Under the pieces are notes generated by a model that saw only the letters and a program-made list of their open reading frames with translations, searched no databases and was not told where the DNA came from. The position numbers and the translations under genes were made by a program. From Flavobacterium piscis (lineage in GTDB: Bacteria; Bacteroidota; Bacteroidia; Flavobacteriales; Flavobacteriaceae), in the NCBI RefSeq assembly GCF_001686925.1, contig NZ_LVEN01000027.1, forward strand, positions 496,001 to 560,000: a stretch of 64,000 nucleotides of DNA, given 5' to 3'. Shown here in pieces: positions 1 through 64,000 of the stretch (positions are counted from its first letter, which is position 1; the number at the start of each line of letters is the position of its first letter).

Positions 1-840
1 GATGAAGAAAAAGTGTATTTTAGAATTGGAAAAGAAGAAGCAGCGAAACACTTAGATCCGAATATTAAGATCGAAAAGAGTTTTGGTCCAAGAAATATGG
101 GCGCAGGACCAGGCGGAATTTGCAGTATGAATTTAAAAACAGGAGAATTCAGGCATGTTGTTTCAGTTCCGTTTCAGGTGGGGCATATTCAGTCGAATGT
201 ATGGAATCCCGGCGAACTGGTTTTTTGTTGGGAAACAGGCGGAAAATCACCTCAAAGAACCTGGACTGTTATGGCGGACGGTTCCGGTTTCAGACCTTTG
301 TATCCCGAATCTGATTATGAATGGGTAACGCATGAAGCTGTAATTTCTAAAGATGAGGTGGCAATGGCGATTATGGGACATCGAAAAATTGATATTCATA
401 AAGAAAAACCTATTGAAGTTACAGACAATAATGAAGTACGAAATCCTGAAAATCCCGGGCAGGAAAGCAATTGGGGAAATTCAGGAACCCGCGAAAAGCC
501 AACAGGTTTGGCAATTGTAAATCTTAGAACCAGAGAAATGGTTATTGCCGGACAAACCAAAAGCGGCAGCGGTTTATGGCACGTACACGGCTCATCTGAC
601 GGAAGATGGGCTGTAGGAGATGATTTCTCAAGAAGTTTATATTTAATAGACCGAAAAACAAACGAAATGATAATGCTTACCACAGGACATAAAGAAACCG
701 CAGCAGATCATATTCATCCCACTTTCAACAGAGACGGAACAAAAATTCAGATTCAGTCGGCAATGCTTTCTAAAGACAATCGCACGATGAATATTTGTAT
801 TGTAAATGTGCCTGAAGATTGGTTAAAACGTGGTTATTGA
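1..840 (+). CDS. Oligogalacturonate lyase (PL22), C-terminal part
   Basis: The reading frame is open to the first base of the window, so this is the last 279 residues of a longer protein; the family usually has about 380-400. It resembles PL22 oligogalacturonate lyases, which split short unsaturated or saturated galacturonides from pectin by beta-elimination. Visible landmarks are the propeller segments WHVHGSSDGRW and DHIHPTFNRDG. The paired histidines in these segments are candidate metal ligands, as in characterised PL22 enzymes. No signal peptide can be judged because the N-terminus is missing. It lies beside GH115, GH2, CE12 and GH28 genes, which fits a pectin-degradation role. The family call is good; precise substrate length preference is unknown. 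Confidence 0.85.
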   Translation, partial: DEEKVYFRIGKEEAAKHLDPNIKIEKSFGPRNMGAGPGGICSMNLKTGEFRHVVSVPFQVGHIQSNVWNPGELVFCWETGGKSPQRTWTVMADGSGFRPLYPESDYEWVTHEAVISKDEVAMAIMGHRKIDIHKEKPIEVTDNNEVRNPENPGQESNWGNSGTREKPTGLAIVNLRTREMVIAGQTKSGSGLWHVHGSSDGRWAVGDDFSRSLYLIDRKTNEMIMLTTGHKETAADHIHPTFNRDGTKIQIQSAMLSKDNRTMNICIVNVPEDWLKRGY

Positions 841-954
841 GGTTCAAAGGTTTAAAGAAACAAAGGAGCAAAGGTATAAAGGTTCAGAGCAACAAAGGGA
901 CATAGGTTGAATCGTAGAGGCGCACAGCAGTGCGTCTTCTGGTAATGAATAAAT

Positions 955-992
955 AATCTCGCAATCCCAATAGCTATCGGGATTGCGAGATT
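955..992. repeat. Palindromic intergenic hairpin, variant of the CCCGATAGCTATCGGG family
   Basis: A near-perfect 38-bp palindrome whose centre is CCCAATAGCTATCGGG, flanked by AATCTCGCAAT and its complement. Exact copies of the 16-bp core without the A variant occur at 3584, 3879 and 31976. There is no T-run immediately after it, so it is not a clean intrinsic terminator. It sits between the PL22 and GH115 genes. Confidence 0.8.
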
Positions 993-1015
993 AATTAACC
1001 CAATAAGAAAAAAAA

Positions 1016-1040
1016 CTTAGCGCCTTAGCGCCTTAGCGGC
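1016..1040. repeat. Short tandem repeat of the 8-bp unit GCGCCTTA
   Basis: About three consecutive copies of an 8-bp unit (CTTAGCGC register), followed by an A-run and then by repeated ATCCGT words to about 1080. It lies about 60 bp before the GH115 start. Function is unknown. Confidence 0.6.
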
Positions 1041-1102
1041 AAAAAAAAAGCGTAAATCCGTAAAATCCGTTCCATCCGTGGGCCATTTTAAAATAATTCA
1101 AA

Positions 1103-3517
1103 ATGAAGAAAATAGCAGTTTTAATTTTCACAATCTCAACTTTAAGTTCTTATAGTCAAAATGAGAATCTAAGCGACTTTTCTATTGTAAATTCTAATAA
1201 AGTAACTTCCATTTACATCGATAAAAACACCAATCCACTGATTGTTTGGGCAGTAAATGAATTGGCGGATGATGTAAAAGATATTACCGGAAAGCGTCCT
1301 GAGATTATTAAAGCGAATACCATTTCAAAAAAAGGTATTTATATCGGGCAATTTTCGTCTCCAATCTTTAAATCCACATCAATTGAGAAAGGGTTTTTAA
1401 ATCAATGGGAAAAATTCTCCATCCAAAAAGAAAAAGACAATCTTTTAATCGCCGGATCAGATGTTCGGGGAACGGTATATGCTATTTTTGAAATTACAGA
1501 ACGACTGGGTGTTTCTCCGTGGAAATGGTGGGCAGATGTTCATTCGATAAAAAAAGAAAATCTGGCATTGCAGCTTCCCCGAAAGGGAATTATAACATCG
1601 CCATCTGTACAATATCGAGGAATTTTTTTAAACGATGAAGATTGGGGATTACAGCCTTGGGCCGCTAAAACTTTCGAAAAAGAAACAGGAGATATTGGCC
1701 CGAAAACGTACGAGAAAATATTTCAATTATTGTTGAGATTAAAAGCCAATACCATTTGGCCGGCAATGCATCCGTCTACAAAAGGTTTTTTTACTATTGC
1801 AGGAAATAAAGAGATGGCGCAAAAATACCATATCGTTATCGGATCATCGCATGCAGAACCGATGCTTCGTAATAATGTCGACGAATGGAAACCGAAAATA
1901 CATGGTGATTACAACTATTTCACCAATAAAACTCAAGTCGATAAATACTGGCAGGATCGTTTGGATGAGTTGAAACTGGCTCAGAACGAAACTATTATGA
2001 CATTAGGCATGCGAGGCGTTCACGATAGTAAAATGGAAGGCGCAAAAGATTTGGCAGAATCGATTACGATGGTCGAAAAAATCATCGTAAATCAGCGTGA
2101 AATGCTTTCGAATACTTTCAAAAAGCCTTTATCAGCAATTCCGCAGGCTTTTGTTCCTTACAAAGAAGTTTTAGAATTATATGATAACGGACTTAAAATT
2201 CCTGATGATATTACGTTGGTCTGGCCTGATGATAATTACGGTTATATACGTCGTTTGAGCAATCCTGAAGAACAAAAAAGATCGGGTGGAAGCGGTGTGT
2301 ATTATCATATAAGTTATTGGGGAAGACCTCACGATTATCTTTGGCTGAGTACCACACAACCCGGTTTGATCTGGTATGAAATGACGAAAGCGTATGAAAA
2401 CGGTGCAAAAAAAATGTGGATTGTAAATGTGGGGGATATAAAACCCGCAGAATATGACACCGAACTTTTTCTGGATTTGGCATGGAATATCAACAGTATA
2501 AAATCAGACGGACTTAAGCAGTATTTGAAAGATTGGATTTCGAGGGAATTTACGCCCGAAATTGCAACTGATTTGAGTGTTGTTTTTGAGGAATATTACC
2601 GATTGGCCTCACTAAGAAAACCGGAATATATGGGTTGGAGCCAAACGGAACCCACAACGCAAATAAAACTTTCTGATTTTACAAGGGAAGAATCTCTGAA
2701 CAGAATAAAAGCCTATGATGATCTCATTAAAAAAGTAGATAGTTTGTCGGCTTTTGTTCCGGCAGAAAGAAAAGCAGCATGGTTTCAGTTGGTGGAATAT
2801 CCGGTAAAAGGAGCGGCTTATATGAATCATAAATTTTTGTATTGGAATTTAGAAGCCACAACTTCGGATGAAAATCAGAAGAGTAAATATGAACTAATGG
2901 CTTCAGAAGCGTATCAGAAAATCAAGGAATTAACGGATTTTTACAACACGAAATTAAGTGATGGAAAATGGAATCATATGATGTCGATGCATCCAAGAAA
3001 TCTGCCGGTTTTTGATTCGGTTAAAAAGAATACTTTTTCAAAAGAAATTGCAATTAAAACAACGGATCGAATTTATATTCAGGCCAATAAATTCAGTACA
3101 AAAGAAGATGCAAAAGAATACAAGTGGAAACCGATTAACGGTTTGGGTTACAGTAATAATGCGATTACTTTATTTCCATTCGATCAGCATATTTTTAAAA
3201 ATGAAAAACCTGCTGTTTCTTATGAATTTGAAATTGAACAACCGGATAATTACACCATCGAAGTTCGTTTATTGCCTACACACGCTAATAATTTCGATCA
3301 TGAAATAGGCATTCAACTGGACGGAAATGCAGCACAATTTTTTAAAACCAATACAAAAGACAGAGAGAATACCTGGAAAGAAAATGTATTGCGAAATAGT
3401 GCGATTGTAAAACTTCCGGTTTCGAATGTTTCAAAAGGAAAACATACCATAACAATACAAGTCAACCAAACGGGAATTGTACTGGATCAATTGGCGGTTT
3501 ATAAGACAGGGTTTTAA
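1103..3517 (+). CDS. GH115 family glycoside hydrolase (xylan alpha-1,2-glucuronidase type)
   Basis: An 804-residue secreted enzyme starting with a signal peptide (MKKIAVLIFTISTLSSYSQ). GH115 enzymes remove alpha-1,2-linked (4-O-methyl-)glucuronic acid from xylan; some act on glucuronic acid in arabinogalactan. Sequence signs are an N-terminal hexosaminidase-like domain (about 30-150) ending in AGSDVRGTVYAIFEITERLG and WKWWADV, then a TIM-barrel region with YRGIFLNDEDWGLQPWA, LKANTIWPAMHP and MTLGMRGVHD. The C-terminal portion (about 640-804) is a beta domain. The A-rich start and signal peptide support this ATG. It is convergent with the GH2 gene, separated by a 430-bp repeat-rich gap. Family assignment is firm; the actual polysaccharide is inferred only from the family and neighbours. 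Confidence 0.9.
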   Translation: MKKIAVLIFTISTLSSYSQNENLSDFSIVNSNKVTSIYIDKNTNPLIVWAVNELADDVKDITGKRPEIIKANTISKKGIYIGQFSSPIFKSTSIEKGFLNQWEKFSIQKEKDNLLIAGSDVRGTVYAIFEITERLGVSPWKWWADVHSIKKENLALQLPRKGIITSPSVQYRGIFLNDEDWGLQPWAAKTFEKETGDIGPKTYEKIFQLLLRLKANTIWPAMHPSTKGFFTIAGNKEMAQKYHIVIGSSHAEPMLRNNVDEWKPKIHGDYNYFTNKTQVDKYWQDRLDELKLAQNETIMTLGMRGVHDSKMEGAKDLAESITMVEKIIVNQREMLSNTFKKPLSAIPQAFVPYKEVLELYDNGLKIPDDITLVWPDDNYGYIRRLSNPEEQKRSGGSGVYYHISYWGRPHDYLWLSTTQPGLIWYEMTKAYENGAKKMWIVNVGDIKPAEYDTELFLDLAWNINSIKSDGLKQYLKDWISREFTPEIATDLSVVFEEYYRLASLRKPEYMGWSQTEPTTQIKLSDFTREESLNRIKAYDDLIKKVDSLSAFVPAERKAAWFQLVEYPVKGAAYMNHKFLYWNLEATTSDENQKSKYELMASEAYQKIKELTDFYNTKLSDGKWNHMMSMHPRNLPVFDSVKKNTFSKEIAIKTTDRIYIQANKFSTKEDAKEYKWKPINGLGYSNNAITLFPFDQHIFKNEKPAVSYEFEIEQPDNYTIEVRLLPTHANNFDHEIGIQLDGNAAQFFKTNTKDRENTWKENVLRNSAIVKLPVSNVSKGKHTITIQVNQTGIVLDQLAVYKTGF

Positions 3518-3653
3518 GTTATGAGTTATGAGTTATGGGTTATGGTTATGAGTTAAGGGTTTGAAATGAGAATTTAACGCAATCCCGATAGCTATCGGGA
3601 GCAAAGGTTTACGCAAAGTTCGCTAAGTTTTTGCTTTGAGTTTGTTTAAATAA

Positions 3654-3695
3654 AAAGTTCGCAAAGCTGTATGTTGATATAGCTTTGCGAACTTT
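3654..3695. repeat. Inverted repeat, 15-bp perfect arms
   Basis: AAAGTTCGCAAAGCT at 3654-3668 pairs with its exact complement at 3681-3695 across a 12-base loop. The same wording (TTCGCAAAG/CTTTGCGAA) recurs in the gaps near 17830 and 31690. Confidence 0.8.
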
Positions 3696-3780
3696 GTGCG
3701 ATTTTTTGCGTTCTCTGTTTCAACCTTTATAATTTAACCACAGAGAAAACAAAGTTTCTTTATTACTGCTTAAAAAAAAA

Positions 3781-3828
3781 CACAGAGTTCACAAAGTTGT
3801 ATCTTGAAATAGCTTTGTAAACTCTGTG
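3781..3828. repeat. Inverted repeat, 18-bp arms with two mismatches
   Basis: The arms at 3781-3798 and 3811-3828 (CACAGAGTTCACAAAGTT and its near complement) surround a 12-base loop similar to that of the hairpin at 3654. It belongs to a CACAGAG/CAAAG word family also seen near 17950 and 31850. Confidence 0.75.
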
Positions 3829-3948
3829 TAAATCTTTGTGTTCTCTGTGTTTAAAACTTTAGATAATAAACCTTTGCTCCCGATAGCTATCGGGATTGCG
3901 GTAAAATTCTCATTTCAACTTGAAACCTGAAACAAGAAAAACTCTTTT

Positions 3949-6807
3949 TTAATTGTTTCTAAAATCAAACCATAAATTCATTTTAATTCCATCGTCACCG
4001 CTTTTAATACGAATGTTGGTTGGCTGACTTTGAGGGCCTTGTTGTTCCAGAGGTTTGAAATCTCTCATCGCCGGAATTTCGTACATAAACGAAATATCGC
4101 CTTCCGGAAATGCCGGTTGTGGGTAACTTCCAGTGAAGGCATTTTTAGGCAAATCGGGAGTAAATAATCTTAAAAATAAATTATCAGATTCGCTGAAAAC
4201 TTTAAACGATGAAGCTCCGGCTTTAAGGTTTGCGCCTAATAAATTGGCATGATATCCTTTAAATTCAGGATAAATTAAATTCTCAAAACTTTCTCCTGTA
4301 ATGGTATTGTTATATTCTTTCTCCCAAATACCGTAAGTAGTTCCTTTTATTCTGTTTTTCCAGACGTGATAAGGGCCTCTTCCAAACCATTTAATACCTG
4401 TAACTTCTTTTTCAGGGAAACTGAAAGTGATTCCGAAAGAGTTGATTTTATCTTCAAAAAAAGCACCATCAAAACCTTCTCCGCCAGAAGCATTTTTTAA
4501 GGCCACTAATTCCATTTTAAATCTTCCATCCGGTTCCATGATCCATTTTATAGAGGATAATCCGCCTGAATAGTTGACTTTACAAACGGCTTTGTCACCT
4601 TCCTGTGAAACCTGAATGTCTTTTAATTTGGCTTTCATGCCAATTGGTCGCGGTCCATTGGTAAGCGGAATCGTTGCTGTTTTATTTTTTATTGTTACAA
4701 TTTCACCCGTTGCAGCATCTATAGTAACCGTTATATCGTTTCCTTTTAAAGTAATTTCGTTGCCAGTTTTAATTCCTGAAGCTTTGGTTTTTGTGTCCTG
4801 AACAGCTAAAAACTTATCCGCATAAAATTTTGCTTTATGAATAGGCCATGTCCAGGTATAAATTTCTTTATTGAATTGATCATAAGCAGTTATGGACAAA
4901 ATATCTCCTTCGGCAAAATTGTTAGGAACAGCAAATTGAATTTTACGTGTTTCACCCGGATCAATACTCGGAATTTCAATTTTACCCGTACTAATTTCCT
5001 TCGCAACACCATTTGTATAAAGTACGTTATTATCTGATTTTAATACTTTAAATTCCATTTTACAGGAATTCAGATTACTAAAAAGATAATCGTTTTTGAT
5101 TAAAAAAGAACCGTCAAAAGTTGCTGTAACTTGTTTAGGCTGAAACTGAATAGGTGCCCAAACTTCTTTTACCGTGTAATAACTTCCTTCTCTTTCACGA
5201 TGTGGCCCCAAAATTCCATCAGCGGCAAGCGAACCTTTCGAATCAAATTTTACATCGCCCGTCCAGTCAGAGCGTTTTACGGCTTCATCGAGCATGGCCC
5301 ACATAAATCCTCCGGCAAACAACGGACTTTCTTTATAACGGTTCCAGAAGTCCTCTAGAGCTGCTCCGTGTCCATTATCGTAAGTTCCGTGCATGAATTC
5401 AGTAGGGAAAAACACATTTTCGCCCGCATTAAAACGGTGCATTCCCGTTAAATAAGTCGGATAATGGTGCGTGTCCCAACCATTAAAATCGGCCCACGGA
5501 TGAATCACAATTCTTTTTTGAGGATCATTATCAGCAAAAACCTTATCTACATCGTAGTTCCAGCCGCCTTCGTTACCGTTGTCCCAAATAATTACCGATG
5601 CATGATTGACATCGCGCGTTACCATTTCCTTCACCAGTTTTGTTCCCGTCTCCGTATCATACGAGTTTTGCCAGCCCGCCAATTCATTCAAAACAAAAAG
5701 TCCTAAAGAATCGCAAACTGCCAGAAAATGATCGTCCGGCGGATAATGGCCACGAACCGCATTCATATTCATGTCCTTCAATAATTTACCGTCTAATTCG
5801 CTGATACGCTTGCTGGTGCTTCGTCCTCCTTCTGGCCAGAATGAATGACGATTGATTCCTTTCATGATAATTTTAGCGCCGTTTACATAAATCCCGTCCT
5901 GTTTTTTGAACTCTAAAGTTCTAAAACCAATTCGTTTGTTGTATTGGTGCAGAACGGTTCCGTTTTGTTTTAAAACCAATTTAAGATTGTATAAATTAGG
6001 ATTTTCAGGATCCCACGGTTTTACTTTATTCCAATGTGCTGCAATAGTTTCTTTGGTACTTTTCGCTTTAACAGGAAAAGTAAAAGTTTGAAAACTCTCT
6101 CCGTTTAAACCTTTTAGCGAAGCTTCCAGAATAGTATTTTTAGGAATATTTTTCAAATTCAGATCAACTGTTATCGAACCGTCCATTTTTGGGTTTACAG
6201 CAATATTTTCGATATGGGATTTTGGGGATACTTCCAGCCAAACCGGACGATAAATACCTCCAAACAACCACCAGTCGGCTCTTCTTTCGGCAGCATTTAC
6301 GGATTTATTGGCAGAATGTTTCCAGACATGAACCTCTAAAATATTTTTAGCACCAAATTTTAATAACGATGAAATATCATATTTAAATTCATAAAAACCG
6401 CCCTGATGAATGGCTCCTGCCAGTTTTCCGTTTACTTTTACTTCAGTATCTGTCATCGCGCCGCCAAAAGCAATTACAACGTCTTTGTCTTTATAATTGG
6501 CAGGAACTTCAAATTCATATTTATACAATCCTTCTTCTTTGCTGGGTTCTTTTTGGTTCAGCTCCTTGTACCATCTTCCGTAGGTATATTCGCCAAAACC
6601 TTCTAATTCCCATTGCGAAGGAACATTTATTTTAGACCAGACTTTACTGTTATTTCCTCCGGTACAATAAAAATCCCATTGTACGGGATGTTCGAAATCT
6701 TTTCCTGAAAGATAGATTTTATCTGTTTGCTGCGCCGTATTATTTTGGGATATAAAAAGCGTAAAAGCAATAATACTAAACTTTTGAATGGTGTTTTTGA
6801 GCATCAT
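3949..6807 (-). CDS. GH2 family beta-galactosidase-like enzyme
   Basis: A 952-residue secreted GH2 enzyme with an N-terminal signal peptide ending near NNTAQQ. It has a sugar-binding jelly roll (about 40-200), an Ig-like domain, a TIM barrel (about 300-590) and a C-terminal beta-galactosidase small-chain-like domain (about 690-945, with WFGRGPYHVW). The acid/base Glu is E413 in GNEGGWN and the nucleophile is E470 in PTEFMHG. GH2 enzymes release beta-linked galactose, glucuronic acid or similar sugars from chain ends. The gene is 28 bp downstream of the CE12 gene and almost certainly co-transcribed with it. With GH28, CE12 and PL22 nearby, a role in trimming pectin side chains is likely. The exact sugar is not decided by sequence. 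Confidence 0.88.
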   Translation of the reverse strand: MMLKNTIQKFSIIAFTLFISQNNTAQQTDKIYLSGKDFEHPVQWDFYCTGGNNSKVWSKINVPSQWELEGFGEYTYGRWYKELNQKEPSKEEGLYKYEFEVPANYKDKDVVIAFGGAMTDTEVKVNGKLAGAIHQGGFYEFKYDISSLLKFGAKNILEVHVWKHSANKSVNAAERRADWWLFGGIYRPVWLEVSPKSHIENIAVNPKMDGSITVDLNLKNIPKNTILEASLKGLNGESFQTFTFPVKAKSTKETIAAHWNKVKPWDPENPNLYNLKLVLKQNGTVLHQYNKRIGFRTLEFKKQDGIYVNGAKIIMKGINRHSFWPEGGRSTSKRISELDGKLLKDMNMNAVRGHYPPDDHFLAVCDSLGLFVLNELAGWQNSYDTETGTKLVKEMVTRDVNHASVIIWDNGNEGGWNYDVDKVFADNDPQKRIVIHPWADFNGWDTHHYPTYLTGMHRFNAGENVFFPTEFMHGTYDNGHGAALEDFWNRYKESPLFAGGFMWAMLDEAVKRSDWTGDVKFDSKGSLAADGILGPHREREGSYYTVKEVWAPIQFQPKQVTATFDGSFLIKNDYLFSNLNSCKMEFKVLKSDNNVLYTNGVAKEISTGKIEIPSIDPGETRKIQFAVPNNFAEGDILSITAYDQFNKEIYTWTWPIHKAKFYADKFLAVQDTKTKASGIKTGNEITLKGNDITVTIDAATGEIVTIKNKTATIPLTNGPRPIGMKAKLKDIQVSQEGDKAVCKVNYSGGLSSIKWIMEPDGRFKMELVALKNASGGEGFDGAFFEDKINSFGITFSFPEKEVTGIKWFGRGPYHVWKNRIKGTTYGIWEKEYNNTITGESFENLIYPEFKGYHANLLGANLKAGASSFKVFSESDNLFLRLFTPDLPKNAFTGSYPQPAFPEGDISFMYEIPAMRDFKPLEQQGPQSQPTNIRIKSGDDGIKMNLWFDFRNN

Positions 6808-6835
6808 AATTGGTTTGAATTCTTTGGTCGGTTAG

Positions 6836-8167
6836 TTAGTTACCATCTGGTTTCGCAATTTCGAAACGAGCACTCATAGGTAGTGTCCAGCTGGAAATAA
6901 AATTAGGTTTATTTGGATTGTAATCCAGAGTTTCTTTTTTAATTTGTTTTTGTAACGGAATGTCAAGTTCGCGAATTCCTTTAAGAACGCAAAGTGCAAT
7001 TTCGTTGGCTCCAAAACTATTAAAATGAGTATTATCGTCCAGTGCTTTTTCCTGTCCCGGAAAAGTATTCGCAGGATATTGTACAAAAGATTTTCGTGAA
7101 ACTTCGTCGCCCCATGCTTCGTATAATACAGTTGTCATTTTGGTAATATCGATAAGGGCAATGTTGTTTTTTTGAGCAACAGCGCGCATTGCATCGGGAA
7201 ATTCGCCGTGAGTTTCTTTCAAAGTGCCATTTTCATTAAAGAACCTGCGTTGCGTAGGCGTTACCAAAACCGGAATCGCTCCTTTATCTTTGGCCGATTG
7301 AACAAATTCCTTCAATAATTCCGAATAAGATCCCCAGGCTCCATTTCCTTCACCTTTGATTTTTTCGTCATTATGTCCAAATTCCACAAACAAATAATCT
7401 CCTTTTTTAATTTGCGAAAGTATCTTTTTTAAACGATTTGCTCCTTTAAAAGAACTCAGTGAAGATCCTGAATACGCATAATTGGCCACCACAACTGTAT
7501 CATCAAAATAATTGGTAATAAATTGTCCCCATGATGCCCAGGGCTCTACATCCTGATCGGTAACCGTTGAATCTCCTGCCAGATAAACAACTGTGAGATT
7601 GTCTTTTGGAGTGATTTTTATACTTTGAATACTAACTTCGCCTAAAAATTCAAGAGTGAGTTTATCATCCCAATTAAAAATTTCTTTTTCTCTGTCTTTC
7701 AGGCTGATATTTGTTTGATCATCGATTTTAATGCTTCTTACATTAACATTAAAAGTCTTTGTTATTTTTTGCCCTTTTTGCATTGGGAATTCCCTTAACA
7801 TTAATCTTCGCGATTCGGCTTTTATGGTGACATTCGATGGCGTATCAGAACTTCTTAAAACTATTTCGATCTGATAATTTCCTTCAGGAACTTTTACAGA
7901 AAAGTAGGTTGGTTTTGTTGTCGAAAAAGAATTTGAGTTGATGTTGACATTCGAAACTGAATTAGCATCAAAGCCATAACCTAAATTAGAATTATATGCA
8001 ATTGCGCTCTTAACTATTGTTCCTTTTGAAGTTTTTGCGGCAGTGCCAAAATAAAAAAACAAAGATTTTGCGTCCTTATCATTAGCTTTCGAACTTACTT
8101 TTGAAGGCATGGCAAATAAAAAAGCCGGCATGCAAAAACAAAATAGGAGGGTTCTAAATTTTATCAA
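6836..8167 (-). CDS. Rhamnogalacturonan acetylesterase-like protein (CE12, SGNH hydrolase)
   Basis: A 443-residue secreted esterase. A signal peptide (about 1-19) is followed by a beta-sandwich, galactose-binding-like N-terminal region (about 30-190) and then an SGNH hydrolase domain. Block I is GDSTV with the nucleophile S200, block III is FGHND, and the C-terminal Asp/His pair is DNTHFNSFGA. CE12 enzymes remove acetyl groups from rhamnogalacturonan I or related pectin, opening it to lyases and hydrolases. It is the first gene of a two-gene minus-strand operon with GH2. The promoter region holds a TAgaTTTG box (8197-8204) and, 20 bp further upstream, a TATCCTGTACTAT motif (8225-8237) mirrored on the GH28 side. 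Confidence 0.88.
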   Translation of the reverse strand: MIKFRTLLFCFCMPAFLFAMPSKVSSKANDKDAKSLFFYFGTAAKTSKGTIVKSAIAYNSNLGYGFDANSVSNVNINSNSFSTTKPTYFSVKVPEGNYQIEIVLRSSDTPSNVTIKAESRRLMLREFPMQKGQKITKTFNVNVRSIKIDDQTNISLKDREKEIFNWDDKLTLEFLGEVSIQSIKITPKDNLTVVYLAGDSTVTDQDVEPWASWGQFITNYFDDTVVVANYAYSGSSLSSFKGANRLKKILSQIKKGDYLFVEFGHNDEKIKGEGNGAWGSYSELLKEFVQSAKDKGAIPVLVTPTQRRFFNENGTLKETHGEFPDAMRAVAQKNNIALIDITKMTTVLYEAWGDEVSRKSFVQYPANTFPGQEKALDDNTHFNSFGANEIALCVLKGIRELDIPLQKQIKKETLDYNPNKPNFISSWTLPMSARFEIAKPDGN

Positions 8168-8196
8168 TTTTTCGGATTTTTAATTTATTTGATTTT

Positions 8197-8204
8197 CAAA
8201 TCTA
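8197..8204 (-). promoter_or_regulatory. -7 box TAgaTTTG of the CE12-GH2 operon
   Basis: It matches the Bacteroidota TAnnTTTG element, 30 bp before the CE12 start. No TTG is found at the usual -33 distance; the 13-mer occupies that place, which fits an activator-dependent promoter. Confidence 0.55.
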
Positions 8205-8224
8205 AAATTTCTGTTTCGATAAAG

Positions 8225-8237
8225 TATCCTGTACTAT
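8225..8237 (+). promoter_or_regulatory. Motif TATCCTGTACTAT, copy 1 (candidate activator site)
   Basis: This is a 13-bp word with an exact reverse-complement copy at 8405-8417. It is 20 bp from the -7 box of the leftward CE12-GH2 promoter, so an activator bound here would touch the polymerase. A hybrid two-component regulator or similar PUL activator is inferred; none is encoded next to it in the window. Confidence 0.55.
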
Positions 8238-8404
8238 GATGTTAAAAAGAAATCGTATTTATTTTTTTATTTGAAAGTTTATATGAATTTTAAAAATATG
8301 AAATCAATTGCTATAATGGTTATTCTTGAGATATACTTTTGTATTTTGATTGTTTATTTAATGAAATCTTTAATTTTTAATATAAAATTGATCAATAAGA
8401 AAGG

Positions 8405-8417
8405 ATAGTACAGGATA
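8405..8417 (-). promoter_or_regulatory. Motif TATCCTGTACTAT, copy 2 (mirror image)
   Basis: It is the exact complement of the copy at 8225, on the GH28 side. A weak -7-like TATTTTAC lies about 21 bp to the right (8439-8446), mirroring the layout at the other promoter. It overlaps a partial second copy (GGATAGT repeated at 8403 and 8413). Confidence 0.55.
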
Positions 8418-8587
8418 GTTTTCTTTTTTTGATTGTATTATTTTACAAAAGCAAATTACAAAGCATAGTTGCTAATGTATAAAATGCATTTGTTGAAAAT
8501 GATATTGCCTGAAATTTAATAAGGCAATTAAAGATAAATTGTTTAAGTTTTTAAGTTTGTTTAAAGCAAAAGTGGTTTTTTGTGGTC

Positions 8588-8613
8588 TAATGCCCGATAT
8601 CCTTCGGGCATTA
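8588..8613. repeat. Hairpin with 10-bp perfect arms upstream of GH28
   Basis: TAATGCCCGA at 8588-8597 pairs with TCGGGCATTA at 8604-8613, and TATTTTTT follows. It resembles an intrinsic terminator or attenuator inside the presumed GH28 leader, but may just be one more interspersed hairpin. Confidence 0.65.
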
Positions 8614-8747
8614 TATTTTTTAGCAAAGCGTTAAAAATATTTTCTCGCAGATTTTGCAGATTAAGCAGATTTTACTTTTTAATCCTTTATCTTGATAGTT
8701 TGTGTTTAGAGAATAGCATGTTTCATTAAAAAAAATAAAACTCCATC

Positions 8748-10118
8748 ATGAAAAAAATAACGTTTTGCTGTTGCCTTTTAGTCTCGCTTATTTTTTTATC
8801 TTTCAAAAAAGATTCAAATTCTGTAACTCAAACAAAAGTCGTAGTAAAAGCGCCATTTGAAATGCCGGCGATCAAAATTCCTGATTTTAGTAAATGCAAA
8901 CAATTTTCGATTGTAGATTTTGGAGCCATTAAAGGCAATAAAGAAAAAACATCAGAAGCGATTAATAAAGCGATTGCCAAAGCCAATAAAGCAGGCGGCG
9001 GAATTGTGGTGATTCCTGAAGGGGAATGGCTTACAAAAAAAATCCATTTTAAAAGTAATGTGAATCTTCATCTCAATAAAGGTGCAGTATTACTGTTTTC
9101 AGAAGATCCAAGTGATTATTTGCCAGCCGTTCGCTCGACTTGGGAAGGATACGAATGTTACAATTATTCGCCTTTGATTTATGCGTACCAATGCAAGAAT
9201 ATTGCGATTACGGGAGAAGGCGAATTGAAAGCAAAAATGGACGTTTGGAAAGAATGGTTTGCCCGACCAAAAGCGCACATGGAAAGCCTGAAACGATTGT
9301 ACTATCTTGCTTCGTACAACAAACCCATGAAGGAGAGACAAATGGTGAATGATTCGGCGCATTTTCGTCCGCAGTTTATTCAGTTCAATCGCTGCGAGAA
9401 TATTTTGATGGATGGCGTTACGATTACCAATAGTCCGTTTTGGACGATTCATCCTTTTTTGTCTAAAGATGTGGTGCTTAGAAACCTAAAAGTCTACGCA
9501 CACGGACATAACAATGACGGAGTAGACCCTGAAATGAGCCAGAATGTATTGATAGAAAACTGTGTTTTTGATCAGGGAGACGATGCCATTGCCATAAAAT
9601 CAGGAAGTAATCAGGATGCATGGCGATTGAATACGCCTTCGAAAAATATTGTAATGCGCAATTGTATTGTTAAAAACGGACATCAATTGGTAGCAATAGG
9701 AAGCGAACTTTCAGGCGGAATAGAAAATGTATTTATAGACAATTGCACTGTCGTGGATGGGGCAAAACTCAATCATTTGCTATTTATAAAAACCAACGAA
9801 CGCAGAGGTGGTTACGTGAATAATATTTATATGAGTAACATAACATCAGGCAAAATCGACGAAGGAATTCTGGGAATCGAAACGGATGTTTTGTACCAAT
9901 GGAGAGATTTAGTACCCACAATTGAACGCAGATTGACACCAATAAAAAACGTTTATCTCGAAAATATAAAAGCAACAAATATCAAGTTTATTTCCAGGAT
10001 TTTGGCGCAAAAAGAACTTCCGGTAGAGAATATTTTTCTTAAGAATGTTACTGCTGATAAGGTTTTGGGCGAAAAATCCATTCATGAAAATGTAGTGAAT
10101 TTTGTCGCTAAAAATTAA
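8748..10118 (+). CDS. GH28 polygalacturonase family enzyme
   Basis: A 456-residue secreted right-handed beta-helix enzyme. The N-terminus is a signal sequence (KKITFCCCLLVSLIFLSF). The typical opening FSIVDFGAIKGNKEKTSEAINKA is followed by parallel beta-helix turns. Active-site motifs are NNDGVDPE (D257), QGDDAIAIKSG (D278 and D279), GHQLVAIGSE and IKTNERRGG, corresponding to the NTD, DD, G/QHG and RIK motifs of fungal GH28 enzymes in the bacterial exo-acting variant. It should hydrolyse galacturonide linkages, probably exo-type or in rhamnogalacturonan. It is followed after 39 bp by the GH43-like gene on the same strand, likely an operon. Confidence 0.9.
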   Translation: MKKITFCCCLLVSLIFLSFKKDSNSVTQTKVVVKAPFEMPAIKIPDFSKCKQFSIVDFGAIKGNKEKTSEAINKAIAKANKAGGGIVVIPEGEWLTKKIHFKSNVNLHLNKGAVLLFSEDPSDYLPAVRSTWEGYECYNYSPLIYAYQCKNIAITGEGELKAKMDVWKEWFARPKAHMESLKRLYYLASYNKPMKERQMVNDSAHFRPQFIQFNRCENILMDGVTITNSPFWTIHPFLSKDVVLRNLKVYAHGHNNDGVDPEMSQNVLIENCVFDQGDDAIAIKSGSNQDAWRLNTPSKNIVMRNCIVKNGHQLVAIGSELSGGIENVFIDNCTVVDGAKLNHLLFIKTNERRGGYVNNIYMSNITSGKIDEGILGIETDVLYQWRDLVPTIERRLTPIKNVYLENIKATNIKFISRILAQKELPVENIFLKNVTADKVLGEKSIHENVVNFVAKN

Positions 10119-10157
10119 TTGGGTTAAAATTTCTATTTTAATAAAAAGCTTAAAAAA

Positions 10158-11768
10158 ATGAAAATCAAAAGAAAATATTCCATAAAAGCAACATTGATTT
10201 TTTTGTGTATGATCAATCTATGCAGTATTTATACGGTTTCAGCGCAATTGTTGAATATTAAAAATGATGTTTTTAGGTATACCAAAGACGAACAGCCTAT
10301 TAATAGTCAGGGTGGAGGGATATTTAAATTTGCAGATCCTGTTACGGGAAAACAAAAATATTATTGGTACGGCGTTCATTATGCCGAGGCTGATACGTAT
10401 CGAAATGATCCGTCGGTAACCTTGCCAAATGCGACTTTTCAGTCGGTTACGTGTTATAGTTCTGTCGATTTGGTGAATTGGGTTTTTGAATCAGATGTTT
10501 TATCGAAGGAAAAAGTCAATCAAAACGGTAAAACCTGGGTCGGGCGATTGGGAGTTGCGTATATAAAAGAATGGAAAAAATATGCCATGTTTGTTCAGCA
10601 TGATAAAGAAGTTTTAATTACTGTTTCAGATTCTCCAACCGGTCAGTTCGAATGGCATCAGAAAATAAATATGGAGAAAATGATCGGGACGAGTAATACG
10701 GGCGATCAAACGGTTTTTACAGATGAAGATACAGGAAAATCATACCTTATTTACTCTTACGGAAGAGGCAGAAATAAAATATACGTTTCGGAAATTGGCA
10801 TTAAAGATGGAAAAATCAATTTACTGGATTGTACCGAAGTTTTTAAAGGTGAAAGCCGTGAAGGAAATTGCCTGTTCAAGTACAACAATAAGTATTATAT
10901 GTTTGCGTCGAATATTTATGGCTGGGATGGATCATTTGCTTATTATTTAGTGGCTGATGATATTAGAGGGCCATATCTTCCAACAAATGAAATGTTGGTG
11001 ATGAATGGCGCTTCAGATGATTTTGCGCATGTATCGCAAACCGGTTTTTTCTTTTCTGTAAAAGGAAACAAACAGGAAACCATAGTTTTTTGTGGTGACA
11101 GATGGGCTAATTTTGCCGGAAACGGATTGGGTTATAATCAATGGTGTCCACTTTCATTTGAGGGTACAACACCTTATTTTAATTCGCTAAGTTCCTGGAA
11201 TCTGGAAGAAAAAACCGGTATCTGGAAAGTAGCCGATGATAACAATTATATCAAAAACGGAAGTTTCGAAGCGGATCGCAGGCATATTCCGAGCCCTGTA
11301 AAACCGGTGCAAATACAACTAACGGGCTGGGTAAGTGAAGTTATTGAAGGAAATTCGATAGGATTGGACAGTATTAACTCGCCGGTTTTAAATCATTTTA
11401 ATACTCAAAACGAAAGAAAAGTGGTTATTGGCGAAAAGAGCCTGAACATCAGTGATAAAATTAATTTTAAAAGAAAAACGTTTCAAACTATTGCATCTTC
11501 GCCGTACGTAAAACTCGAAAATGGTTTGTATACCTTAACAGCCAAAATAAAAAACAGTGATGATTTCAACAATCTGGAAATGTACATTATAAGCAACGGG
11601 AAAAAGCTACAATACAATATCAAAGAAAAAAATGAATCCTGGAAAACCATCACTATTACCAACATTCCTGTAAAAGGAGGAAAGGCCGAAGTTGGTTTTC
11701 TAGCCGACGGAAAAGCAAAAGCATTTTGTTATGTTGATGATGTTACTTTGGTCAGGACAAAAAAATGA
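10158..11768 (+). CDS. GH43-like five-bladed beta-propeller protein with C-terminal beta domain
   Basis: A 536-residue secreted protein with a signal peptide ending near VSA. Residues about 35-370 resemble the GH43 subfamily with a GGGI first blade (INSQGGGIFKF), then YYWYGVHYAE, TGDQTVFTDED and SREGNCLFKYNNKYYM. The latter two would supply the pKa-modulating Asp and the acid Glu. The first-blade motif lacks the usual catalytic-base Asp, and also lacks the His seen in INAHGGG-type relatives, so activity is uncertain. Residues about 380-530 form a CBM-like beta domain (NGSFEADRR...WKTITITNIPV...CYVDDVTLV). It ends directly against the convergent 88-residue gene. A role in pectin side-chain removal is inferred from GH28 upstream. 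Confidence 0.7.
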   Translation: MKIKRKYSIKATLIFLCMINLCSIYTVSAQLLNIKNDVFRYTKDEQPINSQGGGIFKFADPVTGKQKYYWYGVHYAEADTYRNDPSVTLPNATFQSVTCYSSVDLVNWVFESDVLSKEKVNQNGKTWVGRLGVAYIKEWKKYAMFVQHDKEVLITVSDSPTGQFEWHQKINMEKMIGTSNTGDQTVFTDEDTGKSYLIYSYGRGRNKIYVSEIGIKDGKINLLDCTEVFKGESREGNCLFKYNNKYYMFASNIYGWDGSFAYYLVADDIRGPYLPTNEMLVMNGASDDFAHVSQTGFFFSVKGNKQETIVFCGDRWANFAGNGLGYNQWCPLSFEGTTPYFNSLSSWNLEEKTGIWKVADDNNYIKNGSFEADRRHIPSPVKPVQIQLTGWVSEVIEGNSIGLDSINSPVLNHFNTQNERKVVIGEKSLNISDKINFKRKTFQTIASSPYVKLENGLYTLTAKIKNSDDFNNLEMYIISNGKKLQYNIKEKNESWKTITITNIPVKGGKAEVGFLADGKAKAFCYVDDVTLVRTKK

Positions 11769-12035
11769 TTACTTATTCGCTTTTTTAACCCGATTTTGAC
11801 TTCTCATTAAACTGTAATCGCAAACTCCGTTTAAGGCATATTCTATTTTATATTCAGCCAGAAGCTGTGTTACTATTTCCATAGTGGCATTTTCATCAAG
11901 TCCAATTTGAGCACCAAGATCTATAACATTATGGTGTCCGTTACTTTTTATTAAAGTGTTTAGGAATCGATCTTTATCTCTCATTGTTTTTATCTTTTTT
12001 TGAAATGAAGATGTTATTTTTAATAAATTATACAT
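11769..12035 (-). CDS. Small conserved-looking hypothetical protein
   Basis: An 88-residue basic protein with no recognised family. The central part (RFLNTLIKSNGHHNVIDLGAQIGLDENATMEIVTQLLAEYKIEYA) looks like a small helical, winged-helix-like fold, but no function can be claimed. A second start at 11984 (MRDKDRF) has a more A-rich upstream stretch and may be the true one, giving 71 residues. Its stop codon directly abuts the stop codon of the GH43-like gene. It lies 35 bp downstream of the M20 gene on the same strand and may be co-transcribed. Confidence 0.6.
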   Translation of the reverse strand: MYNLLKITSSFQKKIKTMRDKDRFLNTLIKSNGHHNVIDLGAQIGLDENATMEIVTQLLAEYKIEYALNGVCDYSLMRSQNRVKKANK

Positions 12036-12070
12036 ACGCTTTTTGCTTTTATATGAATGTTTTATGCCGT

Positions 12071-13360
12071 TTAATTTCCATTCGCTTTTTCGAAAATTAA
12101 GGAAGAAAAACTTCTTACTCCGGTTTTAATACATTCCTCATCGAGAGTAAAATTAGGAGCATGATTCATGGCAATAATTCCTTTTTTGAAATTAGAACCT
12201 CCAAGAAAAAAGTAAACACCCGGAATTTTTTGCTGGAAAAAAGCAAAGTCATCATTAAAATAAGGAACCTGACCATAATCTGTCACTACGAATCCTTTGC
12301 CGTAAATAGCGTCAAGTGTTTTTACTGCGCCGCTGGTTAATTTTTTATTATTAATAACGGTTGGATTTTCCTGTGTAAATGCAATCGAAAGCAATTTATC
12401 CTTAAGATTATTAGCTTCTATTACTTGTTTCATTTTCGGAATAATATTTTTTAAGTTTGAAGCATTGGTTTCATACAAATAAGCATCCAGAATCAGTTCA
12501 TTATTTTTAGAATGAATAGCAAATTTCTCGTCCATTATTAGGTAATCTTTAAAAACGGTATGGGTGTTTGCAAGTCCAATTTTTGGGTCGGTCATATTTT
12601 GTATTTCCCAAGGTTTAGTTCCTGCTGCATATCGGGATAAAGCATCATGAATCTTTTTGGTGAGTGCTGCTGTCTGCTCTTTTGTGAGATCTTCTTTAAA
12701 TTTAATTTGTATTCTTTTTTGGTAAGCAAACATTTCATTTGGCCTGACCATTATTTGATCGAATGGCAAGGCAGTTATATGCAGTCCGTAAATTTCATCA
12801 AGGTGTATTGTAGAAAATGATGTACTGTTGAGCATGTTTTTTGCTCCCACAAATGTTTCTTCCTCAGGTTGAAAAACGAAATAAACAGTTCCTTTTAGTT
12901 CTTTTTTATTTTTTGAAAGCACTTCGGCGATTCCCAGCGCAATTGCCATATGTACATCGTGTCCACAACCATGTTGAATGCCCTTTATCTTTGACTTAAA
13001 AGCAACATTATCAGCAAAGTCATTTGGGAGTGCATCCATGTCGGCACGCCAGGCGATATTTTTTCCTTTTTTAGCACCTTTTAAAATCCCAATAATACCA
13101 TATCCATAAATATTGGTTTCAACTTCAAGTCCGAGATCAAGTAAATATTGTTTGATTTTTTGTTGTGTACGAATTTCATTTCCTGCTAGTTCAGGATTTT
13201 CATGAAAGTCTCTTCTAATGTCAACGAGCTTGCTAAAAATATGATCGGTTTCGACTTTTATCGATTCATGAATTGCATTCTCTTGTGGTTGCTGGCAAAA
13301 AGCCTTTTGGCAAAGCGCAAGAATACTTACTATTATGTAGACTATAAATTTTAAATTCAT
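12071..13360 (-). CDS. Secreted M20-family amidohydrolase/peptidase
   Basis: A 429-residue protein with a signal peptide (about 1-22, ending FCQQ). It matches the M20D amidohydrolase group (hippurate hydrolase, N-acyl-amino-acid hydrolase and IAA-amino-acid hydrolase relatives). Motifs are RRDFHENPELAGNE at the N-terminus, WRADMDALP, GIQHGCGHDVHMAIALG (metal ligands Cys/His), VFQPEEE (catalytic Glu pair) and GLHI. A lid domain of about 110 residues sits in the middle, and MNHAPNF near the end supplies the last metal ligand. It removes acyl groups from amino acids or dipeptides; the substrate is not determined. It lies 73 bp downstream of the DUF1349 gene. Confidence 0.85.
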   Translation of the reverse strand: MNLKFIVYIIVSILALCQKAFCQQPQENAIHESIKVETDHIFSKLVDIRRDFHENPELAGNEIRTQQKIKQYLLDLGLEVETNIYGYGIIGILKGAKKGKNIAWRADMDALPNDFADNVAFKSKIKGIQHGCGHDVHMAIALGIAEVLSKNKKELKGTVYFVFQPEEETFVGAKNMLNSTSFSTIHLDEIYGLHITALPFDQIMVRPNEMFAYQKRIQIKFKEDLTKEQTAALTKKIHDALSRYAAGTKPWEIQNMTDPKIGLANTHTVFKDYLIMDEKFAIHSKNNELILDAYLYETNASNLKNIIPKMKQVIEANNLKDKLLSIAFTQENPTVINNKKLTSGAVKTLDAIYGKGFVVTDYGQVPYFNDDFAFFQQKIPGVYFFLGGSNFKKGIIAMNHAPNFTLDEECIKTGVRSFSSLIFEKANGN

Positions 13361-13433
13361 GATTTCGGTTTATTTTGGCTTCGTTAAGAGTACAATAGAA
13401 GAGACGACATTTTCTGAGAAATGTTACATTATT

Positions 13434-14084
13434 TTATTGATTGTTTTTTAGCCACTCTAAACGTCTTTGATCAGGAAGATGTGTAATTTTAAAATCTTCA
13501 AATGTAGCCGTAAAACCTTTTCCATCAGGACTCGCCGCCATCATACCCACTTGTACCGTTTTATGTTCCGGAAAATAAACCGTATTGGTCATAGTGTAAT
13601 TGACACCGTCTATCGAATAAAAAATTTCTACTGCGTCCAGTCGGCGAACGGCTTTCATCCACACATTTTTAGGTTTTTCTTTTAAGCCCATCACACTCCA
13701 CGAACTTTTATCGATAGTATGAACAGTACTAATATTATAAATACCGTCTACATATTCGACACCGGTTTTGATATAATTGTTTTCATCAATTCGCAGCATC
13801 AGGCAAACCTGATCGAATCTGGTTTTATAAACCCCGCTCATTTTTACCACTGTTTCAAACTCGCCGCTTCTTTCTGTATACAAAAATGGACCATCGTAAA
13901 CCGTAAATCCGTAATGGCTTTTGTTCCAGTAATCAGATTGAGGCGTTACCTGCATCGTGAGTTTGTTGTCTTTTATTTCCCATTCAGCCGGCTCATTCAG
14001 CCAGTTCATTGAATTTAATTTTTGAGCATTTCCTTTTATTGCCATAATACCTATAAAGATTAAAACTAAATGCATTCTCTTCAT
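13434..14084 (-). CDS. DUF1349 secreted protein (concanavalin A-like fold)
   Basis: A 216-residue protein with a signal peptide (MKRMHLVLIFIGIMAIKGNAQ). The rest reads as one DUF1349/REG1-like lectin-type beta-sandwich: LNEPAEWEIKDNKLTMQVTP, WNKSHYGFTVYDGPFLYT, FDQVCLMLRIDENNYIKTGVEY, ...VQVGMMAASPDGKGFTATFEDFKI. Such domains often accompany carbohydrate-active enzymes, but no enzymatic activity has been established for the stand-alone form. It is divergent from the LuxR-type regulator across a 162-bp gap, so that regulator may control it. The name 'regulation of enolase 1' sometimes attached to the family is not informative here. Confidence 0.75.
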   Translation of the reverse strand: MKRMHLVLIFIGIMAIKGNAQKLNSMNWLNEPAEWEIKDNKLTMQVTPQSDYWNKSHYGFTVYDGPFLYTERSGEFETVVKMSGVYKTRFDQVCLMLRIDENNYIKTGVEYVDGIYNISTVHTIDKSSWSVMGLKEKPKNVWMKAVRRLDAVEIFYSIDGVNYTMTNTVYFPEHKTVQVGMMAASPDGKGFTATFEDFKITHLPDQRRLEWLKNNQ

Positions 14085-14246
14085 GATTTCTTAAATTTGA
14101 ATTTTATTAATAATTTACAAAGTAGGCGATTCATTATTTTTACAGCAATAGTTATTTATAACCATTTTAAGGTTTAACGAATAAATTGTTTATTTTTAGC
14201 CCGCTCTATGGTAGTTTCATACTATTAGAATAAATGAAGTTGTGTT

Positions 14247-15014
14247 ATGAATCCCATTTCCAAATTAGAAGATCAATTTTCCTTTGAATCTATTGACAGC
14301 TTGGACAAGCGCAAAGAAGCTTTAGAAGAGGCCATTTGTACAATGAAAGAATTTGTAAAAATCGATCATTCGCTAGCGGTATTGTCAGATCTGGCTGATA
14401 ATAAAAGCTATATTTTTACGGGTGATTTCGGGAGTTTTTTCGAAATGGATACTTCCGGTTTTTTAACCATTGATTCTATTTGGGAAGAAGATATTTACCA
14501 GCGCATTCATCCTGAAGATCTTTTTGAAAGGAATCTTCTTGAACTGGAGTTTTTTAATTTTTTAAAAAACCTTGAACCTAACGAAAGACTGCATTATGCA
14601 ACTCAATGCAAAATCAGAACACTGAACAGTAAAAAGGAATATCAGCGTATTTTACATCGTAGTTTTTATCTTAAAAATAGTTCAGAAGGCGGTTTATGGC
14701 TGGCGGTTTGTCTCTACAACTATTTATTTGAAAAAAAAGAAACGCTAAATGGAATTGATGGAAAAATTGTCAATACCAAAACGGGAGAAAGCTTTTATGT
14801 TGATACCTATGTAAACTGCATCAATTTGCTTACATCGCGCGAAAAAGAAGTTTTATTATTGATAGGTAAAGGTGTAATCAGTAAAGAAATTGCCGGTCAG
14901 TTAAACATTAGTATCAATACCGTAAACAGACACAGGCAGAATATACTCGAAAAACTGAATGTAAGTAATTCTATCGAAGCCGTACGAACAGCGGATGCTT
15001 TGAATTTGTTGTAG
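14247..15014 (+). CDS. LuxR-family transcriptional regulator with PAS-like sensor domain
   Basis: A 255-residue cytoplasmic protein. Residues about 40-170 look like a PAS fold (IFTGDFGSFFEMDTSGF, YQRIHPEDLFERN), a layout common in Flavobacterium regulators. Residues about 190-250 are a clear GerE/LuxR helix-turn-helix: LTSREKEVLLLIGKGVISKE, followed by IAGQLNISINTVNRHRQNIL. There is no receiver domain, so the signal is probably sensed directly by the PAS part or through partners. It is divergent from the DUF1349/M20 genes. The downstream 656 bp has no gene. Confidence 0.85.
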   Translation: MNPISKLEDQFSFESIDSLDKRKEALEEAICTMKEFVKIDHSLAVLSDLADNKSYIFTGDFGSFFEMDTSGFLTIDSIWEEDIYQRIHPEDLFERNLLELEFFNFLKNLEPNERLHYATQCKIRTLNSKKEYQRILHRSFYLKNSSEGGLWLAVCLYNYLFEKKETLNGIDGKIVNTKTGESFYVDTYVNCINLLTSREKEVLLLIGKGVISKEIAGQLNISINTVNRHRQNILEKLNVSNSIEAVRTADALNLL

Positions 15015-15670
15015 AATTTAATTTGAATGTTTCAATGAAATATTTTATTGGTAGATAGAATTGATGAGTAACATTTCATTGAAAATTTTTGTTTGAACCA
15101 TTTATTCTTCAAAAAAAATCCAATTGTGATTTCAACCGTCCCTCTGGGACGCTGTCTAAAAAACACTATTTTTTTTCTACCGATGATATGTTCCTATGGA
15201 ACATGAATTGTTGGTATTTGGGTTTTTAGCGAAAGGGGAAAGCGATATGTTTGAATTTATAAATTCTTTGACAATAAATTATATTAAATCAGAAATTGAA
15301 TATTATTTATAAGCAAATGTTCCATCGGAACATTTCATTGGTAGCCAATGAGGAAATAATGGTTTTAATGTTCCATAGGAACATTTGGTTGAACAATATA
15401 TTTTTCAAAAAGAATCCAATTGCATAATTTCAACCGTCTTGGGTTAATATATTACTATGAAACCTGAATTGTTGGCATTTGTGTTTTAGAGACATGGATA
15501 GATTATGTCTTTGAATTTGTAAATTATTAAAAATAAATGGCATGAAATCAGTGGTTTAATACTCATTTCAGCATTAACGAAAGTGTTATTTTGTAACTTT
15601 TACAGACGATTGTATAAGTACTGATGCGGGTCTTTTAAGTAATTTTATTAAAAACTTAAAAACGCAGCAC
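15015..15670. other. Intergenic region made of a degenerate ~300-bp direct duplication
   Basis: No gene is supported. Two similar units (about 15041-15290 and 15332-15540) share the words TTGGTAG, TTGAAC...ATTCTTCAAAAA, ATCCAATTG, ATTTCAACCGTC, TGAATTGTTGG and GAATTT-TAAATT in the same order. Three ATGTTCC-GGAACAT palindromes (15188-15204, 15316-15333, 15368-15384) sit in or between them. Confidence 0.7.
15188..15384. repeat. Three ATGTTCCnnnGGAACAT palindromes
   Basis: ATGTTCCTATGGAACAT at 15188-15204, AATGTTCCATCGGAACATT at about 15316-15334 and ATGTTCCATAGGAACAT at 15368-15384. They are almost perfect inverted repeats of the same word, each able to form a small hairpin or bind a dimeric protein. 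They belong to the duplicated intergenic units. Confidence 0.8.
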
Positions 15671-15865
15671 ATGAAAACAAATAATCAAAATCAGAATACT
15701 GCTAAGCAAAGTGGTACTGACAATCGAAGTGACATGAGAAAACATCAATATAAGGATCATGATGAAGTTTTAACAAACGATGAAAATTATGATGTTGATA
15801 CACACAAATTTAAAGGTGAAGAACCTGATTTCGACGATAAGTTGGATAATGAAGAAAAAAAGTAA
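15671..15865 (+). CDS. Small acidic hydrophilic protein
   Basis: A 64-residue protein with no hydrophobic segment, rich in Asn, Gln, Lys, Asp and Glu (EEPDFDDKLDNEEKK at the end). It is probably disordered or partly helical; similar short hydrophilic proteins are common in Flavobacterium and often stress-linked, but I recognise no family. The ATG is preceded by an A-rich stretch (AAAACTTAAAAACGCAGCAC) and the stop is followed within 10 bp by a strong hairpin terminator, which supports a real transcription unit. Function is unknown. Confidence 0.6.
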   Translation: MKTNNQNQNTAKQSGTDNRSDMRKHQYKDHDEVLTNDENYDVDTHKFKGEEPDFDDKLDNEEKK

Positions 15866-15871
15866 AAAAAG

Positions 15872-15912
15872 AAAAACGTCTCAAACCCTAAGATTTTGAG
15901 ACGTTTTTTTTT
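15872..15912. terminator. Bidirectional intrinsic terminator
   Basis: The stem AAACGTCTCAAA / TTTGAGACGTTT has an 8-base loop, with an A-run on the left and a T-run on the right. It serves both the small acidic gene (+) and the DUF763 gene (-), which converge on it. Confidence 0.85.
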
Positions 15913-15928
15913 GATTATATGCTGATTT

Positions 15929-17149
15929 TTAAAACAATTCAAGTTGATTACCAGGATTTGGCGGTCTTTTTTTGGGAGGTTTCGCATCTCCAAAAATAGT
16001 CCGTCCTCCATACTTGTGCGATTCGTCCCTTTCTCTTTGTATGAGGGCATCAAAGTTATCATTAGGCGTAAAACTTTCTTCTGCTTTTCGTGAAATTTCA
16101 GATAATTTACGAATAGCATCGATCTTATCATTGTTGCCAATTTTAGCACGATTAATGGCTCTTTGCAAAGTGTCGATTGTTTCATCATAAATTTTTACAG
16201 GAACAGGAAACGGATGGCCATCTTTTCCTCCGTGAGCAAATGAAAAACGCGCAGGATCTTCAAATCGGGTAGGAGTGCCGTAAATTATTTCACTCACCAA
16301 TGCCAATGACTGCAAAGCTCTTGGTCCCATTCCTTTTAAAAGTAATAACTCTTCAAAATCTTCAGGCTTGTTTTCGTGGGTAGCCCAAAGCATGGCGCCT
16401 AGTCTTTTCATATTAACATCTTCCATCCGTACATCATGATGCGCCGGCATAGAAAGATATTGCATCTCTTTGATGATTTTAGCAGGAGATTCTTTCGATA
16501 ATTCTAAAATACCATCCCTTGATTTTGCTGCCGTTTGAGCAGTAAGATTTAAAATTGTACCTTGATTTTCACCATATATAAAGGTATGAGGTTCCTCAAC
16601 AAAAGATTTTAAATCCTGCGAATGCCAATGGTATCGTCTGGCAGTTTTAGAATTTGGATTCATTCCTTGCTGAATAACAGCCCATTGTCCTTTATTATCC
16701 ACAATAAAATTATGCTGGTACAATTGAAACCCGTCCTGAATGGCCGTATTATCAACTTTAGCTGTAAGTCGGCTGCAGTTGGCAAGATTCATGCCATCGA
16801 GACCTGTTTTTTCGCCCACAAATAAAAGTTCCTGTGGCGTTAGCATCGAATGTTTTCCTTTTCCTCCGCAGATATAAATTCCAAGTTCTTTTGAATGCGG
16901 ATTTACAGATTTTTTTAATGCTCCAAGTACCGAAGTTGTAATTCCGGAAGAATGCCAGTCCATTCCCATTACTGCTCCAAAACTTTGAAACCAAAAAGGA
17001 TTACTCAGTTTGCTGATTACTTCGGCAGTAGAAAATTCCATGGCAATGGTTTCGACAATAGCAAAACCAAGCTTAGACATGCGTTCGGCAAGCCATAAGG
17101 GAACATGCCCATAATGTAAGGGAAGATCTGCTGTACCGGAACGTTTCAT
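15929..17149 (-). CDS. DUF763 domain protein
   Basis: A 406-residue cytoplasmic protein that matches the DUF763 family across nearly its full length: MKRSGTADLPLHYGHVPLWL at the start, SFGAVMGMDWHSSGITTSVLGALK, GGKGKHSM and YHWHSQDLKSFVEEPH. LLKGMGPRALQSLALVSEIIYG looks like a helix-hairpin-helix DNA-binding element, followed by FSFAHGGKDGHPFPV. The C-terminus ends in a basic, proline-rich tail (PPKKRPPNPGNQLELF). The HhH-like segment and basic tail suggest nucleic-acid binding, but the biochemical role is not established. It is divergent from the PPC-domain gene, with 120 bp between the real starts. Confidence 0.85.
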   Translation of the reverse strand: MKRSGTADLPLHYGHVPLWLAERMSKLGFAIVETIAMEFSTAEVISKLSNPFWFQSFGAVMGMDWHSSGITTSVLGALKKSVNPHSKELGIYICGGKGKHSMLTPQELLFVGEKTGLDGMNLANCSRLTAKVDNTAIQDGFQLYQHNFIVDNKGQWAVIQQGMNPNSKTARRYHWHSQDLKSFVEEPHTFIYGENQGTILNLTAQTAAKSRDGILELSKESPAKIIKEMQYLSMPAHHDVRMEDVNMKRLGAMLWATHENKPEDFEELLLLKGMGPRALQSLALVSEIIYGTPTRFEDPARFSFAHGGKDGHPFPVPVKIYDETIDTLQRAINRAKIGNNDKIDAIRKLSEISRKAEESFTPNDNFDALIQRERDESHKYGGRTIFGDAKPPKKRPPNPGNQLELF

Positions 17150-17269
17150 GTGATAGGATTGAATTTATGCAAAATTACGAAAAAAATATCCGTAAATTTA
17201 GAGTTGCTTTATGGTAGCAGTCTTCATAAAAACCATTTATTCAATAAATTAAATTTAAAATTCAATATT

Positions 17270-17794
17270 ATGTTTTTATCCTCTAAGAAAATGCTGGCAA
17301 TACTACTTCTTTGTTTTGGAGTACATTCGATATACGCGCAACAAAAAGACGACAGCCAAAAATGCCGTTATACCAAAAGCACTTATGGCTATTTGATGGT
17401 AATGCGCGAAGGCGATAATGTTTTGGCATTAATCGAAAATCTGGCAAAAGAACAGCAAATTCCGTCAGCCAACTTTACCGGAATTGGTTTCGCGCAGGAA
17501 GTGACGTTTGGCTTTTATGACTTTAATCAAAAGAAATTTAATCCAAAAACCTTCAATAAAGTAGAGATGGGAAGTTTAACAGGTTCTATCGCCTGGAACG
17601 AAGGCAAGCCATCAATACACATTCACGGAGTTGCAACCGATGATAAGTTTGATGCTTACGGCGGACATATCCTCGCCTTGAAAGTAGGAACCGGTTCTAT
17701 GGAAGTTTATATTACTGTGAATAGCGAAAAGCTGGAACGAAAAATAGAACAGCCGTTGAATGCTAATGTGCTGCAATTGCCTTGTTTAAAATAA
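17270..17794 (+). CDS. Secreted PPC/DUF296-domain protein
   Basis: A 174-residue protein, reading from the ATG at 17270; an upstream in-frame start at 17150 would put 40 unlikely residues before the signal peptide. The signal peptide is MFLSSKKMLAILLLCFGVHSIYAQ. The rest is a PPC (DUF296) domain: YLMVMREGDNVLALIENLAKEQQIPSANFTGIGFAQEVTFGFYD, then GSLTGSIAWNEGKPSIHIHGV and GGHILALKVGTGSMEVYI. The His-rich IHIHGV and GGHI segments are the conserved, often metal-linked part. PPC domains trimerise and occur in plant AT-hook proteins and in bacterial proteins of unknown role; an exported copy is less usual. Confidence 0.8.
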   Translation: MFLSSKKMLAILLLCFGVHSIYAQQKDDSQKCRYTKSTYGYLMVMREGDNVLALIENLAKEQQIPSANFTGIGFAQEVTFGFYDFNQKKFNPKTFNKVEMGSLTGSIAWNEGKPSIHIHGVATDDKFDAYGGHILALKVGTGSMEVYITVNSEKLERKIEQPLNANVLQLPCLK

Positions 17795-18138
17795 TATAAA
17801 GTGTTTTGAGATTTTAACCGCAATGCACGCAAAGTTACACCCAAAGCTTTGCGAACTTTTTATTTAGTAAAACCACAGTAATAAAATCTTTGCGCGCTTT
17901 GCGGTTAAAATTATCTGCATTAACCACAAAGTACACTAAGAATTTCGTAAAGTTAAACACAGAGTTCTCAAAGCTTTGTCTTTAACTTTGTGAACTTTGT
18001 GTATCCCTTTGCGGACTTTGTGGTTAAAAATTTTGCGGTTAAAAACCTTTACTGGAAAAAGAAGAAATTACCATGAAATCAGGTATTGTTTTAAGTATCG
18101 CCCGTTACTAAATTTGTTGTGAATCAAAACTTATTATA
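17795..18138. other. Intergenic region with two successive long inverted repeats
   Basis: No gene is seen. The first inverted repeat pairs 17811-17834 with 17888-17911 (24-bp arms, about 22 matching, AACCGCAA...CAAAG wording). The second pairs 17920-17932 with 18015-18027 (13-bp perfect arms, TTAACCACAAAGT) and encloses AACACAGAGTTC...AACTTTGTG words. Wording is shared with the 3654-3828 and 31850 regions. Confidence 0.7.
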
Positions 18139-18744
18139 ATGAAAAACAACAACAATAGTAATCGTTCTTTAGCAGTAAAATCATCATCTTTCAAAAATAA
18201 AGCGGTAAAATTAGTGCAGCAGCTTTTTTATGCATCGGCATTTATCCTTTTATTTTCAGCATGTTCGAGTGATGATGGAGGATCTGATGAAAATAAATCA
18301 GACTATTACTTTAGAGCAAGCGTTGGGGGAAGAAAAATAGATTTTCGTACGGCAAAATTTCAGGGCGGAGGTAATGATGATCGTTTTGAAATGATTGTAG
18401 TGGGAGGATTTGACGGACCGCATCCGACTAAAGCTGGAGAAGTAATGCCGCCATCATTAGATTTTGAAATATGGAGAGTAGGCGGCAACATTACAGCAGG
18501 TACTTATTCAACACCTGCCGAACTGGAAATGATGGGCCGATATGCGATTCAGACTAAAGACGGAACCATACTTTATAACACCGCTATAGGCGACGATCTT
18601 TTTACAGTAAAAATTGAATCCATAAGTAAAAAAGGCATCAAAGGAACATTTGAAGGAACAGTGCGAAATGTGTCATCAGGTGAAACCATTAGTATTACCG
18701 AAGGTACTTTTAATCTTCCGTATGATCAGATTGTGAACCCTTAA
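18139..18744 (+). CDS. Hypothetical lipoprotein
   Basis: A 201-residue protein with an unusually long basic N-region followed by a hydrophobic stretch and a lipobox (ILLFSAC, lipid-bearing Cys about residue 42). The residues after it, SSDDGGSDE, fit the acidic surface-export signal described for Flavobacteriia lipoproteins. The mature domain (about 60-200) is beta-rich, with VGGRKIDFRTAKF, IVVGGFDGPHP, WRVGGNITAGTYSTP and a C-terminal SITEGTFNLPYDQI. I recognise no named family. A shorter start is possible at a later codon but none is compelling. It ends with its stop overlapping the stop of the convergent IlvN-like gene. Confidence 0.65.
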   Translation: MKNNNNSNRSLAVKSSSFKNKAVKLVQQLFYASAFILLFSACSSDDGGSDENKSDYYFRASVGGRKIDFRTAKFQGGGNDDRFEMIVVGGFDGPHPTKAGEVMPPSLDFEIWRVGGNITAGTYSTPAELEMMGRYAIQTKDGTILYNTAIGDDLFTVKIESISKKGIKGTFEGTVRNVSSGETISITEGTFNLPYDQIVNP

Positions 18745-19247
18745 TCAGTTAATTGGAAAGATTCACTGTTCATAGTAAGGGCAATTCTGGCACTTTTTAT
18801 ACATTCGATCAATTCAAATTGCTTTAATGCGACAATTAGATTATTAATTTCTTCTTCTTGTCCTGTAACTTCAAATATGGTGTAATCTTTTTCGATTGTT
18901 ACATATCGGGCGTTGTATTTTCGAAACAACAAATCTGTATTTTCGGGATGGATTACACTAGAGGTTTTTACCTTAAATAATGCCATTTGCTTCCAGACGA
19001 TTGCTTCGTTTGTGTTGTAATAACACTGAAAAACCTCAATAACTTTTTCGATTTGAAGCGCTACATTCCTTACGATTTCGAAAGTCTCGTTTAGAACAAG
19101 TGTAAAACGGTACATTTTATCCATTTCAGAGGTGGAAATATTAAGGCTTTCCAGAGTTATTTTTCGTCGGGAAAGGATTACGGTGATTTTATGCAGTACT
19201 GCCATTTGATCTTCTGTGTAAACGGTTAAGGTGTATTCTTTTTTCAT
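18741..19247 (-). CDS. ilvN: Acetolactate synthase small (regulatory) subunit-like ACT protein, stand-alone
   Basis: A 168-residue cytoplasmic protein with the two-part layout of acetolactate synthase regulatory subunits: an N-terminal ACT domain (YTLTVYTEDQMAVLHKITVIL, KITLESLNISTSE, MYRFTLVLN; about 4-78) and a C-terminal ALS-SSU domain (MALFKVKTS, YVTIEKDYTIFEVTGQEEEINNLIVALKQF; about 88-160). In the family it binds branched-chain amino acids and controls the catalytic subunit IlvB. Here it has no ilvB, ilvC or ilvD neighbour. Its leader holds two tandem Ile-rich leader peptides with terminators (19312-19569), which independently supports a role in branched-chain amino acid metabolism. It may be a second, divergent regulatory subunit. 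Confidence 0.8.
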   Translation of the reverse strand: MKKEYTLTVYTEDQMAVLHKITVILSRRKITLESLNISTSEMDKMYRFTLVLNETFEIVRNVALQIEKVIEVFQCYYNTNEAIVWKQMALFKVKTSSVIHPENTDLLFRKYNARYVTIEKDYTIFEVTGQEEEINNLIVALKQFELIECIKSARIALTMNSESFQLTD

Positions 19248-19311
19248 TTGAAATCTAGTTATTATTGGAGTTTATTTGTTTGATATTTTAATGCCTGAGT
19301 TTGCCGGAAAT

Positions 19312-19349
19312 AAAAAAGCCTTTCTCATTTTGACTGAGAAAGGCTTTTT
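19312..19349 (-). terminator. Attenuator terminator 2 of the ilvN leader
   Basis: The 11-bp stem AGCCTTTCTCA / TGAGAAAGGCT (19335-19345 with 19317-19327 as read leftward) is followed by a T-run on the minus strand. It lies between leader peptide 2 and the ilvN-like start, as in a translational attenuator. No gene ends directly before it other than the leader. Confidence 0.8.
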
Positions 19350-19376
19350 ATTAGTACACAATAGAATCCTGTCCCG

Positions 19377-19433
19377 TCAGAAAAGACGAATAATAATAAT
19401 TGTGCTAATATTATTTTGTGCTGAATTTTTCAT
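19377..19433 (-). CDS. Isoleucine-rich leader peptide 2 (MKNSAQNNISTIIIIRLF)
   Basis: An 18-codon frame, too short for ordinary gene calling, that contains four successive ATT (Ile) codons near its end. The Ile codons overlap the ATTGTG arm (19399-19404), which can pair with CACAAT at 19357-19362 just before the terminator. Stalled translation at Ile codons would therefore change folding. This is the standard logic of amino-acid attenuators. The start has an A-rich upstream stretch (AAATAAAC). Expression has not been shown. Confidence 0.7.
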   Translation of the reverse strand: MKNSAQNNISTIIIIRLF

Positions 19434-19446
19434 GTTTATTTTAAAA

Positions 19447-19475
19447 TAAAAAAACCTCCCAAAGAGGGAGGTTTT
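19447..19475 (-). terminator. Attenuator terminator 1 of the ilvN leader
   Basis: On the minus strand AAAACCTCCC pairs with GGGAGGTTTT and is followed by TTTTATTTT. It follows leader peptide 1 by about 40 bases and precedes leader peptide 2. The word AGGGA at about 19505 could pair with TCCCT in the stem as an anti-terminator. Confidence 0.8.
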
Positions 19476-19515
19476 AAATGTATCTGTGTACTTATTTATA
19501 TAACATCCCTGATCA

Positions 19516-19569
19516 TTATCGAATGATAATAATGCTGCTAATAATAGAGATGTTAATTAAGTTTGTCAT
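19516..19569 (-). CDS. Isoleucine-rich leader peptide 1 (MTNLINISIISSIIIIR)
   Basis: A 17-codon frame with eight Ile codons, four of them consecutive just before the final Arg and stop, as in leader peptide 2. The Ile codons lie in a hairpin (ATTATC-ATTC-GATAAT) that a stalled ribosome would open. The ATG is 20 bases after a TAcaTTTG box. It has the same ending pattern (IIIIR) as leader 2, pointing to duplication or convergent selection. Confidence 0.7.
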   Translation of the reverse strand: MTNLINISIISSIIIIR

Positions 19570-19588
19570 TTTCCTTATTGATGAGCGA

Positions 19589-19596
19589 CAAATGTA
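19589..19596 (-). promoter_or_regulatory. Possible -7 box TAcaTTTG for the ilvN leader transcript
   Basis: It is an exact match to TAnnTTTG, 20 bp before leader peptide 1. No TTG is seen at the -33 distance, so the promoter call is tentative; the TonB receptor gene ends only 58 bp upstream. Confidence 0.4.
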
Positions 19597-19653
19597 TTGA
19601 TTTTTATTAAACAGTTTACTTTGAAAGAAAAAAAGTTTAGTTCGAGACAAAAA

Positions 19654-21828
19654 TTAGAATGCCTGTGCAAAACTAATGGTCAGGCGCGTACCGTTTTCTT
19701 TAACATAATTCATATTATTAGACTGCCATTGCGAAATAACAGAATAATAATCTTTGTTGAATAAGTTTTCGACTCCCAAACGAATGGTACTTTTTTCCCT
19801 GAAAGTATAGCTCGAAGAAAGATTAAAAGCCGTGAAAGATTTTATAGGCCCTGTTCCGTACGTATAGGCACCATTTACAGGTTCAAACTTATCCCTGCCT
19901 GATGTATTGATCATTTGCAGAAAAAGCGACCAGTTTTCTAAAGGTCTGAAAATGGTATACGCTGTTAGTTTTGGCGGATTGATTCGGTCCCCTCCCAAAT
20001 ATACTTTTCTGTCTGCAAGTTCACGTTTTCCTTCTGTAAAGGAATAATTTGCTCCAATATCAATTTTAGAATGAAGGCGGTATTTAGCTGCTACTTCAAA
20101 ACCATAAATCTTTTCAGGTGAACGAGAAATTTGCGGATTTCCATCAACATAAACATAAGAAGCACCTAATTTGGATGTGCTATAATAAACAGCGCCTTCA
20201 TAAGAAAATTTATCCAAAGCTCCTGAGAATCCAAATTCGTAATTATTGGCCGTAACTGCTTTTATCGAAGTATTGTTTACGGTGTTTTCTTTGGCAGCGC
20301 GTAGTACCAAACCTAAATCGGCAACGCTAAAACTTTGGGAGAAACTTACAAAAGGTTTAAACAAAGCCCATTTTGTATAACGAAGTCCGGCATTGAACAT
20401 GAAGGCATTAAAATCAAGAACTCCGCCATTTACAGCAATTCCGCCGCCAACATAAGTTCCGTTTACATAATTACGAATACCAATAGTGGTATAATCCGGC
20501 ACATCGATATTTACATTTTCAAGTCTTAAACCTGTTTTTAAAACCAAATTGGGACCAAACATGTTTTTAAGCTGAAAATACGGGGCTAGATTCGTCATAT
20601 TCATTTCAGGAATGACCAATCTGCCATCTGTAAGGTGCGTATCGGTTATATCCGAAAGTATATCCAATCCGTACGTTATATTACCTGATATAAGAGGACT
20701 GAATTCGTATGGCGTGTTTAAATTCAAACGAAAACCCAGCTTCTTGCTTTGTGTAGCCGGTTGTCCGTTATTTTCAAAAAAATCACTGTAGTTAATCAAA
20801 GTGAGATAGTCCTGAAAGTAAAGTGTGGCATTAATATCTGTATTCCCAATTATATTTTCTCCGTTATAACTTAAACTTGCGTTATGGTTATAAGGCGTTC
20901 CTTCAGGATCTCCGGGGCGTTGTCCTTTAACTCCCGTAGTTGGCGAATCAAAATTACCGTAAACTCCGGCTTTTGCAATATAATCAGTATGCTGTGTACT
21001 ATTAAAATAATTGTACATCAACTCTATGCGGTTATTGGTATTGATATCGTAACCAATTTTTGCAAAAGCATTCCAGTTTTTTAGATCATTCATTCCGTAT
21101 TCCGGAGAAAGTACGCGCCCTTTGGCATCGCGATATAATCCCGTTTCTTCATAACGTCCGCTTACCACATAATCGATCTTGTTTACTTTTCCGGAAAATA
21201 GCTGAGAGACAAAGAAACCGGCTGTCCCTTTAGATTTTACAAGAGAGAAATTAGTTCCTGCCTCAGTAGATCCGCTTATGGTTTTGTCGACATTTGCCTT
21301 TTTTGTAATATAATTAATCAAACCGCCATCTGCACCATTACCATAAATTGCAGTTGCTCCCTTAATTACTTCTACACGGTCTAAAACAGTAGGATCCAGA
21401 GAGCGCATATCTTTGGCTCCGTCTCTAAGCGGTGTAGATTGCGGAATTCCGTCAATCATGACCAATACACGTCGGCCTCGTAAAGTCTGACCTAAATTTT
21501 GAGTTCTGTTAGTCGAAAAACCAAGACCGGGTACAGATGCGCCCAGGATATCGCTAAGATTAGAACTTATATTGAGTTGTTGCTGTATTTGTTTTTTAGA
21601 TAAAATAGTAACCGATGAAGGCACTTCGTTTAAGATTTCCGGTTGTCTGGAAGCAGAAACTACAATTTCTTTCAATTCGTTATCAGTTCCCGAATTATCC
21701 GGTACAATACTGTCCTGAATTTTGATATTTTTATCTTTTGCAGTATTTGTATTCGTTTTGGAAATTTCCTGTGCAGAAAGAGAATTTAGTATGAAGAATA
21801 TGAAAAGTAGGGGAGATATTTTTATCAT
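19654..21828 (-). CDS. TonB-dependent outer-membrane receptor (siderophore/metal-chelate type)
   Basis: A 724-residue receptor with a signal peptide (about 1-19, ending SAQE), a plug domain (about 50-170: EIVVSASRQPEILNEVPSSVTILSKKQIQQQL, RGRRVLVMIDGIPQ, DRVEVIKGATAIYGNGADGGLINYIT) and a beta-barrel to the terminal Phe (LTISFAQAF). It lacks the SusC-type carboxypeptidase-regulatory N-terminal domain and has no SusD partner, so it belongs to the classical FhuA/IutA-like group rather than to glycan uptake. The Tyr/Asn-rich C-terminal barrel segment YTFREKSTIRLGVENLFNKDYYS is typical. Siderophore or metal-chelate uptake is inferred. No clear Fur box is seen. Confidence 0.85.
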   Translation of the reverse strand: MIKISPLLFIFFILNSLSAQEISKTNTNTAKDKNIKIQDSIVPDNSGTDNELKEIVVSASRQPEILNEVPSSVTILSKKQIQQQLNISSNLSDILGASVPGLGFSTNRTQNLGQTLRGRRVLVMIDGIPQSTPLRDGAKDMRSLDPTVLDRVEVIKGATAIYGNGADGGLINYITKKANVDKTISGSTEAGTNFSLVKSKGTAGFFVSQLFSGKVNKIDYVVSGRYEETGLYRDAKGRVLSPEYGMNDLKNWNAFAKIGYDINTNNRIELMYNYFNSTQHTDYIAKAGVYGNFDSPTTGVKGQRPGDPEGTPYNHNASLSYNGENIIGNTDINATLYFQDYLTLINYSDFFENNGQPATQSKKLGFRLNLNTPYEFSPLISGNITYGLDILSDITDTHLTDGRLVIPEMNMTNLAPYFQLKNMFGPNLVLKTGLRLENVNIDVPDYTTIGIRNYVNGTYVGGGIAVNGGVLDFNAFMFNAGLRYTKWALFKPFVSFSQSFSVADLGLVLRAAKENTVNNTSIKAVTANNYEFGFSGALDKFSYEGAVYYSTSKLGASYVYVDGNPQISRSPEKIYGFEVAAKYRLHSKIDIGANYSFTEGKRELADRKVYLGGDRINPPKLTAYTIFRPLENWSLFLQMINTSGRDKFEPVNGAYTYGTGPIKSFTAFNLSSSYTFREKSTIRLGVENLFNKDYYSVISQWQSNNMNYVKENGTRLTISFAQAF

Positions 21829-22171
21829 TTCTTATTTAGATTAATTTTAAATAATAGCAAATATAGAAAATGTAAAAGGAAACAAACTCAAAGAATTATC
21901 ATTTTTTATGGTCGAAAAGTTCAATTAAATCTGATGTTGTTGATAGTTAACAAGATACAGACATGGAGTTTGCTTTTTATAAACATCCATATTAAATAGA
22001 AACAGGAAAAAGCAATTATTACCTTGTTAATAAATGGACTTGTAGTACTCGTGATAATTTTTGATAAAAGTGAAGAATCAAAAAACAACTATGAGGTGAT
22101 TTTTATAGATTTGTAAAATCTATATATTCGCCAAAAAATCATTGGGGAAACAATTATAAAATCTAAAGACA
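21829..22171. other. Divergent intergenic region with promoters
   Basis: No gene is seen. The left part holds the TonB receptor promoter (21858-21886). The right part holds TAgaTTTG at 22107-22114, a candidate -7 box for the gene at 22172, without a TTG at the expected distance. Confidence 0.5.
21858..21886 (-). promoter_or_regulatory. Promoter of the TonB receptor gene
   Basis: On the minus strand TTTG (21886-21883), a 17-bp spacer and TAtaTTTG (21865-21858) match the Bacteroidota promoter. It ends 30 bp before the start codon. Confidence 0.6.
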
Positions 22172-22807
22172 ATGAAATTAGTTACTTCAACATTTTTATT
22201 TTTCATATTTATTTGTTCTACTTCGTATGGGCAATTGAGCTCAGATCAAATATTTGAAAGCTTTAAACAAGGAGAACGCACCAACTGTTCGTCAATTGCT
22301 TTTATTAAGGCTTCTTTGAATGTTTATGGATTAGACAATCTTTTTGTAACTGAAAAATTAAACGATAATTTACAAAAGATAACGCTAAAAAATGATGCAT
22401 CATTTGAGCTGAATAATCAGGAAATCAATAAAGCTAAAATATCTGCAGGTTTTATATACATCAAAGACAATTGCGAGAGCGAAAAAATAACAGACTATGC
22501 CGTATTAACTTATGCCGTAATGGCAAAATACAAGCAGATTATTGACAAGGAAGCTACATTTGACAAAGCATTGGAAGATTTAGAAGATGGGGCAGTATAC
22601 ACGCCAACCATCTATAAATACTTAGGATTTAAACTAGGAAAACAAATACAAAAATTAAAGAGACAATCCGGTAGTGAATTTTGCGGTGTAGTAGCGTGGT
22701 CAAAAGCGCATGCAGTTTTTGTTTGCGAGGAATTTATGGACTATTATGGTAACAAAAAAAGTATCTGGATTAAATATCCGGGACGTTTTAGAATAATAAA
22801 GACGTAA
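22172..22807 (+). CDS. Hypothetical secreted protein, possible papain-fold cysteine peptidase
   Basis: A 211-residue protein with a signal peptide (MKLVTSTFLFFIFICSTSYGQ). The mature part begins with GERTNCSSIAFIKASLNVYG, where NC followed by an alanine-containing helix resembles the start of the catalytic helix in papain-fold or calpain-like enzymes. Near the end AWSKAHAVFVCEEFMDYYG has a His in a position that could complete a Cys-His pair. No family is recognised and catalytic function is only a hypothesis. A TAgaTTTG box at 22107-22114 may be its promoter. The gene after it has its own promoter, so it is probably monocistronic. Confidence 0.6.
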   Translation: MKLVTSTFLFFIFICSTSYGQLSSDQIFESFKQGERTNCSSIAFIKASLNVYGLDNLFVTEKLNDNLQKITLKNDASFELNNQEINKAKISAGFIYIKDNCESEKITDYAVLTYAVMAKYKQIIDKEATFDKALEDLEDGAVYTPTIYKYLGFKLGKQIQKLKRQSGSEFCGVVAWSKAHAVFVCEEFMDYYGNKKSIWIKYPGRFRIIKT

Positions 22808-22925
22808 AAATTAACTGCAATAGTGGTAAAATTTCAGCATCTCACAAAAAATAATTAAATAGTTAGAATAGAGATCGATATAGTAAGAAATTACGACCAT
22901 TAAATAAAAAAAGGAATTAATAAAG

Positions 22926-22955
22926 TTGTATTTTAAGTTAATTTATATATTTTTG
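22926..22955 (+). promoter_or_regulatory. Promoter for the gene at 22986
   Basis: TTG (22926-22928), a 19-bp spacer and TAttTTTG (22948-22955) form an exact Bacteroidota promoter, 30 bp before the ATG at 22986. It also shows that the possible TTG start at 22926 is inside the promoter and not a start codon. Confidence 0.7.
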
Positions 22956-22985
22956 TTTTTATCAACAACCAATTACATTTATACA

Positions 22986-23441
22986 ATGAAGAGAAAAATT
23001 ACTTTATTATTATGCGTACTTTTCTTCTTGACAACCGGTGCAATTTCTGCACAGGCAAAAAACGCCCCAAGAAGTATTATTAGCACAACAGCCTTAATCC
23101 GTAAATACCATGATCAGAAAGAACTAAGCGGTATGCAAAAAGGAGAACTTCTGGAACTATACATCGAACGTATTAAAGTTTTAGTAAAAACTCTGCCTTA
23201 CATCGCTTTGGTTACTAAACCAGGTGTTACTATGGCCGACTTAGGAATTCCGGATGATGGAGTTCACAAGAAAATATTAGAGAACCAGGCACTTGGTACT
23301 ACAACTTTCTTGGATACTACAGTAGAGTTTCAAAGAAAAATGATGCCATACTCAGACAAAGGAAATCTTGTTGCGGCAATTTTATTTTACGAAAACACAT
23401 TAAAATCTTTACACGAGTTCAATGAATTGAACGAAATGTAA
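22986..23441 (+). CDS. Small secreted protein of unknown function
   Basis: A 151-residue protein starting at the ATG at 22986; the longer frame from a TTG at 22926 overlaps the promoter. The signal peptide is MKRKITLLLCVLFFLTTGAISAQA. The mature part is mostly helical (ALIRKYHDQKELSGMQKGELLELYIERIKVLVKTLPYIALVTKPG... EFQRKMMPYSDKGNLVAAILFYENTLKSLHEFNELNEM) with no Cys pairs or known catalytic motif. Related short secreted proteins occur in Flavobacterium but I know no function. It has a clear promoter and a strong terminator, so it is a stand-alone transcription unit. Confidence 0.7.
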   Translation: MKRKITLLLCVLFFLTTGAISAQAKNAPRSIISTTALIRKYHDQKELSGMQKGELLELYIERIKVLVKTLPYIALVTKPGVTMADLGIPDDGVHKKILENQALGTTTFLDTTVEFQRKMMPYSDKGNLVAAILFYENTLKSLHEFNELNEM

Positions 23442-23459
23442 TTTATAATTTTAAAGCAA

Positions 23460-23493
23460 AAAAAGTCTATACTGAGAAGTATAGACTTTTTTT
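23460..23493 (+). terminator. Intrinsic terminator
   Basis: AAAGTCTATACT / AGTATAGACTTT stem with a 5-base loop, followed by a T-run, 20 bp after the stop of the gene at 22986. Confidence 0.85.
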
Positions 23494-23882
23494 TTGCCTT
23501 AAAGTGAGTTTCTTTATTCGCTACATTTATGTATAACCTTAAGTTTTGCTTTTTTTAATGCTGGCACTTTCTCGTTTTTAATATAAGATCATTTTCTTCT
23601 TCATTTAATACACTTTTCTAATAGTTTTTTTTGGATTAGTAACCGCTAGCAATAATTGGCAAAACAATCCAATTATCGTCATTAATTCTCTCGTAATGCT
23701 TTTTCTTGCAATTATATTAGATTTTAAAAACACTTAAAATTTCTATTTTATTTTTATTTGTTTTAGAAAAATTCCTACACGCTGTAAAAATTCCTAAACC
23801 GTTTAACTGTTTTGTTTTTAGTGTTTTAAAAATTCAACTTGATTTAATTAACATTTTTTTTTCAAAAAATTCGGTTAAAATT

Positions 23883-23911
23883 TTGGAACTAATAATTTTA
23901 ATTTACCTTTG
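23883..23911 (+). promoter_or_regulatory. Promoter of the SusC/SusD pair
   Basis: TTG (23883-23885), an 18-bp spacer and TAccTTTG (23904-23911) match the Bacteroidota promoter. Transcription would start about 23918, giving a leader of roughly 285 bases before the SusC ATG. Confidence 0.7.
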
Positions 23912-24052
23912 TTCTATCAATTTAGTAGAACTTATAGTAAAATAAGGCTTTAACAGTAATTTACGTAATTATTTTTAGAATATCAGAGCTTAATTTTTTG
24001 CATTAAAATCTTATAAGTCTAGCACAAATAATAGTAATCAAAAAAAATAAAA

Positions 24053-24076
24053 ATGAAAAGACGAATGCATAGCTGA
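24053..24076 (+). CDS. Possible leader peptide MKRRMHS in the SusC leader
   Basis: A seven-codon frame (ATG AAA AGA CGA ATG CAT AGC TGA) with a very A-rich upstream region, followed after 12 bases by a hairpin. Its place inside a long leader suggests a sensing upstream ORF. No homologue can be checked here and short frames occur by chance, so confidence is low. Confidence 0.4.
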   Translation: MKRRMHS

Positions 24077-24088
24077 AAAAAAAAGGAC

Positions 24089-24114
24089 CATTTCTGTTGC
24101 AGCAGAAATGGTGA
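24089..24114 (+). promoter_or_regulatory. Leader hairpin upstream of SusC
   Basis: GACCATTTCTG-type stem: ACCATTTCTG pairs exactly with CAGAAATGGT across a six-base loop. It is not followed by a T-run, so it is not a terminator by itself. GGTGA near 24111 could instead pair with TCACC at about 24175, giving a possible alternative fold. Confidence 0.5.
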
Positions 24115-24203
24115 AGCTTAAAGAAATTGTACATCTCTATAAGGAAGCAGGAGTAAAGTAAATCTTCCAGTGCTCACCTTATTTATTAAACTAAAACAAA
24201 GTA

Positions 24204-27200
24204 ATGAAAAAAAAATTAAATAGATATGCATTTGTATGCATTTTGTTGATTTCCATAGGGATTAAAGCTCAAGAAACCAAGCCTTTAATTCAGTCTAAAC
24301 TTGAAGGAATAGTAGTGGATGCTGTTACAAAAGAACCGGTAATTGGTGCTTCTATCAACATAAAAGGTACTACACACGGTGCTGTAACAGATTTTGATGG
24401 AAAATTTTATTTCCAGACAGGGCAGAAATTTCCTTATACACTTGTAGTAAGTTATATGGGGTATAAAAGAACAGAAGTAGTAGTTACTTCAAATCCTGTT
24501 ACGGTTAGTATTACTCAGGAACAGAATGCATTGTCAGAAGTAGTGGTGACAGCGCTTGGTATCACTAAGGAAAAAAAATCTTTAGGATATACTACTCAGT
24601 CTGTAAAAGGTAAGGATTTGGAAACTACAAAGGAAACCAATTTTCTAAACGGTCTTAGCGGAAAATTAGCAGGAGTTCGTATCACTAATTCGCAGGGAGA
24701 TATGGGGTCTTCACGTATCGTTATTCGTGGTGAAACCTCTATCGCAGGAAATAACCAGCCGCTATTTGTGGTAGACGGAATTCCGGTAGATAACTCGCAG
24801 TTAGGAAGCGTAGGCGGGGCTACACGTGATTTCAAAAATGCAATTGCCGATTTGAATCCACAGGATATTGAATCAATAAATGTACTAAAGGGGCCTAATG
24901 CTGCCGCGCTTTACGGATCGCGTGCTGCACATGGAGTTGTTCTTATTACTACAAAATCAGGAAAAGGTCAGCAAGGATTAGGTGTAACCGTTAATACTGG
25001 TATAACTATTACCGAAGTTTCGCTGTTACCTACTTATCAAAATACATTCGGACAAGGTTCAAACGGAAAATTCAGTTATGTTGATGGTAAAGGTGGCGGT
25101 ATTAATGATCAAACGGATGAAAGCTGGGGGCCTAAAATGGACGGACGTCTTATTCCTCAATTTAATTCAAATGGTGTAGCAGTACCTTTTGTGGCTCATC
25201 CAAATAATGTAAAAGACTATTTTAATACTGGTCTTACTTATGATAATAGTATTTCTGTAGCAAAATCAGATGAAAAATCAGATTTCCGTTTGGGAGTAAA
25301 CAATCAAAAACAAATAGGGACAGTTCCTAATAGTGAAGTTACCAAAACGAACTTTAGTGTAAATGCCAATTACAAATTGTCAGAAAGGGTTAAGGTAGGT
25401 GTAACCGGGAATTATATTGTTACAGATGCTCCAACATTACCTGGTGGGCCATCAGGTAATCGTGCAGCGGGTGTGATGCTTCAGTTTACATGGTTTGGAC
25501 GCCAGGTCGATATGAATGCGCTTAGAAATAACAGAGACACGAACTGGAACAACAGTTATTACAGCAATCCGTATTGGACCGCTTATTACAATACAACAAG
25601 TCAGCAGCGTAACCGCTTAATAGGAGATATCCATTTGGATGTAAAACTTACAGACGACCTTAATTTTAGATTCCGTACTTCTGTTGACAATTATAACGAC
25701 CGCAGAAAATACACGATAAAATATGGTACAAACGGAACTCCTTTTGGATCGTATGCTGAAGATGCTTATACGGTAAACGAACAAAATACAGAGGGTATTT
25801 TTACCTATACTAAAAAAATAAACGATGATTTTACTGTAGATGCTCTTGCCGGATTCAATATTCGTAACCATAGCGACGCAAACAATTATCAAAAAGCACC
25901 GCGTTTGGCTGTGCCGGATTTATATACATTGACGAATTCAAGAGATCCGTTAACTTCATCAAATACATTATCAAGATTAAGAGTATACAGTGCTTATGCT
26001 TCAGCGCAGTTTGGCTATAAAAATTATGCTTATTTAAACGTAACGGCCCGTAATGACTGGTCATCGACATTGCCAAGCAGTAACCGCTCTTATTTTTATC
26101 CTTCCTTTAATGGTAGTTTGATTTTATCCGAAGTCTTTAATCTAAAAGGTAGTACGCTTGATTTTTTAAAGCTTCGCGGTGGATGGTCTGAAGTGGGTAA
26201 TGATGCAGATCCGTATCAATTGAATACAGTTTACGATTTTCAAACGGCATTCGACGGAAATCCAATTCAGACTTCGTCTAAGAGAAAACTTAATGAGAAT
26301 TTGAAACCGGAAACAACCCGTTCTACTGAAGTTGGTTTAGAAGCTACTTTCTTTAAAAACAGACTTCATTTTGATGTTGCTTATTATAATACGAATAGTT
26401 TCGACCAGATTCTGGAAATCAAAACAACTGCGGGAAGTGGTTATACATCGCAATTGATCAACGCAGGTAAAGTAAACAATAGAGGTATCGAAATTCAATT
26501 GGATGGAACTCCTGTTCAAACTGAAAATTTCAAGTGGAATATTGCCGGAAATTATTCAAAGAATACAAGTAAAGTAGATATTCTTGATTATGATAAACAG
26601 ATCCAAAATTATACAATTGGTTCTTCAGGTGGTGTTGATGTTTTGGCTTCTGTAGGACAAGCTTATGGAGCTCTTTACGGAATAGCTTATGAGCGTGATG
26701 CCAATGGGAATATCGTTGTAGGTTCTAATGGATTGCCACAAGCTGCAACGGATAAAAAAGTATTAGGACATTATACTCCGGATTATATAGCAGGTATTAC
26801 AAATACATTAACCTATAAAAATCTTGAACTTTCGTTTCTTGTTGATGCCAGTGTAGGTGGAGAACTTTTTTCAGGAACGAACAGAGTAGGTAATTATACA
26901 GGTGTACTGGCTCAGACTCTTCCGGGTCGTGATGCCGCAAACGGCGGATTAAATTATTACATAACGACCGGCAGTGACGGAAAAGATGTGAAAAATTTGG
27001 TATCAGGAGGAAATGCCCCGGCCGGATTACCAGTATATGATGATGGAATGATCTTTAAAGGAGTATATGCAAACGGAACTCCAAATACTACCGTTCTTAG
27101 TGCGCAGGAATATTACAAGGCGTCATACAATATTAGTGAAGCGTATATCTACAGTTCTACTTTTGTAAAAATGAGAGAAATTAAGTTGACTTATAATGTA

Positions 27201-27398
27201 AACAAAAGCTTAGTAAGAAAACTGGGATTGCAATCAGCGAGTATTACTGCAGCAGGTCGTAACTTGTTTTTTATCTACAAAGAGGTACCTAATATTGATC
27301 CTGAAACGGCTTACAATACCGGAAATGCACAAGGATTAGAACAGTATTCCCTGCCATCTACGAGAAATTTCAGCCTTAATGTTAATCTTAAATTTTAA
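24204..27398 (+). CDS. SusC/RagA-type TonB-dependent transporter
   Basis: A 1064-residue outer-membrane transporter. It has a signal peptide (about 1-22, IGIKAQE), a carboxypeptidase-regulatory-like domain (about 30-115: LEGIVVDAVTKEPVIGASINIKGTTHGAVTDFDGKF), the SusC linker SEVVVTALGITKEKKSLGY, a plug (about 120-235: LFVVDGIPVDNS, DIESINVLKGPNAAALYGSRAAHGVVLITTK) and a 22-strand barrel ending in NFSLNVNLKF. With the SusD protein 11 bp downstream it forms a nutrient-import complex. No glycoside hydrolase lies beside it, so a glycan need not be the ligand; peptides or small organics are possible. Expression is probably tuned by the long leader. Confidence 0.93.
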   Translation: MKKKLNRYAFVCILLISIGIKAQETKPLIQSKLEGIVVDAVTKEPVIGASINIKGTTHGAVTDFDGKFYFQTGQKFPYTLVVSYMGYKRTEVVVTSNPVTVSITQEQNALSEVVVTALGITKEKKSLGYTTQSVKGKDLETTKETNFLNGLSGKLAGVRITNSQGDMGSSRIVIRGETSIAGNNQPLFVVDGIPVDNSQLGSVGGATRDFKNAIADLNPQDIESINVLKGPNAAALYGSRAAHGVVLITTKSGKGQQGLGVTVNTGITITEVSLLPTYQNTFGQGSNGKFSYVDGKGGGINDQTDESWGPKMDGRLIPQFNSNGVAVPFVAHPNNVKDYFNTGLTYDNSISVAKSDEKSDFRLGVNNQKQIGTVPNSEVTKTNFSVNANYKLSERVKVGVTGNYIVTDAPTLPGGPSGNRAAGVMLQFTWFGRQVDMNALRNNRDTNWNNSYYSNPYWTAYYNTTSQQRNRLIGDIHLDVKLTDDLNFRFRTSVDNYNDRRKYTIKYGTNGTPFGSYAEDAYTVNEQNTEGIFTYTKKINDDFTVDALAGFNIRNHSDANNYQKAPRLAVPDLYTLTNSRDPLTSSNTLSRLRVYSAYASAQFGYKNYAYLNVTARNDWSSTLPSSNRSYFYPSFNGSLILSEVFNLKGSTLDFLKLRGGWSEVGNDADPYQLNTVYDFQTAFDGNPIQTSSKRKLNENLKPETTRSTEVGLEATFFKNRLHFDVAYYNTNSFDQILEIKTTAGSGYTSQLINAGKVNNRGIEIQLDGTPVQTENFKWNIAGNYSKNTSKVDILDYDKQIQNYTIGSSGGVDVLASVGQAYGALYGIAYERDANGNIVVGSNGLPQAATDKKVLGHYTPDYIAGITNTLTYKNLELSFLVDASVGGELFSGTNRVGNYTGVLAQTLPGRDAANGGLNYYITTGSDGKDVKNLVSGGNAPAGLPVYDDGMIFKGVYANGTPNTTVLSAQEYYKASYNISEAYIYSSTFVKMREIKLTYNVNKSLVRKLGLQSASITAAGRNLFFIYKEVPNIDPETAYNTGNAQGLEQYSLPSTRNFSLNVNLKF

Positions 27399-27409
27399 AA
27401 CACACACTC

Positions 27410-28834
27410 ATGCTAAAAAAAATAGCCTATATAACGCTTTTTGCATTGACATTTAGTTCTTGCAGCGATACATTGGATGATATAAATAAAAATCCAAATG
27501 CCACCGAAACTCCATTGGCGCCTTACCTGTTGACAGGATCACTAAAGCAGGGTGCTGATTTATATTGGGGTTCAACAAATAACTTTGACTCCTCATTATT
27601 ATTTGTTCAGCATTGGGCAAAAATCCAATATACAGAACCGGACACATTTAATTTATCAAACAGTTCTTTTGTAACTTTATGGAATACAGGGTACTCAACT
27701 TTGATTACCGATTTAAATACTATTATTAATTTTCCGGAGGCTCAGGCAAATTCTAATTATAAAGGAATTGCACTTGCTTTGCGTTCATGGACTTTTTTAT
27801 TGTTGACAGATGCTTACGGAAGTGTTCCTTATAAAGAAGCAGGCCTGAAAGTAAATCCGGCGTATAATACTCAAAAAGAAATATATACAGGATTATTGGA
27901 AGATTTGAAACAAGCTCAGTCTTTATTAGGTACAGCAAACGGAGCTGTAACTGGTGATTTGTCTTATAAAGGAGACATTACAAAATGGAAAAAACTGGTA
28001 AATTCGCTTCGTTTGCGTATAGCGTTGAGAATTTCAGACAGAGAGCCTGCATTGGCTAAACAAACTGCTATTGAGGCAACAACAGATGCCGGAGGGTTAA
28101 TAAGCAGTACCAATGATATTTTTAAGTTTACTTACATCAGTTCACCACAGCAAAATCCGGCTTCGGCCTGGTTCGAAACACGTGATGATTACCGTATTTC
28201 GAAAACAATGGTCGATAAGTTATATGAGTTATCAGATCCGCGTTTGCCTGTTTACGCTCAATTACCAACAGATCCAAGCGTGGGTAAATATGTTGGAGGT
28301 GGAAACGGGTTATCAACTACTGCAGCCAATGCGCAGGGGCTTGCTAAAACATCAAGGCCAGGTACTTACTTCCTGACTTCTCAATCGCCTGCTGTATTTG
28401 CTTCCTATTCAGAAACATTGTTTAATGTTGCAGAAGCAGTTGCGCGTGGTTACATTGCCGGAGATGCAGAAGCACTTTATAAGAGCGCCATTACAGCATC
28501 ATTCAACCAATTTGGTATTACAGATGCGACCATTATTGCTAATTATCTTAATCAGGCAACTGTAAAATACGATGCGACTAACTATGCCAAATCGATAGGT
28601 ACTCAAAAATGGATTGCGTTTTACGGGCAAGGTCTTGATGCTTTTGCAGAGTGGAGAAGACTTGACTATCCCGTTTTGGTTGCTGGTCCAAATTCGCTTT
28701 TGGAAGGAAAAATTCCTTCACGTTTCTTTTATCCAGGTACAGAGCAATCGCTAAATGGAACTAGTTATAAAGCCGCAGTAGAGGTGCAGGGAAAAGATGT
28801 ACTGACGACGAAACTATGGTTTGATGTGAAATAA
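27410..28834 (+). CDS. SusD/RagB-family nutrient-binding outer-membrane lipoprotein (SusD-like 2)
   Basis: A 474-residue lipoprotein with a lipobox ending at C18 (LTFSSC) and the acidic residues after it (SDTLDD) that mark surface lipoproteins of this phylum. The start DDINKNPNATETPLAPYLLTGSLKQGADLYWG belongs to the SusD-like 2 subgroup, which differs from the classic glycan SusD. TPR-like helices (ALRSWTFLLLTDAYGSVPY) carry the TonB-transporter contact surface. WKKLVNSLRLRIALRISD and KWIAFYGQGLDAFAEWRRLDYP are family hallmarks. It forms the lid of the SusC-type transporter encoded 11 bp upstream. Ligand unknown. Confidence 0.93.
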   Translation: MLKKIAYITLFALTFSSCSDTLDDINKNPNATETPLAPYLLTGSLKQGADLYWGSTNNFDSSLLFVQHWAKIQYTEPDTFNLSNSSFVTLWNTGYSTLITDLNTIINFPEAQANSNYKGIALALRSWTFLLLTDAYGSVPYKEAGLKVNPAYNTQKEIYTGLLEDLKQAQSLLGTANGAVTGDLSYKGDITKWKKLVNSLRLRIALRISDREPALAKQTAIEATTDAGGLISSTNDIFKFTYISSPQQNPASAWFETRDDYRISKTMVDKLYELSDPRLPVYAQLPTDPSVGKYVGGGNGLSTTAANAQGLAKTSRPGTYFLTSQSPAVFASYSETLFNVAEAVARGYIAGDAEALYKSAITASFNQFGITDATIIANYLNQATVKYDATNYAKSIGTQKWIAFYGQGLDAFAEWRRLDYPVLVAGPNSLLEGKIPSRFFYPGTEQSLNGTSYKAAVEVQGKDVLTTKLWFDVK

Positions 28835-28919
28835 GCCAAGTACTGAAAGAATATAAAGTTGATGCTTAAAAAATACAAATCAAAAATGATTTTTATAATT
28901 AATGAAGCAGTCTTATAAA

Positions 28920-28952
28920 ACAAAAACCTCCAAAAATTTTGGAGGTTTTTTT
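28920..28952. terminator. Bidirectional intrinsic terminator
   Basis: AAAAACCTCCAAAA / TTTTGGAGGTTTTT stem, closing the SusC/SusD operon (+) and usable for the convergent hydrolase gene (-). Confidence 0.85.
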
Positions 28953-28975
28953 GTAAAAAAGCATTTTCTATTTCC

Positions 28976-29794
28976 TTACGATTTTAAAAATTCTAAAATG
29001 TCTTTATTAATAGTATCTGCTTCTGTTGTTGGCATACCATGTGGAAATCCCGGATATGATATTAGTTTTCCGTTTTTTAATAATTTTGCAGCTTTAGGTG
29101 CTTGATTATAAGGTACAATTTGGTCATCTTCTCCGTGCAAAACAAGAACAGGAATATCTAAACTCTTCAAATCTTCTGTAAAATCCGATTCCGAGAACGC
29201 TTTTATTCCTTCATAATGAGCCAGTACAGAACCCATCATTCCCTGACGCCACCAGTTGTGTTTAATTCCTTCCTGAACAGTTTTTCCTTCGCGATTCCAT
29301 CCGTAAAAGGCGATTGGAAAATCATAAAAATATTGCGCTCTGCTAAATCCCGTACCTTTTCTTATCTCATCAAAAACAGACAATGGAACACCATCAGGAT
29401 TTGCTTCATTTTTTATCATTATTGGCGTTACGGCACTAATGATGATCGCTTTTGCAACGCGGGCTTTTCCGTATTTTGCTGCGTAGCGTATTACTTCTCC
29501 GCCACCTGTAGAATGCCCAATATGAATGGCATCTTTTAAATCCAAAGCTTCAGTCAATTCAGCTACATCTGCAGCATAGGTTTCCATATTGTTACCTTCT
29601 GAACTCTGACCGGAACGTCCATGTCCGCGTCTGTCATGTGCAATAACACGATATCCCTGTTGAAGGAAAAACATCATTTGTGCATCCCAATCATCAGCAG
29701 ATAATGGCCATCCGTGATGAAAAACAATAGGTTGTCCTGTTCCCCAATCTTTGTAATAAATTTCTGTTCCGTCTTTAACTGTAATTGTACTCAT
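28976..29794 (-). CDS. Alpha/beta hydrolase, non-heme chloroperoxidase type
   Basis: A 272-residue cytoplasmic alpha/beta hydrolase. The triad is S95 in GHSTGGGE, D224 in GEDDQIVP and H252 in PGFPHGMP; the oxyanion segment is HHGWPLSADDW. GTEIYYKDWG at the start and WNREGKTVQEGIKHNWWRQGMMGS are characteristic of cofactor-free haloperoxidase/perhydrolase esterases. Such enzymes hydrolyse esters and, with acetate and peroxide, form peracids; the physiological substrate is not known. A TAaaTTTG box (29872-29879) lies 78 bp upstream on the same strand. Confidence 0.88.
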   Translation of the reverse strand: MSTITVKDGTEIYYKDWGTGQPIVFHHGWPLSADDWDAQMMFFLQQGYRVIAHDRRGHGRSGQSSEGNNMETYAADVAELTEALDLKDAIHIGHSTGGGEVIRYAAKYGKARVAKAIIISAVTPIMIKNEANPDGVPLSVFDEIRKGTGFSRAQYFYDFPIAFYGWNREGKTVQEGIKHNWWRQGMMGSVLAHYEGIKAFSESDFTEDLKSLDIPVLVLHGEDDQIVPYNQAPKAAKLLKNGKLISYPGFPHGMPTTEADTINKDILEFLKS

Positions 29795-30166
29795 CTTATT
29801 TTGGTTTTAGATTAATATATTTTAATTCAATCTAAGTTTTTGATCTTTTTATTTGACTTAGATTTCTTGTACAAATTTATATAGGATGAGAAGACCTATC
29901 CGTTAATCTAGATTAAGTAATGACATTCTCAAAATTAAATTACAACTAATGACGTAAATAGTGCTTGGTTTTTTGTCTTTCAAATTTAATTATATTTTTG
30001 TAATTATCTGTAAATTATGTAATTACAAAATTAATTAAATGTAAAATATTTTTTTGAGCATTCTGTTATATTTATCGCCTAAATAATAATCGTAGAAAAT
30101 GAAACGATACTAAATCATAAAATTGCTGTTATGCTATGGCAACTTTAAATAATTAAACCAAATACT
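29795..30166. other. Divergent intergenic region, no gene
   Basis: It is strongly AT-rich. It holds the TAaaTTTG box for the hydrolase (29872-29879, minus strand) and an 8-bp inverted repeat AATCTAAG / CTTAGATT at 29829-29864. I see no convincing promoter for the gene at 30167. Confidence 0.45.
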
Positions 30167-30619
30167 ATGACTACAATAGAGGCAAGTAATTTCAGCAGAC
30201 TTATTGGAATTTGGGTAACAAAAGGGACGATATTTAGCAAGAGTGATAATGTAGCATTAATTGGTATTGATACTTACGAATATATTTTAAACGAAAATTA
30301 TATCCTGCACAAAGCTGATGTAATGATGGGTGATGAAAGAACTCAGACTTTTGAAATTTTTTCTTTGACCAATTCTAAAGAAAGGGCAAAAATGCAATAT
30401 TATAATTCGAAAGGCGAAAGCGGGTCTATGACGAGTTATCTGGTCAAAAATGTCTTTAAAATTAAAAGCAGCACCATGAAATTTGAAGGTAAATTTAATG
30501 ATGAAAATACAGAACTAATAGGGAAGTGGTTTGTAAAGGAAAGCGATAAATGGATCGATTTTATTGATCTTAAACTTAAAAAGCAAAAAAAAAGAGTCGA
30601 TTTGAAAATTATTCAATAA
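30167..30619 (+). CDS. Hypothetical protein, lipocalin/DUF1579-like
   Basis: A 150-residue cytoplasmic protein without a signal peptide. The pattern LIGIWVTKGTIFSKSDN, IDTYEYILNENYILHKADVMMGDERTQTFEIFSL, MTSYLVKN and MKFEGKFNDENTELIGKWFVKESDKWIDFIDLKLKK suggests an eight- to ten-stranded beta-barrel similar to DUF1579 or nitrobindin-like proteins that test how much of a small ligand is bound. The family match is by pattern only and no function can be given. It is convergent with the HxlR gene. Confidence 0.6.
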   Translation: MTTIEASNFSRLIGIWVTKGTIFSKSDNVALIGIDTYEYILNENYILHKADVMMGDERTQTFEIFSLTNSKERAKMQYYNSKGESGSMTSYLVKNVFKIKSSTMKFEGKFNDENTELIGKWFVKESDKWIDFIDLKLKKQKKRVDLKIIQ

Positions 30620-30657
30620 TAGTTATGTTTTGCTTTCAATCTATAGTTTTTCTCAAG

Positions 30658-30999
30658 CTATTTTTCTAAAATTTCTTTTCTAAAAATAACACCCCAATTC
30701 AGAATTTCATCTAATAGTTTTCGCATCGTCAAACCCAAAGGAGTAAGAGAATATTCTACCGTAACCGGCATGCTGTCATAAAGCGTGCGCGTAATAATTT
30801 TATTTGTTTCTAAAGCTTTTAGTTCCTGCGATAGCATTTTGGGCGAAATATCTGCGATATCCCGTTGAATTTCTCCAAAGCGTTTGTTGCCATGAGTTAA
30901 TGAAATAATAATTGGCAAACGCCATTTTCCCTGAATTACTTCTAAAGTATCCCTGGCAACCAGCAATCTATATTGGCAAACATCCTCTTTTTGACTCAT
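30658..30999 (-). CDS. HxlR-family winged-helix transcriptional regulator
   Basis: A 113-residue regulator with the HxlR fold: VARDTLEVIQGKWRLPIIISLTHGNKRFGEIQRDIADISPKMLSQELKALETNKIITRTLYDSMPVTVEYSLTPLG. C8 in the N-terminal EDVCQYR sits where redox-sensing HxlR/YodB proteins have their reactive Cys, so response to electrophiles or oxidants is plausible. It is divergent from the YceI gene, and its own promoter (31050-31080) carries a 12-bp direct repeat over the -7 box. Autorepression with control of yceI is therefore likely. Confidence 0.88.
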   Translation of the reverse strand: MSQKEDVCQYRLLVARDTLEVIQGKWRLPIIISLTHGNKRFGEIQRDIADISPKMLSQELKALETNKIITRTLYDSMPVTVEYSLTPLGLTMRKLLDEILNWGVIFRKEILEK

Positions 31000-31033
31000 A
31001 ATTATTTGATTTTAAAAAACATCCACTTACGTG

Positions 31034-31063
31034 AAGGTAACTACTTACTCAAAGGTAACTACT
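31034..31063. promoter_or_regulatory. Direct repeat AAGGTAACTACT x2, candidate HxlR operator
   Basis: Exact 12-bp copies at 31034-31045 and 31052-31063, spaced 18 bp start to start, with ACTTACT between. The second copy covers the -7 box of the HxlR promoter on the minus strand. The placement between the two divergent genes suits a shared operator. Confidence 0.6.
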
Positions 31064-31080
31064 ATATTTTGTATAGCAAA
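31050..31080 (-). promoter_or_regulatory. HxlR gene promoter
   Basis: On the minus strand TTTG (31080-31077), a 19-bp spacer and TAccTTTG (31057-31050) exactly match the Bacteroidota promoter. It is overlapped by the candidate operator. Confidence 0.65.
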
Positions 31081-31086
31081 TCTACA

Positions 31087-31094
31087 TAATTTTG
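31087..31094 (+). promoter_or_regulatory. -7 box TAatTTTG for the YceI gene
   Basis: It matches TAnnTTTG 29 bp before the ATG at 31124. A TTG at 31069-31071 is only 15 bp upstream, shorter than usual, so the -33 element is uncertain. Confidence 0.5.
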
Positions 31095-31123
31095 TCCTGA
31101 TAATAAACATTAAAAAAATAATT

Positions 31124-31663
31124 ATGACAAACAAAACCACTTGGGTAATAGACCCATTGCACTCCGAAGTTTTCTTTAAAATTAAACATTTAGCTATTTC
31201 TACTGTAACAGGTTCTTTCAGAAAATTTGAAGGAAATATAATTACAGATGGTACCGATTTTAGCAATGCAAAAGTAGCAATAGCCATCGATGTAAAAAGT
31301 ATCGATACCAATCAGCCGCAACGTGATGAGCATTTAAAGAACGGTGATTTTTTTGATGCAGAAACTTACCCGAAAATTACTTTTGAGTCGACATCGTTTG
31401 TAAACACTGGAGGTACTTATTATAAAATGACTGGAAATCTAACATTGAAAGGTGTAACAAAGCCAATTGAATTAAAAGTAGAATATGGCGGATCAGAAAA
31501 CGATGGGCATGGTAATATAAAGCATGGATTTGAAGTTCTTGGAATAGTAAATAGAAAAGAATTTGGAATGACATGGAACAAGATGACAGATTCCGGAGGC
31601 CTTGGATTAGGTGAAGACGTCAAACTTATCGGAAACATTCAGGTCAGTCAATTAGCTGAATAA
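31124..31663 (+). CDS. YceI-family protein
   Basis: A 179-residue protein read from the ATG at 31124; an earlier in-frame start at 31031 would run through the promoter. It has the YceI pattern: WVIDPLHSEVFFKIKHLAISTVTGSFRKFEGNI, VAIDVKSIDTNQPQRDEHLKNGDFFDAETYPKITFES, MTGNLTLKGVTKPIELKVEY and GFEVLGIVNRKEFGMTWNK. The family forms a lipocalin-like barrel that binds polyisoprenoids or other hydrophobic molecules. No signal peptide is present, so this copy is cytoplasmic, unlike E. coli YceI. The divergent HxlR regulator is its likely controller. Confidence 0.9.
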   Translation: MTNKTTWVIDPLHSEVFFKIKHLAISTVTGSFRKFEGNIITDGTDFSNAKVAIAIDVKSIDTNQPQRDEHLKNGDFFDAETYPKITFESTSFVNTGGTYYKMTGNLTLKGVTKPIELKVEYGGSENDGHGNIKHGFEVLGIVNRKEFGMTWNKMTDSGGLGLGEDVKLIGNIQVSQLAE

Positions 31664-31676
31664 ACTAGACTTTTTT

Positions 31677-31784
31677 AATCTCGCAAAGACGCAGAGTCGC
31701 AAAGTTTTTAGCTTTATTTCTTAATTTCGCTACGATGCAAATCATCAGAAAGTAAACTTTGCGCCCTTGCGTCTTTGCGAGATT
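31677..31784. repeat. Inverted repeat with 31-bp arms
   Basis: 31677-31707 (AATCTCGCAAAGACGCAGAG...) and 31754-31784 are complementary at 28 of 31 positions. A third copy of the right arm, without a partner, is at 46644-46674. Confidence 0.8.
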
Positions 31785-31975
31785 ATTTCACTCCAATAAA
31801 AAATCTTTAAGCAGTTAAATTATCACAAACCACCTTACCCAAAGCTTTGTGAACTTTGTGTTTTTCAGACCTTCAAAATAACTTTGAGATCTCTGTGTTT
31901 AAATTATCCTCAACAACCTTACACAAAGCTTAGCGAACTTTCGCGTTTTCAAACCTTAAAAAATAAATTCTTGCT

Positions 31976-31991
31976 CCCGATAGCTATCGGG
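31976..31991. repeat. Palindrome CCCGATAGCTATCGGG, third exact copy
   Basis: Identical to 3584-3599 and 3879-3894, with the same flanks CTTGCT on one side and GATTGCG on the other. Confidence 0.85.
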
Positions 31992-32037
31992 ATTGCGTTT
32001 AAATTTAAGCAGCAATCTAAAATTTAAACTAATCTTC

Positions 32038-32045
32038 TATCTTTG
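32038..32045 (+). promoter_or_regulatory. -7 box TAtcTTTG of the Crp/Fnr gene
   Basis: It matches TAnnTTTG, 17 bp before the ATG. No TTG is found at the usual spacing. Confidence 0.45.
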
Positions 32046-32062
32046 AAAAAGTAAAACAAACT

Positions 32063-32632
32063 ATGGAAAAGCTGAGAAAACATATTGAAGAAATAATACC
32101 TGTTACTGACGAGGAGTTTGAATCTATTAAACCCTTTTTTACAATAAGAAGAGTATTAAAAAATCAATATCTTGTTCAGCAAGGCGATGATGCGAAATAT
32201 GAATATATCATTATGAGCGGAATTTTCAGGGTTTTTTATCTGGATGAAGACGGCAAAGAACACATCGTGCAATTTGCTACAGAAAACTGGTGGATGTCTG
32301 ATTATATTGCCTATTTCAATCAAAAACAAGCCAATATGTATGTGGTTTGTATGGAGCCGGGCGAGGTTTTGTGCCTGACACTTGAGGGCAGGGAACAGCT
32401 CTCGGTTACGCTGCACAAAATGGAGCACTTTTTTAGAATAAAGCTTACCAAAGGTTTTATTGCGCTTCAGCAAAGGGTTATATCATTACTTTCTAATAAT
32501 CCGCAGCAGCGATACAAAGAATTTGCAGATCTGTATCCCAATCTCATGCAAAAAATCCCCAAAAAATATATTGCAGAATATCTGGGAGTGAGCCGCGAAA
32601 CCCTTAGCAGGCTTTACTCGAACAATAAATAA
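32063..32632 (+). CDS. Crp/Fnr-family transcriptional regulator
   Basis: A 189-residue protein with a cyclic-nucleotide-binding-like barrel (FTIRRVLKNQYLVQQGDDAKYEYIIMSGIFRVFYLDEDGKEHIVQFATENWWMSDY; about 25-110), a dimer helix and a short C-terminal winged helix (KIPKKYIAEYLGVSRETLSRLY). It has no Fnr-type Fe-S Cys cluster and no R-S-x-x PBC motif of Crp, so the ligand is open. A DJ-1/PfpI gene follows, and the TGTGA-N6-TCACA palindrome between them fits the consensus site of this family, making that gene a likely target. Confidence 0.88.
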   Translation: MEKLRKHIEEIIPVTDEEFESIKPFFTIRRVLKNQYLVQQGDDAKYEYIIMSGIFRVFYLDEDGKEHIVQFATENWWMSDYIAYFNQKQANMYVVCMEPGEVLCLTLEGREQLSVTLHKMEHFFRIKLTKGFIALQQRVISLLSNNPQQRYKEFADLYPNLMQKIPKKYIAEYLGVSRETLSRLYSNNK

Positions 32633-32649
32633 TATAGCTGTTTAAACTC

Positions 32650-32677
32650 AAAGTGTGATTCCCGTCACACTTTTTTT
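32650..32677. promoter_or_regulatory. Perfect TGTGA-N6-TCACA palindrome, operator and/or terminator
   Basis: AAAGTGTGA (32650-32658), TTCCCG, TCACACTTT (32665-32673) then a T-run. It is the consensus Crp/Fnr-type site, centred about 65 bp before the predicted start of transcription of the DJ-1 gene. It also has the shape of an intrinsic terminator for the Crp/Fnr gene, 18 bp after its stop. Both roles may be true. Confidence 0.6.
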
Positions 32678-32695
32678 GTGACTTTGCTCCTCGTA

Positions 32696-32722
32696 TTGAG
32701 GAGTAGAGCCGGCATAAATTTG
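32696..32722 (+). promoter_or_regulatory. Promoter of the DJ-1/PfpI gene
   Basis: TTG (32696-32698), a 16-bp spacer and TAaaTTTG (32715-32722), 40 bp before the start codon. The spacer is a little short. A hairpin-like CTCCTCGTATTGAGGAG overlaps the -33 part. Confidence 0.5.
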
Positions 32723-32761
32723 CCCTATAAATAATTCATAACAACTTAAAAATTTATAGCC

Positions 32762-33553
32762 ATGAAAAAATTGATGATTCTAACAGCGGCACTTGCCTTT
32801 TTTTCTTCTTATGCCCAAAATCAAAAAGAAAACAAAGCAGTAAAACAAACCACAACTTCTAAAAACGAAACAAAAATGAACAAGAAAATTTTAATTATCG
32901 TGTCGAATGCCAATGCCATTGGACCAAACAACAGAAGAACAGGAACATTTCTTCCAGAAGTAGCGCATCCTTATGCTGCATTCGAAAAAGCAAATTACCA
33001 GATCGATTTTGCCAGCTTAACCGGAGATACGCCTTATTTAGACGCTCTTAATTTAGCAAGTGATCCTGAAAATCTGGCATTTCTAACAGGAAAAGGCTGG
33101 GAAACTATGCAAAAAGCCGTTAAGCTATCCACTGTAGATGTTACTAAATACGATGCCATTTTTGTACCAGGCGGACTAGCACCAATGGTCGATATGCCGG
33201 AAAATGAGTTGCTGAAAAAAGTAATTAAAGAAACCTACGAACGAAATGCAGTGGTAGGGGCAGTGTGTCACGGTCCGGTTTCTTTATTAAATGTAAAACT
33301 AAGCAACGGAACTTATTTAGTAAACGGTAAAAACATTACGTCTTTTACAGATGAAGAAGAAAGAGGTTACGCCATTGCAGATGTCCCTTTTTTATTAGAA
33401 ACAGCTTTAACAAAACAAGGAGCAAAATTTCATTCTGCCGCAAATTGGTCTGCCCACAGTATTGCCGATGGTAATTTGGTTACAGGACAAAATCCTGCTT
33501 CTGCAAAGGGAGTGGCAGAAAAGATGATTGTTATTTTAGAATCTAAAAAATAA
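32762..33553 (+). CDS. Secreted DJ-1/PfpI (HchA/Hsp31-like) protein
   Basis: A 263-residue protein with a signal peptide (MKKLMILTAALAFFSSYAQ) and a short Lys/Thr-rich linker before the domain. The domain carries E66 (FLPEVAHP), the nucleophile elbow C169-H170 in VGAVCHGP and FVPGGLAP, typical of the Hsp31/glyoxalase III branch of the DJ-1/PfpI superfamily. Members act as glutathione-independent methylglyoxal glyoxalases or protein deglycases. An exported copy, probably periplasmic, is somewhat unusual. A second Met at residue 39 could give a cytosolic form; the signal-bearing start has the better context and promoter. Confidence 0.85.
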   Translation: MKKLMILTAALAFFSSYAQNQKENKAVKQTTTSKNETKMNKKILIIVSNANAIGPNNRRTGTFLPEVAHPYAAFEKANYQIDFASLTGDTPYLDALNLASDPENLAFLTGKGWETMQKAVKLSTVDVTKYDAIFVPGGLAPMVDMPENELLKKVIKETYERNAVVGAVCHGPVSLLNVKLSNGTYLVNGKNITSFTDEEERGYAIADVPFLLETALTKQGAKFHSAANWSAHSIADGNLVTGQNPASAKGVAEKMIVILESKK

Positions 33554-33576
33554 TTATAAGCTAGTCTTTTCATTTC

Positions 33577-33659
33577 GAGGAACGAGAAATCACACAAGAA
33601 ATTCCGTCCGGAATATCGCCAGTCTTTGTCGAGTTACTAACGGAGATCCCTCGTTCCTC
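33577..33659. repeat. Inverted repeat GAGGAACGAG / CTCGTTCCTC
   Basis: 10-bp perfect arms at 33577-33586 and 33650-33659 enclose a smaller ATTCC-GGAAT hairpin at 33601-33614. It lies between the DJ-1 and ABM genes and has no T-run. Confidence 0.7.
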
Positions 33660-33707
33660 TGGACAAGATTGTGTTAATTAAATAAAAAAACATATTAAAA
33701 TATAAAA

Positions 33708-34013
33708 ATGGAAAATCAAAATCCGGTTCATGTTTTTGCGACATGGAAAGTTAAAGAAGGTCAGATTGAAAACGTTTTAAATTTACTAAAAAAAGTACAT
33801 GACGAAAGCGTTAAAGAAAAAGGAAATTTGTTTTACACCATTCATCAAAATAATTCAGATTTAAATAACATATTATTATTTGAAGGATATAGGAACGAAG
33901 ATGCCGTAACAGCGCATCGAAATTCCACTTATTTTCAGGAAGTAGTTTTGGGACAGATTGTGCCATTATTAGAAAACAGGGAGATTGTATTAGCAACGCC
34001 TTTGGATTATTAA
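33708..34013 (+). CDS. Antibiotic biosynthesis monooxygenase (ABM) domain protein
   Basis: A 101-residue single-domain protein with the ABM/ferredoxin-like fold: VHVFATWKVKEGQIENVLNLLKKVHDESVKEKGNLFYTIHQNNSDLNNILLFEGYRNEDAVTAHRNSTYFQEVV. Members include quinol monooxygenases (YgiN) and heme- or polyketide-modifying enzymes that work without a cofactor. It sits downstream of the DJ-1 gene, separated by a repeat, and ends at a terminator. The stress-linked neighbours make detoxification of quinones or similar plausible, but this is inference. Confidence 0.85.
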   Translation: MENQNPVHVFATWKVKEGQIENVLNLLKKVHDESVKEKGNLFYTIHQNNSDLNNILLFEGYRNEDAVTAHRNSTYFQEVVLGQIVPLLENREIVLATPLDY

Positions 34014-34023
34014 TAAAGGAAAT

Positions 34024-34058
34024 AAAAAAGTAACAGCACTGAGCTGTTACTTTTTTTT
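34024..34058. terminator. Bidirectional intrinsic terminator
   Basis: AAGTAACAGC / GCTGTTACTT stem with a 5-base loop, A-run before and T-run after, between the convergent ABM (+) and SDR (-) genes. Confidence 0.85.
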
Positions 34059-34059
34059 A

Positions 34060-34686
34060 TTAATTCGTCAACGCGACATATTGGTAAAGTCTTGTTGGAT
34101 CTTCGGCCTCCTTAATTAAATAATCAGCAACATCTGCTCTTGAAATTTTGCCCACTTTTATTCCTCTAGAAAGTCCCGTTATGGTTTTATAAGCCGAACT
34201 TTTATCTTTATTGGTAAGCATTCCCGGCCTGATAATTTCCCATCTTAGAGAACTATTAGTGATGATTTCTTCCATTTTTGTTTTATTATTATATTGATCT
34301 TTCAGGAATAATGAAATCACGGTTTTCATAAAAAAGCTTAAATACCTTTTACTTTCTCCCGCTCCAAAACCTGTAATTACTAAAACTGGTGAAGAGAAAT
34401 TTAAATCGTCAACAACCTTTACCAAATTATTTGCAATATCAGAAAAAAGAGTTGTTGCTTTTTTATTTTTTGTGCCAACGGTTATGAGTACAGTATCGGC
34501 ATCTTTTATGGCATTTTTTAAGTCTGTAGGCGAGGTAGCGCTTCCATTTATTTTAATGAGATTGGGATGATTTGGGATCTGATTTGTATTTGTTGACAAA
34601 GCTGTTACGTTATGTCCGTTTTTGAGTGCCTGCGATACCGCTTGTAATCCAATTCCGGCTCCGGCTCCTATAATGGCTATGTTCAT
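34060..34686 (-). CDS. NAD(P)H-binding SDR-type oxidoreductase
   Basis: A 208-residue protein starting at the ATG at 34686; an earlier frame start at 34749 lies within the upstream gene. The N-terminal MNIAIIGAGAGIGLQAVSQALKNGHNVTALS is the atypical SDR dinucleotide loop, and VLITVGTKNKKATTLFSD, VLVITGFGAGESK and WEIIRPGMLTNK follow, as in NAD(P)H-binding (NmrA/flavin-reductase-like) proteins. The start is one base after the stop of the IMPase-like gene (TAA-A-ATG), so the two are translationally coupled. Substrate unknown. Confidence 0.85.
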   Translation of the reverse strand: MNIAIIGAGAGIGLQAVSQALKNGHNVTALSTNTNQIPNHPNLIKINGSATSPTDLKNAIKDADTVLITVGTKNKKATTLFSDIANNLVKVVDDLNFSSPVLVITGFGAGESKRYLSFFMKTVISLFLKDQYNNKTKMEEIITNSSLRWEIIRPGMLTNKDKSSAYKTITGLSRGIKVGKISRADVADYLIKEAEDPTRLYQYVALTN

Positions 34687-34687
34687 T

Positions 34688-35494
34688 TTAATTTGTAGAT
34701 TTAATTTGTAGATATTTCTCTGCAATATTTTTTGGTGCAGCCAATACACTTTCGCTTCCCCATTTCCATGGTTTTCCCGCTGCTGTCAGGATTGTTGCAC
34801 CAGCTTCTTTAGCGATAAGCAGTCCGGCAATCCAATTATAAGTATCAAGATCTTCCTGAACAAACAAATCGATTCTTCCTGCACCAACATACGCCAATTG
34901 AAGACCGTGTGGCCCATAATTTCTAACTATTCCGTAATTGCGGATCAGTTTTGTAATTGTAGCACCAATTTTTTCATTTAAATTATTATCTGATTTATCC
35001 TGATGACCGTATTCAAAAACAGCAAGCATCACAGCCGGATCTGTTTTACGGCTAATTTTGAGTAATTTGCCATTCATAAAGGCACCTTCGCCTTTTTTTG
35101 CCCAAAATATTTCATTAGCCAAAGGATCAAAAATCACAGAAAAGTAAGGCTGTCCATCACGAATAAGTGCCAGATTGATTGTCCATCCTGCAATGTGCTG
35201 AAGATATTGAATAGCGCCATCCATCGCATCGCAAAGCCAGTATTCGTCTTGTTTGGCCGGATTTCTTTGTGAATTGGTATCAAATTCGTCTCCAATATGC
35301 CAGGGTGTGTTGGGAAATTCCGGAGATAAATCTTCTTTTAAAGAAGTCAGGCACAAAGTGTCGATGTCTTCTAATTGTTTCAAAAGCTCATCCATAGTTT
35401 GCGGGATAGCATTTCGCTTATAATCTTTTAAAAAGACGTTACCCACTTTTTGTACTGCGTCGAGTATGATGGGAATGTTGATTTCGTTTTGCAT
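34688..35494 (-). CDS. Inositol-monophosphatase-family protein with altered active site
   Basis: A 268-residue cytoplasmic protein with the IMPase fold. The metal motif reads WLCDAMDGAIQYL (D89, D92) where the family has DPIDGT, so the catalytic Thr is Ala (A94). The C-terminal motif reads YNWIAGLLIAKEAGA instead of WDxAAG, so the last metal-ligand Asp is Asn (N220). E70 is preserved in GDEFD. Two of the key side chains of a phosphatase are thus changed, and activity on inositol phosphate is doubtful. It is coupled to the SDR gene and lies 81 bp after the AraC regulator, suggesting a three-gene unit. Confidence 0.8.
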   Translation of the reverse strand: MQNEINIPIILDAVQKVGNVFLKDYKRNAIPQTMDELLKQLEDIDTLCLTSLKEDLSPEFPNTPWHIGDEFDTNSQRNPAKQDEYWLCDAMDGAIQYLQHIAGWTINLALIRDGQPYFSVIFDPLANEIFWAKKGEGAFMNGKLLKISRKTDPAVMLAVFEYGHQDKSDNNLNEKIGATITKLIRNYGIVRNYGPHGLQLAYVGAGRIDLFVQEDLDTYNWIAGLLIAKEAGATILTAAGKPWKWGSESVLAAPKNIAEKYLQIKSTN

Positions 35495-35575
35495 ATCAGT
35501 TAAAGTATTAATTACAATGCAAAACTACTTGTAGGATGAGGTTTTAATGTAGTTTGAATGATGGGAAGAATAGTT

Positions 35576-36436
35576 CTAATCACGGAATTTTTTCCGAAAC
35601 TCAAGAGGAGTGAGGCTGGTTACTTTTTTAAAAAGTTTTCCAAAATAAACAGGTTCTTCGTAACCAACTTCGTAAGCAATTTCCTTTACGCTATTAGCTG
35701 TAAAGTAGAGCAATCTTTTGGCTTCCATGATAGAGGCTTCCTGAATATGTACAGACACAGGACTTCCTGTTAATGATTTTACAGTATCATTTAAATGCGC
35801 TGTCGAAATAGAAAGTGCCGCCGCATATTGAGCAGGCTGTTTCCAGGTTTTGAAATGTTCTTTTGTTAGCTTCATGAACGATTCCTTAATGATAATGCTT
35901 CGGTTTTCTTTTGTTTTATCAAGAGCAAAATCAGAAACTATTTCTCCTGCAATTAAACTTAAAAGCCCATTTAACAAGGAATGAACAGTTTTTTGACTAT
36001 ACTGATTGGTATTTTGCTGTTGTACTTTTTCAATTAAATCCATCATGAGACAAAGCTGCTCAAAAAAAGGAGATTCGTGCTGAAGTAAAAAAGGATTATC
36101 AATTTTATTTTCTAAAAGGAGCAATACTTCTTTATTGACGAGCGACGGATCAAAACTAATCATCCATCCTTTTGGATTTTTTACTTCTATAATATGATGT
36201 ACTTGCTCCGGAAAAATACAAATTAGGGCCGGCGCAGTAAATTCAATGTTTTTGAAATCAATATTGAATTGAAATGTTCCGTTTACTGCCAACATCAATT
36301 GGCAATGATTATCCCGGTGTGGCTTCGAGATATCATGTTCTTCAACATCCCGGTCTTCCATATTAACCATAATAATTCCTGCCTTTGCAAGAGGCGACAG
36401 TTCAAATTGTCTGATCGTATGGTTTTTATTTTTCAA
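35576..36436 (-). CDS. AraC-family transcriptional regulator
   Basis: A 286-residue regulator. The N-terminal half (about 1-150) is a cupin-like sensor (HRDNHCQLMLAVNGTFQFNIDFKNIEFTAPALICIFPEQVHHI). The C-terminal two HTH motifs span about 190-285: AAALSISTAHLNDTVKSLTGSPVSVHIQE and VKEIAYEVGYEEPVYFGKLFKKVTSLTPLEFRK. It lies directly upstream of the IMPase-like and SDR genes on the same strand and is the likely activator or part of that operon. No DNA site is identified. Confidence 0.88.
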   Translation of the reverse strand: MKNKNHTIRQFELSPLAKAGIIMVNMEDRDVEEHDISKPHRDNHCQLMLAVNGTFQFNIDFKNIEFTAPALICIFPEQVHHIIEVKNPKGWMISFDPSLVNKEVLLLLENKIDNPFLLQHESPFFEQLCLMMDLIEKVQQQNTNQYSQKTVHSLLNGLLSLIAGEIVSDFALDKTKENRSIIIKESFMKLTKEHFKTWKQPAQYAAALSISTAHLNDTVKSLTGSPVSVHIQEASIMEAKRLLYFTANSVKEIAYEVGYEEPVYFGKLFKKVTSLTPLEFRKKFRD

Positions 36437-36578
36437 GATTTAAAATGATAATGTAGCGTGATATCTTTATTTACAGACAAAAATAGCGAATAAAAATTTT
36501 ACACTGTACTAATTTGTATTACCCCATTTATAAACGATTTAAAGTAATTTTCATTAAAAAAACATTTCTAAAATCGTA

Positions 36579-39500
36579 CTATTTCACTTCCTGATTGCCA
36601 TTATTAATAAACTCTGATGGCGACATCGAAAAGCTTTTCTGGAAGTTTCTGCTAAAACTGGACTGCGAATTGTACCCTACGATTTCTGAAATTTCATAGA
36701 CCTTATATTTGCCGGAAAGCAGTAATTCTGCCGCTTTCTTTAAACGGGCATTATTGATAAGCTCGTTTGGACTTAAATTAGAAATGTCTTTTATTTTACG
36801 ATACAAAGTCGAACGGCTCATGTGCAGAATATCGGCCAATGATTCAACACTTAGATTCGTATCTGCAATATTCTGGTCTATAATTTCATCTAGTTTTTTA
36901 ATGAAATCTTCGTCAATTTTATTGTGGGCAATACTTTTTAAATGGGATAAAGGAGAACTCGCATAAAACTCCATAACATGGCGTCTATTGGATAATAAAT
37001 TATCAATTTGCGCCAATATAAAATCAATCGAAAAAGGTTTGGAGATATAAGCATCAGCTCCTGATTCCAGACCTTTAATTCGGGATTGTATGGCGGTTAA
37101 AGCGGTCAACAGAATGACAGGAATATGACTCGTTTCGATATTAGATTTAATACGGTCACACAGTTCAATTCCGTCCATTACGGGCATTGTAATATCGCTG
37201 ATAACAATGTGTATCGTTTGATTGTGAATTACTTTTAAGGCTTCTTCTCCGTTAGTCGCCTTGAAAATTTTATATTCTTTTCCAAGTTCCTTGCTCATAA
37301 AATTAAGGAGCTCTAAATTATCCTCGACAATAAGAATCTGCGTTTTTGTGTTTTTTGCAATAATCTCATTTTCCAGTTCTTCGTTATTGTCTTTTAAGGT
37401 GTTTTCAGCTGTGTCTTTATAAAGATGAAATTCACTTTGTTGGCGCAGCGGCAATCGCAACACAAAAGTATTCATAGCATCATCTACAAATTGCAGTTTT
37501 AAAGTTCCGTTATGCAATTCCGTCAAAGAATGCGCGAGCGACAAACCAATTCCGGTTCCGGTCTGTGTTTCAGATCCTAATATTCTAAAGAAAGGTTCAA
37601 AAATTTTGCTTTTAAGACCTTTCGGAATCAGATTACCATCATTCTTCACTATAAATTCCAGAGAATTTTCGTCTCTGAACAAAGTAATAATAACTTCCTT
37701 TTTGGCATATTTAACGGCATTACTAATTAAATTGCTTAGAATTTTGGTAATCGCTTCTTCATCAACAAAAGCATAAATATCCTTGTCTCCCAATTCTAAT
37801 GCTAAGTGAATATTTCTTTCTTCAATAAGAGGTGTAAATTGCGACTGCAATTGTTTCACTAAAAGTGAGATATTGGTTTCAACAAATGTTAGTCCCAAAC
37901 CTTCCATTTCGGTTTTTCTAAAATCCAGCAGTTCATTAACCAAATTCAATAATCTCGAAGTGTTTTTCTCCATGATGGATAAATTGGGAATGATTTCCGG
38001 AGATTCGTAAGTTCTTTTCAGCAGGCTTTCTAAAGGACTTTTTATCAGCGTTAAAGGTGTTCGTATTTCATGCGCCACATTGGTAAAAAACTCAATTTTA
38101 GCGTGGTATATTTCTTTCTCTTTTTCGTTATTAAGATTGGCAATTTTTTGGTTGTTTTCCTTGATATTCATGTGATGATACCTGCGTAAAAGCCAATACA
38201 GGCATCCCGCAATTACCAGAAAATAAAGGAAAAAAGCATAACCGCTTGCCCAAAATGGCGGTAAAATGGTAATTTCTACAACAGCTTCTTTACTCCAAAT
38301 CCCGCTGGCGCTCAATGATTTTACCCTGAATTTGTAATTGCCTGAAGGAAGCTCTGTAAAGAACACCTTATTGTTTTTATTCAGATAAACCCAGTCGTCG
38401 CTAATCCCGTCGAGTTTGTACCAATATTGCGTAAGTTCAGGAGCTGTATAACTTAAAGCAGCAAAATCAATATTAAAATTAGACTGATAATTTTTTAAAG
38501 TGATTTTCCTGATATAGGAAACCGATTCGTCGAGCGGAGAATCTTCGTCATTTACAATTACATCCTGGTTGTTGATTTGAAGCCCCGTAATAAAAATGGG
38601 AGGATTGTATTTATAGGTACTAAAATTCTTTGGGTTAAAGCTAATCATCCCATTTAGGTTTCCAAAATACATGTCGCCATTAGCATCTTTAAAAGCCGAA
38701 CTGTAATTAAACTGATCACTCAGTAATCCGTTTGCTGTGGTAAAAATTTTAACTGATTTTGTTTTATAATTAAATCTCACCAATCCTTTTGAAGTTGTAA
38801 TACATAGATTTTGCTGATCATCCTGCAAAATAGAATAAATTACATTACTTGAAAATCCGTCTTTGGTGGTAAATTTTTTGAATTCCTTTTTTTCGGTATC
38901 AAACAAATTCAGACCATTTTCTGTTGCAATCCAAAGATTGTTTTGCTGATCCTGAAATATCGAAGTGATAAAATCATTACTAATGCTTTTATCATCTTTA
39001 TAATCGTGCCTGTAAACAGCTTTTTCCTTGGTTTTCGGGTTATAATAAAAAAGTCCGTCACGATAAGATCCTGCCCATAAATTTCCCTTTTTGTCTTTGA
39101 ACATGCAGGTATAATGGGTAGTTTCTGAAAAAATAGAACAAATTTCGAAACTATCTTTCTGATCATCATACAAATAAATGCCCACAGAAGTTACGACATA
39201 TAATTTCTTTTCGGGAGTTTCATAAAACGTAACAATAAAATCACTTTTAAAATTACTGGTCGTGTGATCGTAATGTTTGATAACTTTTCCGGAGTTGGCA
39301 TCCATAACATCCAGTCCGTGCTCAAAAGTTCCTATCCAGATTTTATTTCCTCTTGGCAAAACACCATGTATATTGTAAAAAGAAAGTCCGGATTTTGTTC
39401 CGTCAGGCAGGTAATTAACAAATTTCTTTGTGTGGAGGTTAAACTTATTAATTCCTGCATCTTCAGTACCAATCCAGAGATTGCCCTGATCGTCTTTCTG

Positions 39501-40541
39501 AATTTCGCGCACAGCACTTCCTACAATGGCGTTTTCGCTTTTTCGGGGAAAATATTTCTTAAACTGATCGTATTGTTTCTGATGATAATTTACGCCTCCA
39601 AAATAAGTTCCAATCCATACGCCATTTTCTTTATCAATAGTAATACAATAGGCGGCATTATCTGAAATCGCATAAGGATCACTCGGACTTTTACGTAAAT
39701 TCCGAATCGTTTTATGCTGTAAATTATAGATATAAGCACCGGATTCACTGGCAATCCATAATTCATTTTTGTTTCTTTTAAATTGTCGTACAAAAACAGG
39801 TTTTTCTGCACCGTTAATAAACGGAGTAGTTTTACCGCTTGAAACGTCATATTTGTAAACGCCATGATCACGAGTTCCTATCAAAACCGAATTGGCATCT
39901 AATGCATATATGACAGATATTGAAAAAGTTGAGTTAGGCAGCTGCACCCTGATTTTCTCAAAACTCTGAGTAGCTTCAGAATAGCGGTATAAATCATCAT
40001 AAGAAGAAACCCAGATGACACCATTTTTATCACACGAAATTGAAGTAGCATAAAAAGAATCTTTGCCATCGAACATGACAGTTTCTTTGGTATCAACATT
40101 GTATTTAATCAATGTCCCGATCGAGATAAACCAAAGATTGTTTTTTAAATCATTGTCGATATCATTAATACGATTCGTAATGGCTTCGTTGATAAAAGCA
40201 AACCTTTCTAATTTTTTGTCGTAAGAATACAATCCTTTATCGGTTCCTACCCAAATATAATTTCTGAATTCATGCAGCGATTGAATATAGTTACTACCTA
40301 ATGATGTTTTAGGATCTCTTGCACTTCGAAATGTCTTGAAATGATATCCGTCAAAACGGTTCAGGCCATCTTTTGTACCCAGCCATAAAAAACCGTCTTT
40401 ATCCTGAATCGAAGCCAAAACGGTATTGTTAGACATTCCGTTTTCGACTTTATAATGCTTAAAATAATATTCCTGGCTAAAAATTGTAGTCGACAAAAAT
40501 AAGAGACAGACTAATATCCCAATTTTAAAGAAACGTTGCAT
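36579..40541 (-). CDS. Hybrid two-component system sensor-regulator (HTCS), complete
   Basis: A 1320-residue inner-membrane protein, starting at 40541 where the signal sequence MQRFFKIGILVCLLFLSTTIFSQ begins; a longer frame from 40595 adds 18 residues. Two seven-bladed Reg_prop propellers form the periplasmic sensor (about 25-690), then comes a Y_Y_Y domain, one transmembrane helix (WASGYAFFLYFLVIAGCLYWLL) and HisKA with phospho-acceptor H824 (NVAHEIRTPL). HATPase follows (GTGIGLSLAH), then a receiver with D1116 (VISDITMPVMDG) and an AraC-type HTH (LSVESLADILHMSRSTLYRK...). One polypeptide thus senses a sugar and switches genes. It lies at the edge of the GH43/GH31/SusCD locus, divergent from the gene at 41057, and is its likely activator. 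Confidence 0.93.
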   Translation of the reverse strand: MQRFFKIGILVCLLFLSTTIFSQEYYFKHYKVENGMSNNTVLASIQDKDGFLWLGTKDGLNRFDGYHFKTFRSARDPKTSLGSNYIQSLHEFRNYIWVGTDKGLYSYDKKLERFAFINEAITNRINDIDNDLKNNLWFISIGTLIKYNVDTKETVMFDGKDSFYATSISCDKNGVIWVSSYDDLYRYSEATQSFEKIRVQLPNSTFSISVIYALDANSVLIGTRDHGVYKYDVSSGKTTPFINGAEKPVFVRQFKRNKNELWIASESGAYIYNLQHKTIRNLRKSPSDPYAISDNAAYCITIDKENGVWIGTYFGGVNYHQKQYDQFKKYFPRKSENAIVGSAVREIQKDDQGNLWIGTEDAGINKFNLHTKKFVNYLPDGTKSGLSFYNIHGVLPRGNKIWIGTFEHGLDVMDANSGKVIKHYDHTTSNFKSDFIVTFYETPEKKLYVVTSVGIYLYDDQKDSFEICSIFSETTHYTCMFKDKKGNLWAGSYRDGLFYYNPKTKEKAVYRHDYKDDKSISNDFITSIFQDQQNNLWIATENGLNLFDTEKKEFKKFTTKDGFSSNVIYSILQDDQQNLCITTSKGLVRFNYKTKSVKIFTTANGLLSDQFNYSSAFKDANGDMYFGNLNGMISFNPKNFSTYKYNPPIFITGLQINNQDVIVNDEDSPLDESVSYIRKITLKNYQSNFNIDFAALSYTAPELTQYWYKLDGISDDWVYLNKNNKVFFTELPSGNYKFRVKSLSASGIWSKEAVVEITILPPFWASGYAFFLYFLVIAGCLYWLLRRYHHMNIKENNQKIANLNNEKEKEIYHAKIEFFTNVAHEIRTPLTLIKSPLESLLKRTYESPEIIPNLSIMEKNTSRLLNLVNELLDFRKTEMEGLGLTFVETNISLLVKQLQSQFTPLIEERNIHLALELGDKDIYAFVDEEAITKILSNLISNAVKYAKKEVIITLFRDENSLEFIVKNDGNLIPKGLKSKIFEPFFRILGSETQTGTGIGLSLAHSLTELHNGTLKLQFVDDAMNTFVLRLPLRQQSEFHLYKDTAENTLKDNNEELENEIIAKNTKTQILIVEDNLELLNFMSKELGKEYKIFKATNGEEALKVIHNQTIHIVISDITMPVMDGIELCDRIKSNIETSHIPVILLTALTAIQSRIKGLESGADAYISKPFSIDFILAQIDNLLSNRRHVMEFYASSPLSHLKSIAHNKIDEDFIKKLDEIIDQNIADTNLSVESLADILHMSRSTLYRKIKDISNLSPNELINNARLKKAAELLLSGKYKVYEISEIVGYNSQSSFSRNFQKSFSMSPSEFINNGNQEVK

Positions 40542-41056
40542 GTATGTGTTTTTATTAATTTTTATATAAAAAAATAAATTTTCCGCTGGTGTCATAAGTG
40601 TTCATTTTGATTTTTCTAGCGTACTGACCAAGTAATAAAAGGGTATTTGAATCAATTGAACACAATTGTGAAACAAAATGAGATTAAAATAATGTGCTCA
40701 ATATGCTACTTTGGCCAAAAATTAAAATGATATTTTTTTAATATATAAATTATTGTATTACTAAAAAATAAGCAAAATGTTTTAATAGTACTTAAAATAT
40801 ATAGCAAATGGACGCTTGCAATATTACTTATATTTTTAGTAATACAAAATGAAATTCTTAAAAGTTATTTTTTTAATCTTAAATGTATCACTTGTAACTA
40901 TTGAGGATTTTATTTTCAAAATTTTAATGAACTGAAGCTTTAACTGAAGGAATAATATCATCAAAATCGCCAAGAAATGAAATTATAAAAATGGACTTGC
41001 AGATACACCTGAAGGTTGCCATTGCTTGATAATTAAATCTATTAAATATTATAATT
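40542..41056. other. Regulatory region between HTCS and the gene at 41057
   Basis: No gene is supported. It contains the first copy of the PUL promoter element (40658-40790). The rest is AT-rich; no TAnnTTTG box is clear for the HTCS gene. A 12-codon frame at 40992 is treated as chance. Confidence 0.6.
40658..40790 (+). promoter_or_regulatory. PUL promoter element, copy A
   Basis: About 130 bp that align without gaps of note to 46826-46958 upstream of SusC, roughly four-fifths identical by eye. The core GAAACAAAATGnGATTAAAA is followed by ATGTGnTCAnTAT, TTTGGnCAnAAATT and AAATGA. Both copies point rightward to the genes. A binding region for the HTCS is inferred. Confidence 0.65.
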
Positions 41057-41848
41057 ATGAAAAAAATACTACTGTTTGCTGCAGTTGTTTTATTGGGAAG
41101 TACATCGATTGCCCAAAAAAAGAAATACTTATTATTTGAGTTTATGAAAGTTGCTCCAGGGCAGGAATCAGCCTACATTGAAACGGAAAGTTTTTGGAAA
41201 AAAATACACGTTCAACGTGTTAAAAACAGTGATATTGAGGGATGGCAGCTTTGGCATTTGGTTGGTGAGAATCAGGACTTTCAATATGTAACAGTTCAGG
41301 TTTTTAACGATTCAACAAAAATGATTCAAAATGGGAGTAGCGATAATTTTTTAAAAATGTCTAAAAAAGCATTTCCCGCTATGTCTGAAGCAATGTTATT
41401 ATCAAAAAGAACAGAATCCCTTAGAACAAGAAATGTAGTAGAAACTTTTTATCTGGAACAAATTGACCAGACTAAAGAACAATTTAATGTGTCTTTAGGA
41501 GCTGTGATGGAGATTAATTTAATGAAAGTGACGCCGGAAAATTATGCAAAATATGAAAATGCAGAATCCAAAATATTTAAGCCGGAATGGCAAAAAAGAG
41601 TAGATGCGGGTAGATTTGGCAGCTGGAGTTTATTTAGAGTGGTAAATCTCAAAGAATATCGTTTAAATAGCGAAATCTCATACGTATCCCTGAATCAGTT
41701 TAAAGATTTTAATCAGCTATTTGGAGGGGCGGAAGATAAAAGTATTCTTGGCAAAGCGGATCAGGAAACATGGCAGGAAGCCTATAGCACGAGAGAAATA
41801 AACTCGTACAGAGTAGTTTTGATTAAGAAATCAGACAAAGGCTTATAA
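41057..41848 (+). CDS. Secreted protein with duplicated ferredoxin-like domain, unknown function
   Basis: A 263-residue protein with a signal peptide (MKKILLFAAVVLLGSTSIAQ). The two halves are an internal duplication: YLLFEFMKVAPGQESAYIETESFWKKIHVQRVKNSDIEGWQLWHLV (about 24-70) matches VMEINLMKVTPENYAKYENAESKIFKPEWQKRVDAGRFGSWSLFRVV (about 149-196), each followed by a strand that begins YVTVQVFND or YVSLNQFKD. The layout resembles dimeric alpha-beta-barrel (Dabb/ABM-like) domains fused head to tail. No glycan enzyme motif is present. It is the first gene after copy A of the PUL element, with GH43 79 bp downstream, so it is probably expressed with the locus. Role unknown. Confidence 0.65.
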   Translation: MKKILLFAAVVLLGSTSIAQKKKYLLFEFMKVAPGQESAYIETESFWKKIHVQRVKNSDIEGWQLWHLVGENQDFQYVTVQVFNDSTKMIQNGSSDNFLKMSKKAFPAMSEAMLLSKRTESLRTRNVVETFYLEQIDQTKEQFNVSLGAVMEINLMKVTPENYAKYENAESKIFKPEWQKRVDAGRFGSWSLFRVVNLKEYRLNSEISYVSLNQFKDFNQLFGGAEDKSILGKADQETWQEAYSTREINSYRVVLIKKSDKGL

Positions 41849-41927
41849 ATTCACAACTATTTAATATTCTTTTCAATAGAAGGAAGCTGCAAGCGATTGT
41901 GACCAAAATACAACATAAAAACAATTA

Positions 41928-42983
41928 ATGTTACTCATGAAAAAAAAATCCATTTTAAAACAAACACTTTTATTGATGCTGTTTTGCCTAATCAACAATA
42001 TTGCATTGGCGCAGGAAATATTTACCAATCCAATTTTAGATTACGGGCCAGATCCTTACAGTACCTATCATAACGGTTATTATTACTACACGCATACCAT
42101 GCAGGACCGCTTGGTTCTTTTAAAAACAAAAAGTTTAGCCGATTTAAAAAATGCTGAAAAGAAAACCATTTGGATTGCGCCTAAAAATACTGACTATTCC
42201 GCTGAAATCTGGGCACCTGAATTTCATTATATCAATGGCAAATGGTACGTTTATTTTGCTGCTGATAATGGTTCTAACAATACGCACAGAATGTATGTTT
42301 TAGAAAATGATTCGAAAGATCCAATGAAAGGCGAATGGATTTTTAGAGGAAAAATTGCCGCACAAACAGATAAATGGGCGATTGACGGTAATGTATTTAC
42401 CTATAAGAAGCACTTGTACATGATTTGGTCCGGCTGGGAAGGGGATACCAATGGACAGCAAAATATTTATATCGCCAAAATGAAAACGCCTACTCAAATT
42501 GATGGAGACAGAGTTCGAATTTCAAGCCCGACAAAACCATGGGAATTATATGGCGCGCTGCACGACGATGTCAATCCGCCACAAGTAAATGTAAACGAAG
42601 GACCTCAGTTTTTAACGCATAAAGAAAAAGTGTTTATTGTTTTTTCGGCCAGCGGATGTTGGACGGATAATTATAGTTTAGGCCTTTTAACCTTTACAGG
42701 AAAAGAAAATTTACTGGATGCTGCAGCCTGGGTAAAATCAGATCAGCCAATTCTGGGACAATCAGATCAGACTAAAGTATATGCTCCGGGGCATAATTCC
42801 TTTTTTAAATCGCCAAATGGCAAAGAAGACTGGATTTTATATCACGCAAATTCAAAACCCGGAGAAGGATGCGGCATAAAAAGATCACCAAGAATGCAAC
42901 AAATAAAATGGGATAAAAACGGAAATCCGGTTATTGGTGAACCCGTTTCCGAGGTTACTAAATTGGCTATTCCGGCATTGTAA
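41928..42983 (+). CDS. GH43 glycoside hydrolase, arabinofuranosidase-like
   Basis: A 351-residue secreted five-bladed propeller with a signal peptide ending in IALAQE. The catalytic trio is visible: base Asp in DYGPDPYST, pKa Asp in WAIDGNVFTYKKHLYMIWSG and acid Glu in NEGPQFL. IWAPEFHYINGKWYVYFAAD is typical of the subfamily containing exo-alpha-1,5-L-arabinofuranosidases. The ATG at 41937 (four codons in) is an equally likely start. Together with the other GH43 and GH31 enzymes it would trim side chains of an imported or surface-bound glycan; terminal arabinofuranose is the best guess, not shown. Confidence 0.85.
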   Translation: MLLMKKKSILKQTLLLMLFCLINNIALAQEIFTNPILDYGPDPYSTYHNGYYYYTHTMQDRLVLLKTKSLADLKNAEKKTIWIAPKNTDYSAEIWAPEFHYINGKWYVYFAADNGSNNTHRMYVLENDSKDPMKGEWIFRGKIAAQTDKWAIDGNVFTYKKHLYMIWSGWEGDTNGQQNIYIAKMKTPTQIDGDRVRISSPTKPWELYGALHDDVNPPQVNVNEGPQFLTHKEKVFIVFSASGCWTDNYSLGLLTFTGKENLLDAAAWVKSDQPILGQSDQTKVYAPGHNSFFKSPNGKEDWILYHANSKPGEGCGIKRSPRMQQIKWDKNGNPVIGEPVSEVTKLAIPAL

Positions 42984-43077
42984 AATACTGTATGTCTGGT
43001 TGAAAAAATATCGATAACAAGATATTGTTTTGACCATTTCATCAAAAAACACAAATTAAGTCAATATTTTTATAAAT

Positions 43078-43102
43078 ATACTAAAACGTTTTAGTATGTT
43101 TG
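43078..43102 (+). promoter_or_regulatory. LacI-type palindrome overlapping a -7 box, upstream of GH31
   Basis: ATACTAAAACGTTTTAGTAT at 43078-43097 is a perfect 20-bp palindrome with the AAACGTTT core common to LacI/PurR-type operators. It overlaps TAtgTTTG (43095-43102), a TAnnTTTG box 39 bp before the GH31 start. A repressor bound here would block transcription; no LacI-family gene lies in the window. Confidence 0.6.
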
Positions 43103-43141
43103 CAATGATTGATATCGTTTAATAACATTTAAATTTTTAGC

Positions 43142-45310
43142 ATGAATTTGAAATCAATTTTATTTTCAGCATTTTTTATTGCATTCGGAATATCAAATGC
43201 AACAGCTCAGGAAATTCCGTTACTCAAAACTTCATTAGTGGGTAACAGAATTGCAGAATTTATTCCCAAAGGTTTTGATCAAAACAAAACTCCCTCATTA
43301 ATTCTTGCTGCTGAACCAAAATCCAAAGGGAAACTGCCATCAGACTGGTCATTGATTCCGCAATTCACATTCAAAAACAATAAAGCCGGCGCGATCTTAA
43401 ACCTAAAAGGAGAAGTAAGCCTTTACGGAGGAGGAGAAGTAACCGGGCCGCTTTTGCGTAACGGACAATCTATAAAATTATGGAATACAGATACAGGAGC
43501 CTATAGCGTAGAAGGCGGTAAAAGATTGTATCAAACACATCCATGGGTTATGGGCGTACGTCCGGACGGTTCTGCTTTTGGAATTATTTTCGACAGTACA
43601 TGGAAAGCAGAGTTAATTACCAACTCAGATCAGATTATTTATAACTCAGAAGGCGCATTGTTTAGAGTGTATATTATCGATAGAAAATCGCCTCAGGAAG
43701 TGATCAAAGGACTTTCTGAATTAACAGGAACCATAAAATTGCCTCCACGCTGGGCTCTGGGCTATCATCAATGCCGATTTTCTTATGACAGTGAAAAACG
43801 TGTTATGGAAATAGCAGATACTTTTAGAGAAAAGAAAATTCCTTGCGACGTAATCTGGATGGATATTGATTATATGCAGGGTTACCGTGTTTTTACTTTT
43901 GATAGTATTAGATTCCGAAACCCAAAAGTACTGAATGATAATTTGCATAAAAAAGGCTTTCGTGCAGTATATATGATCGATCCCGGAGTAAAAGTAGACA
44001 AAGAATATTCGGTTTATAAATCCGGTACACAAAGCGATGTTTGGGTGAAGAAAAATGACGGAGAAGAATACCACGGAAAAGTTTGGCCGGGCGATTGTGT
44101 TTTTCCTGATTTTACAAATCCACAAGCCAGAAATTGGTGGGGCGGACTTTACAAAGATTTCTTAAACACAGGTATCGATGGTGTTTGGAATGATGTGAAC
44201 GAACCTGCTGTAAATGATAGTGATTTGCCCGAAGACAAACGCCTCGGAACAATGCCGTACGATACACCACACAAAGGCGGAGGTAATTTGCCTCAGGGTT
44301 CTCACTTGCTGTATCACAATGCTTACGGTCGTTTGATGGTAGAAGCTTCGTACGACGGGATTTTAAAAGTAAACCCAACAAAACGCCCTTTTCTTCTTAC
44401 CCGTTCTAATTTATTAGGAGGTCAGCGTTACGCGGCCACCTGGACAGGAGATAATTATGCGAGCTGGGAACACTTAAAATTATCTGTACCCATGTCGCTT
44501 ACTTTAGGACTATCAGGTCAGCCTTTTAACGGGCCGGATATTGGAGGTTTCCTTGGTAATACCGATGGCGATTTATGGGCGAACTGGCTTGGTTTTGGAG
44601 CTTTTATGCCTTTTGCACGCGGTCACGCCTGTGCAGGAACAAATGATAAAGAACCTTGGGCGTATGGCGCTGAAATAGAAAAAACGTCAAGAATTGCCTT
44701 AGAACGACGTTATCGTTTACTGCCTTATATATACACACTTTTTTACGAATCCTCTAAAACCGGAATGCCCGTTATGGCTCCTGTATTTTTTGCAGACAGT
44801 AAAGATTCGCGCCTTAGAGCCGAAGAACAGGCTTTTTTATTAGGAGAAAATCTTTTGGTAGTACCCGCATTTGCCAAAGATCCAATATTGCCTTCAGGAA
44901 TATGGGAAGAATTAAATTTGGTTGAGGGAGAAAAGCAGGATAAATATCAGGCGAAACTGAAAATAAAAGGCGGAAGTATTATTCCGGCTGGTAAAATTAT
45001 CCAGAATGCAGGCGAGAATTCATTCGATCCGTTAAGTCTTTTAGTTTGTCTGAATCAGTCTAATAAAGCAAAAGGAGAATTGTATCTGGATTCAGGCGAT
45101 GGATTTGGATTCCAGAACGGAGATTATGCTTTAGTAACTTTTACTGCCGAAAAAAAGAACAATACCGTCATCATCAAAACCAACGGAAAACAAGGAAAAA
45201 GAAATATCGATCAGGAAATAAACAAAATAAAAGTACAATTGCTTTTGGATGGTAAAACATATGAAGGTTCCGGTACGCTTAAAGATGGAATTACAATTGC
45301 TTTAAAGTAA
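43142..45310 (+). CDS. GH31 alpha-glucosidase-like enzyme
   Basis: A 722-residue secreted enzyme with a signal peptide (ending NATAQE). The N-terminal beta-sandwich (about 25-220) leads into a TIM barrel. The nucleophile is D351 in GVWNDVNEP and the acid/base is D437 in TWTGDNYASW; IWMDIDYMQGYRVFTFD and PFNGPDIGGFLGN line the pocket. The C-terminal part (about 590-722) is beta-sheet. GH31 enzymes release alpha-linked glucose, xylose or galactose; the WNDVNEP pattern is of the alpha-glucosidase/neutral-alpha-glucosidase type. It has its own promoter with a LacI-type palindrome, so it may respond to a signal other than that of the locus HTCS. Confidence 0.88.
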   Translation: MNLKSILFSAFFIAFGISNATAQEIPLLKTSLVGNRIAEFIPKGFDQNKTPSLILAAEPKSKGKLPSDWSLIPQFTFKNNKAGAILNLKGEVSLYGGGEVTGPLLRNGQSIKLWNTDTGAYSVEGGKRLYQTHPWVMGVRPDGSAFGIIFDSTWKAELITNSDQIIYNSEGALFRVYIIDRKSPQEVIKGLSELTGTIKLPPRWALGYHQCRFSYDSEKRVMEIADTFREKKIPCDVIWMDIDYMQGYRVFTFDSIRFRNPKVLNDNLHKKGFRAVYMIDPGVKVDKEYSVYKSGTQSDVWVKKNDGEEYHGKVWPGDCVFPDFTNPQARNWWGGLYKDFLNTGIDGVWNDVNEPAVNDSDLPEDKRLGTMPYDTPHKGGGNLPQGSHLLYHNAYGRLMVEASYDGILKVNPTKRPFLLTRSNLLGGQRYAATWTGDNYASWEHLKLSVPMSLTLGLSGQPFNGPDIGGFLGNTDGDLWANWLGFGAFMPFARGHACAGTNDKEPWAYGAEIEKTSRIALERRYRLLPYIYTLFYESSKTGMPVMAPVFFADSKDSRLRAEEQAFLLGENLLVVPAFAKDPILPSGIWEELNLVEGEKQDKYQAKLKIKGGSIIPAGKIIQNAGENSFDPLSLLVCLNQSNKAKGELYLDSGDGFGFQNGDYALVTFTAEKKNNTVIIKTNGKQGKRNIDQEINKIKVQLLLDGKTYEGSGTLKDGITIALK

Positions 45311-45419
45311 CAACAAACAGGCAAATCGAATAATTATATAAATAGAAAAAAACGGAGGAGCGCTAAAATGAAAGTAGATGCGAAACCCGTAAATAGCTGG
45401 TCGAATTAATCCCAATGTT

Positions 45420-46403
45420 ATGAAACAAGTTTTATTTTTTCTTTTCATTATTTTCTGCTCAAAAACAATGGCACAAACCGCCGTTTCTGCTGCAGCAAAA
45501 AATAATAATCCCATATTTAAAGGTTGGTACGCTGATCCTGAAGGAATTATTTTTGATAAAACGTATTGGGTGTATCCCACTTTTTCGGCTCCGTATGAAG
45601 ATCAGGTTTTTTTGGATGCTTTTTCTTCAAAAGATCTCACAAACTGGACAAAACATTCCAGGATTCTCGATACAACAGCAGTAAAATGGGCAAAACGAGC
45701 GATATGGGCACCTTCGATCATTAAAAATAAAAAGAAATATTTTTTGTTTTTTGGCGCAAATGATATCCAGAATGACAATGAAATAGGCGGAATTGGCGTT
45801 GCCGTGGCTTCAAAACCTGAAGGACCTTATAAAGACTATTTAGGAAAACCGCTTGTAGATAAATTTCATAACGGAGCCCAGCCTATCGATCAGTTTGTAT
45901 TTAGGGACAAAGACGGCCAGTGTTATTTAATTTATGGAGGATGGAGACATTGTAATATTGCGAAACTAAAAAGTGATTTTACCGGTTTCATTCCTTTTGA
46001 GGACAAAACCGTATTCAAAGAAATAACTCCCCAAAATTATGTCGAAGGACCTTTTATGTTCATTCGAAACAATAAATATTATTTTATGTGGTCAGAAGGC
46101 GGCTGGACCGGCCCTGATTATTGCGTGGCGTATGCTATTGCAGATTCTCCAATGGGACCCTTTAAAAGAATTGGAAAAATTTTGGAACAAGATGCTACAA
46201 TTGCTGTTGGGGCGGGACATCATTCCGTCATTAAGGCACCGGATTCTGATCAATATTTTATTGTGTACCACAGAAGACCCATCAAAGAAACCCACGCCAA
46301 CTCCAGAGAAACCTGCATAGAAGAAATGCATTTTGATGAGAATGGTTTGATCCAACCTGTTGTTATTACCAATGAGGGAGTACAACCGCATATCATTAAA
46401 TAA
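45420..46403 (+). CDS. GH43 glycoside hydrolase
   Basis: A 327-residue secreted five-bladed propeller with a signal peptide (MKQVLFFLFIIFCSKTMAQ). Motifs are WYADPEGIIF (base Asp), PIDQFVFRDKDGQCYLIYGGW (pKa Asp) and YVEGPFMFIRNNKYYFMWSEGGW (acid Glu); IWAPSIIKNKKKYFLFFGAND is the second-blade signature. GH43 members are beta-xylosidases, arabinofuranosidases or exo-galactosidases. It is shorter than the third GH43 of the locus and has no added module. A 13-codon frame with a GGAGGA-like site precedes it at 45369. Operon partner of the GH31 gene at 43142, 109 bp upstream. Confidence 0.85.
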   Translation: MKQVLFFLFIIFCSKTMAQTAVSAAAKNNNPIFKGWYADPEGIIFDKTYWVYPTFSAPYEDQVFLDAFSSKDLTNWTKHSRILDTTAVKWAKRAIWAPSIIKNKKKYFLFFGANDIQNDNEIGGIGVAVASKPEGPYKDYLGKPLVDKFHNGAQPIDQFVFRDKDGQCYLIYGGWRHCNIAKLKSDFTGFIPFEDKTVFKEITPQNYVEGPFMFIRNNKYYFMWSEGGWTGPDYCVAYAIADSPMGPFKRIGKILEQDATIAVGAGHHSVIKAPDSDQYFIVYHRRPIKETHANSRETCIEEMHFDENGLIQPVVITNEGVQPHIIK

Positions 46404-46441
46404 CTTTAGATGGCCGTAGATCGTGAAATAACTTAAAGTAA

Positions 46442-46569
46442 AAACTTATTTCACGCAGATTTTTAAAGATTTAGGCAGATAGAAGCAGATTATTTATTTT
46501 TCGGATTTAAAAATCTATTTAAATCTGCTTTGATCTGCTTTGATCTGCAGGATCTGCGTGAAATAATTT
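46442..46569. repeat. Inverted repeat with GCAGATT/AATCTGC words
   Basis: AAACTTATTTCACGCAGAT (46442-46460) pairs with ATCTGCGTGAAATAATTT (46552-46569) with a few mismatches; AAGCAGATT (46483-46491) pairs internally with AATCTGCTT (about 46521). A stand-alone related stretch is at 8645-8675. Confidence 0.7.
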
Positions 46570-46825
46570 CAGCATAAGACTAATGATTTCACATAGAACT
46601 TAAAAGCTTAAAGCAGACATACCCAAATCTAACTTCAATAAAGAAACTTTGCAACTCTGCGTCTTTGCGAGATTATTACAAATACCTAATTTTCATATAA
46701 TCTCTAATAAACTTCAATTCATTTAATCAATCAATAAAGTAAACTTTCATTATGGAATCTCATAAATGAGCTTTTTTGTTTCATATCGCTTAGTTTCAGT
46801 GTTTTCGGGGCTGTATGAAACATTT

Positions 46826-46958
46826 AAACATAATTATGAAACAAAATGGGATTAAAATTATGTGGTCATTATCCTAATTTGGTCAGAAATTTAAATGACG
46901 TTTTTTAAGAGATAAATTATAGTATCGATAAAAAATAATGAAATATTTTATGATGTAT
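46826..46958 (+). promoter_or_regulatory. PUL promoter element, copy B (upstream of SusC)
   Basis: Second copy of the element at 40658-40790, in the same orientation, ending about 135 bp before the SusC start. It suggests common control of SusCDE and of the operon beginning at 41057 by the locus HTCS. Confidence 0.65.
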
Positions 46959-47091
46959 TTAAAAACAGTGTCAAAAACCAGTTGATTTATATTCATAGTA
47001 TTATTCTGATTTTTTAAAATATTTAATAAAAACGATTAAAAAGAACATTTGAAAAAACTAACTAATAACCAACCAAAAAAATTAAACCAAA

Positions 47092-50000
47092 ATGGAAATT
47101 AAACCGACCTGGAAAATGTCATCCATTGTTCTAAGCTTATTTACCTGGAGTAGATGTAAGTTTAGTAAAAGTGGATTGATTTGCTTATTCTTTGTAATGC
47201 TCAGTGCAGTAAATAGTTATGCACAAACGGGCAATTCGCAGAATGCTGTAAAAGTAACCGGAACCGTAAACGATTCAAAAGGATTGTCGTTACCCAGCGC
47301 TACCGTACTTGAAAAAGGAACAAAAAATGCCGTAACCACAGATTTCGACGGAACTTTTACGATCAATGTATCTTCTCCCAAGGCCATACTTGTATTTAGG
47401 TTTATCGGAATGAAAGAGCTCGAAAGACCTTTAAATAATGATAAAAAAATCATCGTAACAATGGCAGATGAAACGAGCGATCTTCAGGCCGTTGTAGTTG
47501 TGGGGTATGGTACGCAGAAAAAAGCATCAGTTGTAGGGGCGATTGGTACCATAAAGCCATCGTTATTACAAGTAGGAACTTCCCGTACATTAGGAAACAA
47601 TCTGGCAGGGCAAATTACGGGTATTATGGCAGTTCAGCGATCCGGAGAACCTGGCTATGATCAATCGGATATTAAGATTCGTGGAATTTCTACTTTTAAA
47701 GGAGGAACAAATCCGTTGGTATTGGTAGACGGAATCGAACGAAACCTAAACGACCTTGATCCATCAGAAATTGAGTCTTTCTCTGTTTTAAAAGATGCGG
47801 CAGCAAGTGCTGTTTACGGCGTAAGAGGAGCAAATGGAGTAATTTTGATCAATACCAAAAGAGGTTTTGTTGGCGCGCCCAGAATACAGGTCAGAACCGA
47901 ATATTCCATTCAGGAACCCACTAAATTACCTGAATTTATTGCCGCTGCCCCTTATATGACTTTATTGAATGAATTAGCTGCTGAGCAGGGCAAACCACTT
48001 TTGTTTTCAGAAGATCGTATTGCAAAAACAGCCAGTAAATACGATCCTGATTTATATCCGGATGTAAACTGGATCGATGCTATTACTAAAGATTATGCCT
48101 TTACTTCAAGATCTAATCTGAATGTTGCCGGAGGATCAGAAATCCTGAGATATGCATTAACAGCTTCTTATTATAGTGAAAAAGGGATGCTGGCAAGAGA
48201 TCCCAACCAGACATACGATTCAGAAACCAAACTAAACAGGGCCAATGTTCGTACAAATGTCGATGTGAATGTTTCAAAAACGACTTTGTTGCGCGTCAAT
48301 ATTGGAGGTTTTTTACAAAATCTAAACAAAGGAAACAGCAGTACAGATACACTTTTTGGCACTGCTTTCGAAACAACTCCTTTTGTTCATCCTGCCATTT
48401 ATTCAGACGGAACTATTCCCAGAGTTTTTGCACGTGAAAATCCATGGGCAATGAGTACACAGCAAGGATATTATAAGCAAGGAGGAAGCAAGATAGAAAG
48501 TTTAGTTTCATTAGAACAAGATCTTAAAGACCTTACACCGGGCTTAAAAGCAAAATTCACCTATTCGTTTGATTCCTATTCTGAAAACAGAGTTACACGT
48601 GGTAAATCACCTGACTATTATAATGTAGCGACCGAAAGAGATCTTGATGGAAGCTTAATACACGGAACTATACAGGCGTACGGACAGGAATATCTGGGAT
48701 ACGATAAAACAGCTGAGTTTGGTAACAGACGAGTTTATCTGGAAGCCAATACGACGTATAACCGCGCTTTTGGTAAACATGATTTAAGCGGACTATTATT
48801 ATTCAATCAGGACAGTTATAACGACGGAACTGCGCCTCAGGCTTTTAAGCATCAGGGATTAGCAGGAAGAACTTCGTATACATTTGATAGAAAATATGTT
48901 GGGGAATTTAATTTTGGTTATAACGGATCAGAAAATTTTGCAAAAGGAAACCGATACGGCTTTTTTCCATCTGTAGCGATGGGCTGGATTGTCACCGAAG
49001 AAAAATTTATGGAACCTCTTAAAGATATCTTTAATAAAATCAAACTGCGTGGTTCTTATGGTTTGGTAGGAAATGATAATATTGGTGCCAACAGAAGATT
49101 TGCTTACCTCACTACCATTAGTGATACTAACGATTCAGACTATTGGTTTGGCACGGGACAAGGAGTAAAATTTGAAGGAATTGAAGAAGGGCAAATTGGA
49201 GTAAACGACCTGACCTGGGAAAAAGTGGCAAAAACAGACATCGGTATCGAATTGGGATTATTTAATATGATGGATTTGACCGTTGATATCTTTCAGGAAA
49301 AAAGAAAGGACATTTTTGTAGAAAGAAATACGGTTCCCACTCAGGCAGGTTTTATCAATGCACCATGGGCCAATTTTGGAAAAATGGAAAACAAAGGTAT
49401 CGAAATAGGATTTAATCTCAACAAACAGGTAACTGCTGATTTCTTCATGAGCTGGCGTTTTAATTTTACTTACGTAGAAAATAAAGTGACAGAAAGAGAC
49501 GAAGCCGCTGCTGTAAAAGGTACGTACCGTTCCGGAACTGGCATTCAAAACAATACATTATACGGTTATACTGCAACGGGCTTATATACCAGCGACGATT
49601 TTGTTGCGCCGGGTGTATTGGCACCGGGCATAGCGGTACCAACATTTGGAACATCTTTACGTCCTGGCGATATTAGATATCAGGATAGAAACAATGACGG
49701 AATCATAAGTGGTTTAGACGAAGGTTTTATAGGCGGTACAACAGATCCTCAAATTGTGTATGGTTTTGGAAATAACCTAAAATACAAACAATTCGATTTT
49801 AGCTTTTTCTTTCAGGGAGTAGGTAAATCAGAACGAATTATTGGAGGATCGAATTTTATACCAGGAAGCGGTACAGGTACTTTAGGAAATATTTATTCGA
49901 ATTATAATGACCGTTGGACCGAAGAAAATCCAAGTCAGGATGTGTTTTGGCCAAGATTGAGTTACGGGCCTAATGTAAACAACTCTGTAGCCTCGACATG

Positions 50001-50232
50001 GTGGAAAAAAGACATGAGTTTTGGACGTTTAAAAACGATGGAAGTAGGCTATACTTTGACTAAAACCATGGCCGAAAAAATGTATTTGCAAGGTTTAAGG
50101 ATTTACATCAGCGGAAACAATTTATGGTACATCTCTAATTTTAAACTTTGGGATCCCGAGTTGGCTACAGGAAATGGTTTGAAATACCCATCTACGAAAT
50201 CAGTGCTGTTTGGATTATCAATAGCGTTATAA
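47092..50232 (+). CDS. SusC/RagA-type TonB-dependent transporter
   Basis: A 1046-residue outer-membrane transporter. The N-terminus has about 25 charged residues before the hydrophobic signal segment (LICLFFVMLSAVNSYAQ); the ATG at residue 9 is an alternative. A carboxypeptidase-regulatory domain (VTGTVNDSKGLSLPSATVLEKGTKNAVTTDFDGTFTINV), SusC linker (LQAVVVVGYGTQKKASVVGAI), plug (LVLVDGIERNLNDLDPSEIESFSVLKDAAASAVYGVRGANGVILINTKRG) and barrel follow. It pairs with SusD 19 bp downstream. It imports the oligosaccharides produced at the surface. Its promoter region has copy B of the shared element. Confidence 0.94.
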   Translation: MEIKPTWKMSSIVLSLFTWSRCKFSKSGLICLFFVMLSAVNSYAQTGNSQNAVKVTGTVNDSKGLSLPSATVLEKGTKNAVTTDFDGTFTINVSSPKAILVFRFIGMKELERPLNNDKKIIVTMADETSDLQAVVVVGYGTQKKASVVGAIGTIKPSLLQVGTSRTLGNNLAGQITGIMAVQRSGEPGYDQSDIKIRGISTFKGGTNPLVLVDGIERNLNDLDPSEIESFSVLKDAAASAVYGVRGANGVILINTKRGFVGAPRIQVRTEYSIQEPTKLPEFIAAAPYMTLLNELAAEQGKPLLFSEDRIAKTASKYDPDLYPDVNWIDAITKDYAFTSRSNLNVAGGSEILRYALTASYYSEKGMLARDPNQTYDSETKLNRANVRTNVDVNVSKTTLLRVNIGGFLQNLNKGNSSTDTLFGTAFETTPFVHPAIYSDGTIPRVFARENPWAMSTQQGYYKQGGSKIESLVSLEQDLKDLTPGLKAKFTYSFDSYSENRVTRGKSPDYYNVATERDLDGSLIHGTIQAYGQEYLGYDKTAEFGNRRVYLEANTTYNRAFGKHDLSGLLLFNQDSYNDGTAPQAFKHQGLAGRTSYTFDRKYVGEFNFGYNGSENFAKGNRYGFFPSVAMGWIVTEEKFMEPLKDIFNKIKLRGSYGLVGNDNIGANRRFAYLTTISDTNDSDYWFGTGQGVKFEGIEEGQIGVNDLTWEKVAKTDIGIELGLFNMMDLTVDIFQEKRKDIFVERNTVPTQAGFINAPWANFGKMENKGIEIGFNLNKQVTADFFMSWRFNFTYVENKVTERDEAAAVKGTYRSGTGIQNNTLYGYTATGLYTSDDFVAPGVLAPGIAVPTFGTSLRPGDIRYQDRNNDGIISGLDEGFIGGTTDPQIVYGFGNNLKYKQFDFSFFFQGVGKSERIIGGSNFIPGSGTGTLGNIYSNYNDRWTEENPSQDVFWPRLSYGPNVNNSVASTWWKKDMSFGRLKTMEVGYTLTKTMAEKMYLQGLRIYISGNNLWYISNFKLWDPELATGNGLKYPSTKSVLFGLSIAL

Positions 50233-50251
50233 TTTTAAAAAATAAATCAAA

Positions 50252-52144
50252 ATGAAAAATATATACATTAGAGCAATATTCCTTTTTCTGGGACTATTAT
50301 TATCGACTTCATGTTCTGATTATTTAGATAAAGAAAGCGATACCGAACTTACTCTCGATGGCGTTTTTGAGAGTAAAACAAAAACAGAAAACTGGCTGGC
50401 CGGATGCTACTCCAGAATTCCTGATCCTACCTGGGGATATACAAGAAGTTTAGGATGGGAAATTTTAGGAGATGACATGACGCCATCAGAAAGATGGCGC
50501 CAATACGACTGGCAGGTAATACCTTTTGTTCTGGGAGACTGGTCTGTAGGATCACAATGGAGTCCTGGGTATTGGAACAATCTTCCGCAAAGAATAAGAG
50601 AGTGCAACCTGCTTATCAAAAATATTAAACCATTACCGGAACAAAATCTAAATACCGATGAAGTCAGGCTAATGATTGCCGAATGCCGATTTTTAAAAGC
50701 GTATTATTATTCACTTTTAATAAATACTTACGGGCCAATTCCTTTTAGTCCGGATGAAATTACACCCGTAAACTATAATCTTTCAGACTTACAGGTAGGG
50801 CAAACACCATATGATGAAATTGTTGCCTGGATCAGTAAGGAACTAAAAGAGGTTGAAACAATTTTGCCTGCATCGTATTCTGATGGAAGAAAATTTGGTC
50901 GCGCCACCTCTATTATGTGTAAAGCTGTTAGAGCCAGAATGCTGCTTTTTGCAGCAAGTCCGCTTGTAAATGGTAATTCTGATTACTCGAATCATATGAC
51001 CAAAGACGGGAAGGCTTTATTTAATTCTTCTTATGATGCCAACAAATGGAAAATTGCCGCAGATGCCAGTAAAGATTTAATCATGAGCGCAGAAGCAACA
51101 GGCCATAAATTGTATACGGAGATGAATGCTGCCGGAAAAATCGATCCTTTTTTATCGTGTCAGAACCTGCATCTTATCGAAGCCAGCAGAGGAAATACAG
51201 AAGTTTTGTTTGCCCGTCCTAATGTTGATTCTAAAGAATATGACAGACATACAGCGCCAACAGGAGCCGGAGGAGCTGGGGGATATGGCGTAACACAATC
51301 TTTGGTAGATGCATTTTTTACCGCAAACGGTTTACCTATAACCGATTCTAATTCGGGATATGTTGAGACTGGTTTTTCTTCTCAGGATGGTTTCTGGCCG
51401 AACGGACTAACAAAATTTAATGAAGCAAAAGCTCCGGGACTGGTAACTCTTGCAGGTACTTATAACATGTATTGCAACCGCGAACCAAGATTTTATCTGG
51501 CAGTAAATTTTGATGGTGTTTGGTACACTGATGGAGATAATGCAGGAAAAGATAAAGGTAGAAAGCTGGAATTTTTTAATGGAAAAAAAGACAATAACAA
51601 TACACATGATGCTCCGCAAAATGGCTATCTAGCCAGAAAAAGAACCGATCCGACAAGAAACCCAACCATTGGTTATTTTGCACCGCGTCACGGAATTTTA
51701 TACAGATTAGGAGAAGCCTATTTAAACTATGCAGAAGCGCTTAATGAATTTGATCCGGGCAATCCTGAAATCCTGCTTTATGTAAATAAAATTAGAGAAA
51801 GAGCAGGAGTAAGAACGTATACAACCGGAGGAACTGATGACCAGAATATTCATGTAGAAAGCAATCAGGAAAATATTAGAAAGATCATCAGAATGGAGCG
51901 TAGAGTCGAACTTTGTACAGAAGGAATACGTTATGATGATTTAAGAAGATGGAAACTGGCCGAAACAGTTTTAAACGGTCCTTTTTACGGAATGAACTTT
52001 AACGGTAAAAACGCGACTGAATTTTATCAAAGAACAGCGTATCAAAACAGAACATACAGAAAATCTTTTTACTGGTTTCCAATATATCTGGCAGAGATCG
52101 AAAAAAATCCTAACCTAATCCAGGCACCGTTCTGGGACAAATAA
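50252..52144 (+). CDS. SusD/RagB-type glycan-binding lipoprotein
   Basis: A 630-residue surface lipoprotein with a lipobox ending at C21 (LLLSTSCSDYLDKESD). The SusD core is visible in LAGCYSRIPDPTWGYTRSLGWEI, RIRECNLLIKNIK, IAECRFLKAYYYSLLINTYGPIPF and the C-terminal RDDLRRW-like RYDDLRRWKLAETV and FYWFPIYLAEIEKNPNLIQ. YFAPRHGILYRLGEAYLNYAEALNEFDPGN is the TPR-like tract that contacts SusC. It is the classic glycan-capturing type, unlike the SusD-like 2 protein at 27410. It caps the SusC partner upstream; SusE-like follows after 17 bp. Confidence 0.94.
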   Translation: MKNIYIRAIFLFLGLLLSTSCSDYLDKESDTELTLDGVFESKTKTENWLAGCYSRIPDPTWGYTRSLGWEILGDDMTPSERWRQYDWQVIPFVLGDWSVGSQWSPGYWNNLPQRIRECNLLIKNIKPLPEQNLNTDEVRLMIAECRFLKAYYYSLLINTYGPIPFSPDEITPVNYNLSDLQVGQTPYDEIVAWISKELKEVETILPASYSDGRKFGRATSIMCKAVRARMLLFAASPLVNGNSDYSNHMTKDGKALFNSSYDANKWKIAADASKDLIMSAEATGHKLYTEMNAAGKIDPFLSCQNLHLIEASRGNTEVLFARPNVDSKEYDRHTAPTGAGGAGGYGVTQSLVDAFFTANGLPITDSNSGYVETGFSSQDGFWPNGLTKFNEAKAPGLVTLAGTYNMYCNREPRFYLAVNFDGVWYTDGDNAGKDKGRKLEFFNGKKDNNNTHDAPQNGYLARKRTDPTRNPTIGYFAPRHGILYRLGEAYLNYAEALNEFDPGNPEILLYVNKIRERAGVRTYTTGGTDDQNIHVESNQENIRKIIRMERRVELCTEGIRYDDLRRWKLAETVLNGPFYGMNFNGKNATEFYQRTAYQNRTYRKSFYWFPIYLAEIEKNPNLIQAPFWDK

Positions 52145-52161
52145 CTAAAAATCAAAACAAA

Positions 52162-53325
52162 ATGAAAAATATAAAAAATATTATCTCATTTATAATAATG
52201 AGTTTGGTTTTTGTCTCCTGTGAAGACAACGGACTGGAAAATGCAGGATGGCTTAAAGAACCTGATTTTGCCAATCCTTTAACGATGACTCTTTCGGGTA
52301 AAGAAATTGTATTGGTTAAAGAAAATGCAGCAGCAAATGCAATCACTTTTACATGGACAAAAGGAAATGACAGAGGAGCCGGAACGACCTTAACCTACTT
52401 TTTTCGAATGGATCTTGTAGGCAATAATTTTGGTGAAGGTGCAGCGCCGGGAACCAGCACAACAATTACAGAGCAAATTCCGGATGGTGTTTTTACGAAA
52501 TCGTATACCGTAGGAGAGTTAAACGCTTTGTTGCTTAAAAACTTCAAACGTCCCGGGGATGTTATCACAAATCTTGAAGTGCAAATAATAGCAAGAGTAG
52601 ATAATACCGCACAATACCAATTACCGGAAGTATCAACAACGAGTTTTGCTGTTACAAGTTATAGTCCGGGGCCATTACCGCTCTTTATGGTTGGTGATGC
52701 CATAAGTGGCGGCTGGGATTACAGTGCAGGAAAAATGCTGCCAGAAAAAACAGAGAGAACGATCTATAATTTTATTGGAAGTTTTACCACTGGTTCATTC
52801 AAAGTTATCGAAAAGCCCGGAAGCGATTTACCGTCTTACGATCCTGTAGAGGGAAATAAAATTATTTACAACGAGACGAATCCAAAAACAGACGATAATG
52901 TTTTTAAAGTAGCCGAAGCAGGCCGTCATTCCTTTTATTTGGATATCGATCAGAAAATCTATGCTTTTGGTTATGTGCCGTATGAAAATGTTTATATGGT
53001 AGGAAATGCGATCACAGGTATAGGATGGGATATCGGGAAAGCCAAGCCAATGATATGGGATGCTAAAAATCCTGAAGTATTTACTTTTAAAGGACAATTT
53101 GATGCAGGCGAATTTAAACTTGCTTTAGATCTGGGCAACTGGGGCGGCAGGTTCTTAATGCCTGCTGCAAACGGTACTGTAATTAAAGGCGAAGCGTCTG
53201 ATAACAAGACAATACAATTAATGCCAAACGGTCAGCCGGATAATAAATGGGTTATTGAAACAGGAGGACAATATGAACTTACTGTTAATCCTGCAAAAAT
53301 GACAATTGTATTAAAGAAACTGTAA
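52162..53325 (+). CDS. SusE/SusF-like surface glycan-binding lipoprotein
   Basis: A 387-residue lipoprotein with lipobox Cys at C20 (LVFVSCEDNG). The N-terminal Ig-like SusE domain (LSGKEIVLVKENAAANAITFTWTKGND, about 45-175) is followed by two starch-SusE/F-like carbohydrate-binding units (about 180-280 and 285-387). Each starts with a repeated FMVGDAISGGWDYSAGK / YMVGNAITGIGWDIGKAKPM segment, so the domain is duplicated. Such proteins hold glycan at the cell surface next to SusD. Third gene of the SusC-SusD-SusE operon, ending near a hairpin at 53348. Confidence 0.85.
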   Translation: MKNIKNIISFIIMSLVFVSCEDNGLENAGWLKEPDFANPLTMTLSGKEIVLVKENAAANAITFTWTKGNDRGAGTTLTYFFRMDLVGNNFGEGAAPGTSTTITEQIPDGVFTKSYTVGELNALLLKNFKRPGDVITNLEVQIIARVDNTAQYQLPEVSTTSFAVTSYSPGPLPLFMVGDAISGGWDYSAGKMLPEKTERTIYNFIGSFTTGSFKVIEKPGSDLPSYDPVEGNKIIYNETNPKTDDNVFKVAEAGRHSFYLDIDQKIYAFGYVPYENVYMVGNAITGIGWDIGKAKPMIWDAKNPEVFTFKGQFDAGEFKLALDLGNWGGRFLMPAANGTVIKGEASDNKTIQLMPNGQPDNKWVIETGGQYELTVNPAKMTIVLKKL

Positions 53326-53347
53326 TTGTTTTTATAATGAGAAAGAC

Positions 53348-53391
53348 AAAACTTTTCAATCATTTAGTATTGGAAAGTTTTGGATTTTTTT
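53348..53391 (+). terminator. Probable terminator after SusE
   Basis: AAAACTTTTCAAT / ATTGGAAAGTTTT stem (one G-T pair) followed by GGATTTTTTT; the T-run is offset by three bases, so strength is uncertain. It would separate SusCDE from the GH43 gene at 53466. Confidence 0.55.
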
Positions 53392-53465
53392 CTTCCATTA
53401 GAAGCTTGCTTTCTAAACAAAAATTACAAAGCGATTATTAAAAATAAGATTAAAAACCACAAATT

Positions 53466-55589
53466 ATGATACAAATTAAAAGGCATAGTTATACTCTCAG
53501 GAATCAGTTGAGATTGCGTTTTGCAGTATTTTTAATGTTTATAGGTTTAGCCGTTCCTGCACAGGCACAGCTTAGTGGTAATCCTTTGTTTACCGGCGCA
53601 GATCCTGAAATTCATTACTTTAACAACAAATATTACATTTATACGACAGCCATTTACGGCACACAGTTTCACGCCTATTCTTCAAATGATCTTACCAATT
53701 GGCACGACGAAGGTCTTATTTTCGATCTTTTTCCCGATAGTCCATGGTCGCAATATAATGGCTGGGCGCCGGCAGTTGTTTTTCGAAACAATAAATATTA
53801 CTTTTATTATACCGCCGAAACCAAAATAGGAGTAGCCGTTGGTAATACACCCATTGGCCCTTTTACAGATATTGGCGCACCGCTTATAGCAACAGATCCT
53901 TATACAGATGATATTATCGATGCCAACGTTTTTATTGATGACGACGGGCAAATCTATATTTATTATGGAGGATCAGGCAAAAGCCGAATGGTCGTACGCA
54001 AATTAAATCCGGATATGATTTCACTGGCTACCGGACCTACAGATATAACACCACAAAATTATACCGAAGCACCTTATATGGTAAAGCGTAAAGGCATTTA
54101 TTATATGACGTATTCTAACGGATCCTGGTTTAATGATACGTATAACGTACAATATTCCACTTCAAATTCTCCTCTGGGACCATGGACATACAGAGGAAAA
54201 ATATTAAGTTCTAATGCCGAAGACAAAGGTCCCGGACATCACGGAGTATTAAAAATGGGCAATTGCGATGAATATTATATCATTTACCATCGATATGAAA
54301 ATGGCACTTCGGGAGACAGGAAAATTGCCATTGACAGAATGTATTTTAATGCAGCAGATTTAATTGAGCCTGTTAATATGACCAATTACGGTGTTGCTCC
54401 CAGAATACCGGATCAATCTTGTCCTACACAAAGTATCGTTTCTGGAGGTATTTATAAATTAACCCATAAAGGAACCAATCAATGCCTGGATGTTTTGAAT
54501 AACGCAAGTCAGTCAGGAACAAACGTACAGCAAAGTACAGACAACGGCAGTGATGCGCAGCGATGGGTGGTAACACTCGAAGCAGATGGATTTTATAAAC
54601 TCACCCACAAAGGAACGAATCAATGCCTGGATGTTTTTCAAAACAGCAGCGTTCAGGGAGCTAATGTCCAGCAGTCGGCAGATAGTGGTAATGATGCACA
54701 ACGCTGGAAAATAGAAATGATGTCAGATGGTTATGCTAAACTCACCCACAAAGGAACCACTCAGTGTCTCGATGTAGACAATAACAGCAGTCAGTCAGGT
54801 GCCAATGTACAACAATGGGCAGATTTAGGAACAGATGCCCAAAGATGGAAAATGGATCTTATTGAAGTGCCAATTGTCTCCGGAGGAATTTACAAACTCA
54901 CTCATAAAGGAACAAACCAATGTCTTGATGTAAGTGATGCAAGTACGCAGCAAGGCGCGAATGTGCAGCAATATACAAGTAACAACAGCGATGCGCAGCG
55001 TTGGGTGATTACAAAAGAATCTGATGGTTTTTATAAATTAACGCATAGAGGAACCAATCAATGTCTGGATGTGGATAATAATAGCAGTCAGGCTGGAGCC
55101 AATGTACAACAATGGGCAGATTTAGGAACAGATGCCCAAAGATGGAAAATTGAATTGATGAGTGACGGTTATTTTAAACTGACACACAAAAACACCAATT
55201 TGTGTCTTGATGTAGCAAATAATTCGGCAGAACCAAGAACAAATGTACAGCAGTGGACCGATAACGCCAACGATGCACAACGATGGAAACTCGATTTAGT
55301 AAAACCGATAACCACTTTGGGAACTGCAAAATTTGCGAATTCAGCATTAAATAGCGAAGGTGTTACAGCTGTTTTAAATGTATATCCAAATCCGGTCGGG
55401 AATACACTTTCTTTTACTTCAGAAATGACAAACATTCAGATTCGTGTTTTTTCTGAAACAGGAAGTTTAGTGAAGGAGCAAATACTAAAAAATAACAGTT
55501 TAGATGTTTCGGGTTTAGCAACGGGAATTTATTTTGCTGTTTTTGAAAAAGACGGAACAAAAATGACCAAAAGATTTATTAAAAAATAA
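53466..55589 (+). CDS. GH43 enzyme with six ricin-type repeats and T9SS sorting domain
   Basis: A 707-residue secreted protein. After a long signal peptide (ending VPAQAQ) comes a GH43 propeller (about 38-310): base Asp in TGADPEIHYF, pKa Asp in IIDANVFIDDDGQIYIYYGG, acid Glu in YTEAPYMVKRKGIYYM. Six tandem units of about 46 residues follow (about 325-615), each with YKLTHKGTNQCLDV and DAQRW, forming two CBM13/ricin beta-trefoils of three repeats. The C-terminus (about 635-707) is a type A T9SS sorting domain: LNVYPNPVGNTLSF, ...GLATGIYFAVFEKDGTKMTKRFIKK. The enzyme is thus delivered to the cell surface and bound to galactose-like or other sugars by its trefoils. It is the only T9SS substrate seen here. 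Confidence 0.9.
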   Translation: MIQIKRHSYTLRNQLRLRFAVFLMFIGLAVPAQAQLSGNPLFTGADPEIHYFNNKYYIYTTAIYGTQFHAYSSNDLTNWHDEGLIFDLFPDSPWSQYNGWAPAVVFRNNKYYFYYTAETKIGVAVGNTPIGPFTDIGAPLIATDPYTDDIIDANVFIDDDGQIYIYYGGSGKSRMVVRKLNPDMISLATGPTDITPQNYTEAPYMVKRKGIYYMTYSNGSWFNDTYNVQYSTSNSPLGPWTYRGKILSSNAEDKGPGHHGVLKMGNCDEYYIIYHRYENGTSGDRKIAIDRMYFNAADLIEPVNMTNYGVAPRIPDQSCPTQSIVSGGIYKLTHKGTNQCLDVLNNASQSGTNVQQSTDNGSDAQRWVVTLEADGFYKLTHKGTNQCLDVFQNSSVQGANVQQSADSGNDAQRWKIEMMSDGYAKLTHKGTTQCLDVDNNSSQSGANVQQWADLGTDAQRWKMDLIEVPIVSGGIYKLTHKGTNQCLDVSDASTQQGANVQQYTSNNSDAQRWVITKESDGFYKLTHRGTNQCLDVDNNSSQAGANVQQWADLGTDAQRWKIELMSDGYFKLTHKNTNLCLDVANNSAEPRTNVQQWTDNANDAQRWKLDLVKPITTLGTAKFANSALNSEGVTAVLNVYPNPVGNTLSFTSEMTNIQIRVFSETGSLVKEQILKNNSLDVSGLATGIYFAVFEKDGTKMTKRFIKK
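54801..55150. repeat. Two exact 53-bp copies in the ricin-repeat region
   Basis: 54801-54853 and 55098-55150 are identical over 53 bp, encoding ANVQQWADLGTDAQRWK. They are repeats 3 and 5 of the six trefoil units; the others are diverged in DNA, so these two were copied or converted recently. Confidence 0.85.
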
Positions 55590-55700
55590 AAGCAGAATAA
55601 GCATAAATACTTTCAATAAAATCATTCAGATTACATAAATTCATTGGTTTTAATGACAGCATTGAAAGTATTTATTTTAAGATTAATTTTAAAAGAGAAT

Positions 55701-58700
55701 ATGAAAACAAAAAAACTTTTAGTTACCATTTTTTGTCTCGCTTCTACAGTTTTAATGGCTCAGGAATACCAACCTGAAGCCAATCCAAAAGCAGTGGTAG
55801 TGTCAGGCAATGCCAGATTTACGGTGCTTTCGCCTCGTGTAATACGTATGGAATGGAGTTCAGATGGTAAGTTTACAGACAACGCTTCGCTAACATTTGT
55901 AAACAGAAACCTTCCGGTACCCAAGTTCACAAAAAAAGAGTCTAAAGGCGAACTGCAAATTGTAACTGATGTCTTAAAACTTAAATTTAAAACAGGTCAG
56001 GGTAAGTTTACCGATAAAAACTTAAGTGTCGATTTTATGGTGAACGGAAAAACGACTTCCTGGAAACCCGGATTGGCTAACACAAAAAACTTATTAGGAA
56101 CAACCCGAACTCTTGATGGAGTTGACGGACCCGCGAAAGAACTGGAAAAAGGAATCATTTCCCGTGATGGCTGGTATTTGATAGACGACAGCGAACGCCC
56201 TCTTTTTGATAATTCAGACTGGCCTTGGGTAATGGCACGTCCCGGAGATAAACCTCAGGATTTATACTTATTTGCCTACGATTCTGATTATAAAACAGCC
56301 TTAAAAGATTATACTGATATTGCAGGTAAAATAGCCATGCCGCCACGATTTGCTTTTGGTGCCTGGTGGTCACGCTACAGAGAATATTCGGATACTGAAT
56401 TTCGCGATCTTGTTGGCGAATTCAAAATGCATGACGTTCCTCTTGATGTATTTGTAATCGATATGGACTGGCACATAAAATCATTGCCGGAATTCTTCAA
56501 AAACGGACAAAGACAAAGAGATCAGGCTGGGGAAGATGCCGGATGGACGGGTTTTACATGGAATAAAAACTTGTTTCCTTCTCCTGAAAAATTCTTAAAA
56601 TGGACAGATGAACAACATCTTAAAACTTGTCTTAATCTGCATCCTGCTTCGGGAATACAGCCTTTTGAAGAAGTATATCCTGAAATGGCAAAAGCAATGG
56701 GAATTGATCCGGCGACAAAAAAATATGTACCTTTTGATATTACCGATAAAAAGTTTGCTACAAATTATATGAATCTGGTATTGCATCCTATAGAAAAAGC
56801 AGGAGTAGATTTCTGGTGGCTTGACTGGCAACAATGGGGAAGTACCAATATTCCCGGAGTTAATCCTACCATTTATTTAAATTACGTGCATTACAGCGAT
56901 ATGGAGCGCCAAAACAAAGTACGTCCGCTTATTTTTCATCGTTGGGGAGGACTTGGCAATCACAGATACCAAATCGGGTTTTCAGGTGATACGCACGTAT
57001 CCTGGGAATCATTGAATTATCAGCCTTATTTTACGGCAACTGCTGCCAACGTAGGATTTGGTTATTGGAGCCACGATATTGGCGGTCATCAGGGCGATGC
57101 CGGAACTGCCGAACTGTATACAAGATGGATTCAGTGGGGTGTTTTTAGTCCAATTTTTAGAACGCACGCTACCGCTGCACCACAACACGAAAGACGTATT
57201 TGGGCATACCCGCTTGATAATTTCCTGATCATGCGAGAAGCTTATCTTACGAGATATTCTTTGGTGCCGTATTTGTATAATGAAGCACGTAATACTTATG
57301 AAACAGGCGTTTCTACCGTTCACCCCATGTATTACGATTATCCGAAAGAAGAAAATGCCTATTCTATACCTAACCAATATATGTTTGGTCGCGACATGAT
57401 TGTAAATACTATAACAAAACCTATTGAAAAAGGAAATATTGCCGTACAACACGAAACCTGGTTACCGGAAGGAAAATGGTACGAAACCAGCACAGGAAGT
57501 ATCATAAAAGGCGGTAAAAAAATCACAATGCCATTTACTTTAGGTGATATTCCTGTTTTTGTAAAAGAAGGAGCAATTATTCCGATGCAGCCAAAAGTAC
57601 AAAGAACAGACGAAAAGCCTTTAAATCCGTTGATTCTTTCCTTTTATCCGGGTAAAAAAGGCACTCTAAAATTGTATGAAGATGAAGGAAATAATAACAA
57701 TTTTAAGAAAAATGCTTTTACTTTTACAACCATTACTTCAGCACAATCCGGTAATAAAACGAATATTGCAATAGGAGCAGCAGAGGGTTCATTCCCGGGA
57801 ATGTTAACTTCAAGAGGGTACGAACTTCGTTTTCCTTGCTCTTTTCCGCCAACAGCTGTAACTGTAAACGGGCAAAATATTCCTTATAGTGCAGAGGCTA
57901 AAGCGGGAAGCTGGTCGTACGCCGGAAATGATTTCGAAACACATATATATGTATCAGAATTACCAACCAATAAAACCATTTTGGTTGAGGTACAATTTCC
58001 TGATTACGATCAACAGCTTTTGTCAGGTAAAAAAGGACAAATTAAATACATGAAAAATTTCGAAGCTTTCCGTTTATTACATGATTGGAATGACGGTTTG
58101 CATAGCCCTTTCGAAATAATGTCGCTTTCTCAATTTGGTCAAAGTCTGGAATACAACATTACAACTATTAAAAAAGAAATCGACGGATTTGGAGATCGCT
58201 GGAACAATGCACTCCTGACAATTCAGTCGGTTAGTGAAGCAAATAAAGCCTACAAACCGTATTATGAATTGCTTAAAACTTACGGAAGTATTGCAGAAAG
58301 ACCAGATTTTAAGGAAGAAACAGAGTTGAAATCTGATACCAAAGCACAAGTTGAGTTTGTACAAAAAGGTTCCGATAAAATATATTACACAACAGATGGT
58401 TCAGTTCCAACACGCAATTCGCAATTGTACACAAAACCGTTTGAAGTTACAGTACCTGCGCGCGTAAATGCTATTGCATGTCTTGCGGGCGAAGGGTCTA
58501 GCAGTTCTGTTATTTCAAAAATATTTTACAATAAAAAAACAGGATTAAATTACAGTCTTTATAAAGGAAAATGGAGTAAAATGCCTGATTTTAGTACATT
58601 AACTCCGGTTGATAAAGGATTTGCACCGGATTTTGATTTAAACAAAATCAAACATGATGCTAATAATTACGGTTTGGTTTATAATGGTTTCATTAATATT

Positions 58701-58946
58701 CCGGCCGATGGAACATATACTTTTTACATCGCATCAGATGATGGCAGTAAATTGTACATCAACAATCAACTGCTAATTGATAACGACGGATTGCATGGTT
58801 TTGATGAAAAGAAATCTGAAATAACATTGAAAAAAGGACTTCTGCCAATTCGACTAGAATATTTTCAGGAAAGTTATGGCGAAGGTCTTTCTGTTGAGTT
58901 TTCATCAGAGAAAATGGCCAGAACCAGTCTTTTTCCTTCGATTTAA
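55701..58946 (+). CDS. GH31 enzyme with chitobiase-type and PA14 C-terminal domains
   Basis: A 1081-residue secreted enzyme, read from the ATG at 55701 (MKTKKLLVTIFCLASTVLMAQ); an earlier in-frame ATG at 55644 adds 19 residues before the signal. N-terminal GH31 sandwich (about 25-225) and TIM barrel with the nucleophile D375 (FWWLDWQQWG) and acid/base D430 (GFSGDTHVSW), plus YWSHDIGGHQG. Next come a DUF5110-like sheet, a chitobiase/hexosaminidase C-terminal-type unit (IYYTTDGSVPTRNSQLYTKPFEV) and a PA14-like carbohydrate-binding domain at the end (about 950-1081: YNGFINIPADGTYTFYIASDDGSKLYINNQLLIDNDG). This modular GH31 type is found with alpha-xylosidases and alpha-galactosidases/N-acetylgalactosaminidases, so substrate is open. 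Confidence 0.87.
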   Translation: MKTKKLLVTIFCLASTVLMAQEYQPEANPKAVVVSGNARFTVLSPRVIRMEWSSDGKFTDNASLTFVNRNLPVPKFTKKESKGELQIVTDVLKLKFKTGQGKFTDKNLSVDFMVNGKTTSWKPGLANTKNLLGTTRTLDGVDGPAKELEKGIISRDGWYLIDDSERPLFDNSDWPWVMARPGDKPQDLYLFAYDSDYKTALKDYTDIAGKIAMPPRFAFGAWWSRYREYSDTEFRDLVGEFKMHDVPLDVFVIDMDWHIKSLPEFFKNGQRQRDQAGEDAGWTGFTWNKNLFPSPEKFLKWTDEQHLKTCLNLHPASGIQPFEEVYPEMAKAMGIDPATKKYVPFDITDKKFATNYMNLVLHPIEKAGVDFWWLDWQQWGSTNIPGVNPTIYLNYVHYSDMERQNKVRPLIFHRWGGLGNHRYQIGFSGDTHVSWESLNYQPYFTATAANVGFGYWSHDIGGHQGDAGTAELYTRWIQWGVFSPIFRTHATAAPQHERRIWAYPLDNFLIMREAYLTRYSLVPYLYNEARNTYETGVSTVHPMYYDYPKEENAYSIPNQYMFGRDMIVNTITKPIEKGNIAVQHETWLPEGKWYETSTGSIIKGGKKITMPFTLGDIPVFVKEGAIIPMQPKVQRTDEKPLNPLILSFYPGKKGTLKLYEDEGNNNNFKKNAFTFTTITSAQSGNKTNIAIGAAEGSFPGMLTSRGYELRFPCSFPPTAVTVNGQNIPYSAEAKAGSWSYAGNDFETHIYVSELPTNKTILVEVQFPDYDQQLLSGKKGQIKYMKNFEAFRLLHDWNDGLHSPFEIMSLSQFGQSLEYNITTIKKEIDGFGDRWNNALLTIQSVSEANKAYKPYYELLKTYGSIAERPDFKEETELKSDTKAQVEFVQKGSDKIYYTTDGSVPTRNSQLYTKPFEVTVPARVNAIACLAGEGSSSSVISKIFYNKKTGLNYSLYKGKWSKMPDFSTLTPVDKGFAPDFDLNKIKHDANNYGLVYNGFINIPADGTYTFYIASDDGSKLYINNQLLIDNDGLHGFDEKKSEITLKKGLLPIRLEYFQESYGEGLSVEFSSEKMARTSLFPSI

Positions 58947-58973
58947 TTTGGTGTTTTTTTTAGTTTAATTATA

Positions 58974-59010
58974 AAAATAAGGATGGGTTTTGGCTCATCC
59001 TTATTTTATG
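58974..59010 (+). terminator. Intrinsic terminator after GH31
   Basis: 12-bp perfect stem AAAATAAGGATG / CATCCTTATTTT with a 10-base loop, 28 bp after the GH31 stop. The stem end supplies the T-rich tail. Confidence 0.75.
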
Positions 59011-59174
59011 TTTTAAAGCCATTTAAATATTATAGGCGAATAAGCAGCTTTTTGCTAATTTTACTCGGAACGGATATTCAATTTATATCTAAAATGAACC
59101 ATAACAAAACAACCATGAATTTACTGATCGAATTAAAAAATGAGTTTCAGTAAGTTTATACTAAATAGTAAAAA

Positions 59175-59855
59175 ATGAAAAAAGTAATAATTGCAGTAGT
59201 GATTTTGTTTGCAGCACAAACGATTCAGGCACAGAAAGGTTTTAAACCTCTTTTTGATGGAAAAACAACAAAAGGCTGGCATTCTTACGGTAAAAATTTC
59301 GCCGGAGCAGGATGGAAGGCAGAAAATGGCGTATTGCATTTTGATCCCGATGCAGCAAAAGACGGACAAGGTGGAGATTTAGTAACCAATGTCGAATATG
59401 CAAATTTTCATTTAAAATTAGACTGGAAAATCGCTCCCAATGGCAATAGCGGCATTCTTTTTTATGTAAATGAAGATGCTGCAAAATATCCCAATACTTT
59501 TAGTACAGGCCTTGAAATGCAGGTTTTGGACAATGATGGTCACCCTGACGGAAAAATTACAAAACATCGTGCGGGAGATTTATACGATTTAATTCAAAGC
59601 AAATCAGAACCTGTAAAACCAGTTGGAGAATGGAATTCAGCCGAAATTATCAGCAAAAACGGAAAATTAACTCTTATTTTAAACGGAGTCGTAGTCGTTG
59701 AAACCGTACTTTGGGATGATAATTTTAAAAAATTAATTGATGGAAGTAAATTTGCGACCTGGCCTGGTTTCGGAACATTCAAAAAAGGAAAAATAGCGCT
59801 GCAGGATCACGGAAATAGTGTGTGGTATCGCAATATTGTATTAAAACAATTATAA
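59175..59855 (+). CDS. DUF1080 (3-keto-disaccharide hydrolase domain) protein
   Basis: A 226-residue secreted protein with a signal peptide (MKKVIIAVVILFAAQTIQAQ) followed by one DUF1080 lectin-like beta-sandwich: GFKPLFDGKTTKGWHSYG, GDLVTNVEYANFHLKLDWKIAPNGNSGILFYVNED, TGLEMQVLDNDGHPDGK, HRAGDLYDLI, GEWNSAEIISKNGKLTLILNG and GKIALQDHGNSVWYRNI. The DGHPDG and HRAGDLYD segments are the conserved, likely functional part. Family members remove 3-ketosugar units after oxidation by a dehydrogenase partner. No oxidoreductase of that kind lies next to it. It comes after the GH31 terminator but belongs to the same block. Confidence 0.85.
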   Translation: MKKVIIAVVILFAAQTIQAQKGFKPLFDGKTTKGWHSYGKNFAGAGWKAENGVLHFDPDAAKDGQGGDLVTNVEYANFHLKLDWKIAPNGNSGILFYVNEDAAKYPNTFSTGLEMQVLDNDGHPDGKITKHRAGDLYDLIQSKSEPVKPVGEWNSAEIISKNGKLTLILNGVVVVETVLWDDNFKKLIDGSKFATWPGFGTFKKGKIALQDHGNSVWYRNIVLKQL

Positions 59856-59910
59856 GGAAAGAACCGGGAAAATTTATTTCTGATGTAAGTATAACGCAAT
59901 CCAATAAATA

Positions 59911-60381
59911 ATGAAGAAAAAGTTTTTTTTACTTTTTAGTTGTATCATAATGGCAAGCTGTCAAAAAGATAAAAGTAAACCTGCAATTGTTAGTCCTCCT
60001 TTAAAAGTGGAAAAGGAATTTCAAAAAACGACTGTATTAGAACACAATGTACAGGAAAATGACCATGAAATTTACAATCATTCATTGGTAGACTCTGTGC
60101 CTAAATATCCGGGAGGTATCAATAAGTTTCATGTTTTTTTAAAGAAGAATTATGTTGCACCAAAAGAAGCAGTCGAAAATGAAGCCTACGGAGGAGTCTT
60201 TGTCAATTTTGTAATTGAAAAAGACGGATCGTTGTCTAATATAAAAGTTCTTCGTGATTTTGGTTATAAATCGGGAGAAGAGTTGGTAAGAGTTTTAAAG
60301 TTATCGCCCAACTGGAAACCTGCGATAAAAAATGGATACCGGGTAAGATGTTTGTACAGCGTTTCTTATTATGTTCAGTAA
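59911..60381 (+). CDS. Lipoprotein with TonB C-terminal-like domain
   Basis: A 156-residue protein with a lipobox ending at C17 (IIMASCQKDKS), then about 50 linker residues and a TonB C-terminal-like domain (about 65-156): VPKYPGGINKFHVFLKKNYVAP, GGVFVNFVIEKDGSLSNIKVLRDFG, ELVRVLKLSPNWKPAIKNGYRVRC. Normal TonB proteins span the inner membrane and bridge to outer-membrane receptors; this one has only a lipid anchor. Whether it energises a receptor or has a separate role is unknown. It lies between the DUF1080 gene and the second HTCS, with a strong hairpin after it. Confidence 0.75.
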   Translation: MKKKFFLLFSCIIMASCQKDKSKPAIVSPPLKVEKEFQKTTVLEHNVQENDHEIYNHSLVDSVPKYPGGINKFHVFLKKNYVAPKEAVENEAYGGVFVNFVIEKDGSLSNIKVLRDFGYKSGEELVRVLKLSPNWKPAIKNGYRVRCLYSVSYYVQ

Positions 60382-60406
60382 ATAAAATTTTAAAAATTAG
60401 CTATAA

Positions 60407-60441
60407 AAATAACTGCTAAACGAATGGTTTAGCAGTTATTT
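60407..60441. terminator. Bidirectional intrinsic terminator
   Basis: 15-bp perfect stem AAATAACTGCTAAAC / GTTTAGCAGTTATTT with a short loop, between the TonB-C lipoprotein (+) and the HTCS (-) that converge on it. Confidence 0.85.
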
Positions 60442-60474
60442 AGCTTACTCTTTACAAGATAATTACATCGTTTT

Positions 60475-63400
60475 TTATTTGTTCATCGCAATATATTCAG
60501 ATGGCGTCATTGAAAAATGTTTTTGAAAGTTTCTGCCAAAACTTGTTTGCGATTTGTAGCCCACTTTTTCGGCAATTTCATACATTTTAAAATTCTCATT
60601 CAAAAGCAGTTCTGCTGCTCTTTTCAAGCGTACAATATTGATGAGTTCATTCGGGCTTAAATTCGAAATATCCTTGATTTTTCGGTATAAAGTCGATCGG
60701 CTCATATTCATGATTTCTGCCAGAGATTCAACACTTAAATCAGAATCAGTAATGTTTTTTAAAATTTCCTCGTCCAGTTTTTTAAGGAATTTTTCATCCG
60801 TTTTATTGTGTGCAATACTTTTAATATGCGAAAGAGGCGAACTCGCATAATAATTCATAATCTGTTTTCGGTTTTCGATCAGGTTATTGGCCTGAACTTT
60901 CAAATAATCCATCGAGAAAGGCTTAGCAATATAGGCATCGGCACCGGCTCCAAGGCCATCAATTTGAGATTTTAGCGAGTTTTTAGCCGTAAGCAAAATA
61001 ACCGGAATATGACTCGTTTCCAGATTGGCTTTAATTTCTTTACACAAAGTAATCCCGTCCATAACAGGCATCGAAACATCACTTATGACCAACTGAATAT
61101 TTTCATTGTGAATAATTTTCAGGGCATTTTCGCCATTATCTGCTTTTAAAACCGTGTAGACCGACGACATTTCTGCGGTAATAAAATTCAGTAAATCCTC
61201 ATTATCTTCTACAATCAAAAGCTGAGGTTTCTCGTGTTTGTTTTCGATTTCGGTAGTTTCAGCTTCTGTTTCAATTTCTTCTTTTTCTGGTTCATTATAA
61301 AACATAAATTCTTCTTCCTGACGAAGCGGCACCACAAGTTCAAAAATATTCAGTTTAGAATCCGGAATTACCTGCAAACTTCCGTGATGCAATTGTGTGA
61401 GCGAATGTGCCAGCGAAAGTCCAATTCCGGTTCCGGAAGTTGCATCCATATTATCGACCCTGAAAAACGGCTCGAAAATTTTATCTTTCAAATGAAACGG
61501 AATCAAATTCCCGTCATTCTTTACAATCAAAGTCAGTTTCTTTTCGTCCCTAAAAAGTGAAATAGAGGCCTTTTCGTTGGCATATTTAATGGCATTACTC
61601 ATCAAATTGCTCAGGATTTTTTTGAAAGCTTCTTTGTCTACAAAAGCAAAAATATCTTTATCGCCCAGTTCCAGTTCAAATTCAATGGCTCTTTCCTCAA
61701 TCAGCTGACTGAATCTTAAATGAAAATTACGAACCATCGACGAAATATTCGCTTCGACAAAAGTCAGTTTCAATCCACCAATTTCCGACTTTCTAAAATC
61801 CAGTAATTCATTCACCAATTTCAACAATCGCGATGTGTTTTTTTTCATTATCGAAAGATTCTGAGGTACTTCAGGCAATTGATGCTCCATCACCAGAAGT
61901 TTTTCCAAAGGTCCTTTTATCAGCGTCAAAGGTGTTCTGATTTCGTGCGCTACATTGGTAAAAAAATCAATTTTAGCCTGATAAATTTCTTTCTCTTTTT
62001 CGTCGTTGAGATGCTTTATTTTTCGATTGTTTTTAATCTGGGTTAAGTTTTGTGAGTAGCGAATGATGTAGTAAAATGAGCCGCAAACCAGCAGAAAGTA
62101 AAATAAATAAGCATAAGAACTCGCCCAAAACGGCGGCAGAATCCTGATTTTTAATTCTATCTCTTTACTCCAAACCCCAAAACTATTCAGTGATTTTACT
62201 TTAAAAACATAATCTCCCGGTGCAAGTTCAGTAAAAAATACCTTATTGTTGCGCTCGAGATAAACCCAGTCATTATTTACGTTTTCCAATTTATACCAAT
62301 ATTCGGTAAGTTCCGGAGCGGTATAATTTAAAGAAGCAAATTCCAAATTAAACGAGGATTGATTGTTGTTGAGTTCCAGTTCATCAATATGCGAAATAGA
62401 TTGCTGTATAGGAGAATCATCCTGGTTGGCATTAATATCTTTATTGTTGATTTGCAAATTGGTAATAAAGATAGACGGAGTGTATTTGTTTTTGGTGAAA
62501 TTCTTTGGGTTGAAACTGATCATTCCGTTTAGGTTTCCAAAATACATATCACCGTTTGTATCTTTAAATGCCGATGCATAATTAAACTGATCGCTCAATA
62601 AACCGTTTGCCGTGGTATAAATCTTAATGCTTTTATGGTCAGGACCAAATTTCACCAAACCTTTAGAAGTGGTCAGCCATAAATTTTTAGCATCATCTTC
62701 TAAAATAGAATATACAACATTGCTGGGGAAACCATTTTTGGTAGTGAATTTTTTAAAAGTCCTTGTTTTTTTATCCAATAAATCCAGACCGTTTTCAGTG
62801 GCAAACCATAAGTTTTTCGAACTGTCTTCAAAAATATAATTGATAGAATTATTGCTAATGCCATTTGGATTTTTGTAATCATAAATAAAAACCTCTTTCT
62901 TTTTGGTTTTTGGATTATAATAAAACAAACCATCGCGATAACTTCCCGCCCATAAATTTCCGTCGCTGTCTTCTTTATAATTCGTGTAATGCGTGGTTTC
63001 CGGAAATATTTTTAAAATGTCGAAATTATCATTTTGCTCATTATATTTATAAAGCCCCATTGTTGTAATCACAATCAATTCATCTTTTTTGGTTTTATAA
63101 AAAGAAAAAATAAAATTACTTCGCAATCCGGATGATGGATTATTGGCAGTGTAATGTTTGATCACCGCACCCGTATTTCTGTCTAAAACATCTAAACCAT
63201 GCTCAAAAGTTCCCACCCAAATCTTGTCTTTTCGGGGCATCAGGGCATGTATATTATAATACGAAACACCGTTTTTACTTCCGTTAGGTAAATAGGAGGT
63301 AAACTGCTGTTTTTTAGGATCAAATCGGTTTAATCCCGCATCTTCGGTTCCAATCCAGAGATCGCCTTTATCGTCTTTATGAATTTCCCTGACGGCGCTT

Positions 63401-64000
63401 CCGCTAATAGAGTTTTGTCCTTTTTGCGGGAAATATTTCTTGAATTGCGTGTATTGTTTTTGATGGTAATTAATACCGCCAAAATAGGTGCCAATCCAAA
63501 TTCCGTTTTCCTTATCAATAGTGATCGAATACGCCGCATTGTCGGAAATGGCATAAGGATCATTGTAATTTTTTTTGAGATTTACATTCACTTTTGTTTT
63601 CAGGTTGTAAACATAAACGCCTGATTCGCTGGCAATCCAGAGTTCATCGTTGCCTTTCGTTTTAAACTGCCGAACATAAACCGGATTTTTACCTGAAAAT
63701 TGTAAACCCGCAGTAGTTTTATTTGGGATATTATAAATCAAAACCCCATCTTCCTGTGTACCAATTGCAATATTATTTTTATCTAATGCATAAATAACGG
63801 TAATCCTAAAATTAGCCGAATTTGCCGGAGGCGTTATCGGAATATTTTCAAATGAAAGATTTTCTTCAGAATAACGGTAGATTCTGTTTAGGGAAGAAGC
63901 CCAAATCTGGCCATTAGCATCCCGCGAAATCGAAGTCACTATAAAATATTTATTCGGATTAAAAGTTTTGGTTTCCTTTTTTACCGTAGAATATTTGTAC
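60475..64000 (-). CDS. Hybrid two-component system sensor-regulator (HTCS), N-terminus outside the window
   Basis: The frame is open to the right window edge, so at least 1174 residues are visible, without the N-terminal propeller part; a GTG at 63939 is inside the gene, not its start. Order and motifs match the HTCS at 36579: Reg_prop propellers, Y_Y_Y, one transmembrane helix (WASSYAYLFYFLLVCGSFYYII), HisKA (NVAHEIRTPLTLIKGPLE), HATPase (GTGIGLSLAH), receiver (VISDVSMPVMDG) and AraC HTH (LSVESLAEIMNMSRSTLYRK...). The two proteins are clear paralogues and bracket the same locus. Their sensor parts differ more than their signalling parts, so they may respond to different pieces of the glycan. 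Confidence 0.92.
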   Translation of the reverse strand, partial: YKYSTVKKETKTFNPNKYFIVTSISRDANGQIWASSLNRIYRYSEENLSFENIPITPPANSANFRITVIYALDKNNIAIGTQEDGVLIYNIPNKTTAGLQFSGKNPVYVRQFKTKGNDELWIASESGVYVYNLKTKVNVNLKKNYNDPYAISDNAAYSITIDKENGIWIGTYFGGINYHQKQYTQFKKYFPQKGQNSISGSAVREIHKDDKGDLWIGTEDAGLNRFDPKKQQFTSYLPNGSKNGVSYYNIHALMPRKDKIWVGTFEHGLDVLDRNTGAVIKHYTANNPSSGLRSNFIFSFYKTKKDELIVITTMGLYKYNEQNDNFDILKIFPETTHYTNYKEDSDGNLWAGSYRDGLFYYNPKTKKKEVFIYDYKNPNGISNNSINYIFEDSSKNLWFATENGLDLLDKKTRTFKKFTTKNGFPSNVVYSILEDDAKNLWLTTSKGLVKFGPDHKSIKIYTTANGLLSDQFNYASAFKDTNGDMYFGNLNGMISFNPKNFTKNKYTPSIFITNLQINNKDINANQDDSPIQQSISHIDELELNNNQSSFNLEFASLNYTAPELTEYWYKLENVNNDWVYLERNNKVFFTELAPGDYVFKVKSLNSFGVWSKEIELKIRILPPFWASSYAYLFYFLLVCGSFYYIIRYSQNLTQIKNNRKIKHLNDEKEKEIYQAKIDFFTNVAHEIRTPLTLIKGPLEKLLVMEHQLPEVPQNLSIMKKNTSRLLKLVNELLDFRKSEIGGLKLTFVEANISSMVRNFHLRFSQLIEERAIEFELELGDKDIFAFVDKEAFKKILSNLMSNAIKYANEKASISLFRDEKKLTLIVKNDGNLIPFHLKDKIFEPFFRVDNMDATSGTGIGLSLAHSLTQLHHGSLQVIPDSKLNIFELVVPLRQEEEFMFYNEPEKEEIETEAETTEIENKHEKPQLLIVEDNEDLLNFITAEMSSVYTVLKADNGENALKIIHNENIQLVISDVSMPVMDGITLCKEIKANLETSHIPVILLTAKNSLKSQIDGLGAGADAYIAKPFSMDYLKVQANNLIENRKQIMNYYASSPLSHIKSIAHNKTDEKFLKKLDEEILKNITDSDLSVESLAEIMNMSRSTLYRKIKDISNLSPNELINIVRLKRAAELLLNENFKMYEIAEKVGYKSQTSFGRNFQKHFSMTPSEYIAMNK

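Follow-up and report, generated by a model that had tools for sequence, protein, structure and literature searches.

Serial isoleucine-coded attenuator units precede an orphan gene for an AHAS regulatory subunit in Flavobacterium

In Flavobacterium piscis, the gene for a second AHAS small subunit lies behind two predicted leader-peptide attenuators placed in series, each of which carries a run of isoleucine codons followed by a terminator. We consider it probable that these serial isoleucine attenuators drive an altered small subunit that replaces, or competes with, the operonic IlvN on the sole AHAS. Comparison of sequences between genomes supports the anatomy of the locus, its conservation, the covariation of its stems, its co-control with ilvA and the change at the effector site. 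From these we infer that both units respond to isoleucine and multiply in effect, that subunits are exchanged and valine sensitivity is lowered, and that the only AHAS receives a less valine-sensitive subunit when isoleucine runs short.

The window, i.e., the whole stretch of DNA that was analyzed, covers 64 kb of the 5.9 Mb Flavobacterium piscis genome (contig 27, positions 496001-560000). A TonB-receptor gene, a -7 box, unit 1, unit 2, and the orphan ilvN follow one another on its minus strand (Table 1). The orphan ilvN stands alone, because its downstream neighbor (18139-18744, at its 3' side) is on the other strand, and no ilvB adjoins it at the locus. Both leader frames, with four Ile codons each, agree letter for letter with those of the original prediction, which had been made from the DNA sequence, and both terminators are present where it had placed them. 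On neither strand of the 64 kb does any other ATG frame with a length of 12-40 aa contain four consecutive isoleucines. A riboswitch or other known RNA family was ruled out, the window having no Rfam match at the curated threshold (the best sub-threshold match, Phe_leader, reached 31.6 bits against a gathering value of 55), and a mobile origin was ruled out as well, the leader having no plasmid match and the protein no phage match. A consensus sigma-70 scan returned 8 hits in 18700-19800 (shuffle mean 4.8), which were left unused because this consensus is ill-suited to this phylum.

Table 1. Features of the tandem-leader locus in the window (strand 1, 2, and 3 denote the pairing strands of each unit).
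Feature	Position	Strand	Remarks
TonB-receptor gene	19654-21828	-	same direction as the leaders; stops 84 bases before leader 1
-7 promoter box, TACATTTG	19589..19596	-	consensus TAnnTTTG, flavobacterial sigma-A; 57 bases past the TonB gene
Attenuator unit 1	19447-19569	-	leader frame and terminator
Leader peptide 1, MTNLINISIISSIIIIR	19516..19569	-	sequence; homologous unit in 53/53 loci
Unit 1 strand 1, TAACATCTCT	19546..19555	-	partner is strand 2; pairing and covariation
Unit 1 hairpin over Ile codons and stop codon	19512..19533	-	likely RNA polymerase pause hairpin
Unit 1 strand 2, AGGGATGTT	19502..19510	-	antiterminator strand; partner AACCTCCCT at 19465-19473
Terminator 1, AAAACCTCCCTCTTTGGGAGGTTTT and T-run	19447..19475	-	stem 19451-19475, T-run to about 19447
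Attenuator unit 2	19312-19433	-	leader frame and terminator
Leader peptide 2, MKNSAQNNISTIIIIRLF	19377..19433	-	sequence; homologous unit in 53/53 loci
Unit 2 1:2 hairpin (CACAAT...ATTGTG, CGTC/GACG)	19357..19404	-	
Unit 2 strand 2, TGACGGGACAGG	19368..19379	-	antiterminator strand; starts at the leader stop codon
Unit 2 strand 3, CCTTTCTCAGTCA	19331..19343	-	5' arm and loop of terminator 2
Terminator 2	19312..19349	-	family alignment; absent from consensus scan output
Orphan ilvN	18741..19247	-	168-aa paralogue of the AHAS small (regulatory) subunit

A covariance model of unit 2 built from ten species (R1) matched 71 of 398 Flavobacterium genomes at E 1e-3, in a search whose filters lose weak matches, and 70 loci were read from 67 of these genomes (the weak matches in G314, G243, G094, and G230 were left out). 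The units are followed by ilvN alone at 34 loci, by ilvN-ilvA at 17, by ilvB-ilvN-ilvA at two, and by ilvE-ilvD-... operons at 17, with ilvN inside the stretch examined in 15 of the latter; IlvA and IlvE of these loci reach NCBIfam cut-offs. All 53 loci of the three shorter kinds (50 genomes) gave exactly one match per unit model under the E limits applied, a count that includes the ten rows of the models, which are bound to match. Flavobacterium sp. SLB02 also has the two leaders. Two genomes hold several tandem-leader and ilvN copies, three in G289 (L057, L062, and L070, the last with ilvA) and two separate ones in G393 (L073 and L091). Among the full operons, three units were found by model hits in six of 17 (L099, L100, L101, L105, L107, and L112). 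Across the family, R1 matched 47 of 397 genomes at E 0.01, two of them within Flavobacterium; of the 45 positive genomes from other genera, 28 were inspected, by eye and from short-frame lists instead of model tests, and at 16 of the 28 loci ilvE, ilvD, or ilvB is preceded by two or three leaders rich in Ile/Val. Since two or three units thus precede whole ilv operons, tandem units are widespread in Flavobacteriaceae, and the rarity that had been claimed for double attenuators of the same code does not hold. The accompanying statement that such units do not stand ahead of a biosynthetic operon is right for this locus, where they precede ilvN alone, but not for relatives, where they precede ilvN-ilvA, ilvB-ilvN-ilvA, or ilvE-D-B-N(-C-A).

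By family model and predicted fold, the orphan protein is an AHAS small subunit, which confirms the IlvN-like assignment of the gene behind the tandem units. It scores above the cut-offs of TIGR00119 (77.3 bits, cut-off 56.9), PF10369 (53.9 bits, cut-off 23.2), and PF22629, and below those of PF13710 (24.1 versus 27) and NF008864 (90.1 versus 119). The AlphaFold2 model (pLDDT 85.9, pTM 0.57) has its best fold matches in yeast, Arabidopsis, and bacterial AHAS small subunits (6wo1, 6vz8, 2f1f, and 2fgc), with a TM of about 0.5 over the two domains. The valine site of E. coli IlvH comprises N11, N29, and other residues (Kaplun 2006, as cited in a passage of PMC11893703), as well as G14 (a passage of PMC13158618); the orphan IlvN has D, A, and T at N11, G14, and N29, respectively (E. 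coli IlvH numbering). N11 and G14 are both kept in none of 51 orphan or ilvN-ilvA proteins versus 47 of 47 operonic IlvN (a set in which the main class is covered by 30 of 49 sequences), and the combination N-G-N or N-G-S at the three positions is likewise found in 0/51 versus 47/47. Taken singly, N11 is kept in five of the 51, G14 in 25, and N29 in 12. The changed site is no proof of insensitivity, given the 25 proteins that keep G14 and the case of C. glutamicum, where, according to part of PMC11893703, the wild type has Asp at the N11 position and a valine-inhibited AHAS, and D17E confers resistance, from which it follows that the wild type, with Asp, is sensitive.

The genome encodes a second ilvN, 32% identical to the orphan, within a leuA-leuB-ilvD-ilvB-ilvN-ilvC operon whose leuA, leuB, ilvD, ilvB, and ilvC reach curated NCBIfam cut-offs and which has a single mixed leader, MMQISIIITSVVVVNVFSTSASGMV, before ilvD. 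This main ilvN is present in all 49 reduced-locus genomes tested, at 87-100% identity to that of F. piscis, and among 23 protein matches, 13 look operonic by eye. At E 1e-90, 31 of 32 genomes have one ilvB, and G108 has a second, 38% identical. The ilvA gene lies elsewhere (contig 6, 36065-37306) behind a single Ile unit, with the leader end MKNLNIIIISINIIAIQH, that was found by the unit-1 model (R2) at E 1.9e-12; a single Ile attenuator precedes ilvA at all 30 loci read from 32 orphan-bearing genomes. Given the changed effector site and the single AHAS catalytic subunit, the orphan most likely replaces or competes with the valine-sensing IlvN. It is unlikely, in our judgment, that the changed effector site accommodates a different ligand (isoleucine or a keto acid) or that the protein acts on IlvA instead of AHAS; such a role would fit the adjacency of ilvA in 17 loci, the shared Ile attenuation, and the diversity of the residues replacing N11, G14, and N29, but by fold and family the protein belongs with the AHAS small subunits, and the replacements differ between clades, which resembles loss more than the gain of one new ligand.

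In a midpoint-rooted tree of 79 rows, which has several long branches and whose bootstrap had not completely settled, the proteins of all reduced loci group with six full-operon ones in a single clade (100/100), from which ten main operonic IlvN are set apart (100/100). The full-operon and ilvB-ilvN-ilvA rows lie outside the rest of this clade with moderate support (81/83, 83/84, and 95/71). This placement suggests operon reduction, and the lone ilvN is probably a remnant of an older ilv operon; the series of full operon, ilvB-ilvN-ilvA, ilvN-ilvA, and ilvN resembles an operon that contracts towards its leader and holds on to the regulator longest. That the orphan is a passive relic of that operon, without a special role and with attenuators merely inherited, strikes us as quite unlikely. 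The orphan IlvN does evolve much faster than the operonic one (66-89% versus 96-99% identity to the F. piscis copy in the eight nearest genomes), and ilvN is shortened to 142-146 aa in 12 of 17 ilvN-ilvA loci. However, 11 of 12 close pairs have dN/dS values of 0.09-0.27 (the remaining pair, at 0.49, shows very few changes), the listed ilvN frames contain no in-frame stops, the leader is under strong structural constraint, and G289 and G393 have retained three loci and two, respectively. The short, fast-evolving IlvN found right before ilvA (L068, L074-L077, L081, L086, L089, L095-L097, and L102) has Lys at the N11 position in 12/12.

In unit 2, helices 1-3 of the 1:2 hairpin are paired in 85.5, 97.4, and 93.5% of cells, with six pairs changed on both sides, and terminator 2 is paired in 92.1% of cells, with 8 of 14 pairs changed on both sides; the consensus scan did not report terminator 2, whose stem absorbs most of the T-run. 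Taken together over 51 distinct rows, hairpin and terminator are 91.8% paired versus 41-54% when slid, and 14 of 28 pairs have changed on both sides (neither value was equaled in any of 500 shuffles); in both units, the alignments of hairpins and terminators were fitted to those structures, and these counts lean towards them. The antiterminators, and strands 1:2 of unit 1, are pairings outside the models used for alignment. The unit 2 antiterminator is paired in 85.7% of cells versus 33-54% when slid, and it shows little formal covariation (a single pair with changes at both positions, a number reached by 274 of 500 shuffles); the terminator arm hardly varies. Its strand 2:3 duplex is better than dinucleotide shuffles in 53 of 53 loci (mean z -1.96). 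When partners were swapped between species, the own partner was matched by 0 of 2000 swaps for strands 1:2 and by one of 2000 for strands 2:3, in a test that is alignment-free and still contains the relatedness of the species.

Unit 1 has the same parts, with a weaker antiterminator. Terminator 1, which the consensus scan did pick up, is paired in 98.5% of cells over the 53 loci, and the hairpin over the Ile and stop codons in 92.6%, with seven of nine pairs changed on both sides; the two together (alignment of 53 rows) are 95.7% paired versus 39-60% when slid, with 10 of 19 pairs changed on both sides. Strands 1:2 are paired in 76.8% of cells versus 40-58% when slid, and here eight of ten pairs have changed on both sides (five of 500 shuffles gave as many), and the own partner was better than the species-swapped ones in every case (0/2000 swaps as good). 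The antiterminator is paired in 72.7% of cells versus 37-66% when slid, shows no covariation beyond shuffles, and has a strand 2:3 duplex that is better than dinucleotide shuffles in 51 of 53 loci (mean z -1.49) and that partner swaps between species do not distinguish significantly (398/2000). With both units at 53 of 53 loci and compensatory changes in their stems, the conservation in relatives that had been proposed as a check is in place. The alternative stems of the original prediction, ATTATC/GATAAT and CACAAT/ATTGTG, are also present, but they are not the real switch, which in each unit is a third pairing (19502-19510 with 19465-19473, and 19368-19379 with 19331-19343). Because the ATTATC/GATAAT stem lies beside strand 2 and not on it, it resembles a pause hairpin; the anti-antiterminator of unit 1 is likely the pairing of the early leader with strand 2.

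The leaders were folded at 28 °C, before the 3' arm of the terminator is made and with an assumed ribosome footprint of 14 nt from the P site on. With the ribosome on the Ile codons, unit 2 then forms a mean of 6.2 antiterminator pairs, compared with 1.1 when the ribosome stands at the stop codon (the former value is higher in 53 of 53 loci); for unit 1, the corresponding means are 6.1 and 3.3 (higher in 45, equal in seven, and lower in one). Without a ribosome, the two units form 3.3 and 3.9 pairs. In the window, the predicted fold of unit 2 amounts to -14.0 kcal/mol stalled versus -0.6 at the stop, and that of unit 1 to -11.5 versus -2.8 kcal/mol. These models point to a classical switch between a ribosome on Ile and one at the stop, clean in unit 2 and less clean in unit 1, where the antiterminator partly forms even when the ribosome has reached the stop or is missing. 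In each of the three states, the minimum-energy fold of the full RNA of the window's two units retains the terminator, which means that switching has to be kinetic, as it is in classical attenuators.

Ile runs of at least three codons are found in 52 of 53 leaders of each unit, and T-runs of at least five follow the 3' arm in 52 of 53 loci for each unit. The 827 Ile codons of the leaders (53 loci) comprise 585 ATT, 215 ATC, and 27 ATA, those of the ilvN genes (68 loci) 635 ATT, 355 ATC, and 382 ATA of 1372. Leaders rich in ATT and ATC and poor in ATA presumably fit the sensing of GAU tRNA-Ile; the avoidance of ATA may alternatively be due to the stems, which favor ATT and ATC. The pN/pS ratio of unit 1 is 0.53 in frame versus 0.80 and 0.70 in the other frames, and that of unit 2 is 0.67 in frame versus 0.73 and 0.49 elsewhere, which gives no clear coding signal by pN/pS in the unit 2 leader; RNA pairing also constrains these bases. 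We regard it as improbable that unit 2 alone works as an isoleucine attenuator, unit 1 being a copy that has weakened or a pause or terminator element that mainly blocks read-through. The weaker antiterminator of unit 1, which partner swaps do not separate, would agree with this, as would five species (L018, L058, L064, L078, and L085) in which the unit 1 frame extends across strand 2, so that there unit 1 must act otherwise or not at all. Against it stand the presence of unit 1 at 53 of 53 loci, the strong covariation of its strands 1:2 and hairpin, and the homologous single unit that stands by itself before ilvA in the F. piscis genome (E 1.9e-12).

The motif TAnnTTTG, the sigma-A -7 box of F. 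psychrophilum according to TSS mapping (a section of PMC9723704), occurs within 80 nt 5' of the unit 1 ATG at 53 of 53 loci, at 0 of 53 between terminator 1 and the unit 2 ATG, and at 0 of 53 inside unit 2. Two of 53 loci have it inside unit 1, and two (L080 and L088) have it past terminator 2 but before ilvN, both of the latter boxes being inside ilvB; these places are taken as chance. In the window, a promoter at 19250-19310 had been named as an argument against attenuation of ilvN; in a search for the -7 box type alone, no TAnnTTTG was seen there. The DNA upstream of the -7 box is dissimilar between species by eye, while both units persist. A reading in which the hairpins serve as ordinary terminators for the TonB-receptor gene, with Ile runs that arose by chance in AT-rich DNA, has next to no probability of being right and was rejected on the conservation of both units: the TonB gene is codirectional and ends close to leader 1, but a -7 box lies between it and unit 1, the sequence before this box is unalike between species that keep both units, and the 64 kb holds no further leader of this kind.

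In the mechanism we propose, one transcript would start just upstream of 19569 and traverse the two leader-peptide transcription attenuators in series. With ample charged tRNA-Ile, the leader ribosome would reach the stop codon and cover strand 2, and the terminator would form; with scarce Ile-tRNA, the ribosome would stall on the Ile run, and the free strand 2 would pair with the 5' arm of the terminator, allowing read-through. Because both units must be passed, read-through should multiply, giving a low leak and a steep response; the response to isoleucine may be steeper or two-step, as originally suggested. The gene induced would be the second AHAS small subunit, with ilvA released in trans by an Ile attenuator of its own, and the orphan subunit would keep AHAS working for isoleucine under isoleucine shortage. 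More tentatively, and as a possibility we would not favor at present, Flavobacteria may obtain an isoleucine-specific AHAS by regulatory-subunit exchange, a valine-blind subunit being made on isoleucine starvation only and ilvA being co-released. If so, valine-induced isoleucine starvation would be cured by a subunit swap on a single AHAS, a suggested answer to the old problem of one valine-inhibited AHAS and isoleucine starvation in which the regulatory subunit is switched and not the enzyme.

The E. coli ilvGMEDA and ilvBN operons are controlled by leader-peptide attenuators whose leader peptides contain branched-chain codons. The C. glutamicum ilvBNC attenuator, as described in part of PMC11857589, shares the terminator, antiterminator, and anti-antiterminator. 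Unlike these ilv systems, the locus studied here has two full Ile-only units before one regulatory-subunit gene. Salmonella mgtCBR, the precedent for tandem attenuators, likewise has two short leader frames in one RNA, each affecting transcription of the coding region, and these answer different signals (ATP and proline) and are additive, according to a portion of PMC3641672; here, in contrast, both leaders are coded for Ile and stand before two intrinsic terminators that should multiply. Within the genus, strong clues for leader-peptide attenuation before amino-acid biosynthesis operons come from F. psychrophilum (PMC9723704, in part), in a main text that contains neither 'ilv' nor 'isoleucine' and, in the parts covered, does not mention tandem units. 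E. coli AHAS II has a small subunit that lacks the conserved glycine and escapes valine feedback inhibition (a passage of PMC5727371); E. coli thus has a whole second enzyme, whereas here there is a second small subunit only, with one ilvB in 31 of 32 genomes. We found no account of tandem isoleucine attenuators or of this ilvN in the open-licence literature, and little literature on leader-peptide attenuation in this phylum. The locus offers a natural, conserved case of serial attenuators with the same code (two, and three in some operons), in which removing one unit would allow measurement of whether serial attenuators lower leak and sharpen the response.

Several other leaders were observed. 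Three serial attenuators precede ilvE-ilvD in L100, L101, L112, and L159-L161, with a mixed Ile/Val leader 1 followed by two mainly Ile ones, possibly a two-signal logic. In two loci of other Flavobacteriaceae (L174 and L182), the same RNA model matched short leaders with four consecutive His. The F. piscis genome itself has a tryptophan leader, MKTLMNNTWWWKNLRQTS, with a hairpin on contig 44 (233881-234034; L123), and the frame downstream, a 151-aa piece, matches anthranilate synthase component I (TIGR00564, 193.8 bits). On contig 12 (38748-38908; L124), a Cys/Met-bearing leader frame (...YYSCSIMCCATMRW...) and a terminator-like hairpin precede metN (TIGR02314, 549.7 bits, above cut-off). On contig 13 (183038-183187; L125), the leader frame MKFTVCNMMSCKMPEFSAETLL, a hairpin, and a T-run stand before an apparent TonB-type receptor gene, possibly a Cys/Met attenuator on an uptake gene.
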